Assembly: GCF_900100375.1 (NCBI RefSeq)
Contig: NZ_FNEZ01000004.1
Span: 62,001-126,000 of the forward strand
DNA: 64,000 nt
Direction: 5' to 3'
Source of the DNA: Flavobacterium noncentrifugens
GTDB lineage: Bacteria > Bacteroidota > Bacteroidia > Flavobacteriales > Flavobacteriaceae
Below, piece after piece: positions 1-64,000 of the stretch (within the stretch, counting starts at the first letter, position 1; each line of letters begins with the position of its first letter). Below the pieces are notes generated by a model. It saw nothing but the letters and a program-made list of their open reading frames with translations. It was not told where the DNA came from and made no database searches. The translations under genes and the position numbers were made by a program.

Positions 1-540
1 CTACTGCGTAGTTTACAAATCTGAAAAACATTTGGATTTTGCCAGCCTTCACGCAAAGTCCATTTTGAAAAAACAAACTGTCTTGGATTTTCTAAGTCCA
101 ACATAGCTTGTTTGTCATGCAGGATCATTGATTTCTTTTTCAATGGCTTCGTCCTTTGTCTTTTGAGAAATATCCGGCATGGGTCGCAGAAAGGTCGACT
201 AAAGTTTTCCGAGATATGATTTGTAAAAGACATCTTTTTCTGTTTTCAGCAACTCTTTTACTTCTGCTTCAACGTATTGCTCTACAGTTTTTCGAACGTA
301 ACCATCTTTATTTCGATATTCTTCAATGTTATCGACAAAAAGTGTCAGCGGTTTGATTTTCACATCCCTTGTCAGCAAAGATTTTTCAATTTCAAAATGG
401 TGCTTGATTGCTTTTTGAATCATCGTTTCCTGCAACTTTTTCGGTATAAGAATACGGATTGTAAATGTCTTTCCTTCATAAACGGTCGCATTGCTCCTCG
501 TAGATCCTTTTGGGGAGCCTTCACAAAAGCCAAAACCGCT
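1..540 (-). pseudogene. Decayed type III restriction enzyme Res subunit (fragment)
   Basis: The minus strand encodes pieces of a type III restriction-modification Res helicase, in the right order but in changing frames. From about 510 to 199 it reads through KIKPLTLFVDNIEEYR. A one-base loss in an A-run near 205 then gives a stop, and the next frame continues with [13 protein letters not shown]. Further shifts near 150 and 125 move to EAIEKEIND and then to [17 protein letters not shown], which runs off the window. The last motif matches the family's REGWDNPNVFQ helicase motif, here with Q for D. The N-terminal portion is missing: family similarity stops about 100 bp before the att-like repeat. 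At least three frame breaks make it non-functional. The C-terminal endonuclease part, if it exists, lies outside the window. Confidence 0.8.
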
Positions 541-606
541 GTGCAGTTTTTACTTTTTTATTTCGCAAAAATTAAGAATATAAACTTTCGACGTTTTGCG
601 GAAATA

Positions 607-636
607 AAAAAAGCAGAAACTTTAGTTTCTGCTTTT
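607..636. terminator. Hairpin terminator beside the left att repeat
   Basis: Perfect 10-bp stem (611-620 with 625-634), loop ttta, flanked by A and T runs, so it could act in both directions. It sits directly next to the left tRNA-like repeat, just as another hairpin (44016-44049) sits close to the intact tRNA-Val. Confidence 0.6.
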
Positions 637-659
637 GTGGGCGATGAGGGTTTCGAACC
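635..659. repeat. Left att-like repeat (copy of tRNA-Val 3' end)
   Basis: ttgtgggcgatgaggg (635-650), one mismatch, then ttcgaacc (652-659). The same 25 positions, with one difference, occur at 44070-44094 inside the tRNA-Val gene, covering its acceptor and T-arm 3' half. This is the pattern left by site-specific integration into a tRNA 3' end. Confidence 0.75.
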
Positions 660-667
660 TAATCGCT
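638..667 (-). pseudogene. Truncated tRNA-Val-like remnant
   Basis: Read on the minus strand, the left repeat starts with GCGATTAG, which equals positions 3-10 of the intact tRNA-Val. It then jumps straight to GGTTCGAAACCC and the acceptor strand ATCGCCC. It looks like a tRNA-Val that has lost its D and anticodon arms. The 8-nt 5' match could be chance, but it lies exactly where such a deletion would put it. Confidence 0.4.
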
Positions 668-888
668 AATGCCGCGTAATATATAGCATTCTATAAGTTT
701 AAATTTTCAGTTCCTCGATATTGCGTCGAAGTCGAGCAATTATCATCAAGTCTTACAGCGTAAATTTACGGCTTATTATGGTATTAACCAAATAAATATC
801 AGGGAACTACACTAAAAAATGAATAGGTTATTGAAGTAGTTGCCGATTCGGGAGACGCTTTATTCTCCGCCCTTCGCATATATCTGAA
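668..888. other. Gene-free left end of the element
   Basis: No coding region is supported here. The stretch holds a perfect 12-bp palindrome (cgtaaatttacg, 759-770), which could be a recombinase or accessory-protein site next to the left end. Nothing else is recognised. Confidence 0.4.
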
Positions 889-1089
889 CTACCCAAAAAT
901 CGTCTTTTCAACCTGTTCAATATTTAATCCTGTGTGATTGCAGAATTCTTCTATCGTAACAAACTTAACGGCTTTATTTAAGGCGTTCGCGATCTCATGC
1001 AATACTCTAAGACTTTGGCGGTAGCTTTGACCTGTAACGAGCTCTACGTCGTTTGTGGTGATGCAGATCCGCCTTCCCATAGTTTTCAT
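889..1089 (-). CDS. Small conserved element protein, 66 aa
   Basis: Sixty-six residues beginning MKTMGRRICITTNDVELVTG, with no signal peptide or membrane segment. The body is predicted helical and has an HTH-like C-terminal half (IEEFCNHTGLNIEQV). I think similar short proteins occur near the ends of Bacteroidetes integrative elements, but I cannot name a family. It is isolated, close to the left end, and points toward the att repeat. A DNA-binding or recombination accessory role is only an inference. Confidence 0.55.
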   Translation of the reverse strand: MKTMGRRICITTNDVELVTGQSYRQSLRVLHEIANALNKAVKFVTIEEFCNHTGLNIEQVEKTIFG

Positions 1090-1404
1090 ACTCTAACCAT
1101 ACCTTTGACTAGGCTTTGAGTAATCTCAAAGTGCTAGTATCTATTTCTAAGAACTGTTTAAAAATAATAAAATTTCTAATTGCTTCGACAAGGGCAAATT
1201 ACGGGCTTTTATCGGCTCATTTTCGTGACAATTTTGTCGATTGATGACAATTTTGTCGGTTTGGTATTTCCTGTATAGGTTGTGCTTTTTTATGTGGTGG
1301 ATTAATATAAGTTTTGTTTCAGAATCAGTCGAAATTATGTTGCAACGATAATCGAAATGAGGAGTGAAAATGAAAGTGAGTATTAATCGTAAAATGTAGA
1401 AATT
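1090..1404. other. Intergenic region upstream of the 1405 cassette
   Basis: AT-rich and without a supported gene. It carries two tandem near-palindromes (1226-1239 and 1245-1258; separate entry). Just before the first gene is a purine-rich stretch (gaggag, near 1360). The minus-strand open frame at 1147-1485 overlaps the 1405 gene and has no protein-like features, so I leave it out. Confidence 0.5.
1226..1258. promoter_or_regulatory. Tandem operator-like repeats
   Basis: tgacaattttgtcg occurs at 1226-1239 and again at 1245-1258, a 19-bp period. Each copy is a GACAA/TTGTC inverted repeat. Eleven bases of its complement (acaaaattgtc) recur at 19196-19206, just upstream of the excisionase-like gene. 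The spacing and symmetry fit a dimeric repressor, and the location fits control of the 1405 cassette. Confidence 0.4.
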
Positions 1405-2163
1405 ATGGCTAGACAGACTGGCATAATCAAGCTGAAGGGAACCATTGGTGGTATGACCTTCTACAAAACTTCCGCAGACGGGCACTTGGTGCGTGAGAAA
1501 GGCGGAATTGAGAAAAGCAGGATTGAGAGTGATCCTGCGTTTCAGAGAACCCGTGAAAATGGTTCGGAATTCGGGCGAGCCGGGAAAGCCGGTAAAATGC
1601 TGAGGACGGCGCTTCGTGCGCTGCTTATTAATTCTGCCGATGGCAGAATGGTGAGCAGGCTGACGCAGAAAATGGTGAAAGTTATCCAGGCTGACCTAGT
1701 GAACGAGAGAGGACTTAGAAATGTGATTGACGGCGAAGCCGAATTGCTTTTAGGCTTTGAGTTCAACATCAGGGGAAAATTGGGAACTACAATGTATGCG
1801 CCCTACGTCGCGGCCATTGACCGCGTAAGCGGTGAAATTACCGTTGACATTGCGCCGTTTGTTCCGGCAAACATGGTTGTTGCGCCATCGGGCACTACGC
1901 ATTACAAAATTATCTCTGGCGGAGCCGAGATCGATTTTGAAAATGAGGTTTTCACGGTGGACACATCGGAAACGGCAATCTTGCCTTGGGATGCGACACC
2001 GACTGTTGCCGTGAGCCAAACCAATCAGGTTACGGCTGCGAGTACCAAGCCGCTATTTTTAGCGCTTGGGATTGAATTCTACCAAGAAGTTAACGGTGCA
2101 ATGTACCCATTGAAAAATGGTGCGTTTAACCCACTGGCTTTGGTAAAAGTTAGCGGATTGTAA
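1405..2163 (+). CDS. Conserved hypothetical protein, 252 aa
   Basis: A soluble protein with no signal peptide. It has a glycine-rich N-terminus (KLKGTIGGMTFYKT), a basic helical stretch around residues 45-100, then a beta-rich C-terminal half with short repeated Ala/Thr/Val segments. I recognise it as a recurring Bacteroidetes protein of unknown function, not as any named family. It is the first gene of a four-gene plus-strand cassette. The next gene starts 1 nt after its stop, so they are probably cotranscribed. The arrangement resembles a small phage-like module, but the sequence shows no capsid or tail signature. Confidence 0.8.
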   Translation: MARQTGIIKLKGTIGGMTFYKTSADGHLVREKGGIEKSRIESDPAFQRTRENGSEFGRAGKAGKMLRTALRALLINSADGRMVSRLTQKMVKVIQADLVNERGLRNVIDGEAELLLGFEFNIRGKLGTTMYAPYVAAIDRVSGEITVDIAPFVPANMVVAPSGTTHYKIISGGAEIDFENEVFTVDTSETAILPWDATPTVAVSQTNQVTAASTKPLFLALGIEFYQEVNGAMYPLKNGAFNPLALVKVSGL

Positions 2164-2164
2164 A

Positions 2165-2560
2165 ATGGTGCTTATCCTGAAAAGGACTTATTTCCCGGAA
2201 GGAACAAATGGAAAACTCGAATGCGAAGGCAAGCTGATCTGTAACACAATCGAGCTGCCGTGGAAAAATAACGAGAGAAGGGTTTCCTGCGTTCCTGAAG
2301 GGAAATATTTTTTATCCAAAAGGTATAGCAAAAAGCATAAATGGCATATCGAAGTTAGAAATGTCTTTGGTAGAAGCGGCATTTTATTTCATCCGGCCAA
2401 CAATGCCATGAAGGAACTGAATGGCTGCATTGCACCGGTGACAAAGATTTCGGGAGCCGGTTTAGGGCTTATGTCACGAAAGGCTTGTACAACTTTTAAA
2501 ACTTTAGTTTACAAAGCTTTAGACAAAAACGAGAAAGTAGTTTTAATTATCCAATCTTAA
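2165..2560 (+). CDS. DUF5675 family protein
   Basis: 131 aa. The features that suggest DUF5675 are an N-terminal LILKRTYFPEGTNGKL, a TIELPWKNNERRVSCVPEG core, then HIEVRNVFGRSGILFH and a GCIAP segment near residue 85. The family is common in phages and mobile elements of Bacteroidetes. A link to peptidoglycan or lysis has been suggested by context, but its reaction is not established. The gene begins 1 nt after the preceding stop and is followed by two small membrane proteins, which fits a lysis-like cassette. Its conserved His and Cys residues (GILFH, GCIAP) would be the first to test. Confidence 0.75.
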   Translation: MVLILKRTYFPEGTNGKLECEGKLICNTIELPWKNNERRVSCVPEGKYFLSKRYSKKHKWHIEVRNVFGRSGILFHPANNAMKELNGCIAPVTKISGAGLGLMSRKACTTFKTLVYKALDKNEKVVLIIQS

Positions 2561-2570
2561 ATTGATCATC

Positions 2571-2822
2571 ATGAATGTCATCAATAGAGCGCAAGCTCCA
2601 ACTCCAAAATTTTTCAAAGTCCTCAGAACCATCGGGATTATAATGCTCGCCGTAAGCGGCAGCATATTAACGGCGCCCGTAACTCTTCCTGCTGCGATAA
2701 TCAGCGTAGCTGGTTACGTCGCTGTCGCCGGAGGCGTTTTATCGGCTGTAAGCCAAGTTACTGTCGAAGACATTAGCAAAGCTTCACAAGAAATTGAAAA
2801 TAAGGCGCGCGATGGAAACTAA
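2571..2822 (+). CDS. Small membrane protein, 83 aa
   Basis: I chose the ATG at 2571 (MNVINRAQAP) over the upstream TTG. A basic, soluble N-terminus is followed by two closely spaced hydrophobic segments (residues about 20-40 and 44-62, rich in Gly, Ala, Ile and Val) and a short charged tail. The size and topology resemble holins or similar small phage-type membrane proteins, but I recognise no family. Its last 11 nt overlap the next gene, which points to translational coupling. Confidence 0.65.
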   Translation: MNVINRAQAPTPKFFKVLRTIGIIMLAVSGSILTAPVTLPAAIISVAGYVAVAGGVLSAVSQVTVEDISKASQEIENKARDGN

Positions 2823-2988
2823 TATTTCCCTCAAAACAGGAACCGCAGCGGGAACATTGTTAAGCATTTTGCCTAATCTTCATTCTGAAGACATTGCCAA
2901 AACAATTATATTAGCGGTACTTGGAGCAGTTGTAAGTTTTACTGCGAGTTTGCTCTTAAAAACGCTTACAAAAATTAGAAAGAAATAA
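2812..2988 (+). CDS. Small holin-like membrane protein, 58 aa
   Basis: Starts at METNISLKTGTA (ATG 2812), overlapping the previous gene by 11 nt. Hydrophobic stretches at residues about 12-20 and 28-48 precede a strongly basic C-terminus (LLKTLTKIRKK). It is the last gene of the 1405-2988 cassette, followed by a terminator at 3027-3054. The holin-like idea rests on size, charge and position beside a DUF5675 gene. Confidence 0.6.
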   Translation: METNISLKTGTAAGTLLSILPNLHSEDIAKTIILAVLGAVVSFTASLLLKTLTKIRKK

Positions 2989-3026
2989 TCCGGTTTTGAT
3001 TGGTAACCTTTTCCGGATTAAATTAG

Positions 3027-3054
3027 AAAGCCTGTTTCATACGAAGCAGGCTTT
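3027..3054 (+). terminator. Rho-independent terminator of the 1405-2988 cassette
   Basis: Stem aaagcctg (3027-3034) with caggcttt (3047-3054), extended by a T.G pair and further pairs towards a tetraloop, followed by a short T-run. It also lies between this cassette and the end of the convergent kinase gene. Confidence 0.75.
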
Positions 3055-3098
3055 TTAATTTGTGAATTCTGATTTGCAGTTTGGTTGGAGACGTTGTT

Positions 3099-4586
3099 TT
3101 AATAGCGCCGCAAATCATGAGTCATTTGTTTTCCAATTATTTTACCATTTTCGTCACGAACGTAAAACGCTTTATAACCAATTTCTATTAATTTCTTAAT
3201 ATAATTTCTGAATTCAATAACTCCTATTTTCCCATGGCGACCATCATACGTTGCTGGCGTTAAATTGTAGGAAGAAGTCTTTCTAAATATTACGAGGTTA
3301 CCTTTAGTAAGACGAGTTAGATATCGATACTGTTTCGGTCTTTCATTATAACCATCGTCATATTTTTCATAATAATTTTCAATATAATCATATTTCATAT
3401 ATTGCTGTGGCTCAAGTTCTATTAACTCTTCTGCTCCGTCGTAAGACGAATAAATATGGTCAACGGAATCTAATTCTAAATAAAAATAATTCCATTCGAA
3501 ATCTTCATTAAAGGAGCAAAATGATAGTTTTTTAGGTTTTACCAAATAGGTCGTTCCACAATCTAATTCAATAAAACCTCTTTCTGTGGATATTTTCGCA
3601 CCTTCTAAGTCCAGGCCACCACCGTTGTCAAAAAACATATGATTAAGCGCTTTTATTCCGCCAACTATATTTAAAATATTGCAAATTGATCGGAGGTCTG
3701 TCCATTCTGCATATTCAGGAATATTTGAAGGAAACAATTTAAATTGTACAGTTTTCCAATCCAGATCATTTCTTTTGTAAAAATTTTCTTGAGTTTCTTT
3801 CCATTCGTTCAAGACTTCAAAAAATTCGACAATAGAAGGGCGAAGTTCAGGATTATTCTCAGTTGATTTTACTAATAATTCCTCAAGAATGTTTAAGTAA
3901 ATATCGGGTACGTAATTAGCTAGCCCGATTGAACCTGTCGCAGAATATTGTCCTTCAAAACCTTTTTCAATGCCAGTTAACAGTATCCACATAGTTTTAG
4001 AAAGACTATATACATCTGCTAAAATTCCATTTGATTTTTCAGGATTGTTTCGCATTTCTGGGGCAATTGTCCATCTAGGCCCTAACGCACTTCCTATAAT
4101 AGTTAAGTCACCTTGTTTGTCTGGGTAATCAACTAAACCAAAGTCTCCGATAATATAAATTTCATGAAAAAATAAGTTTTGCGGTTTGATATCGCGGTGG
4201 GAAACGCCTCTAGCATGTAACTCAATAAGTATTTTTGAAATTTCAAGTACAGCTTCAATCTTCACAATAGAGGGCTTGTCGGACAAATACTCGTGCAAAG
4301 GTTTTGTTTTTGGCATTATATACCAAAGGGTTTCAGAGTCATTCGACGATTGATCGAAGATCTTCATTACTCCATTTATATCTTGGTTTTCCTTGATAAT
4401 TTTAACTTCATCTAAAAATCTTGTTCTTGAAGTTTCGTGTGTTTTCTTAAGAAGTTTGATGACTTCTTGTTTGCCACTATTTAAATTTTCGGCTACCCAA
4501 ACGGAACTATTTCCACCAGATGCAATATTTCTAATTAACTTCCAATCTCCGAAAGTTTCTTCAGAGGAAAATGTTTTCTTTGCCAT
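3099..4586 (-). CDS. Ser/Thr protein kinase with C-terminal extension
   Basis: 495 aa. The N-terminal 260 residues are a eukaryotic-type (Hanks) kinase: Gly-rich loop ASGGNSSVWVA (22-32), catalytic Lys44, HRDIKPQN loop (130-137), DFG (148-150) and an APE-like IAPEM (about 174). All catalytic residues are present, so it should be active. Residues about 270-495 form a separate acidic, Tyr-rich domain that I do not recognise. There is no membrane segment, unlike PASTA kinases. Such soluble kinases on islands often belong to defence systems (for example abortive-infection kinases), but here that role is inferred from location only. The next minus-strand gene lies 158 bp upstream, so an operon is possible. 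Confidence 0.85.
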   Translation of the reverse strand: MAKKTFSSEETFGDWKLIRNIASGGNSSVWVAENLNSGKQEVIKLLKKTHETSRTRFLDEVKIIKENQDINGVMKIFDQSSNDSETLWYIMPKTKPLHEYLSDKPSIVKIEAVLEISKILIELHARGVSHRDIKPQNLFFHEIYIIGDFGLVDYPDKQGDLTIIGSALGPRWTIAPEMRNNPEKSNGILADVYSLSKTMWILLTGIEKGFEGQYSATGSIGLANYVPDIYLNILEELLVKSTENNPELRPSIVEFFEVLNEWKETQENFYKRNDLDWKTVQFKLFPSNIPEYAEWTDLRSICNILNIVGGIKALNHMFFDNGGGLDLEGAKISTERGFIELDCGTTYLVKPKKLSFCSFNEDFEWNYFYLELDSVDHIYSSYDGAEELIELEPQQYMKYDYIENYYEKYDDGYNERPKQYRYLTRLTKGNLVIFRKTSSYNLTPATYDGRHGKIGVIEFRNYIKKLIEIGYKAFYVRDENGKIIGKQMTHDLRRY

Positions 4587-4744
4587 AGATTCGATAGAAT
4601 TCTCCGCAACGCTCGGCCACTAGTCGTGGTTGAGAAGGATCGGGATGAGTTCAGTATGTCGAAGATAAACTTTCTTATTGAAATTGCAATTTCCACTACC
4701 AAAATTTCGGCGATTACTGCCAGCGGTAGTTAATGTCTATCAAC

Positions 4745-6157
4745 TCAGCGATAGTTTTTAATCCTAGATATTTTCACCTTTACGTTTCCCATTTTCTTCT
4801 CACTAAGTAGTTGGGTAAACTGAGTTTGGTTAATTACGATTTCAGGGCATTTAGGTCCAAGTATGATATCAGTTAATTCTAAAGGTAAGGCCTTATCATT
4901 TAGACTTATTACCATAAAAGGATTTAAAATCTTGTGCGAGGTTGTTAAACACCATTTTTTATCTAACGAATGGGGGTTAAAACCATTGAAAGCCTCACCC
5001 TTGATGTTATTTTGATCATTCTGAATCAATAATAGTCTTACTTCTTTTTCTGGTGCATATTCAAATGATTTAAAAAAGTGCTTCCATATTGACAAAGTGC
5101 GAAATTGAAATGAATCTCTGATAATAACTTTAACGAAATCAATTATATGTGCAATTAATTCCAACTCTGGATGATAATTTTCTCCATTGACTTCAACTCC
5201 ATAGTTTATCTTTCGAATTTGTAAACCGGGAATATCTTTTTGTTCCTTAAGTCTAAATACTAAGCACCCGCCTTTACAATCATCACCATACAGCCGCCAT
5301 TGGATCAAATCGTCATTTAACGTTGAGCTACAAAGTATAAATCGTCTATTCAGTCTATCAACATCTTTAGGCGTTTTAAATGGTATAAAATTTTGGTCAA
5401 GGTAAGTTTCAACGTAACCAACTTCTGATATATCGTTCATTCCGGCTATTCCGTTTAACCGTAAACTTTCTTTATCAATTGTAGAAAATATGGTGTCTAG
5501 ATTTGTGTACCTGTAGATAGACTCATTTTGATTCACCTCATCAATCAAGATTTTAAATAATCTATTCTCTAAATTTTCTAGCTTTCTTATATCGTTCGAT
5601 ATATGATAAAACTGTCCATTTTTATCGTACTGTAAGTTTTTAACAACGTTTTCTCTAGTAAGAAGTTGAAGAAGGATTTCTTTTTTGGAATTTAATTTGT
5701 GATTTCTATCAAATGAGGCGAAGAAATTTGAGACCACATTTTCAATTCCTTCGGCTATTGCGTTTTTTACCCTTTTTATTTCTTCTTCGCTTGGAATCTC
5801 TAATAAGAACAACAATAGTTCCGCAGCATTTTCAAAATCCCTTATTTGGTTAGAAAACCTATTTAAAACTTTATGGATGGTTCCATTCGATAAGATTAGA
5901 AACTTAAAACTAACTTCAAGAGGTACAAATGCCTCGAACATATCTTGTAAATTAATTTGCTTGCCCCTTGGTTTAAATTCAAAAATTGCTAGGCTCTCAT
6001 TTTCTCGAAGTAATATGGCGTCAAGCATTTTAAATTTTCCTTCGAAGTGTGTATAAGTATCAACAACAAGTTTCAAATCTTTTCTCTCATGGACTAACCT
6101 CGAAAAACTTTCAATAAATTCTTGTATTCTTTGGTAATTTTCAGAATAATTTTCCAT
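4745..6157 (-). CDS. PD-(D/E)XK nuclease-like / DUF2971 fusion protein
   Basis: 470 aa. Residues about 25-65 read as a restriction-like nuclease core: hydrophobic strand, Asp46 (KMLDAILL), then the E60-F-K62 motif (AIFEFKPRG). Residues about 215-420 resemble DUF2971: YRYTNLDTIFSTI, NDISEVGYVE and a FILCSSTLNDDLIQW segment. DUF2971 proteins are frequent in defence islands and are of uncertain activity. No signal peptide or membrane segment is present. The gene follows the XRE regulator's terminator and precedes the kinase in the same direction. A DNA-targeting defence role is an inference. Confidence 0.65.
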   Translation of the reverse strand: MENYSENYQRIQEFIESFSRLVHERKDLKLVVDTYTHFEGKFKMLDAILLRENESLAIFEFKPRGKQINLQDMFEAFVPLEVSFKFLILSNGTIHKVLNRFSNQIRDFENAAELLLFLLEIPSEEEIKRVKNAIAEGIENVVSNFFASFDRNHKLNSKKEILLQLLTRENVVKNLQYDKNGQFYHISNDIRKLENLENRLFKILIDEVNQNESIYRYTNLDTIFSTIDKESLRLNGIAGMNDISEVGYVETYLDQNFIPFKTPKDVDRLNRRFILCSSTLNDDLIQWRLYGDDCKGGCLVFRLKEQKDIPGLQIRKINYGVEVNGENYHPELELIAHIIDFVKVIIRDSFQFRTLSIWKHFFKSFEYAPEKEVRLLLIQNDQNNIKGEAFNGFNPHSLDKKWCLTTSHKILNPFMVISLNDKALPLELTDIILGPKCPEIVINQTQFTQLLSEKKMGNVKVKISRIKNYR

Positions 6158-6322
6158 AGTTTTTCATATATTTCTAGTGGTGGTTTAGTTTTAGGATTGT
6201 TCATTAACTTATGTATACACGAATCAATATAATGAAATAATTCAGGCGTGAGATAAAAAAGTACATTGGACTGTGAAGCTATTAATTTGTATCTTTTTTC
6301 GTTTCAAATAAGATCACTAAAA
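6158..6322. other. Short intergenic segment, nothing recognised
   Basis: AT-rich DNA between the nuclease-DUF2971 gene start and the terminator of the XRE gene. It must contain the promoter of the 6157 gene, but I cannot place a confident -33/-7 pair. Confidence 0.3.
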
Positions 6323-6352
6323 TAAATAGCCTTTCAAAAGAAAGGCTATTTA
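6323..6352 (-). terminator. Terminator of the 6371-6757 XRE gene
   Basis: A perfect 13-bp stem (6323-6335 with 6340-6352) with an aaaa loop, directly downstream of the minus-strand XRE gene. Confidence 0.8.
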
Positions 6353-6370
6353 TGCAATATGGCATTTTAA

Positions 6371-6757
6371 TTATTTATTATTAAGCAACTTTTCTAAATA
6401 TCCGTTTTTCTCCTTTTCGGCAGCAAGTAACCTTTCGTATAATTCTAAGATTTTTTCAATTGGATTAATAGTGCATAAATAATTATTGTTGTTTGAACTG
6501 TTATCTGTAAAAGTATTAGATATAATATTAAAAACAGCTTCCTCAGAAAAGTTCTTAATTGCTTCCACTGTTACACCTAATTCTTTAGCGATTAATTCCA
6601 ATTTGTCTTCGTCGACTTTGTCACTATTTTCAATATGCGAAATAGTTTGCTGACTTACTCCTATTGCAAATGCTAGGGCATCTTGTTTTATTCCGCGCAG
6701 TTCGCGAAGACGGCCAATATTACGCCCAATATGTTTAGGTTTTGTTTCTGTGCTCAT
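6371..6757 (-). CDS. XRE-family HTH regulator with coiled tail
   Basis: 128 aa. Residues 8-70 form a Cro/CI-type helix-turn-helix (GRNIGRLRELRGIKQDALAF, then VSQQTISHIE). An Asn/Ser-rich linker and a C-terminal amphipathic helix (LELYERLLAAEKEKNGYLEK) follow; the helix probably dimerises. This layout is common for Bacteroidetes regulators. It is divergent from the 6925 HEPN-like gene, with about 170 bp between them, so it may control that gene as well as itself. Confidence 0.8.
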   Translation of the reverse strand: MSTETKPKHIGRNIGRLRELRGIKQDALAFAIGVSQQTISHIENSDKVDEDKLELIAKELGVTVEAIKNFSEEAVFNIISNTFTDNSSNNNNYLCTINPIEKILELYERLLAAEKEKNGYLEKLLNNK

Positions 6758-6924
6758 AGGTCAAAGATATAAATTCTGTGAAAATTCCGCATGAGTAAAA
6801 AACCAATAACGGTTTATAAACCACCAATGCGTTCTGTTGTACACGGTTGCAAAGCGTATTTACTTGCAGTGACATTGACAAAAATACAATTTTTAAAACA
6901 TGTTTCACTTTAAATCCTAAAATT

Positions 6925-8664
6925 ATGAACCATTACATTTTAACGCCCGAAGATCACCCACAATCCCATTTACTTTACAAAATCACTGACGACCTTTTAC
7001 GGTTCATCAATGCCGATTCTGTTTATTATTCCTTTGATAATAAAGTCACAGGACCGGAAACCATTTTTTCAATTTTTTTAGAGCGCGACAGCGCCGAAAT
7101 TAACAACGATTTGTTTGCCCTCGTTGATAGGACGTTCAAACCTTATCCGGAAATAGGGTATCAAATCCTTTCCTGTAATTACGCAGAGGATGCGCTGCGA
7201 AAAGGAAATCTTTACATCCTTAAAAATTGTACGCTCGGAAAGTTTGGCTATGGCCACGTTGATGCAGGCCATCCATTTTACCCTGAGGAAGCAGCGGTTA
7301 GTAAATTGTTGCGCCGGGCAACCAAGCATTTCAGCAAAGGCATGAATAAAGTCAATACCTACTTGATTGATGTTCCGCGTTGCATTGAGTATGAAAATTA
7401 TCTGGAAGCTACATTTATTATCCATAAGGCAATGGAACTGTTATTTAAAATTGCATCCAATTTTATCATGGGTAAACAATATGTTTCGAAAAGCATCGCC
7501 GCGCAGCAAATGCATTTAAATGTATTCGCTCCATCGCTAAGTAACTTATTTCATATCGATCAGGAAGATGAAAGTGACTTGCTTGATGCGTTAGATTCTT
7601 CTTATTGGAATTATAAAAGAAAACAGCCTTTTAAAATTAAACTGCCCGATCTCGACAAACTTCAGATAAAAGTTAACTGGCTAAAAAATGAAGTCAGAAG
7701 ATTGTTTGACGAAACCGTCGCCGAATGTGAGGATAAACTATCATTTAAAACTGGTACTGTAGAAACTGAAGAAGTCAGCGAGGTTAAGCCTGTAACAATC
7801 GACGAGCCTGAAGTTCTGACTGATGATCTGCAAAAAGTAGGCAAGCTTATCACAGACTACATCCAAACCTCAGCGATTTATTGTTTTGGACAAAGGACAA
7901 TTGCCAATGTAAATAATATTCCTATTGTCAATGAGAAAGGATCAAATAACGAACAGAAACATTTTTATCTGCTTGTGATCACAGAGGAACATAAAAATAA
8001 TGCAATTGCCGATCTTGAAAATATAATCAAAAGTAAAACGTCTAATTCCTGCACTGCAACCGTACTCTTGCATAAAGTAACATCTTTACGACATAGAACC
8101 GGACACCAATTGTATTTCTTCCATCAAGTCGTTACAAAAGGCTTATTGGTTTATGAAAATACAAAATATCCACCTGATTTCCATTTTGGCAAAATACCAT
8201 ACAGGAATGTAAAATCTTCAAGAATTTACTGGAAAAATCGACATGCCATTGCCGATACATTCCTGGACAGTGAGTACCAGATCGACAGAAGCGACGCTGA
8301 ATTGGTAAAAGAAACCATGATGCACATCGCTGTCGAGCAAATATGCCTAGGGTTAATTGATGTGTTTTTGGGTTACAGACCTTCACACCATTCTTTAAAT
8401 TACCTGTTTAATCTTTGCGAAAGTTTCTCCTCATTGACTGCAGAAATATTCCCTCGCCGGACTGAGGAAGACATAAAGATTTTCAATCTATTGGCAGCGC
8501 ATTTAAGCGCGATGCGGCATGCTGAGCTCAAGTATGCAAACTGGACTTACACTGAAATGCTTGAAAAGCGATGCAGTGTGTTTTTTGAGAAAGCGACTTT
8601 GCTCATAGATGCCGAGTTGGAAAGATTGGAGCAGCTGAGTGGAAATAACAATCAAAATGCTTGA
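6925..8664 (+). CDS. Large HEPN-like protein, 579 aa
   Basis: I chose the ATG at 6925 (MNHYILTPED); the frame is open further upstream but has no better start. Two segments look like HEPN helices: about 160-210 (EATFIIHKAMELLFKIASN) and about 470-560 (VKETMMHIAVEQICLGLIDV, then HHSLNYLFNLCESFSS). Between them, at about 310-420, is a domain that could be a degenerate nucleotidyltransferase (IYCFGQRTIANVN, then FYLLVITEEHKN). The classic R-X4-6-H RNase motif is not clear. HEPN proteins are often RNases in toxin or defence systems; here the function is unknown. The next gene starts 3 nt after its stop. Confidence 0.6.
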   Translation: MNHYILTPEDHPQSHLLYKITDDLLRFINADSVYYSFDNKVTGPETIFSIFLERDSAEINNDLFALVDRTFKPYPEIGYQILSCNYAEDALRKGNLYILKNCTLGKFGYGHVDAGHPFYPEEAAVSKLLRRATKHFSKGMNKVNTYLIDVPRCIEYENYLEATFIIHKAMELLFKIASNFIMGKQYVSKSIAAQQMHLNVFAPSLSNLFHIDQEDESDLLDALDSSYWNYKRKQPFKIKLPDLDKLQIKVNWLKNEVRRLFDETVAECEDKLSFKTGTVETEEVSEVKPVTIDEPEVLTDDLQKVGKLITDYIQTSAIYCFGQRTIANVNNIPIVNEKGSNNEQKHFYLLVITEEHKNNAIADLENIIKSKTSNSCTATVLLHKVTSLRHRTGHQLYFFHQVVTKGLLVYENTKYPPDFHFGKIPYRNVKSSRIYWKNRHAIADTFLDSEYQIDRSDAELVKETMMHIAVEQICLGLIDVFLGYRPSHHSLNYLFNLCESFSSLTAEIFPRRTEEDIKIFNLLAAHLSAMRHAELKYANWTYTEMLEKRCSVFFEKATLLIDAELERLEQLSGNNNQNA

Positions 8665-8667
8665 CTG

Positions 8668-9006
8668 ATGGAAGATAAAATCAATACGATCGAAGATTTG
8701 AAAGAGTTGGCATCGCATGCATTTCATGTAATTGAACCCTGTAAAAGCAGAAAAGGCAAAGCCACAGTACAAATTTCGATGAACAGCTACGCGGAATTGA
8801 GTTGGTATCTGATCGATGTTATTAAAGTTTCTGTAGCAGCGTTGGATGCCGAGCACGAAAGTGTAACTTATGTGAGGAATATTTCAAGCGCAGTCAGTGG
8901 TGTCTTGGCAAAATTGCTCAATATTATTCCGTTGGAAGAAATGGACCTTTTGGATAAAATCCACGAAATAATATTACCGATTCAGGAAGAAGAAAAGAAA
9001 GAATGA
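8668..9006 (+). CDS. Hypothetical protein, 112 aa
   Basis: A mostly helical, acidic protein (MEDKINTIEDLKELA; C-terminus EEEKKE) with no signal or membrane segment. It starts 3 nt after the HEPN-like gene, so the two are probably translated together. A small acidic partner behind a HEPN protein could be an antitoxin or immunity factor, but I see no motif that shows this. Confidence 0.6.
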   Translation: MEDKINTIEDLKELASHAFHVIEPCKSRKGKATVQISMNSYAELSWYLIDVIKVSVAALDAEHESVTYVRNISSAVSGVLAKLLNIIPLEEMDLLDKIHEIILPIQEEEKKE

Positions 9007-9007
9007 T

Positions 9008-9430
9008 TTACTCTTGCAAATACCGGCGAAGAACTGCGCTGCGCAATTCCTTAATCAAAGTAATGCTTTTGTAAAACTCCATTTCCTTTTCTTTAAGGAC
9101 TTTTAAAGCGTGAACATTTTTTAAATGCTGTTCGTAATCTTTTTGGAGGATGCTGGCTTTTGAGATAAACAGATTTTTAAATTCATTAATCCTTAGAAAT
9201 ACAATTACGGAGCCAACAAGATGTAGATGCCAAAATTTTGATTGCCAAAGGCCGAATGCAAGCCAGTAATAATTTTCTCTTTCGGCCTGGTCTGCAAATT
9301 CCAATACAAAGCAATTCAGGCAAGCTTCCGTTAATGGTTTTCCGCTATTCATTCCTTTATTTAGAATAAAAAAGTGTGGCTTTTGATAGGTGTTTTTCGG
9401 ACTGTGGGTTTTGATTTTAATTGTCTGCAT
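9008..9430 (-). CDS. DUF6943 family protein
   Basis: About 140 aa from MQTIKIKTHS (ATG 9430); the upstream MMTFFFSF extension is low-complexity and unlikely to be coding. Family-like segments are the PHFFILNKGMNSGKPLT block, a CLNCFVL Cys pair near residue 40, YYWLAFGLWQSKFW, and HLVGSVIVFLRI. DUF6943 proteins recur in Bacteroidetes integrative and conjugative elements and have no known function. It is convergent with the 8668 gene, 1 nt between stops, and its 5' side faces the structured non-coding block. Confidence 0.7.
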   Translation of the reverse strand: MQTIKIKTHSPKNTYQKPHFFILNKGMNSGKPLTEACLNCFVLEFADQAERENYYWLAFGLWQSKFWHLHLVGSVIVFLRINEFKNLFISKASILQKDYEQHLKNVHALKVLKEKEMEFYKSITLIKELRSAVLRRYLQE

Positions 9431-9780
9431 GGCTTCGATATTTAATTGTGACTGAATCATTTCAAAAGAAAAAAAAGAAAAAAAGAAAGTCATCATCGAA
9501 GCGGAGGTTTCAAATAAGGGCGGTTTTTAAAATCAAAATACTACCCGGCTTTAATCAAAATTGGTGAAAGCGGGAATCAGATTTGATGTTACAGAAGTAC
9601 TTGTGCGTGGAAAGAAATGTAGGGTGGAGATTTTTATTTTAAACCCGGAGGGCTTGAACCGAACGTTTTGAAACCGTAGCTTATCTTCCCTTTCTTTTAT
9701 TTGTTTTTTGGAAGGGAGTACGACTGCTTCCGGTTACCGCGATGTTTCTGGGGCAATCAAACACCCCCAAGCACCGCAGC

Positions 9781-9824
9781 AAATAAAAAAGGAAACGTAG
9801 CTTGCGGAGTTTTCTTTTTTATTT
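9781..9824. repeat. Stem-loop 1 with AGCTTGCGG loop
   Basis: Sixteen consecutive pairs (one G.T) close a 12-nt loop, gtagcttgcgga. The stem is A/T-rich, unlike stem-loop 2, which shares the loop but not the stem. Confidence 0.65.
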
Positions 9825-10046
9825 GTGAGGAGCGCCGTGGCGGTGTTGCGGCAATCAAACGGCCACCGCAGGACGGGAACGAACGGAGCTTGCGGAGTGA
9901 AGAGTAGTACTGCGAGCGTGAAACGGCACGGAAAAAATTTACGCCAGCCCTTTTTAGGGCGTTCCTTGATTTAGGGCACAGCGAAGTGGAGCCAACCGTG
10001 ATGGCTGGTTGAGGGAGCAACCGCACAATTAACATGGGGCGGCAGA

Positions 10047-10090
10047 CATGACACGACATAACGGAGCTTGCGGAGTTATGTGGTGTTGTG
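10047..10090. repeat. Stem-loop 2 with the same loop
   Basis: Sixteen positions with one mismatch and two G.T pairs close the 12-nt loop ggagcttgcgga. It has the same geometry as 9781-9824 with a different stem sequence, the pattern expected if structure and loop are conserved. Confidence 0.65.
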
Positions 10091-10143
10091 GATGCAGTAG
10101 CCCCAACGAATGACGACGGGCGGCGTGTGAAGACCGCGAGCCA

Positions 10144-10196
10144 AAAAAAAATATTTGCAAGTGCTTTTTTTCTAAGCTGTTGCAAATATTTTTTTT
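10144..10196. repeat. 17-bp perfect inverted repeat
   Basis: aaaaaaaatatttgcaa (10144-10160) and its exact complement (10180-10196), with a 19-nt spacer. With flanking gcc/ggc the arms reach 20 bp with one extra A. Candidates are an origin-of-transfer structure or a strong bidirectional terminator at the end of the 16434-10343 operon. Confidence 0.6.
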
Positions 10197-10342
10197 GGCG
10201 GTGCCCGGGAACGGAAGGAGGAACGACTGACTGGGAGGGACGCGGCGAAACTAAGCCGAACTAGGAGTGAGACCGCTTGATTGCCCGTGTAATAAATTCA
10301 AATTTCTAATAACTAATAAACAAGTAGTGCCTGTATATAAAT

Positions 10343-10519
10343 TCAATGATTTTGATCTTTTAAAAGCCTACGAAGCTTCTGTAACATTTCGTCAGCTTTT
10401 GCTAATTGTGATTGTTTAAACTCATAACTCTCATAATTTGTTTCATCAAATGATTTTTTAGAATATGTGACAGAAGTAATTAAGAAATCTAAGTCGTCTT
10501 TAGTTAAAGTGTTTTCCAT
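10343..10519 (-). CDS. Small acidic/helical protein, 58 aa
   Basis: Start ATG at 10519 (MENTLTKDDLDFLITSVTYS), stop at 10343. It is charged, helical and without a membrane segment; the C-terminal half is coiled-coil-like (FKQSQLAKADEMLQKLRRLL). It begins 16 nt after the radical SAM gene's stop in the same direction, which makes it the last gene of the 16434-10343 operon. I recognise no family. Its position behind a complex multi-gene operon suggests a small partner or regulator. Confidence 0.6.
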   Translation of the reverse strand: MENTLTKDDLDFLITSVTYSKKSFDETNYESYEFKQSQLAKADEMLQKLRRLLKDQNH

Positions 10520-10535
10520 AAGTTGTTATTATTAA

Positions 10536-12479
10536 TTATTCGTAATCGTAAGTCAAAGTCAAATTAACAAAGCGATCCTTCTTGATTAAATTATTAAATC
10601 TCCTGCGAATATTTTCAATCTCTTTATCATCTTCCATTACATCATTTTTTGAAACTTGGTAATGTGATAAAAACAATAATAGTTCTGGGTGTGAGGTTTT
10701 TTCTTGCAGGTTTTTAAAATCACTATTTTCGATAATTTGCTTGACTTCTTCCCACAGATCACTATTTTTTATTCGGTAGAATTCTTTACGCCAAATATCG
10801 GTTAATCCTGAATCCTTAAAAACATTTCTATAAATAATATACGTTTCCGGCATGTAAAGAATCTCATTAAACTCTTCAAGATTATTTCCAAATGCGATAT
10901 GGAAAAAATTACTGCCAGATGCAACAATACCTTTTGTTACATTTAGAATCGACTGAATAGCACGTATAAATTTTTTGTTCCAATGTTTTCCGACATAATC
11001 TCTATGCTTCGCTTCTTCGCCGAATAATGGAATGTATTTCATTGGAAAGGAAAAAATATTAATATTTAATTCCTTGGCCAATTCAATATTGATTTCCATC
11101 CTTCTATATAACTCGCCTGGCTTATCTTTGAAATTAAATAATAGATAATTTGACAAATCCCTAATATCGTACTTGGCAGCCAATCTTACCGCGCTTACGT
11201 ATTGTTTTTCCATTCCTAGATAATCAAATGCAATTCGCAATGGACGAATAGGAATTTCGCTCATTTTTTGCATCAGTTCGTCAGTTACATACCGAGCATC
11301 CGTGCCTTGATTGAAATCTACATATCTTAATTTTTTAGATTTTTTACGGTGTTTTTCATATAAGTGGCTTAGTTCTGTATAAGCTAAAATTAAATTTCCT
11401 TTTGTCGTGGTATTTAAATTTAGTAATCCATATTTTTCCATCGTATTGGAAAACTCGCCGGCAATCTCTTTTCTTTTTGATTTGGATTTTAAAAGTTGAT
11501 TTAGTAGATTGAAACAACGTTTTGTATTTGCACGATCGTTGTATCCACTCTTTAAATTTTTAATTGCAATTTCAAATTGATTTGGCTCGACAAAAGTGGC
11601 ACCTTTATGAAAACCCATTTCTTTTATTTCATCTATTATCTCAACAAAATTTGGCGATGCTAAAACATTGTTATCCATTAAAAGCAAATTTTGTTGTTCT
11701 CCGTAATTCTCTTTGATTTGCTTGAACTTGTCGATTGTATCAATTTTTGGCTTATATGTCGGCTCAAGTATTGGCACAGAACAGAACGCACATTTCCTTG
11801 TGCAACCTTTGGTCATAAAGGTAAAGTATGCACTTCCCGTTGGATATTTATAATCTATTTCATCCAATATTGAATAGTCAAGCGGTAAATCGTCGATTAT
11901 AATATTATTATCATCAAGTGCTCCCCGTCGATCTAATATTCCTTTAAAAGGTTTTATACCAGTTTCCAATTCCAGCTCCTCAGGAAGAAGTGATGCTAAA
12001 ACACCACCTACCATTAGATTTTTACCGTCTTTAACAAGATGTTTTGCAGCGTGTATAGTTTCTATCGTTTTCTTCCAGTAAAATGTAAATAATGTAGTAA
12101 CAAAAATTCTGTCCCATTGCGGATTATTTATGTATTCTTTATTTTTATAATAATTGGCATGAAATAATAGCGTCTCAGTAATTAGTTCTGACTTTTCAAT
12201 ATTTACTTTCGAAAGAAATTCAAGATTATTTTTTCTCCGTGATTTGATAAAATTCTTTATTTCAAATTCTAATTCTTTCCAAATTTCAAGAGCCGCAAAG
12301 TTTTCAAGTTCTTTTAAGCAATCTTGAAAAATTTCATCAATAAAGAAATCTTTCATTTCTCCTTTATAAAATCGTACTTCATCGCCTAACATGCGATGAT
12401 AAGTAGCGATTTTCATCAGTCCAATAGGCGGATATTTATTCCGATAGTTAGGTTCTAATAAAAGTACTTTTCTTTTCAT
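10536..12479 (-). CDS. Large B12-binding-like radical SAM protein
   Basis: 647 aa. The N-terminal part resembles the Rossmann-like B12-binding domain of class B radical SAM enzymes (KVLLLEPNYRNKYPPIGLMK, then a GGVLASLLPEE loop near 158), but I do not see the cobalamin-binding DxHxxG. The radical SAM cluster motif is Cys226-x3-Cys230-x2-Cys233 (GCTRKCAFCSVP), followed by a barrel with LLMDNNVLASP near 270. The last 250 residues are a long helical extension. It should bind a 4Fe-4S cluster and SAM; the substrate is unknown. It starts 3 nt after the Hsp90-like gene. It is not viperin-like: too long, with extra domains on both sides. Confidence 0.8.
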   Translation of the reverse strand: MKRKVLLLEPNYRNKYPPIGLMKIATYHRMLGDEVRFYKGEMKDFFIDEIFQDCLKELENFAALEIWKELEFEIKNFIKSRRKNNLEFLSKVNIEKSELITETLLFHANYYKNKEYINNPQWDRIFVTTLFTFYWKKTIETIHAAKHLVKDGKNLMVGGVLASLLPEELELETGIKPFKGILDRRGALDDNNIIIDDLPLDYSILDEIDYKYPTGSAYFTFMTKGCTRKCAFCSVPILEPTYKPKIDTIDKFKQIKENYGEQQNLLLMDNNVLASPNFVEIIDEIKEMGFHKGATFVEPNQFEIAIKNLKSGYNDRANTKRCFNLLNQLLKSKSKRKEIAGEFSNTMEKYGLLNLNTTTKGNLILAYTELSHLYEKHRKKSKKLRYVDFNQGTDARYVTDELMQKMSEIPIRPLRIAFDYLGMEKQYVSAVRLAAKYDIRDLSNYLLFNFKDKPGELYRRMEINIELAKELNINIFSFPMKYIPLFGEEAKHRDYVGKHWNKKFIRAIQSILNVTKGIVASGSNFFHIAFGNNLEEFNEILYMPETYIIYRNVFKDSGLTDIWRKEFYRIKNSDLWEEVKQIIENSDFKNLQEKTSHPELLLFLSHYQVSKNDVMEDDKEIENIRRRFNNLIKKDRFVNLTLTYDYE

Positions 12480-12482
12480 CTT

Positions 12483-14024
12483 TCAATTAAACTTGTCTAT
12501 AATTCTCTTTTTGATTAATTCTGATAAATCAAAATCAAGATCTTCTTCGAGGATTTCAAATATTTCCAATACTACTGTTCGTTGTTCCTCATTTAACTTT
12601 TTAAAAGTTGGTGGGGTATATTTACTAATCTGTAAATCTTGCCCCGTTAAATTTTTAACGGATAAATCACTATCACCTATTATACTTTTGAATAAGTTTT
12701 TTACATTTTCAGAAGTAAAAGATTTGGCATTTATTTTGTCAATTTCAATTTTAGCTTTAGTAGCTTTTTCTTCAAGTTCCCTCAATCTATTTAGATGGAA
12801 GCTTTCCACTGCAGAATTCTCAAAGGAACCTTTTTTGTCTTGAAACTCTTCATATGCCTCTTTGTATTTTTGAACCTCTTTTTTCCTATTGTGCAGTTTG
12901 GATGCAGTCTGGGCTAAGCGATTTTCGAGATTTTCAGCCTTTAAAATTTCTTTAATATTTTTTTCAAATTGGAGAAATGTTGCATTTTCTGTGAAGTAAT
13001 CACGTCTCGCGTTAGGAACAAATCCATCATTCAAAGTATGAATTTCTCCTACAAACCTTAAATTAGTTCGTTCTTGGTCAAAAAATCTATTGCTTGTAAA
13101 TTCATTTCCGATCGAAATATTTTTTGTTCTAATTCGCAATCCTCTTTCATAATTTGATTCATCAAGAACAATATTTGACATTTCCCGATAACCATACCAA
13201 CACGTGGCTATCAGTTCCTGACTGTCATTTCGTATATCTACAAAATCAACTCCAATCAAATTGGAGATATTTCCTTTTTCGTCGGTAAATGAATCTTTAT
13301 ATCGTTTGTAAAGAGTAATATTATTTATTTCAACATTATACTCGTCAAGAACTAAATTCCGGCTTTTTAGGTACGTTTTTATTTCATCAGTAAAAGAAAA
13401 TGATGAAGAAAATGGAACTGGGGCGACCATTGATAAGTATTCTGTAACAAAATCTACATTTAGCAAATCGTCACTATGAACATTGTCAAGTATGACACGA
13501 AAATAGTGCTTTTCAGGATCTTCTTGTTTTGGCGGATCTTCTACTGTAATTACACTCATTGCCGCCATAGCGTCACTTTTGTCATTACGATTATCAATTA
13601 TTTTCTTAAGCAATTTTGCGTCAAGTATCATTTTACTTTTCACACTTTCGCCTTTGTAACTTGTCTCAAAAATTAATCTATCACAATATCCTAATCCTCC
13701 TAACCTTCCAATTCCTCTGAAACCCTTTCTTTTTGTTGATTCCTTTTGAGAATTAGCAACGTCACCTAAAAGACGAACCACGTCTTTTTCAGGTACGCCT
13801 GTTGCGTTATCCGTTATTGTTATTTTTCTATTAACTCGATCGATAATAATATCTATTTTACCTTCGCTCTTTTCTTTCAATAGACTTAATTCAACGGCCT
13901 CATCAATTTGGTCAGCGGCATTTTGAATATATTCACGGAAAACAAACCTTGCATCGTCATACATACCCGATGTTAATGTTTCCAAAACTGTTTTGCCTAT
14001 GGTTGGTTTAAAAGACTCTGCCAT
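12483..14024 (-). CDS. GHKL / Hsp90-like ATPase
   Basis: 513 aa. The N-terminal Bergerat fold is complete: N-box FREYIQNAADQ (Glu31 to Asn35), Asp72 in the TDNATGVP segment, and a glycine lid GFRGIGRLGGLGY (101-113). Residues 200-370 resemble the middle region of Hsp90-like proteins, with a TSNRFFDQERTNLRF and EIHTL segment. Residues 380-450 form a charged coiled coil. The C-terminal part has no clear Hsp90 dimerisation domain, so it is a stand-alone Hsp90-like ATPase of the sort found in defence operons, not HtpG. It overlaps the upstream gene by 17 nt and the downstream gene follows after 3 nt. Confidence 0.85.
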   Translation of the reverse strand: MAESFKPTIGKTVLETLTSGMYDDARFVFREYIQNAADQIDEAVELSLLKEKSEGKIDIIIDRVNRKITITDNATGVPEKDVVRLLGDVANSQKESTKRKGFRGIGRLGGLGYCDRLIFETSYKGESVKSKMILDAKLLKKIIDNRNDKSDAMAAMSVITVEDPPKQEDPEKHYFRVILDNVHSDDLLNVDFVTEYLSMVAPVPFSSSFSFTDEIKTYLKSRNLVLDEYNVEINNITLYKRYKDSFTDEKGNISNLIGVDFVDIRNDSQELIATCWYGYREMSNIVLDESNYERGLRIRTKNISIGNEFTSNRFFDQERTNLRFVGEIHTLNDGFVPNARRDYFTENATFLQFEKNIKEILKAENLENRLAQTASKLHNRKKEVQKYKEAYEEFQDKKGSFENSAVESFHLNRLRELEEKATKAKIEIDKINAKSFTSENVKNLFKSIIGDSDLSVKNLTGQDLQISKYTPPTFKKLNEEQRTVVLEIFEILEEDLDFDLSELIKKRIIDKFN

Positions 14025-14850
14025 TCTTATTTATTTTTTTTCTAACTTTATCAGGCACATCTTGATTTTCATCTGATAAATCATGCCCATGATATACTGG
14101 TCGATCGACATACGTCTTTAAAAAACGTACGTAAACATTATTTTCTAAATCAAAGTTGAAATACTTACCATCATGTAAAGTTGCTTCTTTAAAAAGTTTC
14201 TCAGCTTTCTCTGTTCCATTCGGTTGATGGAAGCAAGTAAATGGAGAAATTTTCTCCCCATCAGAAGAATATCTTAGCTTTCTAGTATGTTTTGAATTAT
14301 GTTCGAATCGTAATTTATAATCTTCAAAAAACTTAATAATTTCTTCTTCGGAATTATATCTTAGTGTATCAATGACAACATCATTGTTTTGCCTATTTAC
14401 AACAAGATTACTATTCTGAGCATAGAAGTAATTGTAAGCAAGAAATTTATGTTCAGGATTTTGGTTATTGTGGAAAAGATGACCGATTTGACTTTGCGTT
14501 TCTGCTTGAATACTGCCACTAAAATGTGGTTTTATAATAGCAGGATTAGATGTTATCGAATTGTCAGAGTTATCTGTATATAGGATCCAATTCGAAAAAG
14601 TGTCTGTTAAAAATTCCAAAGTTAGTTTCTGAAAGTCGTAACCAATTTCTTTTACCATCTTGTAAGGGAACTCATCCATTATTGAGGTATAAAGTTCATT
14701 TCTTAATAGTACCGGTAGATTTAATTCTCTAATTTGAGTATAAATATTTGGTGCTAAATTCTTCAAAATGATATACTTATTTTTATTTGCGTTGAAATCT
14801 TGTTCGCACCAAATAAAAGTAGATATGTCTATAGTAGCAATAAAACTCAT
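14008..14850 (-). CDS. Unknown partner protein of the DUF3696 ATPase, 280 aa
   Basis: Soluble protein with an Asp in a hydrophobic N-terminal strand (FIATIDISTFIW) and a His-rich C-terminus (PVYHGHDLSDENQDVPDK). The arrangement of N-terminal Asp and later acidic and His residues could be a diverged nuclease or PIN-like fold, but I see no family signature and would not name one. Its start overlaps the stop of the AAA ATPase (4 nt, ATGA), so translation is coupled. An AAA ATPase with a tightly coupled effector-like second gene is the usual plan of ATPase-based defence modules. Confidence 0.7.
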   Translation of the reverse strand: MSFIATIDISTFIWCEQDFNANKNKYIILKNLAPNIYTQIRELNLPVLLRNELYTSIMDEFPYKMVKEIGYDFQKLTLEFLTDTFSNWILYTDNSDNSITSNPAIIKPHFSGSIQAETQSQIGHLFHNNQNPEHKFLAYNYFYAQNSNLVVNRQNNDVVIDTLRYNSEEEIIKFFEDYKLRFEHNSKHTRKLRYSSDGEKISPFTCFHQPNGTEKAEKLFKEATLHDGKYFNFDLENNVYVRFLKTYVDRPVYHGHDLSDENQDVPDKVRKKINKNGRVF

Positions 14851-16229
14851 ACTTGCTGATTTAAACGTTTTTTCATTTGGGCTTTCAAAATAGCTTTCAA
14901 TTCGACATCTGTTTTTTCGATAAAACCTTCTGGATATGGAAGCTCAATAACACCAAAATCATCAATCGTAATGTTTCTAAATAAGACGTCCTTAGTACCA
15001 ACTTCCACAAAAGTTAATAATACTTTGTTATCTAGTTCATTACTTTGATCTTCCGCAATTCTTCTTCGCAACCTTGTTATAAAGTGATCGCTATGAGTTT
15101 CTACAACAACCTTTTTCCCTTGCTCAATTAATGAGATTAAAAAATCTGTCAAATCACTTTGAACTTTCGGATGAAGATGTAATTCAGGTTGCTCAAGAAC
15201 TAGCGTTTCGTTCTCATCAATTCGCAGTCCCTCAACAATAATTGGTAAAATCTGACTAATTCCGAATCCTACATGTTTTATAGTTGATGTAATTCCTGAG
15301 AGACTAACTACATAAATAACGTAGGATTCAGCTTCTTTTTTGGAATAAATATCCGCACAGAGTTTAAATCGTTCACAAAGCCAGTATTTTACCGCACTTA
15401 ATAAAGTGCCTTCAGCTTTTGAAAACTTTATATTGTCCTCTGTTTCTTCTATTTTATAAAATATTGTTGGTTTTTCAGATAGTTCACAAAAAGTTTCCGC
15501 AAGATTTTCACCACCAGTTCCAATTGTATTGCTATTTCCATTAACAGAATAGGCATCTTGTGGACCATTACGCAATGGCCCGATATAATTCAAATTGGAA
15601 AAAAAGTCTTTTAGTATTGTCTTTATTCCATCTAACCTAAGTACTTCTTTAGTAATTCCATTTTCAGTTTCGATTTCATAATCGGTCGGGATAAATGATG
15701 AATAGTTGACCTTTTTAATAGCGTATTCATTTCCGTACAATTTATCTCCAAATACCGAGACATTAGATTCTATGTTGTAGTCTTTACCGTTATTTGTTAC
15801 ATTAATGTAATTTGTCTTTAACTCAGTTAAAATCTTTACTGAAAAAGAACTTACAATAATTTTTTCAATATAATCAAATTCAATCTCGATTTGTAAATCG
15901 TAATTATCAAATACGCTATAAATACTTAACTCTGAAAAATTCTGATATTTTTCTAGATCAGACTTACTGAAAACAAATTCAACCTTCAGCTTGTTTTCTT
16001 TATTTTTATCTTTTAAAATATCAAGATAATTGCGAATTGGAAAAATTTTACCTTCCAGAAATAATGGATGTTGCGCGGAATCTATTTCTAAAGTCTGCTT
16101 CAGGAGAAGTAGCAGCTGGATAAATGACGATTTTCCCGAGCTATTTGTCCCAGATAAAATCGTAAGCGGTTCCATTTCATAATTGGATAATGAACCTATT
16201 GACTTAAAGTTATATATTGATATTTTCAT
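14847..16229 (-). CDS. AAA ATPase, DUF3696-type (OLD/ABC-like)
   Basis: 460 aa. Walker A GTNSSGKS (27-34), signature-like GFGISQ (321-326), Walker B ETLVLEQPEL (341-350) followed by HLHP, and switch His in VVVETHSDHF (about 375-383). The C-terminal end (YPEGFIEKTDVELKAI) matches the tail of DUF3696 proteins. These SMC/OLD-like ATPases act in several anti-phage modules, where they sense infection and control an effector. Its first 20 nt overlap the XRE regulator gene, and its stop overlaps the next gene's start. Confidence 0.85.
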   Translation of the reverse strand: MKISIYNFKSIGSLSNYEMEPLTILSGTNSSGKSSFIQLLLLLKQTLEIDSAQHPLFLEGKIFPIRNYLDILKDKNKENKLKVEFVFSKSDLEKYQNFSELSIYSVFDNYDLQIEIEFDYIEKIIVSSFSVKILTELKTNYINVTNNGKDYNIESNVSVFGDKLYGNEYAIKKVNYSSFIPTDYEIETENGITKEVLRLDGIKTILKDFFSNLNYIGPLRNGPQDAYSVNGNSNTIGTGGENLAETFCELSEKPTIFYKIEETEDNIKFSKAEGTLLSAVKYWLCERFKLCADIYSKKEAESYVIYVVSLSGITSTIKHVGFGISQILPIIVEGLRIDENETLVLEQPELHLHPKVQSDLTDFLISLIEQGKKVVVETHSDHFITRLRRRIAEDQSNELDNKVLLTFVEVGTKDVLFRNITIDDFGVIELPYPEGFIEKTDVELKAILKAQMKKRLNQQV

Positions 16230-16434
16230 TATTTACAAATTCTATTTTGATGGTTTTTCCAAATCCTTTCTCAACAACTTCAAGTAAAGTATTTAGATTA
16301 ATGTTCATATCATCCTCACATTCGATTCTAGAGATATAACTCCTTTTTTTTCCGACCTTTACGGCTAACTCTTGTTGCGTCAAATTGCTTTTTTCGCGCG
16401 CTTCTTTTAGCATTTTACCAATGTTGTTTTTCAT
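16210..16434 (-). CDS. XRE-family HTH regulator, 74 aa
   Basis: A minimal Cro/CI-type helix-turn-helix (MLKEAREKSNLTQQELAVKV, then RSYISRIE) with a short tail. It is the first gene of the six-gene operon and overlaps the AAA ATPase gene by 20 nt. The likely role is autorepression of the operon. An inverted repeat (AACTT-aa-AAGTT) 35-45 bp upstream could be its operator. Confidence 0.85.
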   Translation of the reverse strand: MKNNIGKMLKEAREKSNLTQQELAVKVGKKRSYISRIECEDDMNINLNTLLEVVEKGFGKTIKIEFVNNENINI

Positions 16435-16467
16435 ATCAAAAAATTGTGTGGTATTTCGCAGCTAATG

Positions 16468-16483
16468 TAACTTAAAAGTTGCA
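16468..16483. promoter_or_regulatory. Operator-like inverted repeat upstream of the operon
   Basis: gtaacttaaaagttgc: arms AACTT/AAGTT around a 2-bp centre, with one extra outer pair. It lies 34-49 bp upstream of the XRE start. Binding by that XRE protein is an inference. Confidence 0.35.
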
Positions 16484-16571
16484 ATATTTTAGCGTATTAT
16501 CAGGGAAATTTGAGATACTCAGAATAATACTAATGGCTTTATGATTATCGAACAAGTTTAAAAAACGTACA

Positions 16572-17210
16572 TCATGCTCTGTTTCTTTCATTAAGCGAAT
16601 CAAGATAATGCTGCAACTCGTACAAATACATTGTGCTATGGTTTGTTTTTTCTATAGATAAACCAATTTCAACAAAATTTATATGTTCCACGAAGGATTT
16701 TTCACCAACTAAATCTTGCAGGATTATAAAAACTAAATGCAAAAGATTTTTATTAGTACAGTGCACGGTAAATTTTTTTAGATACACTATAATGTCGATT
16801 TTTTTTACATCCTCATATTGGCATGGCATAAATTTAAGTTCACTAGCCTTCAATTCTATGTCCTTAAAAACATAGGGCTTATCTAATCCGGCTTCCATTT
16901 CGTCAATGCTTTGCGAGGGCTGAATAAAAGCTACAAACTTCCAGTTACGTAGTTTTGGCGCATTTTCGATTAAGATTGTAACCTGGTCGAAATATTCCGG
17001 ATTTCCACTTGCTGAAATTACAAGCTGTATAGACTCATTTACACTTGCCGGAAACATCAATATACTTTCCAGTTGCTCACAGTAGTTGTGCAGATGCTTG
17101 TCAAGCCAATAGATAAACATTTTTTGCACTGCTGGTTTCTCATTTCTAAGATTTCTAAGTGTTTGGTCATTGTATAGGATCCAGTCCCAAAATAAAGTAA
17201 TCGATTTCAT
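16572..17210 (-). CDS. Hypothetical protein, 212 aa
   Basis: Soluble; begins MKSITLFWDWILYNDQTLRN. It contains a conserved-looking block ISASGNPEYFDQVTILIENA followed by APKLRNWKFVAFIQPSQS. I believe proteins with this pattern are widespread uncharacterised bacterial proteins, but I cannot name the family. It is separated from the six-gene operon by about 140 bp and runs in the same direction. Confidence 0.65.
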   Translation of the reverse strand: MKSITLFWDWILYNDQTLRNLRNEKPAVQKMFIYWLDKHLHNYCEQLESILMFPASVNESIQLVISASGNPEYFDQVTILIENAPKLRNWKFVAFIQPSQSIDEMEAGLDKPYVFKDIELKASELKFMPCQYEDVKKIDIIVYLKKFTVHCTNKNLLHLVFIILQDLVGEKSFVEHINFVEIGLSIEKTNHSTMYLYELQHYLDSLNERNRA

Positions 17211-17325
17211 GTTTTAAATTTTTGATAATTAGCGTTTGTCTTTTGTGTTTTTCTCATAGGAAATGAGATTGATCATTTACTCACAATCTTATTATTGTTT
17301 TTTTTGGTGTTCGTGATTATGCAAT

Positions 17326-17991
17326 TCAATGGCGCTTGTCCCGAGTTTTGTTATCGTAGGAAATCAAATTGCATAATTCCCTTAATCGGCTCCTTACGCG
17401 CACCCCGTAATGGGTTTCGATTTCAGTGGCCGATAAATTTGTTGTGATGTGTGTAGTGATTCTTTTGCTTATAAAAATGTCATATCTGCTTAGAATGATT
17501 TCTGCTAACACATTGCATTCATTGCCGAAATATTTAAGATTGTTCTCAGAACCGAGATCGTCGAAGCAATATATTTTCGGGTCTGATTGATATAACTTTC
17601 CTTTGCTATACCGGTGAATGACTTCGTAACCATCATGTATAAATTCGAAACTGATATCCCGGCATGGCTTTACGGAAAACTTATGCTCCAATGGCGTCAG
17701 GAATTTCATGATGTTTAGCAAAGATGTTTTACCGCAGCCAACTGGACCGGCCAAAAGAATTCCTTTATCCAGATCGAGATTATGCTGAAAAGCCGCCTGT
17801 TCATCTTTCAAGAAATAAGCGATGAGTTTGTAAATAACCGGAAGATCATTTTCAATAACTCGAAAGCGCTTTCCATATAATTCATGTCCTTTTTTCTCAA
17901 TCCAGGCACAAACTTCCTCATAGTTATAATGGCTCTGAATAATCTTTTCCTGTTGATGTGTCGAGTGATTTAGTCCTGTCTGTTCGTTCAT
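17326..17991 (-). CDS. Helicase-loader (DnaC/IstB)-like ATPase
   Basis: 221 aa from ATG 17991 (MNEQTGLNHS). AAA+ core: Walker A GPVGCGKTS near residue 82, Walker B IYCFDDLGSE near 138, and a sensor-like HITTNLSATEIE followed by an RVRSRLREL arginine-finger region. It should load a replicative helicase or act in a similar ATP-dependent remodelling step. It overlaps the 3' end of the initiator-like gene by 68 nt. Initiator followed by loader is the same layout as phage lambda O/P. Confidence 0.75.
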   Translation of the reverse strand: MNEQTGLNHSTHQQEKIIQSHYNYEEVCAWIEKKGHELYGKRFRVIENDLPVIYKLIAYFLKDEQAAFQHNLDLDKGILLAGPVGCGKTSLLNIMKFLTPLEHKFSVKPCRDISFEFIHDGYEVIHRYSKGKLYQSDPKIYCFDDLGSENNLKYFGNECNVLAEIILSRYDIFISKRITTHITTNLSATEIETHYGVRVRSRLRELCNLISYDNKTRDKRH

Positions 17992-18868
17992 TGCTGACAA
18001 ATTTTGGAGCGTTCAACATCCAGTTTCTGGCTGCAGCCGGCCAGTCGGTCATGGGAGTTTTACCGCCAACTAGCCAACCGATACTTTTGAAATAGTTGAA
18101 AAATTTGTTGGCTTCGATTTCCGGATAGTTTTGTTCCCGGAAATAATTAATTACTTCTTCAATCGTTGGATTTGGCAATGGCCTTTCTAAAAAGTTTTCT
18201 GGAGGTTTTTCTATTTGGTTTAAAAACAAATGTCGAACGTGTTCCACGCTTTCTCGCTCGCTGAAAGAATCAGTTCTTAATTCAGTACTTTCTTTTTCTT
18301 TTTTCGCGGAACTTTTTTCTTTTTCCTGAGCATTGCTTTTTAAAAAATCAAAACTTTCACTTTCAATTTTTTTTGCTGGCTCATCCAAGTTTAAGCTGTT
18401 TGAATCGTTTAATATGTTTGTATTGTTTGTATTGTTTATATAAGGTACTAATGCTTGTTCACTAACCTGTTCACTACCTGTTTCAGTACTAGTACGATGC
18501 TTGTTCAGTACCTGTTCATTAACTTGTTCAAAATTTGAAGCGGTTGTTCTTTCGTTACGCGCCGTAGGCTTGAGATCGTCAGCAAAATTGAAAAGGAAGA
18601 CATGACTACCTTTGTATGGATTGAAGGAAGGCTCGTATTTGATGTAGCCATGCGCATCTAAAAGTTTCAGGCAACGGTGATAAGTGGCCAAAGAACTGAT
18701 TTTGCTGATACGCATAATCTCATGTCTCGATATGCTTATTGGGTTGCGAAAGCGGTTGATATTCCAGAATTGGAACAGTGCGATGTATAGGCTAACGTGC
18801 GTCGGATTAAGCAGTTTGTCTTTTGCGACTTTGTCGAAAAAACCGGTCAGGTGTTTGATGTAATTCAT
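17924..18868 (-). CDS. Winged-helix replication-initiator-like protein
   Basis: 314 aa. Residues 10-95 look like a winged helix (HVSLYIALFQFWNINRFRN, ISRHEIMRISKISSLATYHR). A Ser/Glu-rich, low-complexity linker (about 105-215) follows, then a C-terminal segment resembling DnaD/DnaT-type tails (EEVINYFREQNYPEIEANKF, then FFNYFKSIGW). This domain order is typical of element and phage initiators. Six iteron-like repeats lie inside the linker-coding part. It is the second gene of the 19170-17326 operon. Confidence 0.7.
   Translation of the reverse strand: MNYIKHLTGFFDKVAKDKLLNPTHVSLYIALFQFWNINRFRNPISISRHEIMRISKISSLATYHRCLKLLDAHGYIKYEPSFNPYKGSHVFLFNFADDLKPTARNERTTASNFEQVNEQVLNKHRTSTETGSEQVSEQALVPYINNTNNTNILNDSNSLNLDEPAKKIESESFDFLKSNAQEKEKSSAKKEKESTELRTDSFSERESVEHVRHLFLNQIEKPPENFLERPLPNPTIEEVINYFREQNYPEIEANKFFNYFKSIGWLVGGKTPMTDWPAAARNWMLNAPKFVSNERTDRTKSLDTSTGKDYSEPL
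18454..18530 (-). repeat. Iteron-like array inside the initiator gene
   Basis: Six direct repeats of the minus-strand core TGAACA[A/G]G, one with an extra A, start at + positions 18454, 18466, 18477, 18500, 18511 and 18523. Steps are 12, 11, 23, 11 and 12 bp, a constant phase of about 11.5 bp, which fits side-by-side binding on one face of the helix. The encoded peptide merely repeats EQV/EQA-type units. Confidence 0.6.
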
Positions 18869-18876
18869 AAGCTGAA

Positions 18877-19170
18877 TTACTTAGAATTAAATAACGTGCG
18901 CTCGGAACTTACTTTGTTGAGTTCAAGGAGTTTTTCAATATCCTGATGCGCGTAGTAAATGATGCCGCCGATTTTGGTATAAGACAGCGTTTTATTTATT
19001 CGGAGTGTTTGAAGTGTTCCGGGAGAAATGTTCAGAAGCTTTCGGACTTCGGTAGATTTTAGCCACTGTTTTGTCTGCTGTGGTTTTAATTGCAGGATTT
19101 CTTTAAAGTCTTTGAGTAGTAATGTGCGGAATTCATTTAAGTCCTCACGAGTGATAATTTCGACAGCCAT
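18877..19170 (-). CDS. Excisionase-like helix-turn-helix protein
   Basis: 97 aa. Residues 40-90 form a MerR-like HTH_17 domain (WLKSTEVRKLLNISPGTLQT, then KIGGIIYYAHQDIEKLL). These proteins in Bacteroidetes elements act as recombination directionality factors or regulators. It is the first gene of a three-gene minus-strand operon (19170-17326), 8 nt before the initiator-like gene. The upstream region has an operator-like palindrome shared with the rteC promoter. Confidence 0.8.
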   Translation of the reverse strand: MAVEIITREDLNEFRTLLLKDFKEILQLKPQQTKQWLKSTEVRKLLNISPGTLQTLRINKTLSYTKIGGIIYYAHQDIEKLLELNKVSSERTLFNSK

Positions 19171-19234
19171 AACGTTTGTTTTAATTTGTTATGGCACAAA
19201 ATTGTCGCGATTGACTTATTTTATTTCAGAAGCT

Positions 19235-19251
19235 AATCCGAAGTTCTGATT
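19235..19251. promoter_or_regulatory. Operator-like palindrome upstream of the excisionase operon
   Basis: aatccgaagttctgatt; differs at one base from the palindrome in the rteC promoter (21216-21232). It lies 65-81 bp upstream of the excisionase start. On the minus strand it is followed directly by a TTAGCTTCTG segment in the place where the rteC site is followed by TTAGATTTG. Confidence 0.55.
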
Positions 19252-19277
19252 GATTTATTGTAAAATAATGGTAATCC

Positions 19278-20966
19278 TTAAGTTGTGGATTGCTTTTTCA
19301 ATTCTCGGATGAAATACAGTGGCGTGAGTTCTGTACTTTTCACAAACGCTTCTTTGAACTTTTGAGGTGATTTGAATCCGGCTTCTTCAGTTAGTGCCTT
19401 GATTGTGTAGTTTCGATATTTATTGTCAGTTTTAAGACGGTTCACTATAAAGTCAATCCTCAGATCATCTACATACTCGATGTATTTCTTCTTCCTGGTT
19501 TCGCAAATGATTCGTGACGTATAACGAGTATTGCAATCGACGTATGCAGCCATTTTATTGAGATTAAAATCTTTGTCCAGGAAAATATCACTGTCTTCAA
19601 ATTTTTCAAGTTTCTTGGAAACAGCTGCAACTATCTCAGGTTTGATTATTAAATCACCATCAACAATTTTTTCATTTGCAGGTACCGGCGAGGCAATCCT
19701 GTCTTTATGTGAAATAATTCCCTTGAATTTCTGTTTCCTTAGTTTCCGGCGCTGGTATTGCCTGCAAATAATGAATCCGAATCCAAGCGTTACGATTAGA
19801 AATATAATTCCAAATATTATATCCATCTTATCCCGGAAGAAAAGCTTTTTTTTTAGTTCTTCTGTTGATTCGATAATTTTTTTCATATCGTATTTCCGGC
19901 TGATGCCTTCTGAAAGATACCTGAAGTTTTTATTTACGAAAGTTTCCGCTTTTAAAAGGCCAGTGAGGTATTTCAGTTGTTGGGTAGGATTTCCTTTTGA
20001 TTCATAGTATTGTGCAAGTAAATCATAGGCTTCGAGCAAATCTTCTTTCATAAAATTTTCACGTTTAAAATAATCATCCACCTTTTTCAGGTATGGAATC
20101 GCTTTCTCTTTCTCGCCTAACGCCCAGTAGCTTCGCCCAATATAAAAGTTTGTTGTTGATACGTTTGCAAAGTCGTTGCCTTTCGCAATTGGCGCAAGCG
20201 ATTTTTGCAGCTTTTCGATTGCAGACCGGTAGTTTTTCCTGAAGTACTCATTTTGCCCTTCAGAATTTGTAAAAAATGGGATAGTCGATGGTTCATCTAC
20301 GTCTATCGCTTCGCGATACCCCAAGTCATTCGTAGCCGTTGCTAAATCGTATCTTTTCGTTTTGATGTAACACATGCTTAAAGAATGCAATGTTCGAAGG
20401 TGGGGTTTTCCAGGTTCATTCAACCTGAAATATATCTCGCATTCCTTTAAAAGTGAAATTGCTTCTTCGTAATAGCCCAAATAATATTTGATCTGCGCGA
20501 TAGAATACTTGGTTTTATATTTTAAGTATTGGTTATCGGATTTGGATATAAAACTATCGGCGATTATAAAATTATCGAGCGCTTTCGGTTCTTGTTTGAA
20601 ATAATAGTAAACGATGCCTCTTGTTAGGTACGCGGAGCCGAGCAGCGAATCAGTTTTCGATTTCTTGGCCACAACCAGCATGCTGTCGCAATATTGCAAC
20701 CAGGTGTCTTTTGGAGACTTGTGCATGACTGTGTTGTATGCCTTTATTGTATTGTCGTAGTCATTCGCAGCTTTTGATTTTAAAAGATAGGTATAGGCGT
20801 AAATGGAATCTAATGATTTATTATCCTCATTTTCATCAAGGCGATCTATAACGTAATCGATGCTTTTACTTTTTAATGTGTCCGGAATTTTAAATGCTTT
20901 TTGCTGCGCGTAAGTTTCTTGAGTTAAAATAATAAGAAGTACTAAAATGATTTTTACTGTTTTCAT
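19278..20966 (-). CDS. TPR-containing membrane-anchored AraC-family regulator
   Basis: 562 aa. Signal peptide (MKTVKIILVLLIILTQETYA), about 330 residues of TPR-like helical repeats (for example NFYIGRSYWALGEKEKAIPY), one membrane helix (about 385-403, IIFGIIFLIVTLGFGFIICR), a basic linker, and a C-terminal AraC-type HTH (about 460-555, RRFLK-type region with TIKALTEEAGFKSPQKFKEAF). Such periplasm-sensing, one-protein regulators are common in Bacteroidetes. It lies between the excisionase operon and rteC and is a candidate to bind the palindrome upstream of both. Confidence 0.85.
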   Translation of the reverse strand: MKTVKIILVLLIILTQETYAQQKAFKIPDTLKSKSIDYVIDRLDENEDNKSLDSIYAYTYLLKSKAANDYDNTIKAYNTVMHKSPKDTWLQYCDSMLVVAKKSKTDSLLGSAYLTRGIVYYYFKQEPKALDNFIIADSFISKSDNQYLKYKTKYSIAQIKYYLGYYEEAISLLKECEIYFRLNEPGKPHLRTLHSLSMCYIKTKRYDLATATNDLGYREAIDVDEPSTIPFFTNSEGQNEYFRKNYRSAIEKLQKSLAPIAKGNDFANVSTTNFYIGRSYWALGEKEKAIPYLKKVDDYFKRENFMKEDLLEAYDLLAQYYESKGNPTQQLKYLTGLLKAETFVNKNFRYLSEGISRKYDMKKIIESTEELKKKLFFRDKMDIIFGIIFLIVTLGFGFIICRQYQRRKLRKQKFKGIISHKDRIASPVPANEKIVDGDLIIKPEIVAAVSKKLEKFEDSDIFLDKDFNLNKMAAYVDCNTRYTSRIICETRKKKYIEYVDDLRIDFIVNRLKTDNKYRNYTIKALTEEAGFKSPQKFKEAFVKSTELTPLYFIRELKKQSTT

Positions 20967-21269
20967 GCTTGATAGTGTCGGTTAGAATTTGGTGTGGCAT
21001 GTACAGAATGTTTTGGCGTTTAAATGAGATATGAAAAATAATAATTAAAACTATAATCACAAATGGAAAACTGGTGACAAAGATCGTGGCTGATTGGTAA
21101 TTTAACTAATTCCTTATTTTACAAGTGATTGCGGTATATATATTATTGCGGGATTAATTAATGCTTGCATTTTCCCTCCTCTAAAATTCTTTAATGGTCT
21201 TAGATATGGCTTGGAAATCAGAAGTTCTGATTTTAGATTTGGCGAACCAAACCAATAAAACATTACCCC
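20967..21269. other. Divergent promoter region between the TPR-AraC gene and rteC
   Basis: About 300 bp, AT-rich, no gene. Contains the rteC promoter and its operator (separate entries). The promoter of the TPR-AraC gene must also be here, but I cannot place it. Confidence 0.6.
21211..21241 (+). promoter_or_regulatory. rteC promoter with operator in its spacer
   Basis: Bacteroidetes-type promoter: TTG at 21211-21213, a 20-nt spacer, and a perfect TAnnTTTG box (TAGATTTG, 21234-21241). The spacer contains the 19-bp palindrome aaatcagaagttctgattt (21215-21233), so a bound protein would directly affect polymerase. The expected transcription start is about 20 bp before the rteC ATG. Confidence 0.7.
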
Positions 21270-22106
21270 ATGAAAGTATTTACGTCGATGCTGCTTGCCG
21301 AATTAGAGGAACATTTGATCAAAATTGATTTGCATAAAACAGGCACAATTCAATCAGCCGAAAATGCCATCAACATAACCATTGTTATTCTCGAAAAACT
21401 AAAGACGTTCTCAATTAGCCATACTTTCGAAAACAAAGGCGACGAAATTAATTTCTTTAAAATAATTAAACCGCAGTTCGTAAGCCGATTGATTTATTAT
21501 AACGAAATCCACAATATTGAAAGCAATAAGCCCTTTGGCACCAGTCGCCATCTGAGAAAATACTTCAATGCGGAATTAGATAAGCTGAAAATCTACTTTA
21601 ATGAAAACTTAGATTTTTACAAATATTTCCGCACTGGAAATACAGTGCTCGACAAAAAGTATTTTCTCCGTGGCCGTTATGATATTAAACTTACTCTGGA
21701 TAGTTCTTATTTCCAAGCGGACAATCGATTCACTACTTCGCACGATTTTAAAGTGGCCAAGATTATCGCGAATGATCAGATTAAAGTTTATTTGGAGAAC
21801 GAAGTGGCCAAACTGGATGCGAAGCCGGAGCCTTATAAGATTACAGATCGGCACATTCAAAAATGGACCGGTTCAAAAATTGCCTTGATTGAATTGATTT
21901 ATGCATTGCATGCTGAAGGGGTTTTTAATAATGGTACTACTGATTTAAAAGAAACGGCTAAATTTTTTGAGGAAACTTTTGATATTGACTTAGGGCAGTT
22001 TCACAGGACGTTTTTTGAAATGAGGGCGCGGAAGTCGGAGAGGACAAAGTTTTTGAATAGTTTGAGAGATACTTTGGTGAGGAGAATGGATGAGGTGGAT
22101 GAATAA
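21270..22106 (+). CDS. rteC: RteC-like transfer/excision regulator
   Basis: 278 aa, soluble. Matches the RteC family: helical N-terminus (MLLAELEEHLIKIDL), FFKIIKPQFVSRLIYYNEIH, FYKYFRTGNTVLDKKYFLRG, then a winged-helix-like C-terminus (KIALIELIYALHAEGVFNNG). In CTnDOT, RteC activates the excision operon in response to an upstream cascade. Here it sits next to a sensor-type AraC regulator and the excisionase operon, which fits an excision-control role. Promoter and operator are visible just upstream. Confidence 0.85.
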   Translation: MKVFTSMLLAELEEHLIKIDLHKTGTIQSAENAINITIVILEKLKTFSISHTFENKGDEINFFKIIKPQFVSRLIYYNEIHNIESNKPFGTSRHLRKYFNAELDKLKIYFNENLDFYKYFRTGNTVLDKKYFLRGRYDIKLTLDSSYFQADNRFTTSHDFKVAKIIANDQIKVYLENEVAKLDAKPEPYKITDRHIQKWTGSKIALIELIYALHAEGVFNNGTTDLKETAKFFEETFDIDLGQFHRTFFEMRARKSERTKFLNSLRDTLVRRMDEVDE

Positions 22107-22118
22107 TTAATTTACAGC

Positions 22119-22144
22119 GCCTCCATTAGAAAAATCATGGAGGC
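22119..22144. terminator. Convergent terminator between rteC and endonuclease I
   Basis: Stem gcctcca (22119-22125) with tggaggc (22138-22144), 12-nt loop, placed between two convergent genes. Confidence 0.6.
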
Positions 22145-22178
22145 TACTGAACTAATGTTTAAAAAATAATTACGGATA

Positions 22179-23261
22179 CTATTCAACAACTACTTTTTTA
22201 ATTATTGATTGATTGCCTGCTGAAAGCTTTAAAAAGTAAAATCCCTGAGGAATATTATCAACTGAAAAAATGCTGTTTTCCAGCTGCGGCATTGTAAATT
22301 GCTTAACAACTTGTCCGTTTATGTTTACCAATACAACTTCATCAAGAACTGTTTCGCTTTTAATATTTATTTTAGAGCCATGTGCGGGGTTTGGGTATAC
22401 CGAAATTTGTAACCGTGATTCAAAAGACTTATCAGCGAGTAACGATCCCCAGATGGCTGATACGTAAGAATTGTTGTCAATGTATGGATTTCTGTTACCC
22501 TGGCGAGCATAAATTGCGTTATTCCTTGCTATCTCTCGCGAGCTTACAGGATCCATTTGGTTCCACATTAAAAGGATATTTTTAAATGTGTTCGTAAACA
22601 CTTGATTGGATGTGCCATTAAACATGGCATATGAAACTCCCCAAGTTGTAATTACATTTTCGTAACGAGTCGCAAAATAGAAGTACATCCGGGCAATGTC
22701 ACCCTTAAACTCATCGATCGGTTCAAAAACGATTCCGGTATAACCCGAAGCATACCCCGTGTTTGAGGCTTGTCCTAATTTTGAGCCATTTTGTGACGTG
22801 ATGCTTGCCGTACCTACATTTCCATGAGGATAATTGCTCCTTTCACCATTTACTTTACCGTCTGTTGGCGTGATAAAATGAGCATCGCTTTTCATTGGGG
22901 CTTCTTCATTAAAGATGGATTGCGGGATGATATGCTCGCGATTGTAACAATCACCTTCCGAGGTATAATTACCGCATTGGTTGTTTCCGGGAGTGAAATT
23001 ATAAGGATCTGTGCCAGTTGGATTTTCTGAATACATATCGAGTACAGTGCCGTCATTTTCGTAATAAAAATCACGATCAGAAGTTTGATATGTAGTGTAC
23101 AGGCCATTGTAACCCTGGTCTGTATGGTTTTTTATAATGTTATAAAGTTGGGTTTTCAGCGTGTAACCTGTACTGGTTGCGGAACTGTAGTATCCTGCGG
23201 GAGCCTGGGCCATACCAACAATGGTAAGCATTAGAAAAGCGAATGTGTAAGTTTTTTTCAT
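22179..23261 (-). CDS. Secreted endonuclease I with T9SS sorting domain
   Basis: 360 aa. Signal peptide (MKKTYTFAFLMLTIVGMAQA), an endonuclease I (EndA/NucM-type, beta-beta-alpha-metal) domain with the NREHIIPQSIF motif near residue 107 and DAHFITPTDGKVNGERSNYP near 126-146. A C-terminal type A sorting domain follows (about 285-360, VYPNPAHGSK, then NIPQGFYFLKL). It should be exported by Sec, then through the type IX system, and degrade extracellular DNA. It is the first gene of the cargo block, on the opposite strand to rteC. Confidence 0.9.
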   Translation of the reverse strand: MKKTYTFAFLMLTIVGMAQAPAGYYSSATSTGYTLKTQLYNIIKNHTDQGYNGLYTTYQTSDRDFYYENDGTVLDMYSENPTGTDPYNFTPGNNQCGNYTSEGDCYNREHIIPQSIFNEEAPMKSDAHFITPTDGKVNGERSNYPHGNVGTASITSQNGSKLGQASNTGYASGYTGIVFEPIDEFKGDIARMYFYFATRYENVITTWGVSYAMFNGTSNQVFTNTFKNILLMWNQMDPVSSREIARNNAIYARQGNRNPYIDNNSYVSAIWGSLLADKSFESRLQISVYPNPAHGSKINIKSETVLDEVVLVNINGQVVKQFTMPQLENSIFSVDNIPQGFYFLKLSAGNQSIIKKVVVE

Positions 23262-23347
23262 TTTTAATTATTTTAAGTTAAAGCGATTTTTAAAATTTGA
23301 TAATAAGATCATATGAAATATTGCCTATTGGCACTCTAATTTTGACT

Positions 23348-24028
23348 TCATTTTCCAAGATTGGCTACTGTGTTAATTGTAAGCGCGACGATTATTGTAT
23401 TGTAGACAAATGATATTAGACTATGCATTAAAACGTAGCGTCGTACGATATTTGAAGAGACCTGAGTGTCAGAAACCTGAAAAGTCATTCCAATTACAAA
23501 AGAGAAGTATGCAAAATCAAGATAGTCGGATTTTTTTGAGCCAGGAAACTCAATACCTCCTATTTTGGAACCGGTGTGTAACTTTCCATGGTCGTGGTAA
23601 AGGTGCGCATACTTAATCGTGAAAATGGTGTGAAGCAATATCCACGAAAAGGCAACCGCAAGAAGATTGGCAATTTGTATGATGTAGCCATCCGCTGAAA
23701 CCTTACCCTTTGTAATCAAAAGCAGAACGGCCAAAAGGCTTGCGCAAATACAGATTAAAATTATGCTAAAAATGACTTTGAGCCCATCATCCTGCTTCTC
23801 GACAACATTGTGCTGTTCCTGAGCATTGGTTGTTGTAAACAGCCACCAGCTGAGAAATATCAATGTCCCGGTAAAGACATCCCACGCGATAAAACTATTT
23901 GTTATAATTTCTAAGCCAAACCATTGCGATACCATATATCCCACAATTGAAAGAACAACTGATATTGCTAATTTTTGATAACCGCTGGTTTTTACTATCC
24001 AGTTATTCGATGCTTCCTTATTCTTCAT
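23348..24028 (-). CDS. DUF1345 family membrane protein
   Basis: 226 aa with five or six membrane segments and the DUF1345 pattern DYLDFAYFSFVIGMTFQVSD, followed by RRYVLMHSLISFVYNTIIVA. The family has no assigned reaction. It sits with other membrane and envelope genes in the cargo block, in the same direction as the methyltransferase gene 79 bp upstream. Confidence 0.85.
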   Translation of the reverse strand: MKNKEASNNWIVKTSGYQKLAISVVLSIVGYMVSQWFGLEIITNSFIAWDVFTGTLIFLSWWLFTTTNAQEQHNVVEKQDDGLKVIFSIILICICASLLAVLLLITKGKVSADGYIIQIANLLAVAFSWILLHTIFTIKYAHLYHDHGKLHTGSKIGGIEFPGSKKSDYLDFAYFSFVIGMTFQVSDTQVSSNIVRRYVLMHSLISFVYNTIIVALTINTVANLGK

Positions 24029-24107
24029 TTGTTGTATTTATTTTATCAGTCGGAATTTTTATTCAATAGCCATTGTGAGTCTGTACAGCGATTTTGATTG
24101 CCAAGTT

Positions 24108-24863
24108 TTATTGTAGGCGCACAATCCATCTTCGAACATTGGCTATCATTTCTTTCTTATTATATATGACGTGTGCAATTGCAAAAATGGTACTGGCAAT
24201 CAATAATGTAAAGTTGTAATTTTTCTTGTTTTCCAAATAGTGGCAAGAGATTTCGAAGACAAAAAATATAATTAATATTCTCGAAAGCCGGCCGGATTCT
24301 CCTTTAACGATTTTATCCCAATTAAATTCCGATTTTGATTTGCGAAACTGCCAAATATCCGGCAGAAAAGCAGGTATGTGCTCAGCCCATCGGGTGTATT
24401 TAAACCCAAATTTATTTTTAAGTTGCATTTCTTTTGCTACCATCATCCTTTCCATATATAAAAAAAATAAAAGGCCAAATGATACGATAAACCAGAAATT
24501 CCCAGTAATAGCAATCATTCCCAGCCAGATTATGAAGTCCGCCAGGTATAGCGGATGCCTTACGACCGAATATGCTCCTGCATTATAATGTTGGTTGATA
24601 AAAAGTCCTCTGCTATCTTCCTTTTTAGGGCGTTCTGAGTAGCCAATGGTAATTATCCGGAAAACAAATCCTATCATACTTAGTGACAGGCACACTATTT
24701 CAAATAAACTTTCATAAGTAGATTTCCTAAGGAATAAGCCTTCAGGATATATTTCTGAATTCAGCAATACCAAATATCCAACGACAAGTACAATCTGTGG
24801 AAGTCCTTTGCCATATTTAAAGAGCCAAATACTTTGTTTTTCAAATTCTTCCTGAAACGGCAT
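24108..24863 (-). CDS. Membrane methyltransferase (ICMT/PEMT-type)
   Basis: 251 aa with several membrane helices. The SAM-binding signature of the isoprenylcysteine methyltransferase / phospholipid methyltransferase class is present (NAGAYSVVRHPLYLADFIIW), followed by the conserved acidic-aromatic segment (MERMMVAKEMQLKNKFG). The likely substrate is a lipid or a membrane-bound small molecule. The C-terminal 80 residues add two more helices. Bacterial members often sit near metal-efflux genes, as here. Confidence 0.8.
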   Translation of the reverse strand: MPFQEEFEKQSIWLFKYGKGLPQIVLVVGYLVLLNSEIYPEGLFLRKSTYESLFEIVCLSLSMIGFVFRIITIGYSERPKKEDSRGLFINQHYNAGAYSVVRHPLYLADFIIWLGMIAITGNFWFIVSFGLLFFLYMERMMVAKEMQLKNKFGFKYTRWAEHIPAFLPDIWQFRKSKSEFNWDKIVKGESGRLSRILIIFFVFEISCHYLENKKNYNFTLLIASTIFAIAHVIYNKKEMIANVRRWIVRLQ

Positions 24864-24935
24864 ATCTAAGTATATTGAGTGAATTTTTTATGTTTTGTAT
24901 GTTTGAAATAATATTGTAAATAGCACTATTGCTTG

Positions 24936-25109
24936 TTAATATCGTCTCAAATATGATTGCCGCAAGGCCAACAAGGCCAAGATCATTCCTATGAAAACAA
25001 TGATTATCGCCAGGACTATTAAAAACACACGAAGCCGTTTCATTGGCCTTGAAACGGGCTTGCGACTATAGCGTGAATGGCTTTTAAAGGCGGGTCTCTT
25101 TTTTGTCAT
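24936..25109 (-). CDS. Small single-pass membrane protein, 57 aa
   Basis: ATG at 25109 (MTKKRPAFKSHSRYSRK). About 27 residues are Arg/Lys-rich, then one strong membrane helix (VFLIVLAIIIVFIGMILALL), then a short basic end. No family recognised. It lies 45 bp after the DtxR-like gene in the same direction, so it may be cotranscribed. Only the composition and clean open frame support it. Confidence 0.45.
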   Translation of the reverse strand: MTKKRPAFKSHSRYSRKPVSRPMKRLRVFLIVLAIIIVFIGMILALLALRQSYLRRY

Positions 25110-25154
25110 TTCTACAAAGTGGCTAATTTATTTTTCATTATTTCGACTGCCTTT

Positions 25155-25568
25155 TTACTTGCGATCTGGACTTCCTGGGATGAATTTGCCAAATATATCG
25201 TGACGCGGACAATCGAGAAACGCGAATAACTTTTCTGAAAGCATATCGGAATTGACAGCTTGCAATTGGGTAGCAAGCGCTGCCGCTTCGACATTTTCAA
25301 TTTTTAACTTCCTTACAAGCAATAACTGCCAAAACAAATATCTTCTCAATATGATAATCGCCTCCCGCTCACCGCTTTCAGAAAGACTTGTTCCATAATA
25401 TGGATTGTGAACCACAAGATCTTTTGCAGCCAGCTTTTTAACCATATCCGTTACGGATGACGCTTTTGTAGATACGAGTAATGCTAAGGCATTTGTACTT
25501 ACATTTTCGTTTTGTTTATGGGTATATAGATAAATTTGTTTTAAGTATTCCTGTTCTGATGGGGTCAT
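25155..25568 (-). CDS. DtxR/MntR-like regulator with altered metal-site residues
   Basis: About 137 aa from MTPSEQEYLKQIYLYT (ATG 25568). The winged helix is well kept (ALALLVSTKASSVTDMVKKL), and the dimerisation helices match the family (LFWQLLLVRKLKIENVE, ending in CPRHDIFGKFIPG). The metal-binding helix normally reads like xxLEHxxS, but here it is ALATQLQAVNSD, with Glu and His replaced. The upstream His of the KHRLW segment is also missing (RRYLFW). No SH3-like domain follows. It may bind DNA without metal control. It starts 5 nt after the sulfatase gene, in one operon. Confidence 0.75.
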   Translation of the reverse strand: MTPSEQEYLKQIYLYTHKQNENVSTNALALLVSTKASSVTDMVKKLAAKDLVVHNPYYGTSLSESGEREAIIILRRYLFWQLLLVRKLKIENVEAAALATQLQAVNSDMLSEKLFAFLDCPRHDIFGKFIPGSPDRK

Positions 25569-25573
25569 ATCAA

Positions 25574-27532
25574 TTACTTTAATAATTTGTTTGTAAAAAG
25601 ATAATCTGCAGTTTGATACCAAGCAATCGTTTCTTCTAAAAAAGCGATGTCCATTGGAAGTTCTTGAAGACTATTATCCGCTTTGTTCCATTTATAAATG
25701 GCTTGTTTTTTCTGGTCAGAAAGGATTACAACTTTATTATTTTTCATTAAACCAAGTTTTCTATATGTTCCTACAAATGCGCGCTCTTCAAAGGAATTTG
25801 CCAAAACATCCTGTCCGAAGAAATTGGAATTATAATCCCATCCCAAAAGGGCGAAAAGTGTCGGGAATATGTCTATTTGCGAGCAAAGTTTTGAATTCTT
25901 TTGATTCAGTGTCTGAGGCAGATTAACAATCATTGCTGGAATATGGTAGTTTGCCACATCAATGGCATCTTTACCAGCACTGCTTGCACAATGGTCGCCA
26001 ATAATTACAAACACAGTATTATTATACCACGCCTTTTTTGATGCGCTACTAAAAAATGCCCGCAATGCATAGTCAGTGTATTTTACGGCTCCCTCGCGAC
26101 TGGTTCCCGATGGGATGTCAATCTTTCCGGATGGGTAAGTATATGGCCGGTGGTTTGACGTTGTCATTATAAAATTAAAAAATGAAGAGCCGTTTTTATA
26201 TTGTTCATCTGCTACAGTAAGCATCTTATTGTAGATGTCCTGATCGCAAATTCCCCAGGCATTTTCAAATGTCACTTCATTGCCTGCAATATTGTTCCTT
26301 ACAGTTTTTATCTTATCACTTAGAACACTACCGCGACCTCTATCATATATGGTAAATCCATTCCCGCCGAAATATGCATTCATATTGTCGAAGTAACCGT
26401 CGCCGCCATAAAAGAAATTGCATTCGTACTTTTTAGACTTAAAAACATTTGCAACAGTATAGAGATCTTGGTTTTCAGGCCTTTTTACGATACTTTGTCC
26501 GGGAGTTGGCGGAATTGATAGTGTGACGGCTTCCATACCACGGACGGTTCTCGTGCCAGTAGCAAAAATGTTTTCAAAAAATATACTTTTCTGGGCTAAG
26601 CTATCCATAAATGGAGTGATGTTTTGCTCGTTTCCAAATTCGCGCATAAAACTGCCACTTAAACTTTCTACCAGTATAAAAACCACATTATACTTTTGTG
26701 GCACTTTAGCTGTATCAATAATCCTACGATGAATTGAGGGATATTTTCCAGTGAACGAAACGTGTGAGCCAGATAGTTTTTTCCGCACAATTTTGAATGC
26801 CTTATTCTTATCTATAGCGGTATAAAACTCGCTGTACTTCATTTGGTTATTTCTAAATGCAGCAAAAAAAGAGTAAATACCTGATTTTGAAATTTCTGAA
26901 TTATAGCGATTTTGCGACCATTCTGCCTCAGCGTTCGATACAAAAGCAGTAAAGCAAACCAATGTCAGCAAGGTTACTGAAAGGATAGCGATTCTAATGG
27001 AAGATTTGGCAGGGGAGCGAAATGCATTTTTAAAAGATTTCCGTCTTGAAAATGTCAGTATAACTAAGGATGTTATAATCAATGCGCCACCAAGTAGTAA
27101 AGGCAAGGGGTAAGATTCTTCAACATTTGCGACAACTTCATGTGTATAAATTAAGTAATCGACTGCTATGAAATTGAATCGCGTCCTGAATTCATCCCAA
27201 AAAGTGATTTCGGCAAAGAAAACCAACACCAATAAAAACACAGTCAGGAATATAAAAAAGCGAATTAAAATCTTATCTGCTAGTGTGCCAATCCATTTAT
27301 TTGGGATGATCGTGTAATAAATAACTGCCGGAAATACAATAAACGAAATGGTTCCTATGTCAAAAAATAAACCTATTAATATCGTTTTTAAGAAATTGAG
27401 AATATTCCAGGAAACGTCATCATATTGCCAAATAAAAAATACCAATCTTAATAACAATGATACAGAAAGAAACCACAGAGTGAAATCTCTCAACAGGGAA
27501 TACCTCAGGTATGATGTGCGTTTTATATACAT
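25574..27532 (-). CDS. LTA synthase-like membrane sulfatase
   Basis: 652 aa. Five N-terminal membrane segments (residues about 10-190), then a large periplasmic alkaline-phosphatase-like domain: ILVESLSGSFM (metal ligand Glu), the nucleophile Thr in TGTRTVRGMEA, and the metal-binding VIIGDHCAS. This matches the LtaS/phosphoglycerol transferase group. In Gram-negative Bacteroidetes the likely reaction is transfer of a phosphoglycerol or phosphoethanolamine unit onto an envelope glycan or lipid. It is cotranscribed with the DtxR-like gene (5 nt). Confidence 0.85.
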   Translation of the reverse strand: MYIKRTSYLRYSLLRDFTLWFLSVSLLLRLVFFIWQYDDVSWNILNFLKTILIGLFFDIGTISFIVFPAVIYYTIIPNKWIGTLADKILIRFFIFLTVFLLVLVFFAEITFWDEFRTRFNFIAVDYLIYTHEVVANVEESYPLPLLLGGALIITSLVILTFSRRKSFKNAFRSPAKSSIRIAILSVTLLTLVCFTAFVSNAEAEWSQNRYNSEISKSGIYSFFAAFRNNQMKYSEFYTAIDKNKAFKIVRKKLSGSHVSFTGKYPSIHRRIIDTAKVPQKYNVVFILVESLSGSFMREFGNEQNITPFMDSLAQKSIFFENIFATGTRTVRGMEAVTLSIPPTPGQSIVKRPENQDLYTVANVFKSKKYECNFFYGGDGYFDNMNAYFGGNGFTIYDRGRGSVLSDKIKTVRNNIAGNEVTFENAWGICDQDIYNKMLTVADEQYKNGSSFFNFIMTTSNHRPYTYPSGKIDIPSGTSREGAVKYTDYALRAFFSSASKKAWYNNTVFVIIGDHCASSAGKDAIDVANYHIPAMIVNLPQTLNQKNSKLCSQIDIFPTLFALLGWDYNSNFFGQDVLANSFEERAFVGTYRKLGLMKNNKVVILSDQKKQAIYKWNKADNSLQELPMDIAFLEETIAWYQTADYLFTNKLLK

Positions 27533-27552
27533 TTTTTTAAGGAATTAAATAA

Positions 27553-27587
27553 AAAGACTGGTCGGCACTATAGGGTTGCCAGTCTTT
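27553..27587 (-). terminator. Hairpin upstream of the sulfatase gene
   Basis: Stem aaagactgg (27553-27561) with ccagtcttt (27579-27587), partly paired inside, with A/T tracts. It would end the transcript of the 27839-27645 gene. Confidence 0.6.
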
Positions 27588-27644
27588 AAATTGAAAGGTT
27601 ATAAGTGTTAATGCCGATAGAGCATTAGACAAAATCTTTTGAAT

Positions 27645-27839
27645 TTATTTGACACTCTTTGTCATTTGCATTTTATGCAGCAATAGACACAAGTACATTA
27701 TAGCGACGGTCGCTGTGGCTATATTTATTCCATTCGGTAAAGGCCCGCACGGAAGTATTTCTTTGTAACCTAAACGACAACCGTTGATTATTAAAGACGC
27801 GGCTAACATCCATAGAAGGAGCGTTCGCACAAATTTCAT
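27645..27839 (-). CDS. Small membrane protein, 64 aa
   Basis: Two hydrophobic segments (LLLWMLAASLIINGC and INIATATVAIMYLCLLL) joined by a loop with GCRLGYKEILPCGPLPN. It looks like other short uncharacterised Bacteroidetes membrane proteins with a conserved GPLPNG loop. It is followed by a terminator and preceded, about 105 bp upstream, by the ZIP gene. Confidence 0.6.
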   Translation of the reverse strand: MKFVRTLLLWMLAASLIINGCRLGYKEILPCGPLPNGINIATATVAIMYLCLLLHKMQMTKSVK

Positions 27840-27944
27840 ATCATTAATTTATTTATTTACGTGGGCGGAACCCTTAATATCGATTTGCGGAATTGTAGCT
27901 GTATCAGTTATGTTTTTCATTATAAATGATACCGAATTATTTAA

Positions 27945-28676
27945 TTATGCGATCATCCCTAAAATCAAAAACAAAAGAAAACCAAGAAAAAAACATGCAG
28001 TTTGAATGGGTGACTCCTGTTCTTCGTGCGCCTCGGTAAGTAACTCCTCAGTGACTAGGAACAGTAATGCTGCTAACCCGAAAGAAAGTACCAGTTCCAA
28101 AAATTCCTGAGATAGATTTGACAGTAAAGAAATCCCTAACAATGCCCCGACAAAGAAAGTTATGCCTAACGCCAACAAAATCAAAAAGCTTTTTGATTTT
28201 GAAATAGTGCTGCTGCGAAATGCAATTATAACAGCCAGTCCTAAAGAAAATGTTTCCAGTCCAAGTGCCACAGCTAATAAAATGCCTTCCTTTTTTCCGG
28301 CAGCAAAACCAACTCCCAACAAAAGACCATCAATAGCCAAATCGATCACTAATGCACTTAGTAAACCATATGGCAATGGACGATCAACGTCAGGATCTGT
28401 ATATTCCGTCTTCCTGCCTTCAGTAAAATATTTCACAAAAAGCATTACTATAATGCCCATACTAAAACCAATCCCAACTTCAATTGGCTGATGGTTCTTT
28501 ATGATGTCAGGTAATAGCTCTACAGCAACTACAGAAAACACAACACCAGCCGCAAAGTGCAGTACGGAGCTACGGAAAATTCCTCCCGGATCTCTGAACA
28601 CAGCAATGGCACCACCTGCAATAATCGTAATTACTGGCAACAATGCGTATGCTAAAGCTTCCGAGATAACAGCCAT
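27945..28676 (-). CDS. ZIP-family metal transporter
   Basis: 243 aa with about seven or eight membrane segments. ZIP features: HFAAGVVFSVVAVELLPDI in the first half, and the helix-4/5 pair LVIDLAIDGLLLGVGF and LAVALGLETFSLGLAV. The canonical helix-4 HNxPEG is here DLAIDG, so the binuclear metal site differs from classical ZupT/ZIPB, and the ion specificity is open. It heads downhill transport of a divalent metal across the inner membrane. It follows the MgtC gene by 17 nt in the same operon. Confidence 0.8.
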   Translation of the reverse strand: MAVISEALAYALLPVITIIAGGAIAVFRDPGGIFRSSVLHFAAGVVFSVVAVELLPDIIKNHQPIEVGIGFSMGIIVMLFVKYFTEGRKTEYTDPDVDRPLPYGLLSALVIDLAIDGLLLGVGFAAGKKEGILLAVALGLETFSLGLAVIIAFRSSTISKSKSFLILLALGITFFVGALLGISLLSNLSQEFLELVLSFGLAALLFLVTEELLTEAHEEQESPIQTACFFLGFLLFLILGMIA

Positions 28677-28693
28677 TATTTTTTGCTTTTGAG

Positions 28694-29155
28694 TTAGTCG
28701 ATATCGTTATGGTGGATTTTCATCATTTTCTTTTTCCAACGCACATACCATTTTTGATGATGGAGTGACAGTAAGAAATATAATGCCAAAGAACTCACGA
28801 TTGCAATCACGAACATATTGAGCCCTATCGCGACACCCACTGCGGATGTACACCATATGGTAGCCGCAGTGGTTAAACCATGCGAAGTTCCTGCACTATT
28901 GTTTCTGTAAATTATACCGGCTCCCAAAAAACCAACGCCAGTTACAATATTTGCTATGATCCGTGATGTTGCAGCAATATCCTTTACAAGATGGACCGCA
29001 ATAGCGGTAAATAATGTTGCTCCGATACAGACCGCTGCATACGTTCTAATCCCGGCATCACTACCATGTTTTTCCCTATCAAATCCAATGAAAGCACCTA
29101 ACAGAAAAGAAATGATCAGTTTAAGCAGTATTGGCAATTCTTCGGCGATATCCAT
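28694..29155 (-). CDS. MgtC/SapB family membrane protein
   Basis: 153 aa from MDIAEELPIL (ATG 29155), chosen because the longer frame starts inside the ATPase gene. Four or five helices carry the MgtC signature LGAFIGFDREKHGSDAGIRT, then GFLGAGIIYRN and GLTTAATIWCTSAVGVAIGL. The soluble C-terminal domain of full MgtC is absent; a basic tail replaces it. The start codon overlaps the stop of the ATPase gene. MgtC proteins modulate Mg2+ homeostasis or the ATP synthase. Confidence 0.85.
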   Translation of the reverse strand: MDIAEELPILLKLIISFLLGAFIGFDREKHGSDAGIRTYAAVCIGATLFTAIAVHLVKDIAATSRIIANIVTGVGFLGAGIIYRNNSAGTSHGLTTAATIWCTSAVGVAIGLNMFVIAIVSSLALYFLLSLHHQKWYVRWKKKMMKIHHNDID

Positions 29156-31275
29156 TACAATTTCATCCTTTGAATCCTTACTGCATTTAAAATAGCAAGC
29201 AAAGCGACACCTACGTCGGCAATTACAGCCTCCCATAGCGTAGCAATACCACCAGCACCTAATCCTAAAACAACCATCTTTACAACCATTGCAAGGATGA
29301 TATTTTGCCAGACAATTTGTTTGGTGATTTTGCCAATTTTAATCGCTGTAACAATTTTCGAAGGTTGATCGTTCTGGATGACAATATCGGCCGTTTCGAT
29401 AGTTGCATCGCTTCCAAGACCGCCCATTGCAATACCTGCATCGGCAAGCGCAACGACAGGCGCATCATTTACACCGTCACCCACAAACGCGATGTGACTT
29501 CCTTCGTTTTTCAAGGCCTGAACTTTTTCGACTTTTCCTTCAGGAAGTAAATCACCATATGCATTGTCAATTCCTAGTGTTTTGGCTACTTCGTCAACAA
29601 CCGCTTGTTTATCGCCTGAAAGCATTACTGTCTTAATATTTAGTGCATGCATGTCGGTTATGGCCTGTTTGGCATCTTCTTTAATCTTATCCGCAATTGT
29701 GATGTAGCCGCTGTATTTGTTATCAACTGCAAACACTACGATAGTGTAAACAATGCTGTCAATTTCGGCAGGATAGTCAATTTTGAATTTCTTCATCAGT
29801 TTAGTGTTACCGGCAAGAACCTCTTTTCCATCAATTTTACCTGTGAGGCCATGTCCCGAAACTTCCTCCACACCAGCGATGTTTAATCCTCTGGCACCAT
29901 CTTTTCCCGCGTGTTCAATTATTGCCAAACCAATAGGATGCGTCGACTGGCTTTCTATAGCTGCTGCCAATTTGATTAGATATGACTCATCTATATCCTT
30001 TGCGACAACTGCCTGTACTTTAAAAATGCCTTCGGTCAAGGTCCCGGTCTTGTCCATGACTATGACATTAATACCTGTCATTACATCAAGGAAATTAGAA
30101 CCTTTAAATAGAATACCATTGCGGGAAGCCAATCCGATACCTCCGAAGTATCCAAGTGGAATTGATACCACCAAGGCACAAGGACAACTTATCACTAAAA
30201 AGACCAATGCCCTGTAGAACCATTCGTTAAAATCATAAGATGCAACAAAAAAGTACGGCAAAAAGCACACTGCCAGTGCCAACGCAAAGACAATAGGCGT
30301 GTAGATTTTAGCAAATCGACTAATAAAAAGCTGCGTTTGTGATTTCCTTGCAGTTGCGTCCTGCACCATTTCGAGAATTTTGCTCAGCTTACTGTCCTGG
30401 AAAAGCGAAGTCACTTTAATTTCTGCAACGGTGTTCAGATTTATCATTCCGGCATAAATCATTTCCCCTTTACTTTTAGAATCCGGCTTACTTTCTCCTG
30501 TAAGTGCAGCTGTGTTGAACGATGCTTTTTCAGAAATCATCTCCCCGTCAAGCGCAACCTTTTCACCCGGCTTCACGCGGATAATCTCATCAAGTTTGAT
30601 GTCTTTGGGATTTATAACTTCTTCGGATCCATTCCTGATCACTGTTACTTCGTCCGGGCGAATATCCAGCAGTGCTTTAATGCTTCTTTTTGCACGATTT
30701 ACAGCTGCATCCTGAAACCATTCTCCGATAGAATAGAACGCCATTACCGCAACTCCTTCACTGTATGAGCCAATTGCAAATGCCCCAATTGTTGCCACGC
30801 TCATCAGAAAAAATTCATTAAAAAAATCAAATCTTATTGCCTTGCGCCATGCCATATAAAGGACATTGTAACCGGCCAACAGGTATGCTGCAGCAAAAAT
30901 GATGAGGTTGAAAGGAAATGGAGGAACATATTCAAACCCAAATTCCAGCGTTAACATGGCGAATAAAACAACAATAGCTAACAACAGTTGCCAATGACTC
31001 TTCCACCCTGAATTATCTTCGGATATACCTTCGTGGTCATGATCATCACCATCTTCATCATGATCTTCATCGTCAGTATGAGCGGGTTTTTTTGCTTTCA
31101 CACGCGCTGAATTCAATGCTGAATTTTCCTGCTCAGTAATTGCAGATTGCGTAACATTTGATTCAGATTTCGACTCGTTTTCTTTTTCAACAGTTTTTTT
31201 GACTGATTTCATTTTTTTGATTTCTGGCGGAATGGCTTTGATTTTACCATCATCCGGATTACTTTCTTTTTTCAT
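29155..31275 (-). CDS. Zn/Cd-type heavy-metal P-type ATPase
   Basis: 706 aa P1B-ATPase. Membrane CPC motif (SCPCALVVSIPLG), phosphorylation site DKTGTLTEG, TGES loop, HP locus (STHPIGLAI) and hinge GDGVNDAPVVALADAGIAMG are all present. The N-terminus (1-95) is Lys/Glu-rich with a His/Asp-rich run (HTDDEDHDEDGDDHDHEG) in place of a CxxC HMA domain, which fits Zn or Cd binding. It exports divalent soft metals from the cytoplasm. First gene of an operon with MgtC and ZIP. Confidence 0.9.
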   Translation of the reverse strand: MKKESNPDDGKIKAIPPEIKKMKSVKKTVEKENESKSESNVTQSAITEQENSALNSARVKAKKPAHTDDEDHDEDGDDHDHEGISEDNSGWKSHWQLLLAIVVLFAMLTLEFGFEYVPPFPFNLIIFAAAYLLAGYNVLYMAWRKAIRFDFFNEFFLMSVATIGAFAIGSYSEGVAVMAFYSIGEWFQDAAVNRAKRSIKALLDIRPDEVTVIRNGSEEVINPKDIKLDEIIRVKPGEKVALDGEMISEKASFNTAALTGESKPDSKSKGEMIYAGMINLNTVAEIKVTSLFQDSKLSKILEMVQDATARKSQTQLFISRFAKIYTPIVFALALAVCFLPYFFVASYDFNEWFYRALVFLVISCPCALVVSIPLGYFGGIGLASRNGILFKGSNFLDVMTGINVIVMDKTGTLTEGIFKVQAVVAKDIDESYLIKLAAAIESQSTHPIGLAIIEHAGKDGARGLNIAGVEEVSGHGLTGKIDGKEVLAGNTKLMKKFKIDYPAEIDSIVYTIVVFAVDNKYSGYITIADKIKEDAKQAITDMHALNIKTVMLSGDKQAVVDEVAKTLGIDNAYGDLLPEGKVEKVQALKNEGSHIAFVGDGVNDAPVVALADAGIAMGGLGSDATIETADIVIQNDQPSKIVTAIKIGKITKQIVWQNIILAMVVKMVVLGLGAGGIATLWEAVIADVGVALLAILNAVRIQRMKL

Positions 31276-31315
31276 CTTTAATATTTTAAATTGAATAATA
31301 GATATTTTAAGTAAG

Positions 31316-31357
31316 CTGTCACCTCCGCCAACGGCTAGACTGTTGGCGGTTTTTGAC
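31316..31357 (-). terminator. Hairpin between the CzcB-like and ATPase genes
   Basis: Stem ccgccaac (31325-31332) with gttggcgg (31342-31349), enclosed by an outer ctgtca/tgacag pair. It ends the czc operon before the ATPase operon begins. Confidence 0.6.
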
Positions 31358-31419
31358 AGATTTAATCCTCCCAGACTAACCTGTTAGTGTTTGCAGTGAG
31401 GTAATTTTTATTTTGTTGT

Positions 31420-32604
31420 TTATTCTTCCTCACCGCTATTTTTCATTTTTGACAACAAATCATAAGCGCCGTTAGTAACTACTTTCCAACTTTGATACTC
31501 AGTACCTTCATCGAAAATGAGTTCAGTAAAATTCAATTCTGAAACGCCTGTTTTGACATTAACCATTTTGAAATGTGTGCCGCCGTCGTTCTTCGCATCT
31601 TTCGTCTTGTCGTCTTCGATGAATAAATATTTACTTCCTTCGAATTCCACTATAGCTTTTGAAACAACTGATGGGACTTGTGAACTTCCACTTTCAACCA
31701 AAGCTTTCAAATACATCCCGGGTAATAGTGTCCGATCTTCTTTGTCCAGCTTACAGTGTATTTGAACAGTTCGCTCAGCGCTAATTTCACGGCCAATTAA
31801 GGCAACTGTAGCAGTTCTTTCCTTACTTTCATTTGCTAAAGTAAACCTCACTTTTTGTCCTATCTGAAGTTTAGGAACATCCTTTTCAAATACAGTCAAT
31901 TCTGCGTGGAGATTTCCAGTGTCGGCAATTTTAAAAAGAACGTCTTCGGCATTTACAAACGCCCCAATATTAGTATTAACCTGGGTAACATATCCATTGA
32001 TCGGGGAGTAAAGCGGAATTGCGTTTTGGATATTTCCCGCTTCAAGACTTCCAATGTTGACGTTCATCAATTGCAGTTTAGATCTCAACCCTGCAACGCG
32101 AGCCCGGACACTTTCATATTCTGCTTTTGATTTTTGTAATGTCTTTAGTGCATTTATATTCTCTTTAGACAATTGAACCTGACGGTCATAATCTTGTTTC
32201 AAGTAATTAAGTTGGCTTTTGAGGTCAATGTAATCCTGCTGCGGCTGGATGTAATCTGGATTTTGCATCATTGCAACCAATTGCCCTTTGCTTACTTTCA
32301 TTCCCTGTAATAAAGAAGTGCTTTTCACAAACCCTCCAAACGGAGTAGAGATTGAAACCAAATTTTGAGGCGGCACATCGAGAATGCCATTTACTTTTGT
32401 AGTACCGCTAAGAGCTTTAGACTCAATCGATCCAAGTTCTATAGCTGCTGATTTGAATTGCTGCGCCGTAATTTCTACAATGTCAGATTGTGGAGCGGCG
32501 GAGGTTTCCTCTTTTGCTGGCTCGGATTCCTTGGCTTTATCGCCACATGCTGTGAAAAGTGTTACAGCTAAAAATAACATTGATGCTTTATATATAATAT
32601 TCAT
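31420..32604 (-). CDS. czcB: RND efflux periplasmic adaptor (CzcB/CusB-like)
   Basis: 394 aa lipoprotein: lipobox LFTACGDK at residues 16-23. Lipoyl/barrel-sandwich halves flank a coiled coil (KSQLNYLKQDYDRQVQLSKE, about 120-175), followed by beta-barrel and membrane-proximal domains (LPGMYLKALVESG). It links the inner-membrane pump to the outer-membrane channel for metal export. It follows the CzcA-CzcC fusion gene by 23 nt. Confidence 0.9.
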   Translation of the reverse strand: MNIIYKASMLFLAVTLFTACGDKAKESEPAKEETSAAPQSDIVEITAQQFKSAAIELGSIESKALSGTTKVNGILDVPPQNLVSISTPFGGFVKSTSLLQGMKVSKGQLVAMMQNPDYIQPQQDYIDLKSQLNYLKQDYDRQVQLSKENINALKTLQKSKAEYESVRARVAGLRSKLQLMNVNIGSLEAGNIQNAIPLYSPINGYVTQVNTNIGAFVNAEDVLFKIADTGNLHAELTVFEKDVPKLQIGQKVRFTLANESKERTATVALIGREISAERTVQIHCKLDKEDRTLLPGMYLKALVESGSSQVPSVVSKAIVEFEGSKYLFIEDDKTKDAKNDGGTHFKMVNVKTGVSELNFTELIFDEGTEYQSWKVVTNGAYDLLSKMKNSGEEE

Positions 32605-32627
32605 GTCTTATGATTTTATCTGAATGA

Positions 32628-35600
32628 TTAGTTTGTTCCTGATAGGTAATCTAATAGCGAAATGCTAAGATTGTACTGCAAAATTGCTGAAAGATAATTT
32701 TCCTGAATCCCTGTGGCAGTCCTCAAATTAAATAGATTTTCAGCATAACTGATGTCCCCATTTTTGTAAGCACTTTCACTTTTTGTCAGCAGTAGGTTGG
32801 CATTTGGCAATCCTGAGGATTTGTAGTAATCTATACTGGTTTTGTTTTTTAGATACTCTTGTGCCGCCTGCTCGAATTGTCCCTTGACATTTATTTGTTG
32901 ACTCTCAAGGGTTTTTGAGGCCACCTGTCTGTTAATTTCAGCAGCTTTTACTCTGGAATTGTACGATCCATAGAAAACCGGTATCGAAATTCCTGCCTGA
33001 AATCCCTGAAATCTGTCACCGGAAGTGGCAAATTTAGTATTCGAAGCATCGATGGAGGAGCCTGCTAGTGACTGATTAAAATAGCCAAATGTTAAATCAG
33101 GTAATGCTCTGGATTTTTGAACTCTTTTTTGTAGCGTGGCTACTTCAATCTGTTGTTGAATGAAGGCAAGATTAGGGTTAGAATTTGCGGCAGTTGCATT
33201 ATCTGAAATTTTATAGTCAGAAACGACAAATGTTTTATCTGCGATCGCAACCCGTTCTGCACTGCCAAGCAATGCCTGAAGTTGAGAAAGGTAAATTTCA
33301 ATATTGGCTTCATCCTGCCTTAACGTGTTTCGTGTTTCATTAAGTTGAGTTTCTGCCGTGCTTTGTTCAAGCAGTGTACTTTCGCCAGCTTCAAAACGCA
33401 ATTTGGCCGATTTAAGAAAACCGGAAAATATGCTATCTTGTTTTTCTAAAAGTGCTTTTCTGGCATACAGGTATTGCAGATTGGTATAGGTCTGCCTGAT
33501 CCTGTAAACCAATTCATTTTTTGTAACGTTAGCTCTCAATTCACTGCTCTTTACCAGTGCTGTTCCTAGTGCTGCGTTGGCGGCAAAGACGGTTGGAAAA
33601 GGTATTGTTTGTGATAGGGAGAGGTTGTTGTCATTTTTTACGTAGCTGTTAATCTGTCCAAATTGACCGGATAGCTGTGTCTTTGGAATTTCTACCGAGG
33701 ATCTTTTAAGCTGTTGCTGATAGTTGATATCCAATTGGGCAATGGTAATTTCCCGATTATTTTTCAAGCCTTCCTCAATTGCTTGGTTCAAAGTGATCGG
33801 TTTGGTTTGGGCTGTTGCAAAATTGGCTGTTAATAATAGCAATATGACAACTACCGAAGAATTTATTTTCATAGCTTTCTTATTAAATTTTTCAAACCAG
33901 ATGTATAATATCGGTAGTACTAGTAAAGTTAGTAGTGTTGCTGTAAAAAGACCACCAATAACTACAGTAGCTAATGGTTTCTGCACTTCACCACCGCTTC
34001 CATGAGATAGTGCCATTGGTAAAAATCCTAAGGAAGCAACAAGCGCAGTCATTACTACTGGCCTTAACCTTACAGAAGTTCCCTTAATAACGATTTGCTT
34101 TAGATCAGTCATTCCTTCACGCTTAAGCAAATTAAACTCAGCGATCAATACAATGCCGTTTAGTACAGCAACTCCAAAAAGCGCAATGAACCCGACACCT
34201 GCAGAGATACTGAAAGGCATCCCTCGAATCCACAAGGCAAAGATTCCACCTATTGCCGATAACGGGATAGCCGTGAAGATTAGCAATGCTTGCTTAACGG
34301 AACCAAAAGCGAAAAACAACAATAAAAAGATTAGCATGAGGGAAACGGGAACAGCAATTGTTAATCGCTCTTTCGCAGCTTGAAGGTTTTCAAATGTGCC
34401 ACCGTAAGTAGGGAAATACCCGGGCTCAAATTTTACCTGTGTGCTTATTTTTTGCTGCATCTCTGCAACAACACTTTCTACATCACGACCTCGTACGTTG
34501 AAACCAACGATGATCCTTCTTTTAGCATCTTCACGCTGAATCTGATTAGGACCCTCCTTAAAACTGATATCCGCAACTTGGTCCAAAGGAACCTGGTTTC
34601 CATTAGGAGCAGTAATGAACAGATTTCTGATATCGTCAATTGACTGTCGGTTTTCCTTACCAAGACGGACAACAAGGCTAAATCTTTTTTCGCCTTCAAA
34701 AACAAGTCCTGCTACTTCTCCTGCAAAAGCAGATCGAATGGCGGTATTTACATCCTCGACGTTTAATCCAAACTGTGCAATTTTATCCCTTTGAAAGCTG
34801 ACAACAATTTGTGGCAATCCAGATACTTGTTCAACGTAAACATCCTCGGCACCATTAATTTTGCCTGCTATGGCACCAATTTGTTTAGCATATTTAGAAA
34901 GTTTATTTAAATCTTCACCGAAAACTTTTATGGCTACATCCTGCTTTACACCGGAGATTAGTTCATTGAAACGCATCTGGATTGGCTGTTGGAAACCGAA
35001 AGTAGCACCGGCAATATTTTCTTCGAGTTTTTTCTGCATCAATTCTGCTAAGTCTGCTGAATTGTCGGCACTCGTCCATTCGCTTTTATCCTTTAAGATG
35101 ACCATTAAATCGCAAGCTTCAACAGGCATTGGATCTGTTGGAATTTCAGATGATCCAATTTTTCCAATTACTTCTTTTACTTCGGGGAAATTATCTTTTA
35201 AAACTTTTGCTGTTTTGAGGGTTGTCTCAACAGTTTGTGATAGGCTGCTTCCGGTAAGTACACGAAGCTCTACAGCGAAGTCGCCTTCTTCCAGTTGTGG
35301 GATAAATTCGGCACCGAGATAGCTAAATATTACAAGACTTAACATTAACAATCCCACCGCAATAGCCACAATGACTGCTTTCGAGCGTAACGCAAAAGCC
35401 AAAAGGGGCGTGTAAGCACGCTGCACAGCATTAATAATCTTGTCAGAAATATTTTGTTTGCTAGGTATTTTCTTGCTTAAAAATAATGCGCTCATTACCG
35501 GCACATAGGTCAATGACAGGATAAATGCACCCAAAATAGCAAATGATACGGTCTGTGCCATTGGCCTGAACATTTTTCCTTCTACACCAACCAGTGCCAA

Positions 35601-36989
35601 AATTGGCAGGTACACAATAAGGATAACGATTTGTCCAAAAGCTGCTGAACTCATCATTTTTCGGGCATTGCTCATTACACTGCTATCCATTTGTTCCTGA
35701 GTAAGGACCTGCCCCTTGTGTTTCACGTACAAGTAGTGCATTGTAGCTTCTATAATAATGACCGCTCCATCGACAATTAACCCAAAGTCAATTGCACCGA
35801 GGCTCATAAGATTTCCATCTACTCCGAAAAGATTCATCAGGCAAATGGCAAACAGCATCGCCAAAGGAATCACAGAAGCAACGATTAGTCCAGCTCTGAG
35901 GTTACCCAAAAGAAGTACTAAGACAAATATTACGATAAGTGCGCCTTCGGCTAGATTCTTAGTAACTGTTCCGATCGCATTATCAACCAATTTTGTTCTG
36001 TCAAGAAATGGCTCGATTGTAACACCTTCCGGTAAAGTTTTTTTAATTTGCTCCATACGGGTTTTAACGTTTCCGATTACTTTGGAAGCATTTGCACCCT
36101 TTAGCATCAAAACAATACCTCCAACTACTTCGCCATCGCTGTTTCTGGTCATCGCACCATATCTGGTTGCCGCTCCGATATTTACTTCCCCTACATTTCT
36201 GATCAGAACCGGAGTACTGTTGGCATTAGTTTTTACGACTATATTCTCGATATCGTCAATATTTTTTATCAAACCTTCACTACGGATAAAGTAAGCGTTC
36301 GGCTTTTTATCGATATATGCACCGCCCGTATTTTGATTATTTTTTTCGAGTGCGCTGAAAACGTCATTAATGCTGATGTTCATGCTTCGCAACTTATCAG
36401 GGTTTAAAGCGATTTCATATTGCTTAAGGAATCCACCAAAACTGCTAACATCTGCAATACCTTCGACACCAAGAAGCTGCCTGCGCACAATCCAATCCTG
36501 GATACTTCTGAGTTCTGTGGCGTTGTATTTTTCTTTAAAACCTTTTTTGGGATGCAGTACATATTGATAAATTTCTCCCAATCCAGTAGAAACAGGAGCC
36601 ATTTGTGGCAAACCCATACCAGGAGGAATTTGTTCGCTGGCTTCGCTCAGGCGTTCCGCAACTTGTTGCCTGGCCCAGTAAACGTCAATATTTTCTTTGA
36701 AAACTACAGTAACAACGGACAAGCCAAAACGGCTAAAAGAACGAACTTCTTCGATATCCTTAATAGTTGCCATCGTTTGCTCTACAGGAAATGTTACAAA
36801 ACGCTCAATGTCTTCAGCACCATTGCTTGGCGAGCTCGTTATTATTTGTACCTGATTGTTTGTGATGTCCGGAACGGCATCAATTGGAAGTTGTTTGACG
36901 GAGTAAATACCCCAGATTATCAGACCTAAAATCATAAGTCCAACAATCAATTTGTTCTTTATAGAGAACTGAATGATTTTGTTTAACAT
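32628..36989 (-). CDS. czcA: CzcA-type RND metal pump fused to a TolC-like channel
   Basis: About 1453 aa from MLNKIIQFSIKNKLIVG (ATG 36989); the frame's extra 14 residues upstream look non-coding. Residues 1-1035 are a complete heavy-metal RND pump with 12 membrane helices (RND motif PDITNNQVQI; TM4 GAIDFGLIVDGAVII acidic relay). At about residue 1040 a second signal-like segment appears (MKINSSVVVILLLLTANFAT, then AQT), followed by a TolC/CusC-type outer-membrane efflux domain of about 400 aa (ITLNQAIEEGLKNN onward). The fusion occurs in other Bacteroidetes. An internal ATG (33872) could also start the channel. Confidence 0.9.
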   Translation of the reverse strand: MLNKIIQFSIKNKLIVGLMILGLIIWGIYSVKQLPIDAVPDITNNQVQIITSSPSNGAEDIERFVTFPVEQTMATIKDIEEVRSFSRFGLSVVTVVFKENIDVYWARQQVAERLSEASEQIPPGMGLPQMAPVSTGLGEIYQYVLHPKKGFKEKYNATELRSIQDWIVRRQLLGVEGIADVSSFGGFLKQYEIALNPDKLRSMNISINDVFSALEKNNQNTGGAYIDKKPNAYFIRSEGLIKNIDDIENIVVKTNANSTPVLIRNVGEVNIGAATRYGAMTRNSDGEVVGGIVLMLKGANASKVIGNVKTRMEQIKKTLPEGVTIEPFLDRTKLVDNAIGTVTKNLAEGALIVIFVLVLLLGNLRAGLIVASVIPLAMLFAICLMNLFGVDGNLMSLGAIDFGLIVDGAVIIIEATMHYLYVKHKGQVLTQEQMDSSVMSNARKMMSSAAFGQIVILIVYLPILALVGVEGKMFRPMAQTVSFAILGAFILSLTYVPVMSALFLSKKIPSKQNISDKIINAVQRAYTPLLAFALRSKAVIVAIAVGLLMLSLVIFSYLGAEFIPQLEEGDFAVELRVLTGSSLSQTVETTLKTAKVLKDNFPEVKEVIGKIGSSEIPTDPMPVEACDLMVILKDKSEWTSADNSADLAELMQKKLEENIAGATFGFQQPIQMRFNELISGVKQDVAIKVFGEDLNKLSKYAKQIGAIAGKINGAEDVYVEQVSGLPQIVVSFQRDKIAQFGLNVEDVNTAIRSAFAGEVAGLVFEGEKRFSLVVRLGKENRQSIDDIRNLFITAPNGNQVPLDQVADISFKEGPNQIQREDAKRRIIVGFNVRGRDVESVVAEMQQKISTQVKFEPGYFPTYGGTFENLQAAKERLTIAVPVSLMLIFLLLFFAFGSVKQALLIFTAIPLSAIGGIFALWIRGMPFSISAGVGFIALFGVAVLNGIVLIAEFNLLKREGMTDLKQIVIKGTSVRLRPVVMTALVASLGFLPMALSHGSGGEVQKPLATVVIGGLFTATLLTLLVLPILYIWFEKFNKKAMKINSSVVVILLLLTANFATAQTKPITLNQAIEEGLKNNREITIAQLDINYQQQLKRSSVEIPKTQLSGQFGQINSYVKNDNNLSLSQTIPFPTVFAANAALGTALVKSSELRANVTKNELVYRIRQTYTNLQYLYARKALLEKQDSIFSGFLKSAKLRFEAGESTLLEQSTAETQLNETRNTLRQDEANIEIYLSQLQALLGSAERVAIADKTFVVSDYKISDNATAANSNPNLAFIQQQIEVATLQKRVQKSRALPDLTFGYFNQSLAGSSIDASNTKFATSGDRFQGFQAGISIPVFYGSYNSRVKAAEINRQVASKTLESQQINVKGQFEQAAQEYLKNKTSIDYYKSSGLPNANLLLTKSESAYKNGDISYAENLFNLRTATGIQENYLSAILQYNLSISLLDYLSGTN

Positions 36990-37077
36990 AAATAAAAAAT
37001 TAGTTAAAATGACGATAAATATTATGGCCAATGGCCATAACGGATCACTTCGATTAAATCGAAAATAAGATTGTCAT

Positions 37078-37398
37078 TTAACTAATTTTGGGCGGTTGCC
37101 AAATGGAACCGTGGAAGCGGGAGATAAAAACGGAAGTATAACTTGGCTGTTTCTTAATGATCATTGCAGATGCCAAAGCTTTTTCAGGCACTTTAGTATC
37201 GATCACTAAAAAGGGAATCGTGCGGCAGCAATTGCATACACAAAAAGGAGAGCACTGATCTTTATGCTGATCGTTGTGGGAAGAAAATTCTGTTGTGGCG
37301 ATATTGGAAGATTTATAATCAGTTAACTGACCGTCGGTACAAGGCATGCCTGATAGCGCGATTATAACTAAAGCCAATATGGTGCATAAATACTTCAC
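37078..37398 (-). CDS. DUF6660-like secreted Cys/His-rich protein
   Basis: 106 aa. Signal peptide (MKYLCTILALVIIALSG), then a Cys-rich stretch HKDQCSPFCVCNCCRT (about 45-60) that could bind metal. Proteins of this look (DUF6660) commonly precede czcA in Bacteroidetes. It is the first gene of the czc operon, 88 bp before the pump start. A periplasmic metal-binding or sensing role is an inference. Confidence 0.75.
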   Translation of the reverse strand: MKYLCTILALVIIALSGMPCTDGQLTDYKSSNIATTEFSSHNDQHKDQCSPFCVCNCCRTIPFLVIDTKVPEKALASAMIIKKQPSYTSVFISRFHGSIWQPPKIS

Positions 37399-37461
37399 GG
37401 AAACAAAATTAATGTTTTTTGCAATATGATCTTAATAATTATGTAAAAATTGGGAGATTGG

Positions 37462-38349
37462 CTAATTTATGTAGTAAGATTGGTTTTCTGCAATCGCAGG
37501 AATCAGCGTATCACTACAGATTTCATTTATGTTATTCTCGATTACAGCACAAAGTGCGCTCATCGGAATATCTGTCGGTTGGTTTTCAAAAGGATCCTGC
37601 ATAATTATGGCGGTTTGCTCCACTGAAATAAGGATTGAGGAAATAATAATTGTTAACACGATTTCAAGAGCAGGGTAGTTGTCCTCCAGGCCAAACGGAA
37701 GGATCGATGTCAGCGCATAAATCAAAAAATGTATAAGAAGGCTGTAAGATTTGGGAAACACGGTATTTTTAATTCTTTCACATTTCCCCATTGCATCATT
37801 TAAACGCGCGATAGTTGTGTCTATTTGTACCTGTTTATTGTCATTTAACGATTGTTTTTTTGAAACTAGTGCCAAATGATCGGCATGCTTATTCAAAAGT
37901 TCTGCCGGAATATTATTTGCTTTTATGTTATGCTGTTGAAGGTAGTCAGACACCTCCTTAGAATATGGAGTTTTGCGTAGGTTTTCTGACAGAGCACGAC
38001 ACCAAATAATTTGTCTTGTACTAAAGTTTTTAAGGTCTTCCTCTGATTCAGAATCACTTAAAAATTGTTTGATCTGACGAATGAGTGTTCTGGAATCATT
38101 TACTATTTCGCCCCATACTTTTCTGGCTTCCCACCAACGATCATAGGATTGTGCTGTACGGAAAGCCAAAAGCAGTGCTACTATTGTCCCTAATATGCTA
38201 GTGATCGGTAATGGTACGGTAACTTTTCTCAGTTCGGTGTTATGGTCTAATGTTCCAATAACTATTGCGTATACTACAATCGCAACAATATCTATCCATA
38301 TTGATTTGATGAAATAGAAAATAGAATTTTTATTGTTTTTAACTAACAT
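37462..38349 (-). CDS. Bestrophin-family channel protein
   Basis: 295 aa. Bestrophin (YneE/UPF0187) features: WIDIVAIVVYAIVIGTL, then the signature LGTIVALLLAFRTAQSYDRW and WWEARKVWGEIVNDSRTL, further helices at about 200-240, and an acidic cytoplasmic tail (MQDPFENQPTDIPMSALC). Bacterial bestrophins form pentameric ion channels. Its 3' side lies 64 bp from the DUF6660 gene start. Confidence 0.9.
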   Translation of the reverse strand: MLVKNNKNSIFYFIKSIWIDIVAIVVYAIVIGTLDHNTELRKVTVPLPITSILGTIVALLLAFRTAQSYDRWWEARKVWGEIVNDSRTLIRQIKQFLSDSESEEDLKNFSTRQIIWCRALSENLRKTPYSKEVSDYLQQHNIKANNIPAELLNKHADHLALVSKKQSLNDNKQVQIDTTIARLNDAMGKCERIKNTVFPKSYSLLIHFLIYALTSILPFGLEDNYPALEIVLTIIISSILISVEQTAIIMQDPFENQPTDIPMSALCAVIENNINEICSDTLIPAIAENQSYYIN

Positions 38350-38449
38350 AGGATATTTCGATAGTTTATGTAATTTTTTGCAAACTTACAGTTTAAAATT
38401 TTAGTAGACCAATCCATATTTTTGGTATTAGCCTCACTTTTGAAAATGA

Positions 38450-38474
38450 AAGCCTGCAATTTAATCGCAGGCTT
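38450..38474 (-). terminator. Terminator downstream of the YHS gene
   Basis: Stem aagcctgc (38450-38457) with gcaggctt (38467-38474). It follows the YHS protein gene on the minus strand. Confidence 0.7.
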
Positions 38475-38498
38475 ATGAAAATTATAAAATCACGTCTG

Positions 38499-38804
38499 TC
38501 AATTTCTTTTTGTCAAGTATCTGTTAGGATTCTTTAAAAATTCATCTTTACAGGTTTTAGAACAAAATCCATATACTTTTTCTTTATAGTGTAAAGTATC
38601 ACTAACAACGTCGGATATTGGCATTCCGCATGCAAAATCTTTTGAGTTATCAAATTTTATATTCTTGTAACCAAGTTCTGGATGCAATAACTTTTCAATT
38701 CCATCATCATACATTTTGCGCATCGTACTGAGAACATCTTGATCAGCATTCTGCACGCTGCCACCATTGTAGAGCGGCTTTGGATCATATTCCAGATCGA
38801 GCAT
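38499..38804 (-). CDS. YHS-domain protein
   Basis: 101 aa. The C-terminal half is a YHS domain: FACGMPISDVVSDTLHYKEK, then YGFCSKTCKDEFLKNPNRYL, with the conserved Cys residues for metal binding. The N-terminal 45 residues (LDLEYDPKPLYNGGSVQNAD) are unassigned. YHS domains bind metals and accompany metal-transport systems. It begins 3 nt after the DJ-1/PfpI gene, so the two are cotranscribed. Confidence 0.8.
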   Translation of the reverse strand: MLDLEYDPKPLYNGGSVQNADQDVLSTMRKMYDDGIEKLLHPELGYKNIKFDNSKDFACGMPISDVVSDTLHYKEKVYGFCSKTCKDEFLKNPNRYLTKRN

Positions 38805-38807
38805 GAC

Positions 38808-39461
38808 TCATTTAGTATATTTTTCCCCTTTTATTTCATTAATCAACGCAAGACTCATGTCTAATCCGGCCGTTACACCAGCACTTGTCCAATATTTGCC
38901 ACTATGAGTGTATCGTAAACTCTTAACATTTGCTCCGTAGAGATCAGCTAATAATTTTTTGCTCGACCAATGCGTTGTGGCTTCTTTATCTTTTAGCAAT
39001 CCAGTTGCGCCTAGTATCCAGGCGCCAGTGCATACGCTTGTTGTGTATGTGGATATAGAATCAATCGATTTAATCCAGTCCAGCAACTCTTTATCTTTTG
39101 TTGCCTCAAATGTTTGCTTAAAACCACCGGGAATTAATAGGATGTCCAGCTGTTTTACATCAGCAATTGATGAATCGACTTGTACCTTCATGCCTTTTGC
39201 GTCTTCGATCAAACCTCTATGCCTTCCTACGAAAAACACTTTAGATCCCATCAATTCGCTAAAGACCGCATATGGACCCATTGCATCCAAAGGCGCGTAA
39301 CCATCGTACAATAATATGCCGACCGTTTTAATATCAACTTTCTGTTTTGGGATTTGTTCGTCCGCTTTTTCCACGTTGTACGTTCGTTTTTGATCATTTT
39401 GTTGCTTGCATGACGCAAGCAACAAAATGCACGACATGATGGTTAATAAATTCTTACTCAT
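38808..39461 (-). CDS. DJ-1/PfpI family lipoprotein
   Basis: 217 aa. Lipoprotein signal with lipobox LLASCKQQ (about 15-22), then a class I glutamine amidotransferase-like fold: VGILLYDGYAPLDAMGPYAV (acid residue), the nucleophile elbow TSVCTGAWILG (Cys near 142) and the following TTHWSSKK. It should be an outer- or inner-membrane-anchored periplasmic protein. The enzymatic activity is uncertain. Operon with the YHS gene. Confidence 0.85.
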   Translation of the reverse strand: MSKNLLTIMSCILLLASCKQQNDQKRTYNVEKADEQIPKQKVDIKTVGILLYDGYAPLDAMGPYAVFSELMGSKVFFVGRHRGLIEDAKGMKVQVDSSIADVKQLDILLIPGGFKQTFEATKDKELLDWIKSIDSISTYTTSVCTGAWILGATGLLKDKEATTHWSSKKLLADLYGANVKSLRYTHSGKYWTSAGVTAGLDMSLALINEIKGEKYTK

Positions 39462-39477
39462 ATAATATAAAATTTAT

Positions 39478-39502
39478 GGGCTGCAAGGCTGCAGCCCTTT
39501 TT
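39478..39502 (+). terminator. Hairpin between the TonB receptor and DJ-1 genes
   Basis: Stem gggctgc (39478-39484) with gcagccc (39491-39497) followed by a T-run on the plus strand. On the minus strand it lies just after the receptor gene, and its A/T flanks may serve there too. Confidence 0.55.
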
Positions 39503-39510
39503 TGATTAAT

Positions 39511-41841
39511 TTAAAATTTTCCGGTTAAAGTAACGCCCCACATTCTGGGACTGCCCAATAGATAAGAGCCATAACCCCATGAAACATAACGGGCGTCTTT
39601 TAGGTTTCTTGCCCACAAAGCAATCTCATAATTTTTAGCGGTAATACCAAACCTGGTATTAATTAAGCCATAACCCATCTGATATTGGGTGTTTAAAAAA
39701 TCTAAGTAATACTTGCCGACGTATCTGTATTCTATTCTTCCAAATACTGCAAGGTTTTGTTTGCTTTTTGTAATTGGATAATTGTATTGTCCGGCTAGCA
39801 TACTTGAGAATTCAGGATTATTGATAGGGCGATTGCCTTTATAGTTAATTGTGGATGAAGAAGCGTAATCATACAAGTCAAGCTTCGCATATTTGGCATT
39901 TGAGTATGACGCATTCCAATCCAATACAAAGTTTTTAAAAGGTATAGCACTTACTTCCGCTTCCAAACCAAAATTATTCATATTTCCAACATTTAGCATC
40001 AGGTAATTAACCCCATCTGTTGAAGTGCCTACCTGCTGGTCTTTTTGCTGCAGGTAAAATGCTGTAAGATTCAGTTTTAATTTATTTTGAAAGAAATTAT
40101 TTTTGATTGCGCTCTCGTAATTATCTGATTTCTCAGGATCGTATGTGATATTATTTGCACCTGCAGCACCGATGTTGAAACCACCTACACGAAAACCTTT
40201 TGCATAGGAGACGTACACTAATGAATTATCAGTAATCTTATAACTCAATGACAGTTTAGGTGTAAAGGCATTAAAAGTTTTGCTGTCAGTTTCTGTTGCG
40301 GTGATGAGTGTAATTACATTATCCTCTATAAGGTTGTTGCTTTCTGATCTATCCTTCTTCTCAACCTCGTATCGGGCACCTGCCGTGAAATCCAGCTTTG
40401 GTGTAACGCTGTAGCTTGCCTGACCAAAAAAAGCAACGCCTCCGTTTTTCCTGACGCCGTTTGTTGTTGTGCTGTATGGCGCTTTAGGGTCGATTATGAC
40501 ATAACCTTCCTCATAATAGGTGATGAAGTTGGTCTTTGTTTTTTCTGCAAACAGGTATGAACCTGCCGTCCATTTCAAGTTCCCGTCATTTGCAGGCGAA
40601 GAAAATCGAAACTCCTGTGTAAGCTGTCGCGATTTGGTAGCATTGCTGCCGCTAATTAATTTATCTGCTGTAAAATCGAAATCAAATCGTCCAGGAAACC
40701 ACACATGAAAATCAATACCGGATGAAACAGATGTGAAATTGAAATGTGTACCGAAATAATTAACGGTTGCCGATACATTTGTATTGCTTCTTCGTTCTGT
40801 ATTGTCCCAATTACCAAAAGCCCGATAGCCATTGTTAAGCACATCATCATAACTGCTAGACCACGGATACGCACCCTTATCATTATCGTTTTCTGTTTTA
40901 GCATTTAATATAACCTGCCATTTATCGCTAATCAGATATTTCAGGTTTCCATCAATATTAAAATCTTTTCGGCCATCGAAATTGTCTGTATTCAAGGTCG
41001 GATTGCTATAAATACTACCTCTTTTGTTGAACTGAGCGGCAATATTAAAGAATAGTATATCCTTAACAATAGGGGTATTAAATCCAATGCTGTATCGCTG
41101 CTGATCATAATTCCCGAAATCAAGCGTCGCAAAACCACTTGTTGTATTGGTGGGTTTTTTAGTAATAATATTTACTACACCGCTAAAGGCGTTTCTGCCA
41201 TATAGTGTGCCCTGAGGACCACGCAAAATTTCAATGCGGTCGATATTATTAAAATTAATTGGTGTAGAATAAAAATCAAACTGGTATACGCCATCGACGT
41301 AAGTAGCAACCGACTGCTCATTGGTAAATCCCATTGTTCCACGGATATTAAAAAAGTTTGAGCCAGAACTATTACCATGCTCACTAACAAAAAGGCTAGG
41401 AGCGATAGCAGTTAAATCAGCAATGTTCCACGCTCTGTAATCATTCAATTTCTTTCCGCTTAACGATGAGATGGCAACCGGAGTTTGTTGCAATCTTTCT
41501 TCCCTTTTTTCAGAGGTTATAACTACTTCATCCAATTGTCTTGATTGCTTGGTCAAAATAAAATCAATAGCAGTTGAATGATCTTTTTCAATTTGTACTT
41601 TTTTAGTTTGGGTAGCATAGCCAACAAAAGAAACGGCAATAGTGTAAATGCCATCAGGCAATGATAAAGCAAAATTCCCGTCTCTATCGGTCATTGTTGC
41701 CTTTGAACTATTTAACACAGAAATATTGGCAAAAGCCAATGGAATACCTGTTTGGGACCTGATTGTCCCCTGTAGGTTTTGTGCAAAACTATATGTTGCC
41801 CAAAAACTTAATGTAATGATTATGAAATATTTTAAATGCAT
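39511..41841 (-). CDS. TonB-dependent outer membrane receptor
   Basis: 776 aa. Signal peptide (MHLKYFIIITLSFWATYSFA), a carboxypeptidase-like CarbopepD_reg_2 domain (25-105), a plug domain with TonB-box-like ITSEKREERLQQTP and RIEILRGPQGTLYG (about 200-215), then a 22-strand barrel ending in a terminal Phe (GVTLTGKF). It imports an unidentified ligand across the outer membrane. Beside metal-efflux genes and a Cys-rich small protein, a metal or metallophore substrate is plausible but unproven. No SusD partner is present. Confidence 0.9.
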   Translation of the reverse strand: MHLKYFIIITLSFWATYSFAQNLQGTIRSQTGIPLAFANISVLNSSKATMTDRDGNFALSLPDGIYTIAVSFVGYATQTKKVQIEKDHSTAIDFILTKQSRQLDEVVITSEKREERLQQTPVAISSLSGKKLNDYRAWNIADLTAIAPSLFVSEHGNSSGSNFFNIRGTMGFTNEQSVATYVDGVYQFDFYSTPINFNNIDRIEILRGPQGTLYGRNAFSGVVNIITKKPTNTTSGFATLDFGNYDQQRYSIGFNTPIVKDILFFNIAAQFNKRGSIYSNPTLNTDNFDGRKDFNIDGNLKYLISDKWQVILNAKTENDNDKGAYPWSSSYDDVLNNGYRAFGNWDNTERRSNTNVSATVNYFGTHFNFTSVSSGIDFHVWFPGRFDFDFTADKLISGSNATKSRQLTQEFRFSSPANDGNLKWTAGSYLFAEKTKTNFITYYEEGYVIIDPKAPYSTTTNGVRKNGGVAFFGQASYSVTPKLDFTAGARYEVEKKDRSESNNLIEDNVITLITATETDSKTFNAFTPKLSLSYKITDNSLVYVSYAKGFRVGGFNIGAAGANNITYDPEKSDNYESAIKNNFFQNKLKLNLTAFYLQQKDQQVGTSTDGVNYLMLNVGNMNNFGLEAEVSAIPFKNFVLDWNASYSNAKYAKLDLYDYASSSTINYKGNRPINNPEFSSMLAGQYNYPITKSKQNLAVFGRIEYRYVGKYYLDFLNTQYQMGYGLINTRFGITAKNYEIALWARNLKDARYVSWGYGSYLLGSPRMWGVTLTGKF

Positions 41842-42033
41842 TGAATTAGATTTTTAGAATAATTGAATTAAGATGTTACCCTGATGCATGTCAAGGTGAG
41901 CAACGCTATATTTTTAAAGCGATACTTATCTTACATCTCAAAACAATTCTTGATTGGTAAAAAATATGCACATGAAAGTATTTTCAAATGACTCAGCCAA
42001 ATGAGAATAAGCGCAAATCGATTGCAAAGAAAT

Positions 42034-42411
42034 CTAAAAAGTATTGATAGGAGGATGGAAAAATGACCAGCTGTTTGGATTACAATAAAGATTATTGTAA
42101 AAAGAGTTTAATGTTGAACGTATATTATTTTCGACAATAAGATAATCGTAACTTGTAAGATCAGCAAAAAACAAATCTATTATTTCAAAAACAGGAGCAT
42201 CCTTTTTATCAGATGAGACAGGTTTTTCTGCCTCAGAAGATGCAGCCAATTGGCTCATGAGGTAGCATTTCCCATCACATCCCATTACAGGTTTTTCTTT
42301 ATTGACGCAAAGTACGGTGCGTATATAATTATAATTGAGGATATAATCAAAAACTGGAATGACAGGTTTAAGAAGTATAGTCAAGCATATTATGAATACG
42401 AAATTTTTCAC
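42034..42411 (-). CDS. Conserved protein with GCDGKCYL motif, 125 aa
   Basis: Hydrophobic N-terminus (MKNFVFIICLTILLKPVIPV), then VCVNKEKP-type segment, MGCDGKCYLMSQL (about 43-55) with a Cys pair, a polar middle, and a Pro/Phe C-terminus (FFHPPINTF). I think this short protein recurs upstream of TonB receptors in Bacteroidetes metal loci, but I cannot name a family. It is in the receptor's direction, 192 bp upstream, and may bind a metal. Confidence 0.7.
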   Translation of the reverse strand: MKNFVFIICLTILLKPVIPVFDYILNYNYIRTVLCVNKEKPVMGCDGKCYLMSQLAASSEAEKPVSSDKKDAPVFEIIDLFFADLTSYDYLIVENNIRSTLNSFYNNLYCNPNSWSFFHPPINTF

Positions 42412-42528
42412 AGCGCAAATTTAGCTAATAGAAACTAATAAATTCAGGAAATAGCAATCTTTTGCATTTAAGTTTTCAATGGTTTTAAAAAACATTTTCA
42501 TTTCTTTTTTTCGATAAGTAATACAAAA

Positions 42529-42547
42529 AAACTGCCGAAGGCAGTTT
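42529..42547 (-). terminator. Terminator of the integrase gene
   Basis: Stem aaactgcc (42529-42536) with ggcagttt (42540-42547) and a gaa loop, with A/T runs outside, 10 bp after the integrase stop. Confidence 0.7.
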
Positions 42548-42556
42548 ATGTATTAT

Positions 42557-43798
42557 TTATGCATTTGCTTCTAATAATGAAAATCCATCAGCAAATTTGG
42601 TGCGAAGATTTTGCATGTCTTCACTAACTTTCTTATCGAGAACTTTAGCATAATGTTGAGTGGTTTGGATATTTTTATGTCCAAGCATCTTACTCACACT
42701 TTCAATGGAAACACCGTTCGTGAGTGTTACTGATGTCGCGAAAGTATGTCGTGCCATGTGAAAAGTAATCTCTTTTGTGATTTGGCACAAATCACCAATT
42801 TCTTTCAGATAACCGTTCATCTTTTGATTGCTAAGAACAGGTAAAATTCTATCTTCATTTAGACACTTAGGATGTGCGGAATATTTTTTAATCAATTCTT
42901 CGGGAATCGGCAACAAGGGTATTTTAGACTTTGTATCCGTTTTTTGACGATTTTTAAATATCCATTTTTGTCCGTCTATGCCAATTCCTATATGATCTCG
43001 GTTAAGTCCTTTTACATCAACGTAAGCAAGGCCAGTAAAGCAACAGAAAATAAAAATATCGCGAACAAGTTCCAATCTTGGTGTACGGAATTTCTTTGAG
43101 TAGATATCTTTGATTTCTTCTTCGGTCAAAAATTCGGTTTCAACTTCTTTCATTTTTCCATCGTACTTAACAAATGGGTCTTTCTCAAGCCAGTCGTTAT
43201 TGAGACAAATTTTGATGATTTTCCTAAAGTTTCGGACATACTTAACAGCAGTGTTGTTGTTACAATTCTTTTCACTTCTTAAATAAAAATCAAACTCGGT
43301 AATCATTGCAAAATCGATTTTAGAAATGGCAATATCCTTAATATCGTATTTCCAAATTAGGAATTCTTCAAGATGTTTTAGGGAAATTTTGAAACGCTCA
43401 AGTGTTCCCGGTGCGTATCCATTTCCAAGCAGCCCTTTGATCTTATCATTATGCGCCTGGTAAATTGGAATAAGCATTCTGTCGCGATCTGTTTGGCCAA
43501 AGAGGTGCTTCCTAAAGTTGTCAATATTTACAGCCTCTCTTTTATGCGTTAACATGATCTCGATGTTTGTGACGTGTGCTTTCATCGAATCGAGATAGCT
43601 ATTTATTGAACGGGCATCTTCGGAGTTGCCTTTCATTTTCGACAAGTCTTCGGACCATTTGGATTTTTCAATAAATTTTTTAGAACTGAATTCTACACGT
43701 TCGCCATCGACGGTAAGGCGGACATAAAGAGGTAATAGTCCTGTGGCAACAGCTTTTTTACTTCTTAAGTAAAAATGCAAAGTGATTTTTTCTTTCAT
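42557..43798 (-). CDS. int: Tyrosine recombinase (integrase)
   Basis: 413 aa. Arm-binding N-terminal domain (LHFYLRSKKAVATGLLPLYV), SAM-like core-binding domain (about 110-210) and catalytic domain: FTGLAYVDVKGL (251-262), HMARHTFA with His347 and Arg350, LGHKN with His374, and nucleophile Tyr383 in QHYAKVL. The first catalytic Arg of the family (TGLR) is Ala258, as seen in several Bacteroidetes integrases; in IntDOT this Arg is also replaced. It lies 270 bp from the tRNA-Val and points away from it, and probably integrates the island at that tRNA's 3' end. Confidence 0.9.
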   Translation of the reverse strand: MKEKITLHFYLRSKKAVATGLLPLYVRLTVDGERVEFSSKKFIEKSKWSEDLSKMKGNSEDARSINSYLDSMKAHVTNIEIMLTHKREAVNIDNFRKHLFGQTDRDRMLIPIYQAHNDKIKGLLGNGYAPGTLERFKISLKHLEEFLIWKYDIKDIAISKIDFAMITEFDFYLRSEKNCNNNTAVKYVRNFRKIIKICLNNDWLEKDPFVKYDGKMKEVETEFLTEEEIKDIYSKKFRTPRLELVRDIFIFCCFTGLAYVDVKGLNRDHIGIGIDGQKWIFKNRQKTDTKSKIPLLPIPEELIKKYSAHPKCLNEDRILPVLSNQKMNGYLKEIGDLCQITKEITFHMARHTFATSVTLTNGVSIESVSKMLGHKNIQTTQHYAKVLDKKVSEDMQNLRTKFADGFSLLEANA

Positions 43799-43865
43799 GG
43801 TGGTAACCTTTTAATTATTATTCAATTTATCTTTCTGAGTAATAACAAACAAGATGTACAAATTT

Positions 43866-43885
43866 TGAACAGGTGAGTGAACAGG
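43866..43885 (+). repeat. Two TGAACAGG repeats near the integrase
   Basis: TGAACAGG at 43866-43873 and 43878-43885, 12 bp apart. This is the same core and spacing as the six iteron-like repeats inside the initiator gene (18454-18530). Confidence 0.5.
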
Positions 43886-43923
43886 TTGTTAGTACGGCTG
43901 TCTGCAAGGTCTTAGAAAATTTA

Positions 43924-43960
43924 GCGATGCCCTTTGGAACGGTTTTTAAAAGGGCATCGC
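43924..43960. repeat. Strong hairpin next to the att site
   Basis: Perfect 12-bp arms (43924-43935 with 43949-43960) around a 13-nt loop. There is no T-run, so it is a structural or binding element rather than a simple terminator. Confidence 0.55.
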
Positions 43961-44015
43961 ATTTGTTTCGTAAGATTTAAGATTGAATGAATAATTTGCT
44001 ACTTGCACAAAAGCA

Positions 44016-44049
44016 AAAACCCCACAAATCGTAAGATTTGTGGGGTTTT
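44016..44049 (-). terminator. Terminator of tRNA-Val
   Basis: Perfect 15-bp stem (44016-44030 with 44035-44049), loop gtaa, A/T-rich ends, 24 bp beyond the tRNA 3' end. Confidence 0.8.
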
Positions 44050-44069
44050 GAAACTAATTGTATTTAAAC

Positions 44070-44094
44070 TTGTGGGCGATGAGGGATTCGAACC
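44070..44094. repeat. Right att-like repeat in the tRNA 3' end
   Basis: Matches 635-659 with one difference (t/a). It covers the acceptor stem and T arm of tRNA-Val, the usual target of tRNA-directed integrases. Confidence 0.75.
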
Positions 44095-44147
44095 CCCGAC
44101 CCTCTGGGTGTAAACCAGATGCTCTGAACCAACTGAGCTAATCGCCC
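44073..44147 (-). tRNA. tRNA-Val (anticodon UAC)
   Basis: 75-nt cloverleaf without encoded CCA. Acceptor GGGCGAT/ATCGCCC, D arm GCTC/GAGC, anticodon stem TCTGG/CCAGA with loop TTTACAC (anticodon TAC), T loop GTTCGAATC and discriminator A. It is the integration target of the island, and the att repeat rebuilds its 3' end, so it stays functional. Confidence 0.95.
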
Positions 44148-44206
44148 GTATAGGAGTGCAAATATACGTTTAGAATCGATACCTGCAAGCAAATCGGCAA
44201 TAAAAA

Positions 44207-44581
44207 TTATATTTTTTTAATGTCTTTCAGGATGGCCTTTTCAGGATAATTGATGACTTCAAGGATAATCGGTTGGTTTTTAGTGGTTTTTCCTTCGATT
44301 GTATACAATTTTCCACCTTGAAAAACTTTATTGCTTCGGTCAAAATCCACGTCACCATATTGCAGTGTGTTCTTTATATCGATTGTATCGACCCATTTTT
44401 GGGCCAGGGTCACAGATGCTTCTTTAGAATATTGGAATGGTTTGGTGCGAAGGTCGTTTAAAACACGGGCATTTGGAAAGTAATTGCAACGCGTGTCTTT
44501 TCCACTAAAAATTAGCGTCACAAAAAAAATGCCTATGATAAAACCAAACATATAATAGGCAAAGCGGAATTTAAAAGTCAT
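44207..44581 (-). CDS. DUF4258-like small membrane-anchored protein
   Basis: 124 aa. One N-terminal membrane helix (FAYYMFGFIIGIFFVTLIF), then a DUF4258-like domain: LNDLRTKPFQYSKEAS, VDTIDIKNTLQYGDVDFDRS and GKTTKNQPIILEVINY. Function unknown. It lies between the tRNA and the alanine dehydrogenase gene, in the same direction as the latter, and is probably the first core chromosomal gene beyond the island. Confidence 0.75.
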   Translation of the reverse strand: MTFKFRFAYYMFGFIIGIFFVTLIFSGKDTRCNYFPNARVLNDLRTKPFQYSKEASVTLAQKWVDTIDIKNTLQYGDVDFDRSNKVFQGGKLYTIEGKTTKNQPIILEVINYPEKAILKDIKKI

Positions 44582-44617
44582 GGATTATTTTTTGGGCAAA
44601 GGTAAATCAAACTGCTG

Positions 44618-45811
44618 TTAAAACACAATTAAATTGATGTCGCTTGCCGGAAGGTCAAACCAGTCGGCAATCGCCCTGTTGGTCAGGATACCATGGTATA
44701 AATACACACCGTTTTTGAGGCCTTTGTTGCATCTGATCGAACTTTCAATACCGCCGTCTTCAGCAATTTGAAGCAGGTATGGCGTGATGATATTGCTAAT
44801 TGAAAGCGAAGCGGTTTTAGAATATCGAGACGGAATATTCGGGACACAATAATGAATGACATTGTGCTTGATGAACGTGGGCTTTTCATGCGTAGTCACT
44901 TCCGAAGTTTCAAAGCAGCCGCCGGTATCAATGCTCACATCGACGATTACAGCGCCTTTTTTCATGTGTTCAACCATGGTTTCGGTCACGACAACGGGGC
45001 AACGGTCTTTTCCGCGCATGGCGCCAATTGCAGCGTCGCAGCGCCTTAAAGCTTTCAGCAATGATTTCGGCTGAATGGTAGAAGTAAAAATGCGTTGGTT
45101 CAGATTATTCTGCAAACGCCTTAATTTCGTAATCGAATTGTCGAACACTTTGACATTAGCGCCAAGTCCGAGTGCTGTTTTTGCAGCGAATTCACCAACA
45201 GTTCCAGCACCTAAAATAACCACATCGGTTGGAGGAACTCCGGTAATATTTCCGAATAATAATCCTTTTCCGAATTGGTTGTTGATCATCAGTTCAGCAG
45301 CTACAAGAATTGAAGCAGTTCCCGCAATTTCACTCAATGATTTTACGGCAGGATAGGAGCCATCTTCATCTTTAATATATTCAAAGGCAAGTGCGGTAAT
45401 TTTCTTTTTGGTCAGCGCTTCAAAATATTCTTTTTTCCTGGTTTTAAGCTGGATCGCCGAAATAATGATTGTTTGCGGATTCACCATTTCCATTTCATCC
45501 ATTGTAACGGGTTCGACTTTTAAAATCATCGGGCAACCGAAAACTTTCTTCGTATCGGCAGTGATTTCTGCGCCGGCATCGCTGTATTCTTTATCGGAAT
45601 AACTCGAACTTTGTCCGGCTCCTGATTCAATCATCACGCGATGTCCATGAGAAACGAGCGAATTCACCGCGTCAGGCGTCAGGCAGATCCGCCGTTCCTG
45701 ATAGCTTGTTTCCTTGGGAATCCCGATGAAAAGTTCGCTTTTTTGCCTTGCAATTTCTAACTTTTCTTCCTGCGGAATCAGTTGCTGTTTGGTAAACGGT
45801 GTGAGTGACAT
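44618..45811 (-). CDS. ald: Alanine dehydrogenase
   Basis: 397 aa. N-terminal catalytic domain with IGIPKETSYQERRICLTPDA and LKVEPVTMDEMEMV, a Rossmann NAD domain (DVVILGAGTVGEFAAKTALG, near 210), and IDTGGCFETSEVTTHEKPTF. The family interconverts L-alanine and pyruvate with NAD, and also includes the PntA transhydrogenase N-half. The C-terminal end (DLPASDINLIVF) is typical of the Flavobacteria enzyme. A TAACTTTG box on the minus strand at 45863-45870 is a plausible promoter element. Confidence 0.85.
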   Translation of the reverse strand: MSLTPFTKQQLIPQEEKLEIARQKSELFIGIPKETSYQERRICLTPDAVNSLVSHGHRVMIESGAGQSSSYSDKEYSDAGAEITADTKKVFGCPMILKVEPVTMDEMEMVNPQTIIISAIQLKTRKKEYFEALTKKKITALAFEYIKDEDGSYPAVKSLSEIAGTASILVAAELMINNQFGKGLLFGNITGVPPTDVVILGAGTVGEFAAKTALGLGANVKVFDNSITKLRRLQNNLNQRIFTSTIQPKSLLKALRRCDAAIGAMRGKDRCPVVVTETMVEHMKKGAVIVDVSIDTGGCFETSEVTTHEKPTFIKHNVIHYCVPNIPSRYSKTASLSISNIITPYLLQIAEDGGIESSIRCNKGLKNGVYLYHGILTNRAIADWFDLPASDINLIVF

Positions 45812-45922
45812 TTTTGTGTTGTGAAAATTATCGGTTAAAGTTATGAAAAAGCTTTAAAGTACCAAAGTTAAATGCTTTAGTGCGATTATTTAAAATGAAT
45901 CCGCTTTGCGATATTGAAAAAG

Positions 45923-45966
45923 AAAACCATCAAAATCAAACAATACAGTTTCATCTTGATGGTTTT
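45923..45966 (-). terminator. Terminator of tsaE
   Basis: 11-bp stem (45923-45933 with 45956-45966), 22-nt loop, just after the tsaE stop. Confidence 0.65.
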
Positions 45967-45981
45967 AAAAATTAATATATT

Positions 45982-46389
45982 TTATCTGAAAGTCAGCTGG
46001 CGTTTTCCATTCGGCAATACTTTAATGAATACAGATGAATGTTCTTCCGGAATCAGGTTCGGGATTTTTTCTGCCCATTCAATAAAACACCAATTCCCGG
46101 AATATAAATATTCGTCCATGCCCATGTCATAAGCTTCATTTTCCGATTTCAATCGGTATACATCGAAATGATAAACTATTTCATTATCAGCTGTTTTGTA
46201 TTCATTAACTAAAGAAAAGGTCGGACTTCCGGTCGTATCATTTACGCCGAGTTTTTTGGCCAATGATTTGATGAAAGTCGTTTTTCCGGCGCCCATTTCC
46301 CCATTAAAAAGAATGACTTTCTGCGGATTTTGTTCGATCAATTTTGAAGCAGCCGCGCCGATTTCATCCAATGAAAATTGTATTTCCAT
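45982..46389 (-). CDS. tsaE: tRNA t6A biosynthesis ATPase TsaE
   Basis: 135 aa, the usual length. P-loop GEMGAGKTTFIKSL (about 29-42), TGSPTFSLVNEY, HFDVYRL and GNWCFIEWAEKIPNLI match TsaE. It works with TsaB/TsaD/TsaC to make t6A37 in tRNAs reading ANN codons. It follows porX by 25 nt in the same direction. Confidence 0.95.
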   Translation of the reverse strand: MEIQFSLDEIGAAASKLIEQNPQKVILFNGEMGAGKTTFIKSLAKKLGVNDTTGSPTFSLVNEYKTADNEIVYHFDVYRLKSENEAYDMGMDEYLYSGNWCFIEWAEKIPNLIPEEHSSVFIKVLPNGKRQLTFR

Positions 46390-46414
46390 TACAAATTATG
46401 AATTAGATTTCTGA

Positions 46415-47968
46415 TTATTTTGGATTAAAAACCAAAAACGGAATGATCATTTCTTCGAGCGAAATTCCGCCGTGCTGGTACGAATTCCGGTAATAACTCA
46501 CATAATGGTTGTAGTTATTGACATACGCCAGGAAGTAATCGTTCTTCGCAAAAATGTACGAACTGCTCATATTGATCGAAGGCAACCCAATGGCTTTCGG
46601 ATCTCTTACTGCATACACATCTTTATCTTCATAAGTTAAGCTTCGGCCAGTTTTATATCTTAAATTCAGGCTTGTATTCTTGTCTCCGATAACTTTTGAC
46701 GGATTTTTGACGTTGATCGTTCCATGATCTGTTGTTAAAATCAACTTGAAATTCATTTTTTGCGCCTGCTGGATAATTTCGAGAAGCGGTGAATTTTTAA
46801 ACCAGCTCGCGGTTAATGAGCGATACGCTTTGTCATCTGCGGCGAGTTCTTTGACCACGTCCATTTCGGTTTTCGCGTGTGAAAGCATGTCGACGAAATT
46901 ATAAACGACAGTTACAAGATCATTGTCTTTCAAACCTTTGAAGCTTTCAGCGAGTTTTTTTCCACTTGCAAGGTTTGTGATCTTGAAATAATCTTCTTTG
47001 ATATTGAGTCCGAGGCGTTTGAGTTGTGCCGATAAAAATTCGGCTTCATATAGGTTTTTTCCGCCATCCTCGACATCATTTTTCCAATACTGCGGAAATT
47101 GTTTTTCCATTTCCAAAGGTGTCAATCCTGAGAAGATCGCATTTCTTGCGTATTGTGTTGCCGTTGGCAAAATCGCATAATACGGCACTTCTTTTTCAAG
47201 TTTGTAATGATTTGAAACTGTTGCTTCAAACGCTTTCCACTGGTCGTAACGCAAATTGTCGATGACAACAAAAAGAACAGGACGCTCTTTCTTTTTAAGT
47301 TCCGGAACAACGAGTTCGCGGAATAAATTGTGGGACAAAACCGGTTTTTCGGCTTTAGGGACAAACCAGTCTTCGTAGTTTCTTTCAATGAATTTCCCAA
47401 ATTGAGAATTGGCTTCAACCTTTTGGGATTCAAGGATTTCAATCATGCTTTGGTCTTCGATGTTTTCAAGTTCGAGTTCCCAGAAAATGAGTTTTTTGTA
47501 GATTTCGATCCATTCTTCAAAGGAATTCACCATCGCCATTTCCATAGCAATTTTGCGAAATTCCTTTTGGTAATCCAAAGTGGTTTTTTCAGAAATCAAT
47601 CGGGAATGATCTAAGTTTTTCTTTAAGCTCAATAAGATTTGGTTCGGATTTACAGGTTTGATAAGATAATCGGCAATTTTAGAACCGATCGCTTCTTCCA
47701 TAATGTATTCTTCCTCACTTTTGGTGATCATCACAACCGGAGTGGCCGATTTAATTTCCTTGATTTCAGACAAAGTTTCAAGGCCGCTCATTCCGGGCAT
47801 ATTTTCATCCAGGAAAACGATGTCAAAATTGTTTTCACCAAATACATCAACAGCATCGCGGCCGTTGTTGCAGGTGGTGACTTCGTAGTTCTTTTTTTCG
47901 AGGAAAAGGATGTGCGGTTTTAATAAATCGATTTCATCATCGACCCATAAAATTTTGATTTTGTCCAT
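46415..47968 (-). CDS. porX: T9SS regulator PorX (response regulator-PglZ)
   Basis: 517 aa. N-terminal receiver with the phospho-acceptor Asp near residue 54 (IVFLDENMPGMSGL) and switch residues VMITKSEEE and DYLIKPVNP; a helical linker (130-200); and a C-terminal PglZ phosphodiesterase-like domain (VLFVVIDNLRYDQWKAF, ILTTDHGTINV). PorX works with PorY to control the type IX secretion system, which matches the T9SS cargo at 22179-23261. It contains no HTH, as is usual for PorX. Confidence 0.95.
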   Translation of the reverse strand: MDKIKILWVDDEIDLLKPHILFLEKKNYEVTTCNNGRDAVDVFGENNFDIVFLDENMPGMSGLETLSEIKEIKSATPVVMITKSEEEYIMEEAIGSKIADYLIKPVNPNQILLSLKKNLDHSRLISEKTTLDYQKEFRKIAMEMAMVNSFEEWIEIYKKLIFWELELENIEDQSMIEILESQKVEANSQFGKFIERNYEDWFVPKAEKPVLSHNLFRELVVPELKKKERPVLFVVIDNLRYDQWKAFEATVSNHYKLEKEVPYYAILPTATQYARNAIFSGLTPLEMEKQFPQYWKNDVEDGGKNLYEAEFLSAQLKRLGLNIKEDYFKITNLASGKKLAESFKGLKDNDLVTVVYNFVDMLSHAKTEMDVVKELAADDKAYRSLTASWFKNSPLLEIIQQAQKMNFKLILTTDHGTINVKNPSKVIGDKNTSLNLRYKTGRSLTYEDKDVYAVRDPKAIGLPSINMSSSYIFAKNDYFLAYVNNYNHYVSYYRNSYQHGGISLEEMIIPFLVFNPK

Positions 47969-48079
47969 ATATTGTTAATGTTATCTTGCGTTGTTTAGCC
48001 GCAGCAATTTAACATTTATTTGAACGGTTTGTTCTTAAATTTATTGTAAAGTTAAAATGTTTTACAATTGGTTTTGAAC

Positions 48080-48466
48080 TTATTTGTGCCTTCCGGTTTT
48101 GCTGTTTTCGGCATCCCAGTCGGCTGTGCTGTTGTTTTGGTCGCGGTCATCCGTATCGTTGATGTCATTCATGTAACCGGCAGTGTCGCGACCTTCTGCA
48201 TCTTCATCCGCATTGTCATCTTCGCTGATCGGCTCTTTTGAAGATTCTTTATTTTCCTGTATTTTTACCGTGCCTTTGTCAATTTGGGAAATGCTGGTTT
48301 CGATATGTTCATCACCGGGAAATTGCCCTTGATAACGGCCGAGTCCGCTTTCTTTGATTTCAGCAGTTGTTTGTGATTTTAATTCTTTTGCAGGCTCGGT
48401 TTTACCAATTTCTTTCGGATTGATATCGCTCGGCTGATCTTCTTTTATAGTGTTTTTCGTGTCCAT
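48080..48466 (-). CDS. Acidic low-complexity protein, 128 aa
   Basis: Highly charged, rich in Asp, Glu, Lys, Ser and Asn (MNDINDTDDRDQNNSTADWD), no membrane segment and no globular-looking core. Probably disordered, as seen in many small Flavobacteria stress-related proteins. It is preceded by the YihY gene in the same direction. Function unknown. Confidence 0.6.
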   Translation of the reverse strand: MDTKNTIKEDQPSDINPKEIGKTEPAKELKSQTTAEIKESGLGRYQGQFPGDEHIETSISQIDKGTVKIQENKESSKEPISEDDNADEDAEGRDTAGYMNDINDTDDRDQNNSTADWDAENSKTGRHK

Positions 48467-48538
48467 GATTTTATATTTTTAGTTGTCTGATAAATTTACG
48501 CCTACCAATAAAAAATTGCCTTATGCCATTCGATTAAA

Positions 48539-49516
48539 TCATTGCACGATTTGATCATTTGCTTCATGTTTGACTGGCTTTGGCGGCAAAACGCCATTTG
48601 TTTTTTCGAGTTCGTGCTGTTCGATATAAACGGCGTAATCTGCTGGTTCGATTTTGGATCCGATGTATTCGGCGTACACTTTCGTGAATTCGGCTCCGAA
48701 GTATAAAATTGCAGCCGTATAATACACCCAGACTAATATAATAATCAGCGATCCTGCTGCGCCATAAGCCGATCCGGTACTGCTGGTTTCAATGTAAATC
48801 CCAATCAAATAACGTCCGAGCATAAACAAACAAGCAGTGAAAAACGCACCTATTCTAACATCTTTCCATGCAATTTTGGCATCCGGAAGCACTTTAAAGA
48901 TCACACCGAATAGTATCGTAATGACACCAAAGCTAATCACAATGTTGATCACGTAAAACACAAACACTGTAATTTCGGGAAAGTACATTTTAATTAATCC
49001 GCTTAAAGCGACCAAAGCACCGTTTACTATTAAAGAAACGATCAATAAAAATCCCAGTCCGACAATTAAAGATGAAGACAACAATCTGTCTTTCAATAAT
49101 TTTACCCAGCCTCGTTTTGGTTTGGCTTTCACTTTCCAGATCAGGTTAATGGAATCCTGGATTTCCCCAAAAACGCTAGTCGCACCAATGATCAAAGTTA
49201 CAGATCCGATAATGACGGCCATATTGGTTTTTCCCGAAAGCTCCATGTGTTTGATAATATCCTGAATTTGTAAAGCCGCTTCATTCCCGACCAATCCGTT
49301 GATTTCGCTAAAAACATGTCCCTGAATCGCATCTCTTCCAAGAAACAACCCGGCAAGCGAAATCATCAACAGCAATAAAGGAGCAAGTGAAAAAATGGTG
49401 TAATAGGACAGGGCGGCACTGAGTTTTAGCGCACGGTCTTCTATAAAACTATTGAACGTTTTCTTTAAAATGCCCAGCGCATCTTTGGCTTTTTGTTTTG
49501 TAAACGGATTTTTCAT
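48539..49516 (-). CDS. YihY/BrkB family inner membrane protein
   Basis: 325 aa, six membrane helices. YihY features: ALKLSAALSYYTIFSLAPLL, then a middle GATSVFGEIQDSINLIWKVK, and LPDAKIAWKDVRIGAFFTAC, with YGAAGSLIIILVWVYYTA near 240. The hydrophilic C-terminus is basic. The family was once misassigned as RNase BN; its transport role is uncertain. Confidence 0.9.
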   Translation of the reverse strand: MKNPFTKQKAKDALGILKKTFNSFIEDRALKLSAALSYYTIFSLAPLLLLMISLAGLFLGRDAIQGHVFSEINGLVGNEAALQIQDIIKHMELSGKTNMAVIIGSVTLIIGATSVFGEIQDSINLIWKVKAKPKRGWVKLLKDRLLSSSLIVGLGFLLIVSLIVNGALVALSGLIKMYFPEITVFVFYVINIVISFGVITILFGVIFKVLPDAKIAWKDVRIGAFFTACLFMLGRYLIGIYIETSSTGSAYGAAGSLIIILVWVYYTAAILYFGAEFTKVYAEYIGSKIEPADYAVYIEQHELEKTNGVLPPKPVKHEANDQIVQ

Positions 49517-49602
49517 AGGGTTAGATTGTAAATGAATTTACAAAAAAACACCGAATATTTCATTGCGATTTATCCGGTGCTCTTCAAGTGGAAGTTTGTG
49601 CT

Positions 49603-50415
49603 TTATTCAGCAATTTTATTTTGGCCTGTTTCCAGATAGATTTTCAGGTTTTCGATATCGTTTTTAACCATTTTTTCGAATAATGGATTCAGCAGTTTAG
49701 CAGCTGTTTCTCCTGCTACGCCAAGCGGAGCATGGTAGGAAATGGTAACATCAAGTTCGGTTGAATTTCCTAAATCCTTGAAGTATACTTTTCCCGCATT
49801 GTCAACTGTAGAATCCGGAAGCGAATGCCAGCTTAGCAGTTTGTCTTTTTCGTCCATTAAAATCTGTGCTTTCCATGAAATGCTTCCAATTCCGGCCGGG
49901 CCTTTTGCTTTCCATTCGGATGTCACTTTATCAGTTTCGTTCACGCTTTCAATATGACTCATGAATTTTGGAAGGTTTTCGAGATTTCTCCAGAACGAAT
50001 ACACTTCTGAAACCGGTTTGTCAATCTTAATTTGTGTACGTATATTCACGTTCGAGCTTTTCAGCTTTCCGTGACTTCCTGCTACATCATAAACAGGACA
50101 GTATCCACTAATTCCACGTGCCAGCAATGTACTTGCCGCCAATGTTCCGGCAATGCTTTTGTTTTTTCCAGACAATGATTTGTATAAAATGAATGTTCCG
50201 GCAGCAACCATGAAAATCCGCTCTAGCGTGCTCACATTTTCTTCCAATCCCGGAATAAAACTGTGGTTTTCAGGCGCGCTGCTAAGAGAAAGTCGCTCTG
50301 ATTCCTGTTGTGAATAATAGCCGCCGTAACGGTTTGGATCGGTTCCTGAAGAATCTATTTTGGAGTGAATCTTTTTCGCTAAAACTTCTCCGGCTGTTGG
50401 ATGTGTCGTACTCAT
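49603..50415 (-). CDS. DUF2892-SRPBCC cyclase/dehydrase-like protein
   Basis: 270 aa. Residues 1-60 are polar; 65-115 form a DUF2892-like two-helix membrane domain (NVSTLERIFMVAAGTFILYK, then GYCPVYDVAG). Residues 120-262 form a START-like SRPBCC domain (IKIDKPVSEVYSFWRNLENL, LPKFMSHIESV, WKAQILMDEKDKLLSWHSLP). It probably binds a hydrophobic ligand at the membrane. Such fusions are common in Bacteroidetes stress loci. Confidence 0.85.
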   Translation of the reverse strand: MSTTHPTAGEVLAKKIHSKIDSSGTDPNRYGGYYSQQESERLSLSSAPENHSFIPGLEENVSTLERIFMVAAGTFILYKSLSGKNKSIAGTLAASTLLARGISGYCPVYDVAGSHGKLKSSNVNIRTQIKIDKPVSEVYSFWRNLENLPKFMSHIESVNETDKVTSEWKAKGPAGIGSISWKAQILMDEKDKLLSWHSLPDSTVDNAGKVYFKDLGNSTELDVTISYHAPLGVAGETAAKLLNPLFEKMVKNDIENLKIYLETGQNKIAE

Positions 50416-50526
50416 ATCGCTTTAATTTTGTGTGTTGTTTCCAAGTTATAATACAAATATACTTTCTGGAACAACCAATCCATTTACAGGATATTTTGAT
50501 TTTGTTGCATGATTAGCCAAGTAACA

Positions 50527-51699
50527 CTAAAACAATCCTTGCAACATGTTATTTTCAATGCCGATGCGTTGGTAATCAAAGTCGAGTTTGTTTTTCAATA
50601 AACTCGCATAAACACTTCTAAAATCAATTTGATGCTTCAGATCGCCATTGTCCAAATCAGTTAAATTTGGATTGTTTCCAATTATTTTTCCAGTATTGTT
50701 TCCACCAATGATAAACATCGGAGCTGCCGTTCCGTGATCTGTTCCGCTGCCGTTGTCTTTTACGCGACGCCCAAATTCAGAAAAAATCACTACGGTCACA
50801 TTTTGCAGAAGATTTGCTGTTTTTAAGTCACAATAAAAACTATAAACGGCATCATTGAGTTCGCCAAGCTTGGTTTTATGGATGGCCAACTGGTTTTGAT
50901 GTGTGTCAAATCCGCCTTGCGAGGTATAATAAACCTTAGAATTCAGGCTTCCTTTGATTAATTTTGCAATCCATTCGAGGTTGTTGGCCAATCCCGATTT
51001 TGGATAATTGATGTTTTTTGGAGGCGATTTTGCCAATGCTTTTTGAATAACGTCTGAACCTTCATTAACGGTTTCAGCCAATTTTCTCACAAAATCAAGC
51101 TGCGGATTCCCCGAAAGCTGCACATCTTCATTGTCATGCTGATTGATTTTTCGCGCTTTATTCAGATTTTTTAAAGTCATATGATTCGGTTCCTGACCTT
51201 TCAGCGCAAGCGTATCGTTTACGTCAACATTAATTCCGCCTGTCGGATTGTGTTCTTTACATTGCAAATCCAAATATCTTCCAAGCCAGCCATCAGACAA
51301 ATACTGATTCGCACCCGAAGACGTTTGCCAGATTTCCTGGCTCCGAAAATGCGAACGCACCGGTTCAGGATAACCCACGTTTTGGATGACTGATAAATCT
51401 CCATTTTGCTGCATTTCGGCAAAACTTGAAAGTGCCGGATGAAATGCCATTCCGTTAAAACGCGAAATCACATCGGATTGCTGCAATGCAATTTTTGGAC
51501 GCAATTCATAATACCACGGATTGTCAACCGGAGCAAACGTGTTGAGTCCGTCGTTTCCGCCATTCAACTGAATAAACACAACGCATTGTTCTCCAATTGC
51601 CAAAGATTGCTGTTTGCCAAAAGCAAAAAGAAAATCGGGCAGGAGCAAAGTGCCGCCTGTAAAGGTTCCGGTTAATGTAAGAAATTGCCTTCTGTTCAT
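50527..51699 (-). CDS. DUF1501 family protein (Tat-exported)
   Basis: 390 aa. Twin-arginine-like signal (MNRRQFLTLTGTFTGGTLLL) and the sulfatase-like DUF1501 fold: VFIQLNGGNDGLNTFAPVDN, then SEFGRRVKDNGSGTDHGTAA and MFIIGGNNTGK. It is the second gene of a pair with the DUF1800 gene (15 nt apart), an arrangement seen throughout Bacteroidetes and Planctomycetes. Probably acts outside the cytoplasm; the substrate is unknown. Confidence 0.9.
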   Translation of the reverse strand: MNRRQFLTLTGTFTGGTLLLPDFLFAFGKQQSLAIGEQCVVFIQLNGGNDGLNTFAPVDNPWYYELRPKIALQQSDVISRFNGMAFHPALSSFAEMQQNGDLSVIQNVGYPEPVRSHFRSQEIWQTSSGANQYLSDGWLGRYLDLQCKEHNPTGGINVDVNDTLALKGQEPNHMTLKNLNKARKINQHDNEDVQLSGNPQLDFVRKLAETVNEGSDVIQKALAKSPPKNINYPKSGLANNLEWIAKLIKGSLNSKVYYTSQGGFDTHQNQLAIHKTKLGELNDAVYSFYCDLKTANLLQNVTVVIFSEFGRRVKDNGSGTDHGTAAPMFIIGGNNTGKIIGNNPNLTDLDNGDLKHQIDFRSVYASLLKNKLDFDYQRIGIENNMLQGLF

Positions 51700-51714
51700 T
51701 ATATTTTTTTCAGG

Positions 51715-53073
51715 TTAAACCAATTGGAATTCGGGTGTTTGTACCATAAACTGAAACAATTGCAAAACATTATTTGCTGCAATTTCAGGATCTGGACTAA
51801 AATCTGGCTTTAGGATTATCTCGAAATCATCCTGTAAATCTGGCGAATCAACCGCCAATAATTGCCGTTTTAAAGATTCAATTATGGCTAAATTGTTGTC
51901 TTTATGATTCCAATCTGGAATTGGACGCTGCATATCCGGTACTTTATTTCCGTTTAAAAGGCGTCCGTTGCAAAGCCAACCGGCGACAGTGTTTCGTTGT
52001 GTAAGCGTTTGCACGGTAAGCCAATCCCTGCCGCCAGCCCAACCTTTTACATTGTATTGGGTATAAAAGCTCATGCCTTGAAGTGCGATAAAAGTTTGTA
52101 TCGATGCGGGATTTGGTCTATCAATATTTAAATTGTCAAAAAGTTGTAAGATGTAAACCAGCGGATCTTTAATTTTTGTTCCTGAAATGTTTTCCTTATA
52201 TTCTTCAGTAAAAATTTTAAACAACAGCGGCTGAATTTCAAAGTCTTTTTTCTTGAAATAATCGCCATAATAGCGAACCATTTTTTCATCCGGAACATCT
52301 GTAACAAACCATTTCAGGATTTTTCTAGTCAGGAAATAGGGTGATTCAGGTTGTTCAAAAATAATATCAACGAGTTCGTCTGCTTTAAATTTTCCGGTTT
52401 TCCCGAAATAGGAAACCACACTATCATCCTGCAGTTTTAAACGGTATTTTCCGCCTTCTTCAGAAACGCCTAAACCGGCAAGACTTTTGGCTCCGTTTTT
52501 TATGTCGTCTTCTGAAAAATTTCCAATTCCGATGGTAAAGAGTTCGAGCAATTCCCGACTTAAATTTTCATTTAAACTGCCTTTCTTATTATTCGTGGCA
52601 TCGAGGTAAAATAGGACGGCGTTTGTTTTAAGCATCATTTTAGTCAATTCCCGAAAATTCCCGAAAGCATTTTGGCGCAGGATGTTGTTGTGCTCAAAAA
52701 GCCAGTAAGGCAGTTGTACTTTCTGTGAACTCGCTACAAAATGATTGTGCCAAAAAACAGTCATTTTTTCTCGCAGTGGCCGGTTTGATTGCATGATCCT
52801 TTCAATCCACCAATTTTTGAAATCGGTTAAATCTTGTTTTTGTTGCTTTTTGTAAGCAGCGAATACATCTTCTCCGGCAGCCTTTGCATTGTTGTTTTTT
52901 ATTTTTTTTTCAAGTAATGATTTTGGGGTTTCGGCTAAAAAATCGGGAAGTGACACAACTGTTTCTGGCGCAAAAGATTCCTTTAAGAAAGCTTTGAGTC
53001 CTTTTCTTTTGATCGCATCAGCCTGAGCAGCACTATATCCGAGCCTTAAAGACCAAAGCTTTTCTTTATCCAT
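51715..53073 (-). CDS. DUF1800 family protein
   Basis: 452 aa. DUF1800 segments: LRLGYSAAQADAIKRKGLKA, LREKMTVFWHNHFVASSQKV, NENLSRELLELFTIGIGNFS and FLTRKILKWFVTD. First gene of the pair with DUF1501. No clear signal peptide, which is unusual if it acts with an exported partner. Function unknown; probably a partner of DUF1501 in the envelope. Confidence 0.9.
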   Translation of the reverse strand: MDKEKLWSLRLGYSAAQADAIKRKGLKAFLKESFAPETVVSLPDFLAETPKSLLEKKIKNNNAKAAGEDVFAAYKKQQKQDLTDFKNWWIERIMQSNRPLREKMTVFWHNHFVASSQKVQLPYWLFEHNNILRQNAFGNFRELTKMMLKTNAVLFYLDATNNKKGSLNENLSRELLELFTIGIGNFSEDDIKNGAKSLAGLGVSEEGGKYRLKLQDDSVVSYFGKTGKFKADELVDIIFEQPESPYFLTRKILKWFVTDVPDEKMVRYYGDYFKKKDFEIQPLLFKIFTEEYKENISGTKIKDPLVYILQLFDNLNIDRPNPASIQTFIALQGMSFYTQYNVKGWAGGRDWLTVQTLTQRNTVAGWLCNGRLLNGNKVPDMQRPIPDWNHKDNNLAIIESLKRQLLAVDSPDLQDDFEIILKPDFSPDPEIAANNVLQLFQFMVQTPEFQLV

Positions 53074-53217
53074 GTTGCACTTTTTATTTTTAAGCGTTCA
53101 AATGCCTAACAAGTTTAACCAACGCCTGCAAGTCATCTTTTATTGTCGGTAATGTACGCATTGCCTGAATTTAACTTAAACGTTATCGTAGAGTTTATGA
53201 AAAAATTAAGTAATGAG

Positions 53218-53252
53218 TTTGCAGCGAATCCGCCAAGCATTTAGTAACTTTG
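53218..53252 (+). promoter_or_regulatory. Promoter of the pentose phosphate operon
   Basis: TTTG (53218-53221), a 23-nt spacer, and TAACTTTG (53245-53252). Both boxes match the Bacteroidetes consensus. The transcription start would be near 53260, which rules out the upstream alternative start codon and supports ATG 53313. Confidence 0.75.
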
Positions 53253-53312
53253 AGACACTGTAACAAAAAGCCTGTTTTTCAATCACACATTCAGGCAATA
53301 AACATCCAACTT

Positions 53313-55328
53313 ATGGCGCAACATGCCTTTACTTCAACTGACGAACTCTGTGTAAATACCATCCGTTTTTTATCGATTGATATGGTTCAAAAGGCCAACT
53401 CCGGGCATCCTGGACTGCCGTTAGGCGCTTCGCCAATGGCGTATGTGCTTTGGGACCGTTTTTTGAGATTCAACCCAAAAGACCCGCATTGGCCAAACCG
53501 CGACCGTTTTATTTTATCGGCCGGGCACGGATCGGCGATGCTTTACAGCCTTTTAAATGTGTACGGATACGATCTTCCGCTCGACGAATTAAAACGCTTC
53601 CGCCAATTGGGCTCTAAAACGCCCGGACATCCCGAATCGACGTTGGTTCCCGGAATTGAAGTCACCACTGGACCGCTCGGACAGGGTTTTGCTAACGGAA
53701 TCGGAACCGCAATCGCAGAAGCTTTTTTAGCTGAAAAGTACAATAAAGACGGACAAAAAGTAATCGATCATTATACATATTCGATCGTCAGCGACGGCGA
53801 TTTAATGGAAGGAATCGCTTCCGAAGCCGCTTCACTCGCCGCCCATCTAAAACTCGGCAAAATCATTTACTTATACGACGATAATAAAATTTCCCTTGAC
53901 GGACCAACAAGCCTTGCCTTTACAGAAGATGTACCGGCGAGGTTTGCTGCTTATGACTGGCACACGATCACCGTTCACGACGGAAATAATTTGCAGGAAA
54001 TTGAAGCCGCAATCCTCGAAGCACAAAAAGTAACCGACAAGCCTTCGCTGATTTCTGTTAAAACCATCATTGGTTTCGGAAGTCCGATGGAAGGCACAAA
54101 CAAAGTGCATGGAAGTCCGCTTGGCGAAGAAAACCTCAAAAAAACCAAAGCCTTTTTCGGTTGGGATCCTGAGCAAAGCTTCGTGATTCCTGAAGAAGCC
54201 AAAGCACATTTCCAAAATGCCGGAAAACGTGGTGCCGAATTGCAGCAGCAATGGCAAGAAAATTTCAACGCTTTCGCAGATAAAAATCAGGCCGAAGCCA
54301 AATTATTCGAAACCAGCTTTAAAGGTGAATTGCCGGAAAACTGGGATGTCGAATTTCCTGTATTTCCATTGGATGAGCCGCTTGCGACCAGACAGGCTTC
54401 TGGAAAAACACTCGACGCAATCAAAAAAACCATTCCGTGGGTCATTGGCGGTTCAGCCGATCTGGCAAGTTCGAATGACACGCCCGGAAAAGGCGAAGAC
54501 AGTTTCCAGCCCGGACATTATGGAAATTCAAACATCTGGTTCGGTGTGCGTGAACATGCGATGGGCGGAATGCTGAATGGATTGGCGGCACATGGCGGTA
54601 TCCGGACTTATGGCGGAACTTTCCTGACTTTTTCAGATTACATGCGCGGATCGATCAGGCTTGCCGCTTTAACCGAAGCACCTGTCACTTATATTTTTAC
54701 GCACGACAGCATCGGGCTTGGGGAAGATGGCCCAACGCACCAGCCGGTAGAACATGTAACCGCATTGCGCACCATTCCGAATTTAACCGTTATTCGTCCT
54801 GCTGATGCTTATGAAACTTCTGAAGCGTGGCGAATTGCGTTGAAAAGAGACAAAGGTCCGGTTGCCTTAATTCTGTCAAGACAGAAACTACCAATCATCG
54901 ATCAGCAAAAATTTGCCCAGGCATCAAATGTTTCTAAGGGCGCTTACATTTTAAAAGATTCAGAAAAAACCCCACAACTGATATTGATCGCGACAGGATC
55001 GGAAGTGCATTTAATCCTCGACGCCCAGAAAAAACTCGAAGCTGAAGGAATTGCGACTCGCGTTGTAAGCATGCCGTCATTCGAATTGTTCGAAAAGCAA
55101 TCAAAGGAATATAAAGACAGCGTTTTCCCTCCAAAAAACCACAACCGATTGGCTGTTGAAGCCGGAATCACGCAAGCCTGGTATAAATATGTTACCGCTG
55201 AAGGCGATGTGATCGGAATTGACCGTTTTGGGGAATCCGGGCCGGGCGAAGAAGTTCTCGAACATTTCGGATTTACCGTAGATAATGTTTACAACAGGGC
55301 CAAAGCGTTGCTAAACAAACCATCATGA
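53313..55328 (+). CDS. tkt: Transketolase
   Basis: 671 aa from [15 protein letters not shown]. Thiamine diphosphate enzyme with [20 protein letters not shown], the [12 protein letters not shown]-type cofactor motif (VSDGDLMEG), and a C-terminal half with [18 protein letters not shown] and [18 protein letters not shown]. It transfers two-carbon units in the non-oxidative pentose phosphate pathway. First gene of a six-gene operon; its stop overlaps the rpiB start (4 nt). Confidence 0.95.
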
Positions 55329-55777
55329 AAATAGGAATCGCTGCCGATCACGCCGGATTTGAACAAAAAAACCAATTGCTCGTGCAGTTAAAATCCGCAG
55401 GTTACGAAGTAGAAGATTTTGGCGCGTTTGCTTATGATGCCAACGACGATTATCCTGATATCGTAGTCCCATTGGCCAAAGCCATTGCAAAAGGGGAAGT
55501 CCACAAAGGCATTGCCGTCTGCGGAAGCGGCGTGGGTGTTTCGGTCGCAGCCAATAAAATTAAGGGCGTTCGTGCCGCGTTAATTACCGAAACTTATTCG
55601 GCGCACCAAGGTGTAGAACACGACGACATGAATTTACTTTGCATTGGCGGACGTGTTTTAGGACAAGCCTTAATCTGGGAAATCGCAGAAACATTTGCAA
55701 AAGCGAAATATGACGGTGGTGAGCGCTTTCAAAGGCGTCTTGATAAAGTCATCGCCATCGAAAACAACAATCAATAA
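55325..55777 (+). CDS. rpiB: Ribose 5-phosphate isomerase B
   Basis: 150 aa. RpiB/LacA signature: [16 protein letters not shown], then [20 protein letters not shown] with the catalytic Cys, and [10 protein letters not shown]. It interconverts ribose 5-phosphate and ribulose 5-phosphate. Its start overlaps the tkt stop. Confidence 0.95.
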
Positions 55778-55807
55778 ATCCACAATAACACTAACCAACA
55801 ACAACAG

Positions 55808-57226
55808 ATGAACGAATATGATTTTGGCACAGTAGGGCTGGGCGTCATGGGAAGCAATATTTTGCTGAACGTTGCCGACCACGGTTTCTCGGCCGCCGGA
55901 CTTGACCTGAGCCCGGAAAAAGCCGCAGCATTTCAAAGTGCCGCTAAAGATGGACAAAAAGTTTTCGGAACCATAAATGCAGAAGATTTTGCAAAATCCT
56001 TAAAAACACCAAGAGCGATCATGCTTTTGGTTCCGGCCGGAATTCCGGTAGATTCAGCAATTAAAAGTTTGCTTCCCTATCTTGAAAAAGGCGACATTGT
56101 CATCGATGGCGGAAATTCTTATTTTCCTGATACCAACCGCAGGTTTCAAGAGCTTAAGGAACAAGGAATCCATTTCTTCGGAATGGGAATTTCAGGTGGC
56201 GAAAGCGGTGCGCGTTTCGGTCCGAGTATGATGCCGGGCGGCGACAAACAGGCTTATGAACGGTTGCGACCGATTTTTGAAGCGATTGCTGCGAAAGTCA
56301 ACGGCGAACCTTGCGTGGCTTATCTCGGAAACGGATCGGCAGGGAATTATGTCAAAATGGTGCACAACGGAATTGAATATGCGATCATGCAATTGATTTC
56401 TGAAGTGTACGATTTATTAAAGCGCGGACTCGGACATTCGGATGCCAACATTCAACAGCTTTTTGCAGATTGGAATAAAGGTGAATTGCAATCTTTTCTT
56501 ATTCAGATTACTGCAGATATTTTACAGAAAGAAGATCCGGAATCCGGAAAATTAATCGTAAACACGATTTCCGATTGGGCGCGTTCCAAAGGCACCGGAA
56601 AGTGGACTTCTCAAAACGCGATGGATTTGCAGGCTCCGATTCCGTCAATCGATGCAGCGGTGAGCATGAGAAACATGTCGGCACATAAAGAAGAACGCAT
56701 CGAAGCGGCAAAATTATTAAACGGCGTTTCCACAAATACTGAAAATGTAGGAGATGCAATCCTTTCGCAACTGAAAGATGCCTATTATTTTGCGATGATC
56801 AACATCTATGCACAAGGTCTGGCACAGATCACCATCGCTTCAAAAGAATACCAATATAATATTCACCTTGAAGAGGTTACAAAAATATGGCGTGGTGGTT
56901 GTATCATTCGTGCGGCCTGTCTGGAAGATTTCCGTGAAGCATATTCAAGAACTCCGGAATTGGTCAATATCTTATTGGATGAAAAGATTGGAAGATCGGT
57001 GGAAAGCAAACATCAGGATGCCGCAGCAGTGGTAAAAGTAGCATTGGACAAACACATACCGGTTTCAGTTTTAATGTCTTCAATCGCTTATTTTGACAGT
57101 TACCGAAGCGCTATTTTGCCAACCAATTTAATTCAGGCGCAGCGCGATTATTTCGGGGCGCACCAATACGAAAGAACCGATCGCGAAGGCTTGTTCCATA
57201 CCATTTGGGAAGCTGACAAACCTTGA
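55808..57226 (+). CDS. gnd: 6-phosphogluconate dehydrogenase (decarboxylating)
   Basis: 472 aa, full length. Rossmann motif [17 protein letters not shown], catalytic-loop [20 protein letters not shown], and [20 protein letters not shown]. After strand 2 the sequence is [12 protein letters not shown] where NADP-specific enzymes have NRT/NRS; an Asp there with no Arg suggests NAD preference. It makes ribulose 5-phosphate and CO2. It lies between rpiB and zwf, 10 nt before zwf. Confidence 0.93.
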
Positions 57227-57236
57227 TAATATACAA

Positions 57237-58754
57237 ATGAAATCAAACAAACAACACACTGACCCCACAATAATCGTCATTTTTGGCGGAACCGGCGACC
57301 TCGCCAAACGCAAACTCATTCCGGCTTTTTACAATTTATATTTGGATGGCTGGATGCCTGAAAAATTTGCTTTGATCGGTCTCGGACGCACCAAACTGCA
57401 CGATGATGACTTCAGCCAGCATCTTTTTGAAGGATTGACCGATTTTTCAAGGAACGGAAAACCTGAAGCAGAACAATGGGATACATTCAAACAATCGGTT
57501 ACTTATTTTACATCTGACATCAACGAACCGGAATCCTATAAAGGACTTGCCGCCAAAATGGATGCGATCGATGCCAAATGGGGAATTCGTGCCAACAGAT
57601 TGTTTTATTTATCGGTCTCGCCCGAATTCATAGAAACCGTAACGGTTAACATCAAAAAAGCAAAGCTTGCGAATCACCCGAATACGGATCGGATCATCAT
57701 CGAAAAACCTTTCGGTCACAATAAGGAAACGGCAATTGAACTCAACAAACTGCTGGTGAAAACTTTTGAAGAGCAGCAAATTTACCGCATCGACCATTAT
57801 CTCGGAAAAGAAACTGTTCAGAATATTCTTGCATTTCGTTTTGCGAATACGTTATTCGAGCCACTTTGGAACCGCAATTACATTGATTATGTGCAAATTA
57901 CGGTGGCTGAGGAAGTTGGCGTGGAAGAACGCGGCGGATATTACGAAGGCGCTGGTGCTTTGCGCGACATGATTCAAAACCACTTGTTGCAGATTCTTTG
58001 CATGGTCGCTATGGAACCGCCGGTTTCGTTTGAAGCAGAAGAAATCCGCAATCGAAAAGTCGATGTTTTGCGGGCTTTACGCCGAATCAGGCCTGAAGAT
58101 GTGCATAAATATGCCGTTCGTGGCCAATACAACGGCGGTTGGGTTCAGGGCAAAAAAGTCGTCGGTTATAGGGAAGAGCCAAAAGTTGATAAACATTCGA
58201 ATACAGAAACTTTTGCAGCAGTCAAATTCTATTTGGACAATTGGCGCTGGCAGGATGTTCCTTTTTATTTAAGAACAGGGAAACGCATGCAGGAGAAAAT
58301 CTCTTCGATTACGATCCAATTCCGCCCGGTTCCGCATTCGACTTTTTCAAAAACACAGGAAGACAGCCTGATGGCAAACAGATTGACAATTAACATTCAG
58401 CCTTCAATGGACATTAGATTGCGTTTTATGTCTAAAAAGCAAGGGCTGGAAATGAACCTGAACCCGGCGGAAATGATCTTCGATTACGATGAATGCTCGA
58501 CGCAAACGCCCGAAGCTTACGAAACTTTGCTTCAGGATGCCATGCACGGCGATACAACTTTGTTCATGCGATCGGATCAGGTTGAAGAAGCCTGGGACGT
58601 GATCACGCCGATACTCGAAGCCTGGGAATCGCGCGATTCTTTGGATTTTCCAAATTATGCCGCAGGAACCTGGGGACCGGAAAGTGCCGAAGCATTAATC
58701 GCAAGGCAGGGCCACGTTTGGTCATTGAATGCGCATACGACTCAAAAAAAATAA
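57237..58754 (+). CDS. zwf: Glucose 6-phosphate 1-dehydrogenase
   Basis: 505 aa. Coenzyme motif [18 protein letters not shown] (about 17-34), active-site [13 protein letters not shown] with the catalytic His, and [11 protein letters not shown]. It oxidises glucose 6-phosphate to the lactone. The next gene (pgl) starts right after its stop. Confidence 0.95.
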
Positions 58755-58755
58755 T

Positions 58756-59484
58756 ATGGTTAAAATATTTAAAGATGCAGATGCTTTGTCATTGGCTGCA
58801 GCCGAAATATTTGTTGAGGCTGCAAGAGAAGCCATTGAAGCACGCGGAAAATTTACAGTGGCTTTAACTGGCGGGTCGTCCCCGGCAAAATTATACCGAT
58901 TGCTTGCAAGTGAGGCGTATAAAAAGCAAATGAACTGGAATAAAGTTTTTGTTTTTTGGGGCGATGAACGCTGGGTTCCAATCTCGGATGAAAAAAGCAA
59001 TGCCGGTGCGGCGTTTCACGATTTGCTCGATCATGTTCTAATTCCCGGAAATCATATTTTTCCGATGTGGGCAGATGAAACCGAGCCCAAAGTGCGTGCC
59101 GAAGCCTATGAAAAACTGCTCCACGAATACCTTGACAACGGAAAATTCGACCTGATCCTTTCCGGAATGGGTGATGACGGACATACGGCTTCTTTATTTC
59201 CAGGAACAAAAATACTTCACGAACAAGAGAAATGGGTCGATGCTTATTATCTCGAATCACAAAAAATGTTTAGGATTACATTGACTGCACCACTCATCAA
59301 CAAAGCACGAAAAAATATTGTTTTGGTTTTTGGAGCCAATAAAGCAAATGCATTGTATGAAGTGATTTCGGGTGAACGGAATTTTGAAAAATACCCTTCA
59401 CAGCTTTTAAATCCGTCAGAAAATGGCGAACTTCTTTTTTTAACCGATGAAGCGGCGGCACAAAAACTACCTCAAGACATATGA
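58756..59484 (+). CDS. pgl: 6-phosphogluconolactonase
   Basis: 242 aa from MVKIFKDADALSL (ATG 58756), 1 nt after the zwf stop; the frame's upstream in-frame codons lie inside zwf. DevB-type features: VALTGGSSPAKLYRLLA, FWGDERWVPISDEKSN and LILSGMGDDGHTASLFPG. It hydrolyses the lactone made by Zwf. Overlaps the glucokinase gene by 4 nt. Confidence 0.95.
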   Translation: MVKIFKDADALSLAAAEIFVEAAREAIEARGKFTVALTGGSSPAKLYRLLASEAYKKQMNWNKVFVFWGDERWVPISDEKSNAGAAFHDLLDHVLIPGNHIFPMWADETEPKVRAEAYEKLLHEYLDNGKFDLILSGMGDDGHTASLFPGTKILHEQEKWVDAYYLESQKMFRITLTAPLINKARKNIVLVFGANKANALYEVISGERNFEKYPSQLLNPSENGELLFLTDEAAAQKLPQDI

Positions 59485-60455
59485 AGAAAACCAGCTTAGC
59501 CATCGGTGTCGATATTGGTGGGACAAACACGAAATTTGGCGTCGTTACCAAACGAGGACGCATACTCGATGAAGGTGCGATCAAGACCAGTGAATACGAG
59601 ACCGTTGAAAGTTTTATCGAAGCTTTGCATGAAAACTTAATGCCGATCATTGAAAAACACCAATCAAGGCAGGAAATTAAAGGTATCGGAATTGGTGCGC
59701 CAAACGGGAATTTCTACACCGGATCGATTGAAAATGCACCAAATTTACATTGGAAAGGCATCGTTCCGCTGACCAAACTCATCGAAGATAAATTCAAAAT
59801 CCCAGCCGTCATCAACAACGATGCAAATGCTGCAGCGATTGGCGAACAGACTTTCGGGGCCGGAAAAGGCATGCAGGATTTCATCATGATCACACTTGGA
59901 ACCGGAGTGGGTAGCGGCATCGTCGTGAATGGAAAAATCCTATACGGCAATCACGCGCTCGCAGGAGAACTCGGCCATACGATCATTCGCCACAACGGTC
60001 GAAAACACTGGTCAACCGGTTTGCGTGGCACGTTGGAATCGTATTGCTCAGCCACCGGAATTGCATTGACAGCAAAAAAAATGCTCAAGAAAGAAGATGC
60101 GCCCGAAAGCTTATTAAGCCAATATACATTGAAAGATATCGATTCAAAAGCCGTTTACGATTGTGCGATGAAAGGCGATGAGCTGGCAAAAAACGTGTAT
60201 GCTTTCACCGGAAAAGTGCTGGGTGAAGCATTGGCTAATTTTACAATGTTCTCTTCTCCGGATGCCATCATTTTATTTGGCGGCGTGACCAAAGCAGGAG
60301 ATTTGTTATTGAAACCAACCAAAGAATCAATGGAATCACATTTACTCGATACTTTTAAAAACCGCGTCAAGCTGATCTTCAGCGAACTTAAAGAAGCCGA
60401 TGCTGCCATTTTAGGTGCCAGCGCACTGGTTTGGGAGATCAAAGAAAATCTTTAA
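59481..60455 (+). CDS. ROK-family glucokinase
   Basis: 324 aa. ROK features: IGVDIGGTNTKFGVVTKRG (phosphate loop), VINNDANAAAIGEQTFGAGK and LGTGVGSGIVVNGKILYGNH. The zinc-binding CxCGxxG segment usual in ROK kinases is not visible; the place after GHTIIRHNGRKHWSTG holds a different sequence. The likely role is phosphorylation of glucose feeding Zwf. Last gene of the operon, ending in the terminator at 60477-60502. Confidence 0.85.
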   Translation: MKKTSLAIGVDIGGTNTKFGVVTKRGRILDEGAIKTSEYETVESFIEALHENLMPIIEKHQSRQEIKGIGIGAPNGNFYTGSIENAPNLHWKGIVPLTKLIEDKFKIPAVINNDANAAAIGEQTFGAGKGMQDFIMITLGTGVGSGIVVNGKILYGNHALAGELGHTIIRHNGRKHWSTGLRGTLESYCSATGIALTAKKMLKKEDAPESLLSQYTLKDIDSKAVYDCAMKGDELAKNVYAFTGKVLGEALANFTMFSSPDAIILFGGVTKAGDLLLKPTKESMESHLLDTFKNRVKLIFSELKEADAAILGASALVWEIKENL

Positions 60456-60476
60456 TATTTAGTTTATTTCAATAAA

Positions 60477-60502
60477 AAACCCTTTACAAATGTAGAGGGT
60501 TT
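60477..60502 (+). terminator. Terminator of the pentose phosphate operon
   Basis: About 11 paired positions (60477 with 60502 inward, one G.T), small loop, T-rich tail, after the glucokinase stop. Confidence 0.75.
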
Positions 60503-60525
60503 CTCTTTATGTAAAAGAGTTGTGG

Positions 60526-60533
60526 TATATTTG
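60526..60533 (+). promoter_or_regulatory. Promoter -7 box of the SRPBCC gene
   Basis: TATATTTG is a perfect TAnnTTTG box. It makes the GTG at 60522 unlikely as a start codon, because transcription would begin after it. Confidence 0.5.
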
Positions 60534-60562
60534 ATACGAGTTGAATTTAAAACACTTGTCAA

Positions 60563-60968
60563 ATGTTCGATCAAAATTCAAAATTCAGAAGCACAGCTGC
60601 TGGTCAGGAAACCAGCGTCTGCAGTTTTCGAGGCTTTAACCAATCCCGAAATCACAACCCAGACCTGGGAATGGGAAATGTACAACGTTTCCACAACGAT
60701 AAAGATCCTCGAGATCATTCTGAACGAAAAAATCAGATTTGAGTGGGGCGAACCCAGAAGAATTGCGACTTTCAGCCTTAAAGATTTAGGTGAAAATCAA
60801 ACGTATGTTTTGGTTAAAGAAACCGGCTACACGGAATCGGGTGATGCATTATTATCAATTCCGCAACTCAACCGGCGGATTTACGACCGTTTAGATGGAA
60901 TGAAAGCCTATCTCGAACACGGCTTAAAATTAAACCTCATTGCCGATAAATTTCCATCAGGCAAATAA
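60563..60968 (+). pseudogene. Degraded SRPBCC (AHSA1-like) gene
   Basis: The reading frame carries an AHSA1/SRPBCC-like protein (VRKPASAVFEALTNPEITT, then WEWEMYNVSTT and LDGMKAYLEHGLKL). It has no usable start: the natural ATG at 60563 is out of frame, and the only in-frame start is a GTG before the promoter box. About 16 residues normally between EITT and WEWEMY (the FWFT-type segment) are missing. At 60862-60891 a second frame encodes NSTGGFTTV, the family sequence, so two compensating indels have scrambled about 12 residues. It may be a pseudogene or a fast-changing remnant. Confidence 0.6.
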
Positions 60969-60994
60969 CAATATAAATTTCAGGACATACATTT

Positions 60995-62722
60995 ATGGAA
61001 AACAAGCCTTTTCGAATTGGAATTTGCATGGCAGGAGCTGTTTCTGCGGGCGCGTATACCGCTGGAGTAATGGATTTTTTACTCGAAGCACTGGAAAACT
61101 GGGAACGCAAAAGAGGCGAGGCGAATGTGCCTTCACACCGCGTACAAATCCCTATAATGGGCGGCGCATCAGCTGGCGGAATGACCGCTTTGCTTGCTGC
61201 GAGTACGCTGAATAACCCGATTACGCCTGTAGATGTTCCTGTTCCTAATCAATTGCTTAACGAACATCCTGAAAACAAATTGTACCACAGTTGGGTTGAT
61301 TTAACAGGAAAAGACATGTTTCCGAAAATGCTCGATACTTCGGATATTTCCTCTGGAAAAGTGATTTCTCTACTCAATTCGCGATTCATTAATGAAGTTG
61401 CCGATAAAATGCTTCGCGCCAATGCAGATCAGTGGGAACCAATGCCGAAATATTTCGAATCGCCTGTAAAAGTCTTTGTGACCTTGTCGAATCTGGAAGG
61501 CTACAATTACAATGTTGATTTTTTATCGGCCCGAAAAAAAGACAAATACAACATGTCTGTCCACAACGATTACGCTTGTTTTGAAGTCGCCGATGACGGA
61601 AAAACGTCATCAAAAGGCTGGATGCCGCTTAATTTCCAAACCGGAGTATCATTGGCTACAGCCAGGGAAGCAGCAATGGCAACAGGTGCTTTTCCTCTTG
61701 GGTTGCGTGCCCGGACGATTACGCGTGACGCCTCGCACATCAATGAAATCGGATGGCTTAAAGACGTATTCCATAAAAATCCGTTGCCGCCAGGGCCAAA
61801 GAAAAGCCTGCATGTAGACGGCGGAATGATCAACAACGAACCGTTTGAAAAAGTCCGCGACATACTCGACGACATAACGGTGACAAATGATCCTGAAACA
61901 TTTAAAGAACTTGAAGACCGCGAAACCTTGCTGTTTGAAATGAACAGTCGTTATGCGACTTTCGAAAATACGGTTTTGATGATCGATCCGTTTCCCGGAA
62001 AAGAAAGTCCGGCTTTTGATTTTGCAGACGATTTACTGGCTGTCGCCGGAAAAACACTAGGTGCGATGACTGCACAAATGCGGGCAAAACCAGCCGATTA
62101 CCGATCTGCGATGGAAACCGATGATGCGAGCCAGTTTCTAATTTCGCCATCGCGGTTGTTGACAGATGAAAATGGTGACGTTTTAAAAGAATTGTTCGGG
62201 GAAGAAGCGATTGCCTGCGGGACATTAGCAGGATTTGGCGGATTTTTGAGCAAGGAATTCCGCATTCACGATTACTATCTCGGAAGGCACAATTGCGAGG
62301 TTTTTTTGCGGGATTATTTTACGATTCCCGAAACGGCTTTACAGCAGAATAAAATCTTCCGTGACGGTTATGCCGGAATAGATAAGAATGCTTATGTGAC
62401 ACTTATTGACGATGTTCGCAGCTACCCGATCATCCCATTATTTACAGAAAGGCCGGCACCATTTACAATCAAGATGCCTGTCTTTTCAAGTGGAACAAAT
62501 TGGCCGTCAACCACTTCTGAAACGATTGAAAAATTCGAAAAACCAATACGAAACCGCATTCAGAAGATCCTGTTGAATATTGCCGAACTTAGCGGATTTA
62601 CAAATGCACTTTTGTGGATAGGAGCAAAGGTCATCCTGAACAAAACCCTTGAAGGCAAAGTGATGAATGCGATTAAAAAGTCGTTGACCGACTGGGAATT
62701 GCTCGACACGAAAAGAAGATGA
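60995..62722 (+). CDS. Patatin-like phospholipase
   Basis: 575 aa, no signal peptide. The patatin catalytic dyad is visible: oxyanion-type GICMAGAVSAGAYTAGVM (9-26), nucleophile GGASAGGM (about 58-65, GxSxG) and Asp in HVDGGMINNEPFE (about 276). It should hydrolyse acyl esters of lipids. It is longer than a typical patatin, with an extra C-terminal helical part (about 480-575). Confidence 0.9.
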   Translation: MENKPFRIGICMAGAVSAGAYTAGVMDFLLEALENWERKRGEANVPSHRVQIPIMGGASAGGMTALLAASTLNNPITPVDVPVPNQLLNEHPENKLYHSWVDLTGKDMFPKMLDTSDISSGKVISLLNSRFINEVADKMLRANADQWEPMPKYFESPVKVFVTLSNLEGYNYNVDFLSARKKDKYNMSVHNDYACFEVADDGKTSSKGWMPLNFQTGVSLATAREAAMATGAFPLGLRARTITRDASHINEIGWLKDVFHKNPLPPGPKKSLHVDGGMINNEPFEKVRDILDDITVTNDPETFKELEDRETLLFEMNSRYATFENTVLMIDPFPGKESPAFDFADDLLAVAGKTLGAMTAQMRAKPADYRSAMETDDASQFLISPSRLLTDENGDVLKELFGEEAIACGTLAGFGGFLSKEFRIHDYYLGRHNCEVFLRDYFTIPETALQQNKIFRDGYAGIDKNAYVTLIDDVRSYPIIPLFTERPAPFTIKMPVFSSGTNWPSTTSETIEKFEKPIRNRIQKILLNIAELSGFTNALLWIGAKVILNKTLEGKVMNAIKKSLTDWELLDTKRR

Positions 62723-63103
62723 TTACTTGATTGGGGTTCCGGATGGCATTTTTGTATTGTCGTTTTTGGTATACATATCGCCATCGTGGTTTTCTGCATC
62801 AGTGCCGTCGGGAGCGCTCATTCCCGATGCTTTTTTGTCTTTGCTGACTTTACTTTGGGAAGAAGAAGCGGTAGTTGTTGATTGCTTTGAAGTTTCGCTT
62901 TGCTGACCTGCGCTTGGTTTGTCGTTTGTGTTTCTTACAGTTGTTGTCGAATTAAAATTGGTATCGATAGCGGTAGTGTCGGTGATTTGTTCTGTTGGTT
63001 CCGATGAAACTTCTGTGGTAGTATTTTCACTCTCTTTTTTACAGGAAATGCTTAGGTTTGCGAGCAATATAGAGGCAAGCATTGTTTTTACGATCGTTTT
63101 CAT
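62723..63103 (-). CDS. Small Ser/Thr-rich lipoprotein
   Basis: 126 aa. Lipobox LANLSISCKKE (Cys at about 21), then a Ser/Thr/Gln-rich, disordered-looking body (STTTASSSQSKVSKDKKA) and a polar tail (DMYTKNDNTKMPSG). No domain recognised. It is convergent with the patatin gene; the two stops are directly adjacent. Confidence 0.75.
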   Translation of the reverse strand: MKTIVKTMLASILLANLSISCKKESENTTTEVSSEPTEQITDTTAIDTNFNSTTTVRNTNDKPSAGQQSETSKQSTTTASSSQSKVSKDKKASGMSAPDGTDAENHDGDMYTKNDNTKMPSGTPIK

Positions 63104-63272
63104 AATTTATATTTTTATTTAAAGCAAAGTTCGACAATTCTCCATATCAAATTTTTACACCATTGGAAGTTATTCTTATACGATTGATCCAATTTTAACG
63201 AAAACTGTGGTTTTCCCGTAAAAGATGATTTATAAGAAGTATTAATCTTGTTGTATTATTGATGATACAAAT

Positions 63273-63611
63273 ATGAGTCAAGATCCGAAATTCCAATTAT
63301 ACAAAAGTTCCATAGACAATCAGTTTTATTTCAGATTGAAAGCAAAAAATGGCGAAATTATTCTTTCTGGCGAAGGTTATACGACCAAACAAAATGCGCA
63401 GTTAGGCATTGAGTCCGTAAAAAAGAACGCCTTGATTGATGTCCATTATGAGCTTAAAGACAAGTTGTCAAATTATACTTTCAACCTTAAAGCTGCTAAT
63501 GGTGAAATTATCGGAAGAAGCGAAAATTACACTACGGCTGCAGCAAGACAAACAGGAATGGCATCTGTAAAAAAAAATGCATCCGATGCAGCGGTTGAAG
63601 ATCTGGATTAA
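63273..63611 (+). CDS. YegP-like protein with two DUF1508 repeats
   Basis: 112 aa made of two tandem DUF1508 units: YKSSIDNQFYFRLKAKNGEI (about 10-29), then SGEGYTTKQNAQLGIESVKK; and YTFNLKAANGEIIGRSENYT followed by ARQTGMASVKKNA. The family is small, soluble and of unknown function (YegP in E. coli). Monocistronic by appearance. Confidence 0.9.
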   Translation: MSQDPKFQLYKSSIDNQFYFRLKAKNGEIILSGEGYTTKQNAQLGIESVKKNALIDVHYELKDKLSNYTFNLKAANGEIIGRSENYTTAAARQTGMASVKKNASDAAVEDLD

Positions 63612-63825
63612 AAGTTTACTTTAAGAATCGGAAAGTTTTAAATATAACATGGTCTAAAAATAATGTATGGTTTCAAATTTATATAATGTGTAAAAAAACT
63701 TGAAATCCAGCCATGAGTAAAGCAAATTGGCGAAGCAATTACACGGACTTGCACAAAAAAATCGTAATGATTCTTGTAATTGGTGGTTAAAAACAAATAC
63801 ATATTATTTTTGGACAAAATAAAAT

Positions 63826-63858
63826 AAAAAAAGCCTCCAATTATTGAAGGCTTTATTT
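63826..63858. terminator. Terminator between the YegP-like and alcohol dehydrogenase genes
   Basis: Stem aaagcct (63830-63836) with aggcttt (63848-63854) with A- and T-runs on both sides; likely bidirectional between convergent genes. Confidence 0.65.
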
Positions 63859-63878
63859 TGAATATTGAAATATCTGGC

Positions 63879-64000
63879 TTATAATGTCGCCATGTCAATT
63901 ACAAAACGGTAACGAACATCGCCTTTTGTCATACGGTCATAAGCAGTTTGAATGTCTTTGATATCAATCATTTCAATTTCTGAAACGATATTATTCTCGG
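63879..64000 (-). CDS. Zinc-type alcohol dehydrogenase, C-terminal end (partial)
   Basis: The minus strand reads to a stop at 63879, with a C-terminus of [20 protein letters not shown] and then [10 protein letters not shown]. This end is typical of NAD(P)-dependent YahK/AdhC-type alcohol dehydrogenases. The rest of the gene lies outside the window. Confidence 0.8.

Follow-up and report, generated by a model that had tools for sequence, protein, structure and literature searches.

A modular structured block on Flavobacterium islands as a candidate large non-coding RNA of mobile elements, with a 5' domain shared with conjugative elements

Among the large ornate non-coding RNAs described so far, ROOL (659 nt in one member) is found on prophages and phages and has no known function (PMC12286853). 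GOLLD likewise has no known function. OLE is a large ornate RNA described from Gram-positive extremophiles, with known protein partners. Rfam also contains Flavo-1, a motif repeated in flavobacteria (PMC9723704). Conjugative elements carry folded Frpo/ssi elements just upstream of ssb and of further genes in the leading region (PMC11541004).

The window referred to below is the whole 64,000-nt stretch of DNA analysed, from the 4.03 Mb genome of Flavobacterium noncentrifugens. It contains a GC-rich non-coding block of ~830 nt on the + strand (~9464–10292, both ends being inferred from where conservation starts and stops), flanked by a DUF6943 gene and a radical SAM gene. With somewhat more than even confidence, we read this block as a large structured non-coding RNA of mobile elements, similar in kind to ROOL and GOLLD and without Rfam similarity, whose transcription is unproven. 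Searches with cmscan against Rfam 15 covered the window, the block (E up to 10), eight homologous loci and 17 loci carrying its 5' domain (domain I); no family attained its gathering score in the block, where scores stayed far below that level, and Flavo-1 was not among the block's matches at E up to 10. Membership of ROOL, GOLLD or OLE was rejected for want of a covariance-model match in any of these sequences, as was a group II intron or other Rfam ribozyme, for which no such Rfam model matched the window or the block.

The gap of about 1 kb between the DUF6943 gene (9008–9496, − strand) and the radical SAM gene (10536–12479, − strand) holds no credible gene, and GC content was 0.526 at 9751–10250 versus 0.344 at 9001–9500 and 0.290 at 10251–10750. 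A first-pass annotation had proposed a non-coding block with GC islands at 9600–10300, which was borne out in substance, the true extent being wider. That annotation had also named translation of the block as an observation that would refute it. The sole ORF of at least 70 aa in the gap (9757–10185, − strand, TTG start, 142 aa) had no Pfam match, and the corresponding ORFs of homologues were pieces of unequal extent without a conserved frame; the coding reading was rejected on these two grounds, which leaves the annotation unrefuted on this point. The features of the block and of its divergent neighbour are as follows.

9008–9430, − strand: gene of the DUF6943 family, divergent neighbour, predicted half-HsdS-like fold (start at 9430 inferred; the longest ORF starts at 9496)
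9464–10292, + strand: whole structured block, predicted non-coding RNA (conservation limits, fold)
9467–9719, + strand: domain I, the 5' domain (match to model R2 at 9485–9696, 112.3 bits, E = 3.5e-20)
9470–9489, + strand: purine-rich 5' arm of the domain I closing helix (inverted repeat, fold)
9530–9531, + strand: 5' members of two domain I pairs with significant covariation (partners 9640 and 9639)
9639–9640, + strand: 3' side of the pairs 9530–9640 and 9531–9639 of domain I
9690–9709, + strand: pyrimidine-rich 3' arm of the domain I closing helix (inverted repeat, fold)
9780–9825, + strand: hairpin 1, loop GTAGCTTGCGGA (inverted repeat, fold)
9850–9862, + strand: 5' arm of a long-range complementarity, GGCAATCAAACGG (pairing predicted from complementarity and fold alone)
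9883–9898, + strand: second copy of the module ACGNAG...CGNAGT, without a long stem
10050–10087, + strand: hairpin 2, loop GGAGCTTGCGGA (inverted repeat, fold)
10084–10283, + strand: conserved 3' core (model R1, 144.8 bits)
10144–10196, + strand: hairpin 3, ~20 bp, the strongest-covarying helix, with an internal U.U mismatch in most relatives
10273–10285, + strand: 3' arm of the long-range complementarity, CCGCTTGATTGCC, at the conserved 3' block end (end seen in the alignment; pairing predicted from complementarity and fold alone)

Within the block AACGNAGCTTGCGGAGT occurred three times (inside 9781–9810, 9869–9898 and 10047–10076), and the three exact copies of AGCTTGCGGAGT in the 64 kb all lay there. 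Hairpin 1 (9780–9796/9809–9825) has 17-nt arms that are 94% complementary, and hairpin 2 (~10050–10062/10075–10087) has one mismatch; the loop is common to both (11 of 12 nt), the stem sequences differ, and the third loop copy (9883–9898) has no long stem around it. This agrees with the annotation, which had noted two stem-loops with a common loop and unlike stems plus a third unpaired copy, save that its stem length of 16 bp is only approximate, given the mismatch in hairpin 2. Its wording 'hairpin-dense' held against shuffled blocks and failed against the flanks: across 126 loci, hairpins with at least 8 Watson-Crick pairs numbered 2.09 per kb in the block, 2.08 downstream, 2.47 upstream and 0.97 in shuffled blocks. 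What sets the block apart is its conservation and polarity, not the number of its hairpins. Relative to 20 dinucleotide shuffles, folding of the block gave z = −4.64 on the + strand and −5.29 on the − strand, and since both strands fold better than shuffles, single-sequence folding cannot tell which of them is functional. The gain in minimum free energy over shuffles was 10.0 kcal/mol for 30 family cores, versus 0.5 kcal/mol for 28 downstream stretches.

As we read the homologue alignments, the loop highlighted by the annotation, AGCTTGCGG, represents one variant of the module ACGNAG(1–20 nt)CGNAG(T/A), which has a small inner hairpin of varying length. This module is nearly confined to the block, with 76 occurrences in blocks, spread over 60 of 126 loci, versus one downstream and four in shuffled blocks; the exact 9-mer of the loop occurred 24 times in 19 loci (three times in the window) and never downstream. 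A 14-mer of the loop was discarded as a family marker, since the matches listed in public contigs included unrelated organisms; 80 named loci were among these listed matches, and 12 of them re-tested with R1, seven of these also with R2, gave no match. When each locus was folded alone, hairpin 3 could be parsed in 88 loci; it had at least 15 pairs in 84 of them, and in 70 it contained a U.U mismatch with pairs on both sides. The 38 of 126 loci that could not be parsed were left out (42 of 126 in a stricter version). One locus, L412, has ~55 nt inserted within the loop of hairpin 3, with the stem unbroken.

The source genome carries a second copy that is 78% identical (blastn of 9500–10310), and the same query matched 44 of 199 genomes, namely the source genome, 38 congeneric genomes and five from outside the genus but within the order, where the matches were short. 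Aligned homologues consist of conserved segments in constant order with variable stems between them, and conservation ends shortly after GAGACCGCTTGATTGCCCGT, where unrelated cargo starts. R1, a covariance model of the 3' core (window 10084–10283), found the family in 97 of the 398 Flavobacterium genomes searched (82 of the 333 well-assembled ones), a single genome having as many as five copies, which answers the annotation's other possible refutation, a lack of conservation in other genomes. Among 296 genomes drawn from the order R1 matched eight, all of them Flavobacterium, and there were three partial and weak matches elsewhere. The block had no blastn match in plasmid records or in 50,697 phage records, and a first homologue search with a 605-aa neighbour protein found nothing. 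We studied 132 loci with this kind of 3' body (type A), reduced to 126 by removal of redundant ones; the family thus provides more than 100 natural copies within one genus, with exchangeable modules.

Covariation among homologues, which the annotation had suggested testing, was positive in both of the domains aligned. In the 3' core (alignment A1, 25 sequences) 96.7% of cells were paired and 13 of 27 pairs changed on both sides, with a covariation score of 0.328 versus a shuffled mean of 0.163 (0 of 500 shuffles as high) and 0.034–0.123 for slid partners. In domain I (alignment A4, 13 sequences from several families) compensatory changes were seen in 13 of 29 pairs, and the score was 0.292 versus 0.126 after shuffling (0 of 500 as high) and at most 0.144 for slid partners. 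The count of further pair types was matched by 38 of 500 shuffles in A1 and 21 of 500 in A4, and both structures were derived from the alignments in which they were counted, which favours them over slid partners. Under a tree-aware null, with substitutions redistributed on a FastTree tree of the 126 loci, only four core pairs reached E < 0.05, all of them complementary in >87% of sequences (three in hairpin 3, one in a variable insert); the corresponding test of domain I found 9531–9639 and 9530–9640 significant, two others being purine-run artefacts. Hairpin 3 arms had a mean Watson-Crick score of 28.5 when paired within their own locus versus 12.9 across loci, and 3.1% of chimaeras reached 28.5 (84 loci). 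The stretch ~9720–10083, with hairpin 1 and most of hairpin 2, lies outside this evidence, which covers the 3' core and domain I. The 'covariation-like pattern' of the annotation, seen between two hairpins of one copy, is no test by itself; the comparison across genomes is one, and it is positive for these two domains. These results show a multi-domain fold of the + strand conserved through compensatory changes. An origin by chance or drift, as a GC-rich non-coding remnant, has only the absence of a gene to recommend it; covariation and conservation refute it, and we give it practically no credence.

The strand was assigned from mismatches, counted in helices that had been scored on Watson-Crick pairs only, so that neither strand was favoured. 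Hairpin 3 contained 103 G.T versus 10 A.C mismatches (84 loci), and block hairpins in 126 loci contained 67 versus 19, compared with 38 versus 44 downstream and 57 versus 60 upstream; as the loci share ancestry, the counts cannot be treated as independent. The + strand is taken to be the functional one because its G.T mismatches are the wobble pairs of a + strand fold. This polarity favours RNA and does not exclude folded single-stranded DNA, as G.T is also the milder mismatch in DNA. In domain I alone (61 sequences) the bias was weak, 28 G.T versus 15 A.C, and cannot decide the strand. No conserved TAnnTTTG box was found upstream of the block, a relaxed form being present near −80 in only 8 of 59 loci; another, near +180 and thus within the block itself, occurred in 10 of the 59. 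The RNA reading is weakened by this absence of a conserved promoter box, by the lack of a demonstrated terminator and by the absence of expression data.

Neighbours of the 132 type A loci included a MARQ-type protein (50 loci), DUF6943 (47, of which 44 on the − strand), a DUF5675-type cluster (43), a tyrosine recombinase/integrase cluster (43), a primase cluster (17) and a topoisomerase (10, nine of them directly upstream of the core); Pfam matches of representatives comprised a CHC2/Toprim primase, two Phage_integrase proteins, an Arm-DNA-bind integrase and a topoisomerase. Overall, the family occurs in integrase-, primase-, relaxase- and tra-linked contexts of mobile DNA. The structure model of the MARQ protein was of low confidence (pLDDT 70), and neither DUF6943 nor MARQ had a sequence match to a solved structure at E up to 1. 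In the window, a MARQ-type protein, DUF5675 and a small hydrophobic protein, which we take to be holin-like, lie at 1405–2822, a trio found upstream of many blocks, and an RteC-family gene (21270–22106, 8.9e-82) lies at the island's right side.

The first downstream ORF of at least 95 aa was convergent with the block in 105 of 128 loci and on the + strand in 23 of 128, and because of this convergence the block is not the leader of a downstream gene. A long untranslated region on the − strand, either a structured leader of DUF6943 or ssb or the 3' tail of the cargo operon, would suit both the genes that converge on the block and a divergent gene that is constant in many contexts, such as DUF6943. 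The mismatch polarity puts the fold on the + strand instead, weakly so for domain I alone, and the tail version fails in the 23 loci with a + strand gene downstream; we consider this explanation unlikely.

Cargo was diverse, 110 proteins (one per cluster, from 232 candidates) matching 134 Pfam families. A PADLOC and Pfam scan, done without a control set, had AbiEii (three) and type I restriction (two) at the top, along with Abi_2 and others. The putative RNA has no tie to particular cargo genes, and enrichment of defence genes is not claimed. The convergent operon of the window (10536–17210) encodes a radical SAM protein, a GHKL ATPase, an unknown protein, an AAA_15 ATPase and an HTH protein and is candidate defence cargo; its radical SAM protein had no PADLOC match. 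In eight islands (L281, L390, L391, L437, L441, L453, L454 and L460) an ORF of 100–116 aa, 42–434 nt past the core, opens with a RuvC-I-like motif, GLDLGTNSIGWA, and the two tested had weak RuvX/RuvC matches in Pfam; the motif resembles the one at the start of Cas9. In four further loci (L363, L365, L366 and L367) type A RNAs lie between RHS-like modules, beside a CHC2 primase and a pair of tyrosine recombinases, and these assemblies are arranged in tandem as near-identical units of 6–8 kb; the one RHS-like module tested had a CdiA_C domain.

In many islands the block stands at the junction of conserved and variable genes, and one domain I copy (L526) lies ~0.2 kb from a MobC-like gene, which could point to an integration or mobilization site (att or oriT) with hairpins acting as DNA. 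Compensatory changes and strand bias are unexpected for a double-stranded site, and a 19-mer of the 3' end (up to two mismatches) was not repeated in the flanks, save in 6 of 132 loci with a second RNA copy, and had no repeat in the window; larger elements could end beyond the flanks covered. No PF03432 relaxase match was present in 10 of 18 genomes with strong R1 matches (31 genomes searched), the source genome included; the search was for PF03432 only, and sub-cutoff matches as well as G391, with its weak R1 match, were left out of the count. The origin of transfer that the annotation had offered as an alternative thus loses ground for the window copy, whose genome has no PF03432 match, other relaxase families being outside the search. 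We regard a DNA site of either kind as very unlikely.

Domain I consists of a closing helix with a purine-rich and a pyrimidine-rich arm, an inner helix and a helix ending AATACTACCC...GGGTGGAGATT, and it is common to type A bodies, as here, and type B bodies of ~1.2 kb (nine loci aligned). One locus, L471, has at 2350–3080 a type B-like body with three imperfect units at spacings of ~260 and 330 nt, each with AATGNAAATACTACCG. The domain I model R2 matched 39 of 296 genomes of the order, in 14 of 90 genera and three families, and 12 of 247 genomes drawn from the phylum, two of them beyond the order yet in the same class. G882, outside the order, had three matches with E from 7e-8 to 5e-7 and a fourth at 0.003, and the value for G724 was 3.1e-4. 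Domain I was recognised by pattern in 41 of the 124 type A cores whose upstream sequence was long enough (8 of 132 loci with <1000 nt upstream were left out), and 41 of the 83 without the pattern had the purine run alone; since R1 bodies are often without domain I, the two may be separate genes or functions. The data show a modular family: its 5' part, domain I, recurs on conjugative elements from at least two Bacteroidota orders, and its 3' body varies.

In eight loci from other genomes domain I directly precedes an SSB-like gene that is divergent from it, followed in at least seven by a DUF932-like gene (Pfam confirmed the one SSB tested at 5.9e-16 and the one DUF932 tested at 1.4e-59), and in four of the eight (G391, G230, G520 and G060) a relaxase lay 24–34 kb away on the same contig. 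A 381-base query from one SSB-type locus matched 12 PLSDB records from Bacteroides, Parabacteroides, Phocaeicola and Prevotella, and R2 confirmed all six of the records examined (E = 4e-11 to 2e-5, + strand). Three of the 12 records carry the annotation of a hypothetical protein across the match, which counts against a purely non-coding element there. On annotated Bacteroides and Parabacteroides plasmids domain I heads divergent operons of PcfK, PcfJ and DUF3873 (L531, L536), of PcfK (L535) or of JAB, ArdA and DUF3873 (L532, with tra genes further off). Wherever an above-cutoff relaxase lay within 40 kb on the contig, domain I pointed away from it (10 of 10), so that the divergent gene points toward the relaxase. 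Domain I is thus divergent from ssb, pcfK or radC/ardA operons, whose location in the leading region is not established. Its position at the head of ssb and anti-restriction operons makes it a candidate controller of early expression in conjugative elements of Bacteroidota.

DUF6943, the divergent gene of the window, was modelled with AlphaFold2 (pLDDT 93). The best Foldseek match was a type I methyltransferase at E = 8.8e-3, none being below 1e-3. In a structural re-alignment, 12 of the best 14 entries were specificity subunits or DNA methyltransferases (Z from 8.2, for 7eew, to 5.6) and the other two were Prx/Esub1 (Z 7.8 and 7.2); the first unrelated entry had Z 5.5, with three further methyltransferase or restriction entries at or below this value. 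According to the tool's own warning, Z under 8 may reflect a common arrangement, and families outside the structures listed for DUF6943 are not excluded. The predicted DUF6943 fold resembles one half of a type I specificity subunit (half HsdS), which, beside domain I, would fit an anti-restriction role, by analogy with ArdA in Bacteroides. The DUF6943 protein of the window had no match in plasmid and phage records, no literature on DUF6943 was found, and a literature search for 'Esub1' (title of PDB 8vsr) returned nothing relevant.

Such an anti-restriction neighbour, the divergent SSB-like and plasmid operons, the orientation away from relaxases and the tolerance of G.T in DNA would all fit domain I being a folded single-stranded DNA promoter or primer site, the Bacteroidota counterpart of Frpo/ssi. 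The + strand of entering single-stranded DNA would fold and drive the divergent ssb, ardA/radC, pcfK or DUF6943 genes before there is a second strand, and the 3' bodies would be extensions of the folded strand or separate RNAs. Against this, the 10 of 18 genomes noted above have no PF03432 relaxase match, the 3' body is far bigger and more elaborate than a promoter requires, and the − strand of domain I lacks a conserved −7 box, TAnnTTTG having 15 matches in 59 loci with no 10-nt bin reaching six loci (3 of 62 domain I sequences were left out of the promoter scan, and non-canonical boxes are not excluded). The constant polarity relative to relaxases may reflect common ancestry only, and sub-cutoff relaxase matches within ~1 kb in G531 and G593 converge with domain I. 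On balance this account is the main rival of the RNA reading, possible though less likely than not. For its part, a trans-acting RNA would not need domain I to lie constantly divergent beside early genes, and both may hold, RNA and single-stranded DNA promoter, for different modules.

A large structured RNA of mobile elements, as the annotation had suggested first, remains the best supported reading of the block because it has a conserved architecture, compensatory changes, + strand polarity and relatives on many mobile elements, expression being inferred. The size and elaboration of the fold, the U.U mismatch and the occurrence in genomes lacking a PF03432 match (the one relaxase family searched) also speak for RNA. 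The block fulfils two criteria for large ornate structured non-coding RNAs, a conserved complex structure of >500 nt with covariation (seen in the 3' core and domain I) and carriage on mobile DNA. Under this RNA reading the island would carry an RNA gene of ~830 nt, with transcription on the + strand inferred, leading away from DUF6943 in the direction of the convergent cargo operon. Its product would be an element-encoded structural or regulatory RNA, probably acting as an RNA or RNA-protein particle and similar in kind to ROOL, GOLLD and OLE RNAs. It may control early steps in the establishment of the element, jointly with whichever early gene is divergent from it, this being DUF6943, ssb, pcfK or an ardA/radC operon depending on context. 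A broader proposal, which we put forward as speculation more apt to be wrong than right, is that conjugative elements and islands share a folded domain I that controls divergent early genes on cell entry, as a single-stranded DNA promoter or as RNA, and that in islands it is extended by exchangeable bodies into giant RNAs of 0.8–1.2 kb. If this were true, the early genes under domain I would comprise ssb, ardA, radC and DUF6943, the last encoding a half-HsdS-like anti-restriction protein.

No description of the family was found in the titles and abstract openings retrieved on large or structured RNAs of Flavobacterium and Bacteroidetes mobile elements, ROOL/GOLLD, small RNAs of Bacteroides conjugative elements and leading regions, or in the accessible portions of PMC9723704, PMC12286853, PMC11541004 and PMC10994844. 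The block resembles ROOL in being a large ornate non-coding RNA (here a predicted one) on mobile DNA (PMC12286853). ROOL is often near tRNA islands and sits on prophages and phages, whereas the window's only tRNA is 34 kb from the block and the family resides on islands and conjugative elements, the window's block having no blastn match in the phage records searched. It differs from GOLLD in having conserved modules at both ends that are combined independently, and has no Rfam similarity to it. With OLE it would share large size and ornate structure, again without Rfam similarity. RteR, a small RNA of the Bacteroides conjugative element CTnDOT, is about 90 nt long and far smaller than the block. 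Frpo/ssi (PMC11541004) are like domain I in being folded elements immediately upstream of ssb and other genes; the block family differs in that the scan found no conserved promoter boxes, in being much larger in islands and in occurring in genomes without a PF03432 match. The kind of molecule, large ornate RNAs of mobile DNA, is known; what appears to be new is the family itself, the way it is built from modules, and its link with early genes on conjugative elements. Few such RNAs of mobile elements are known, and this family would add one whose 5' domain reaches the conjugative elements of gut Bacteroides.
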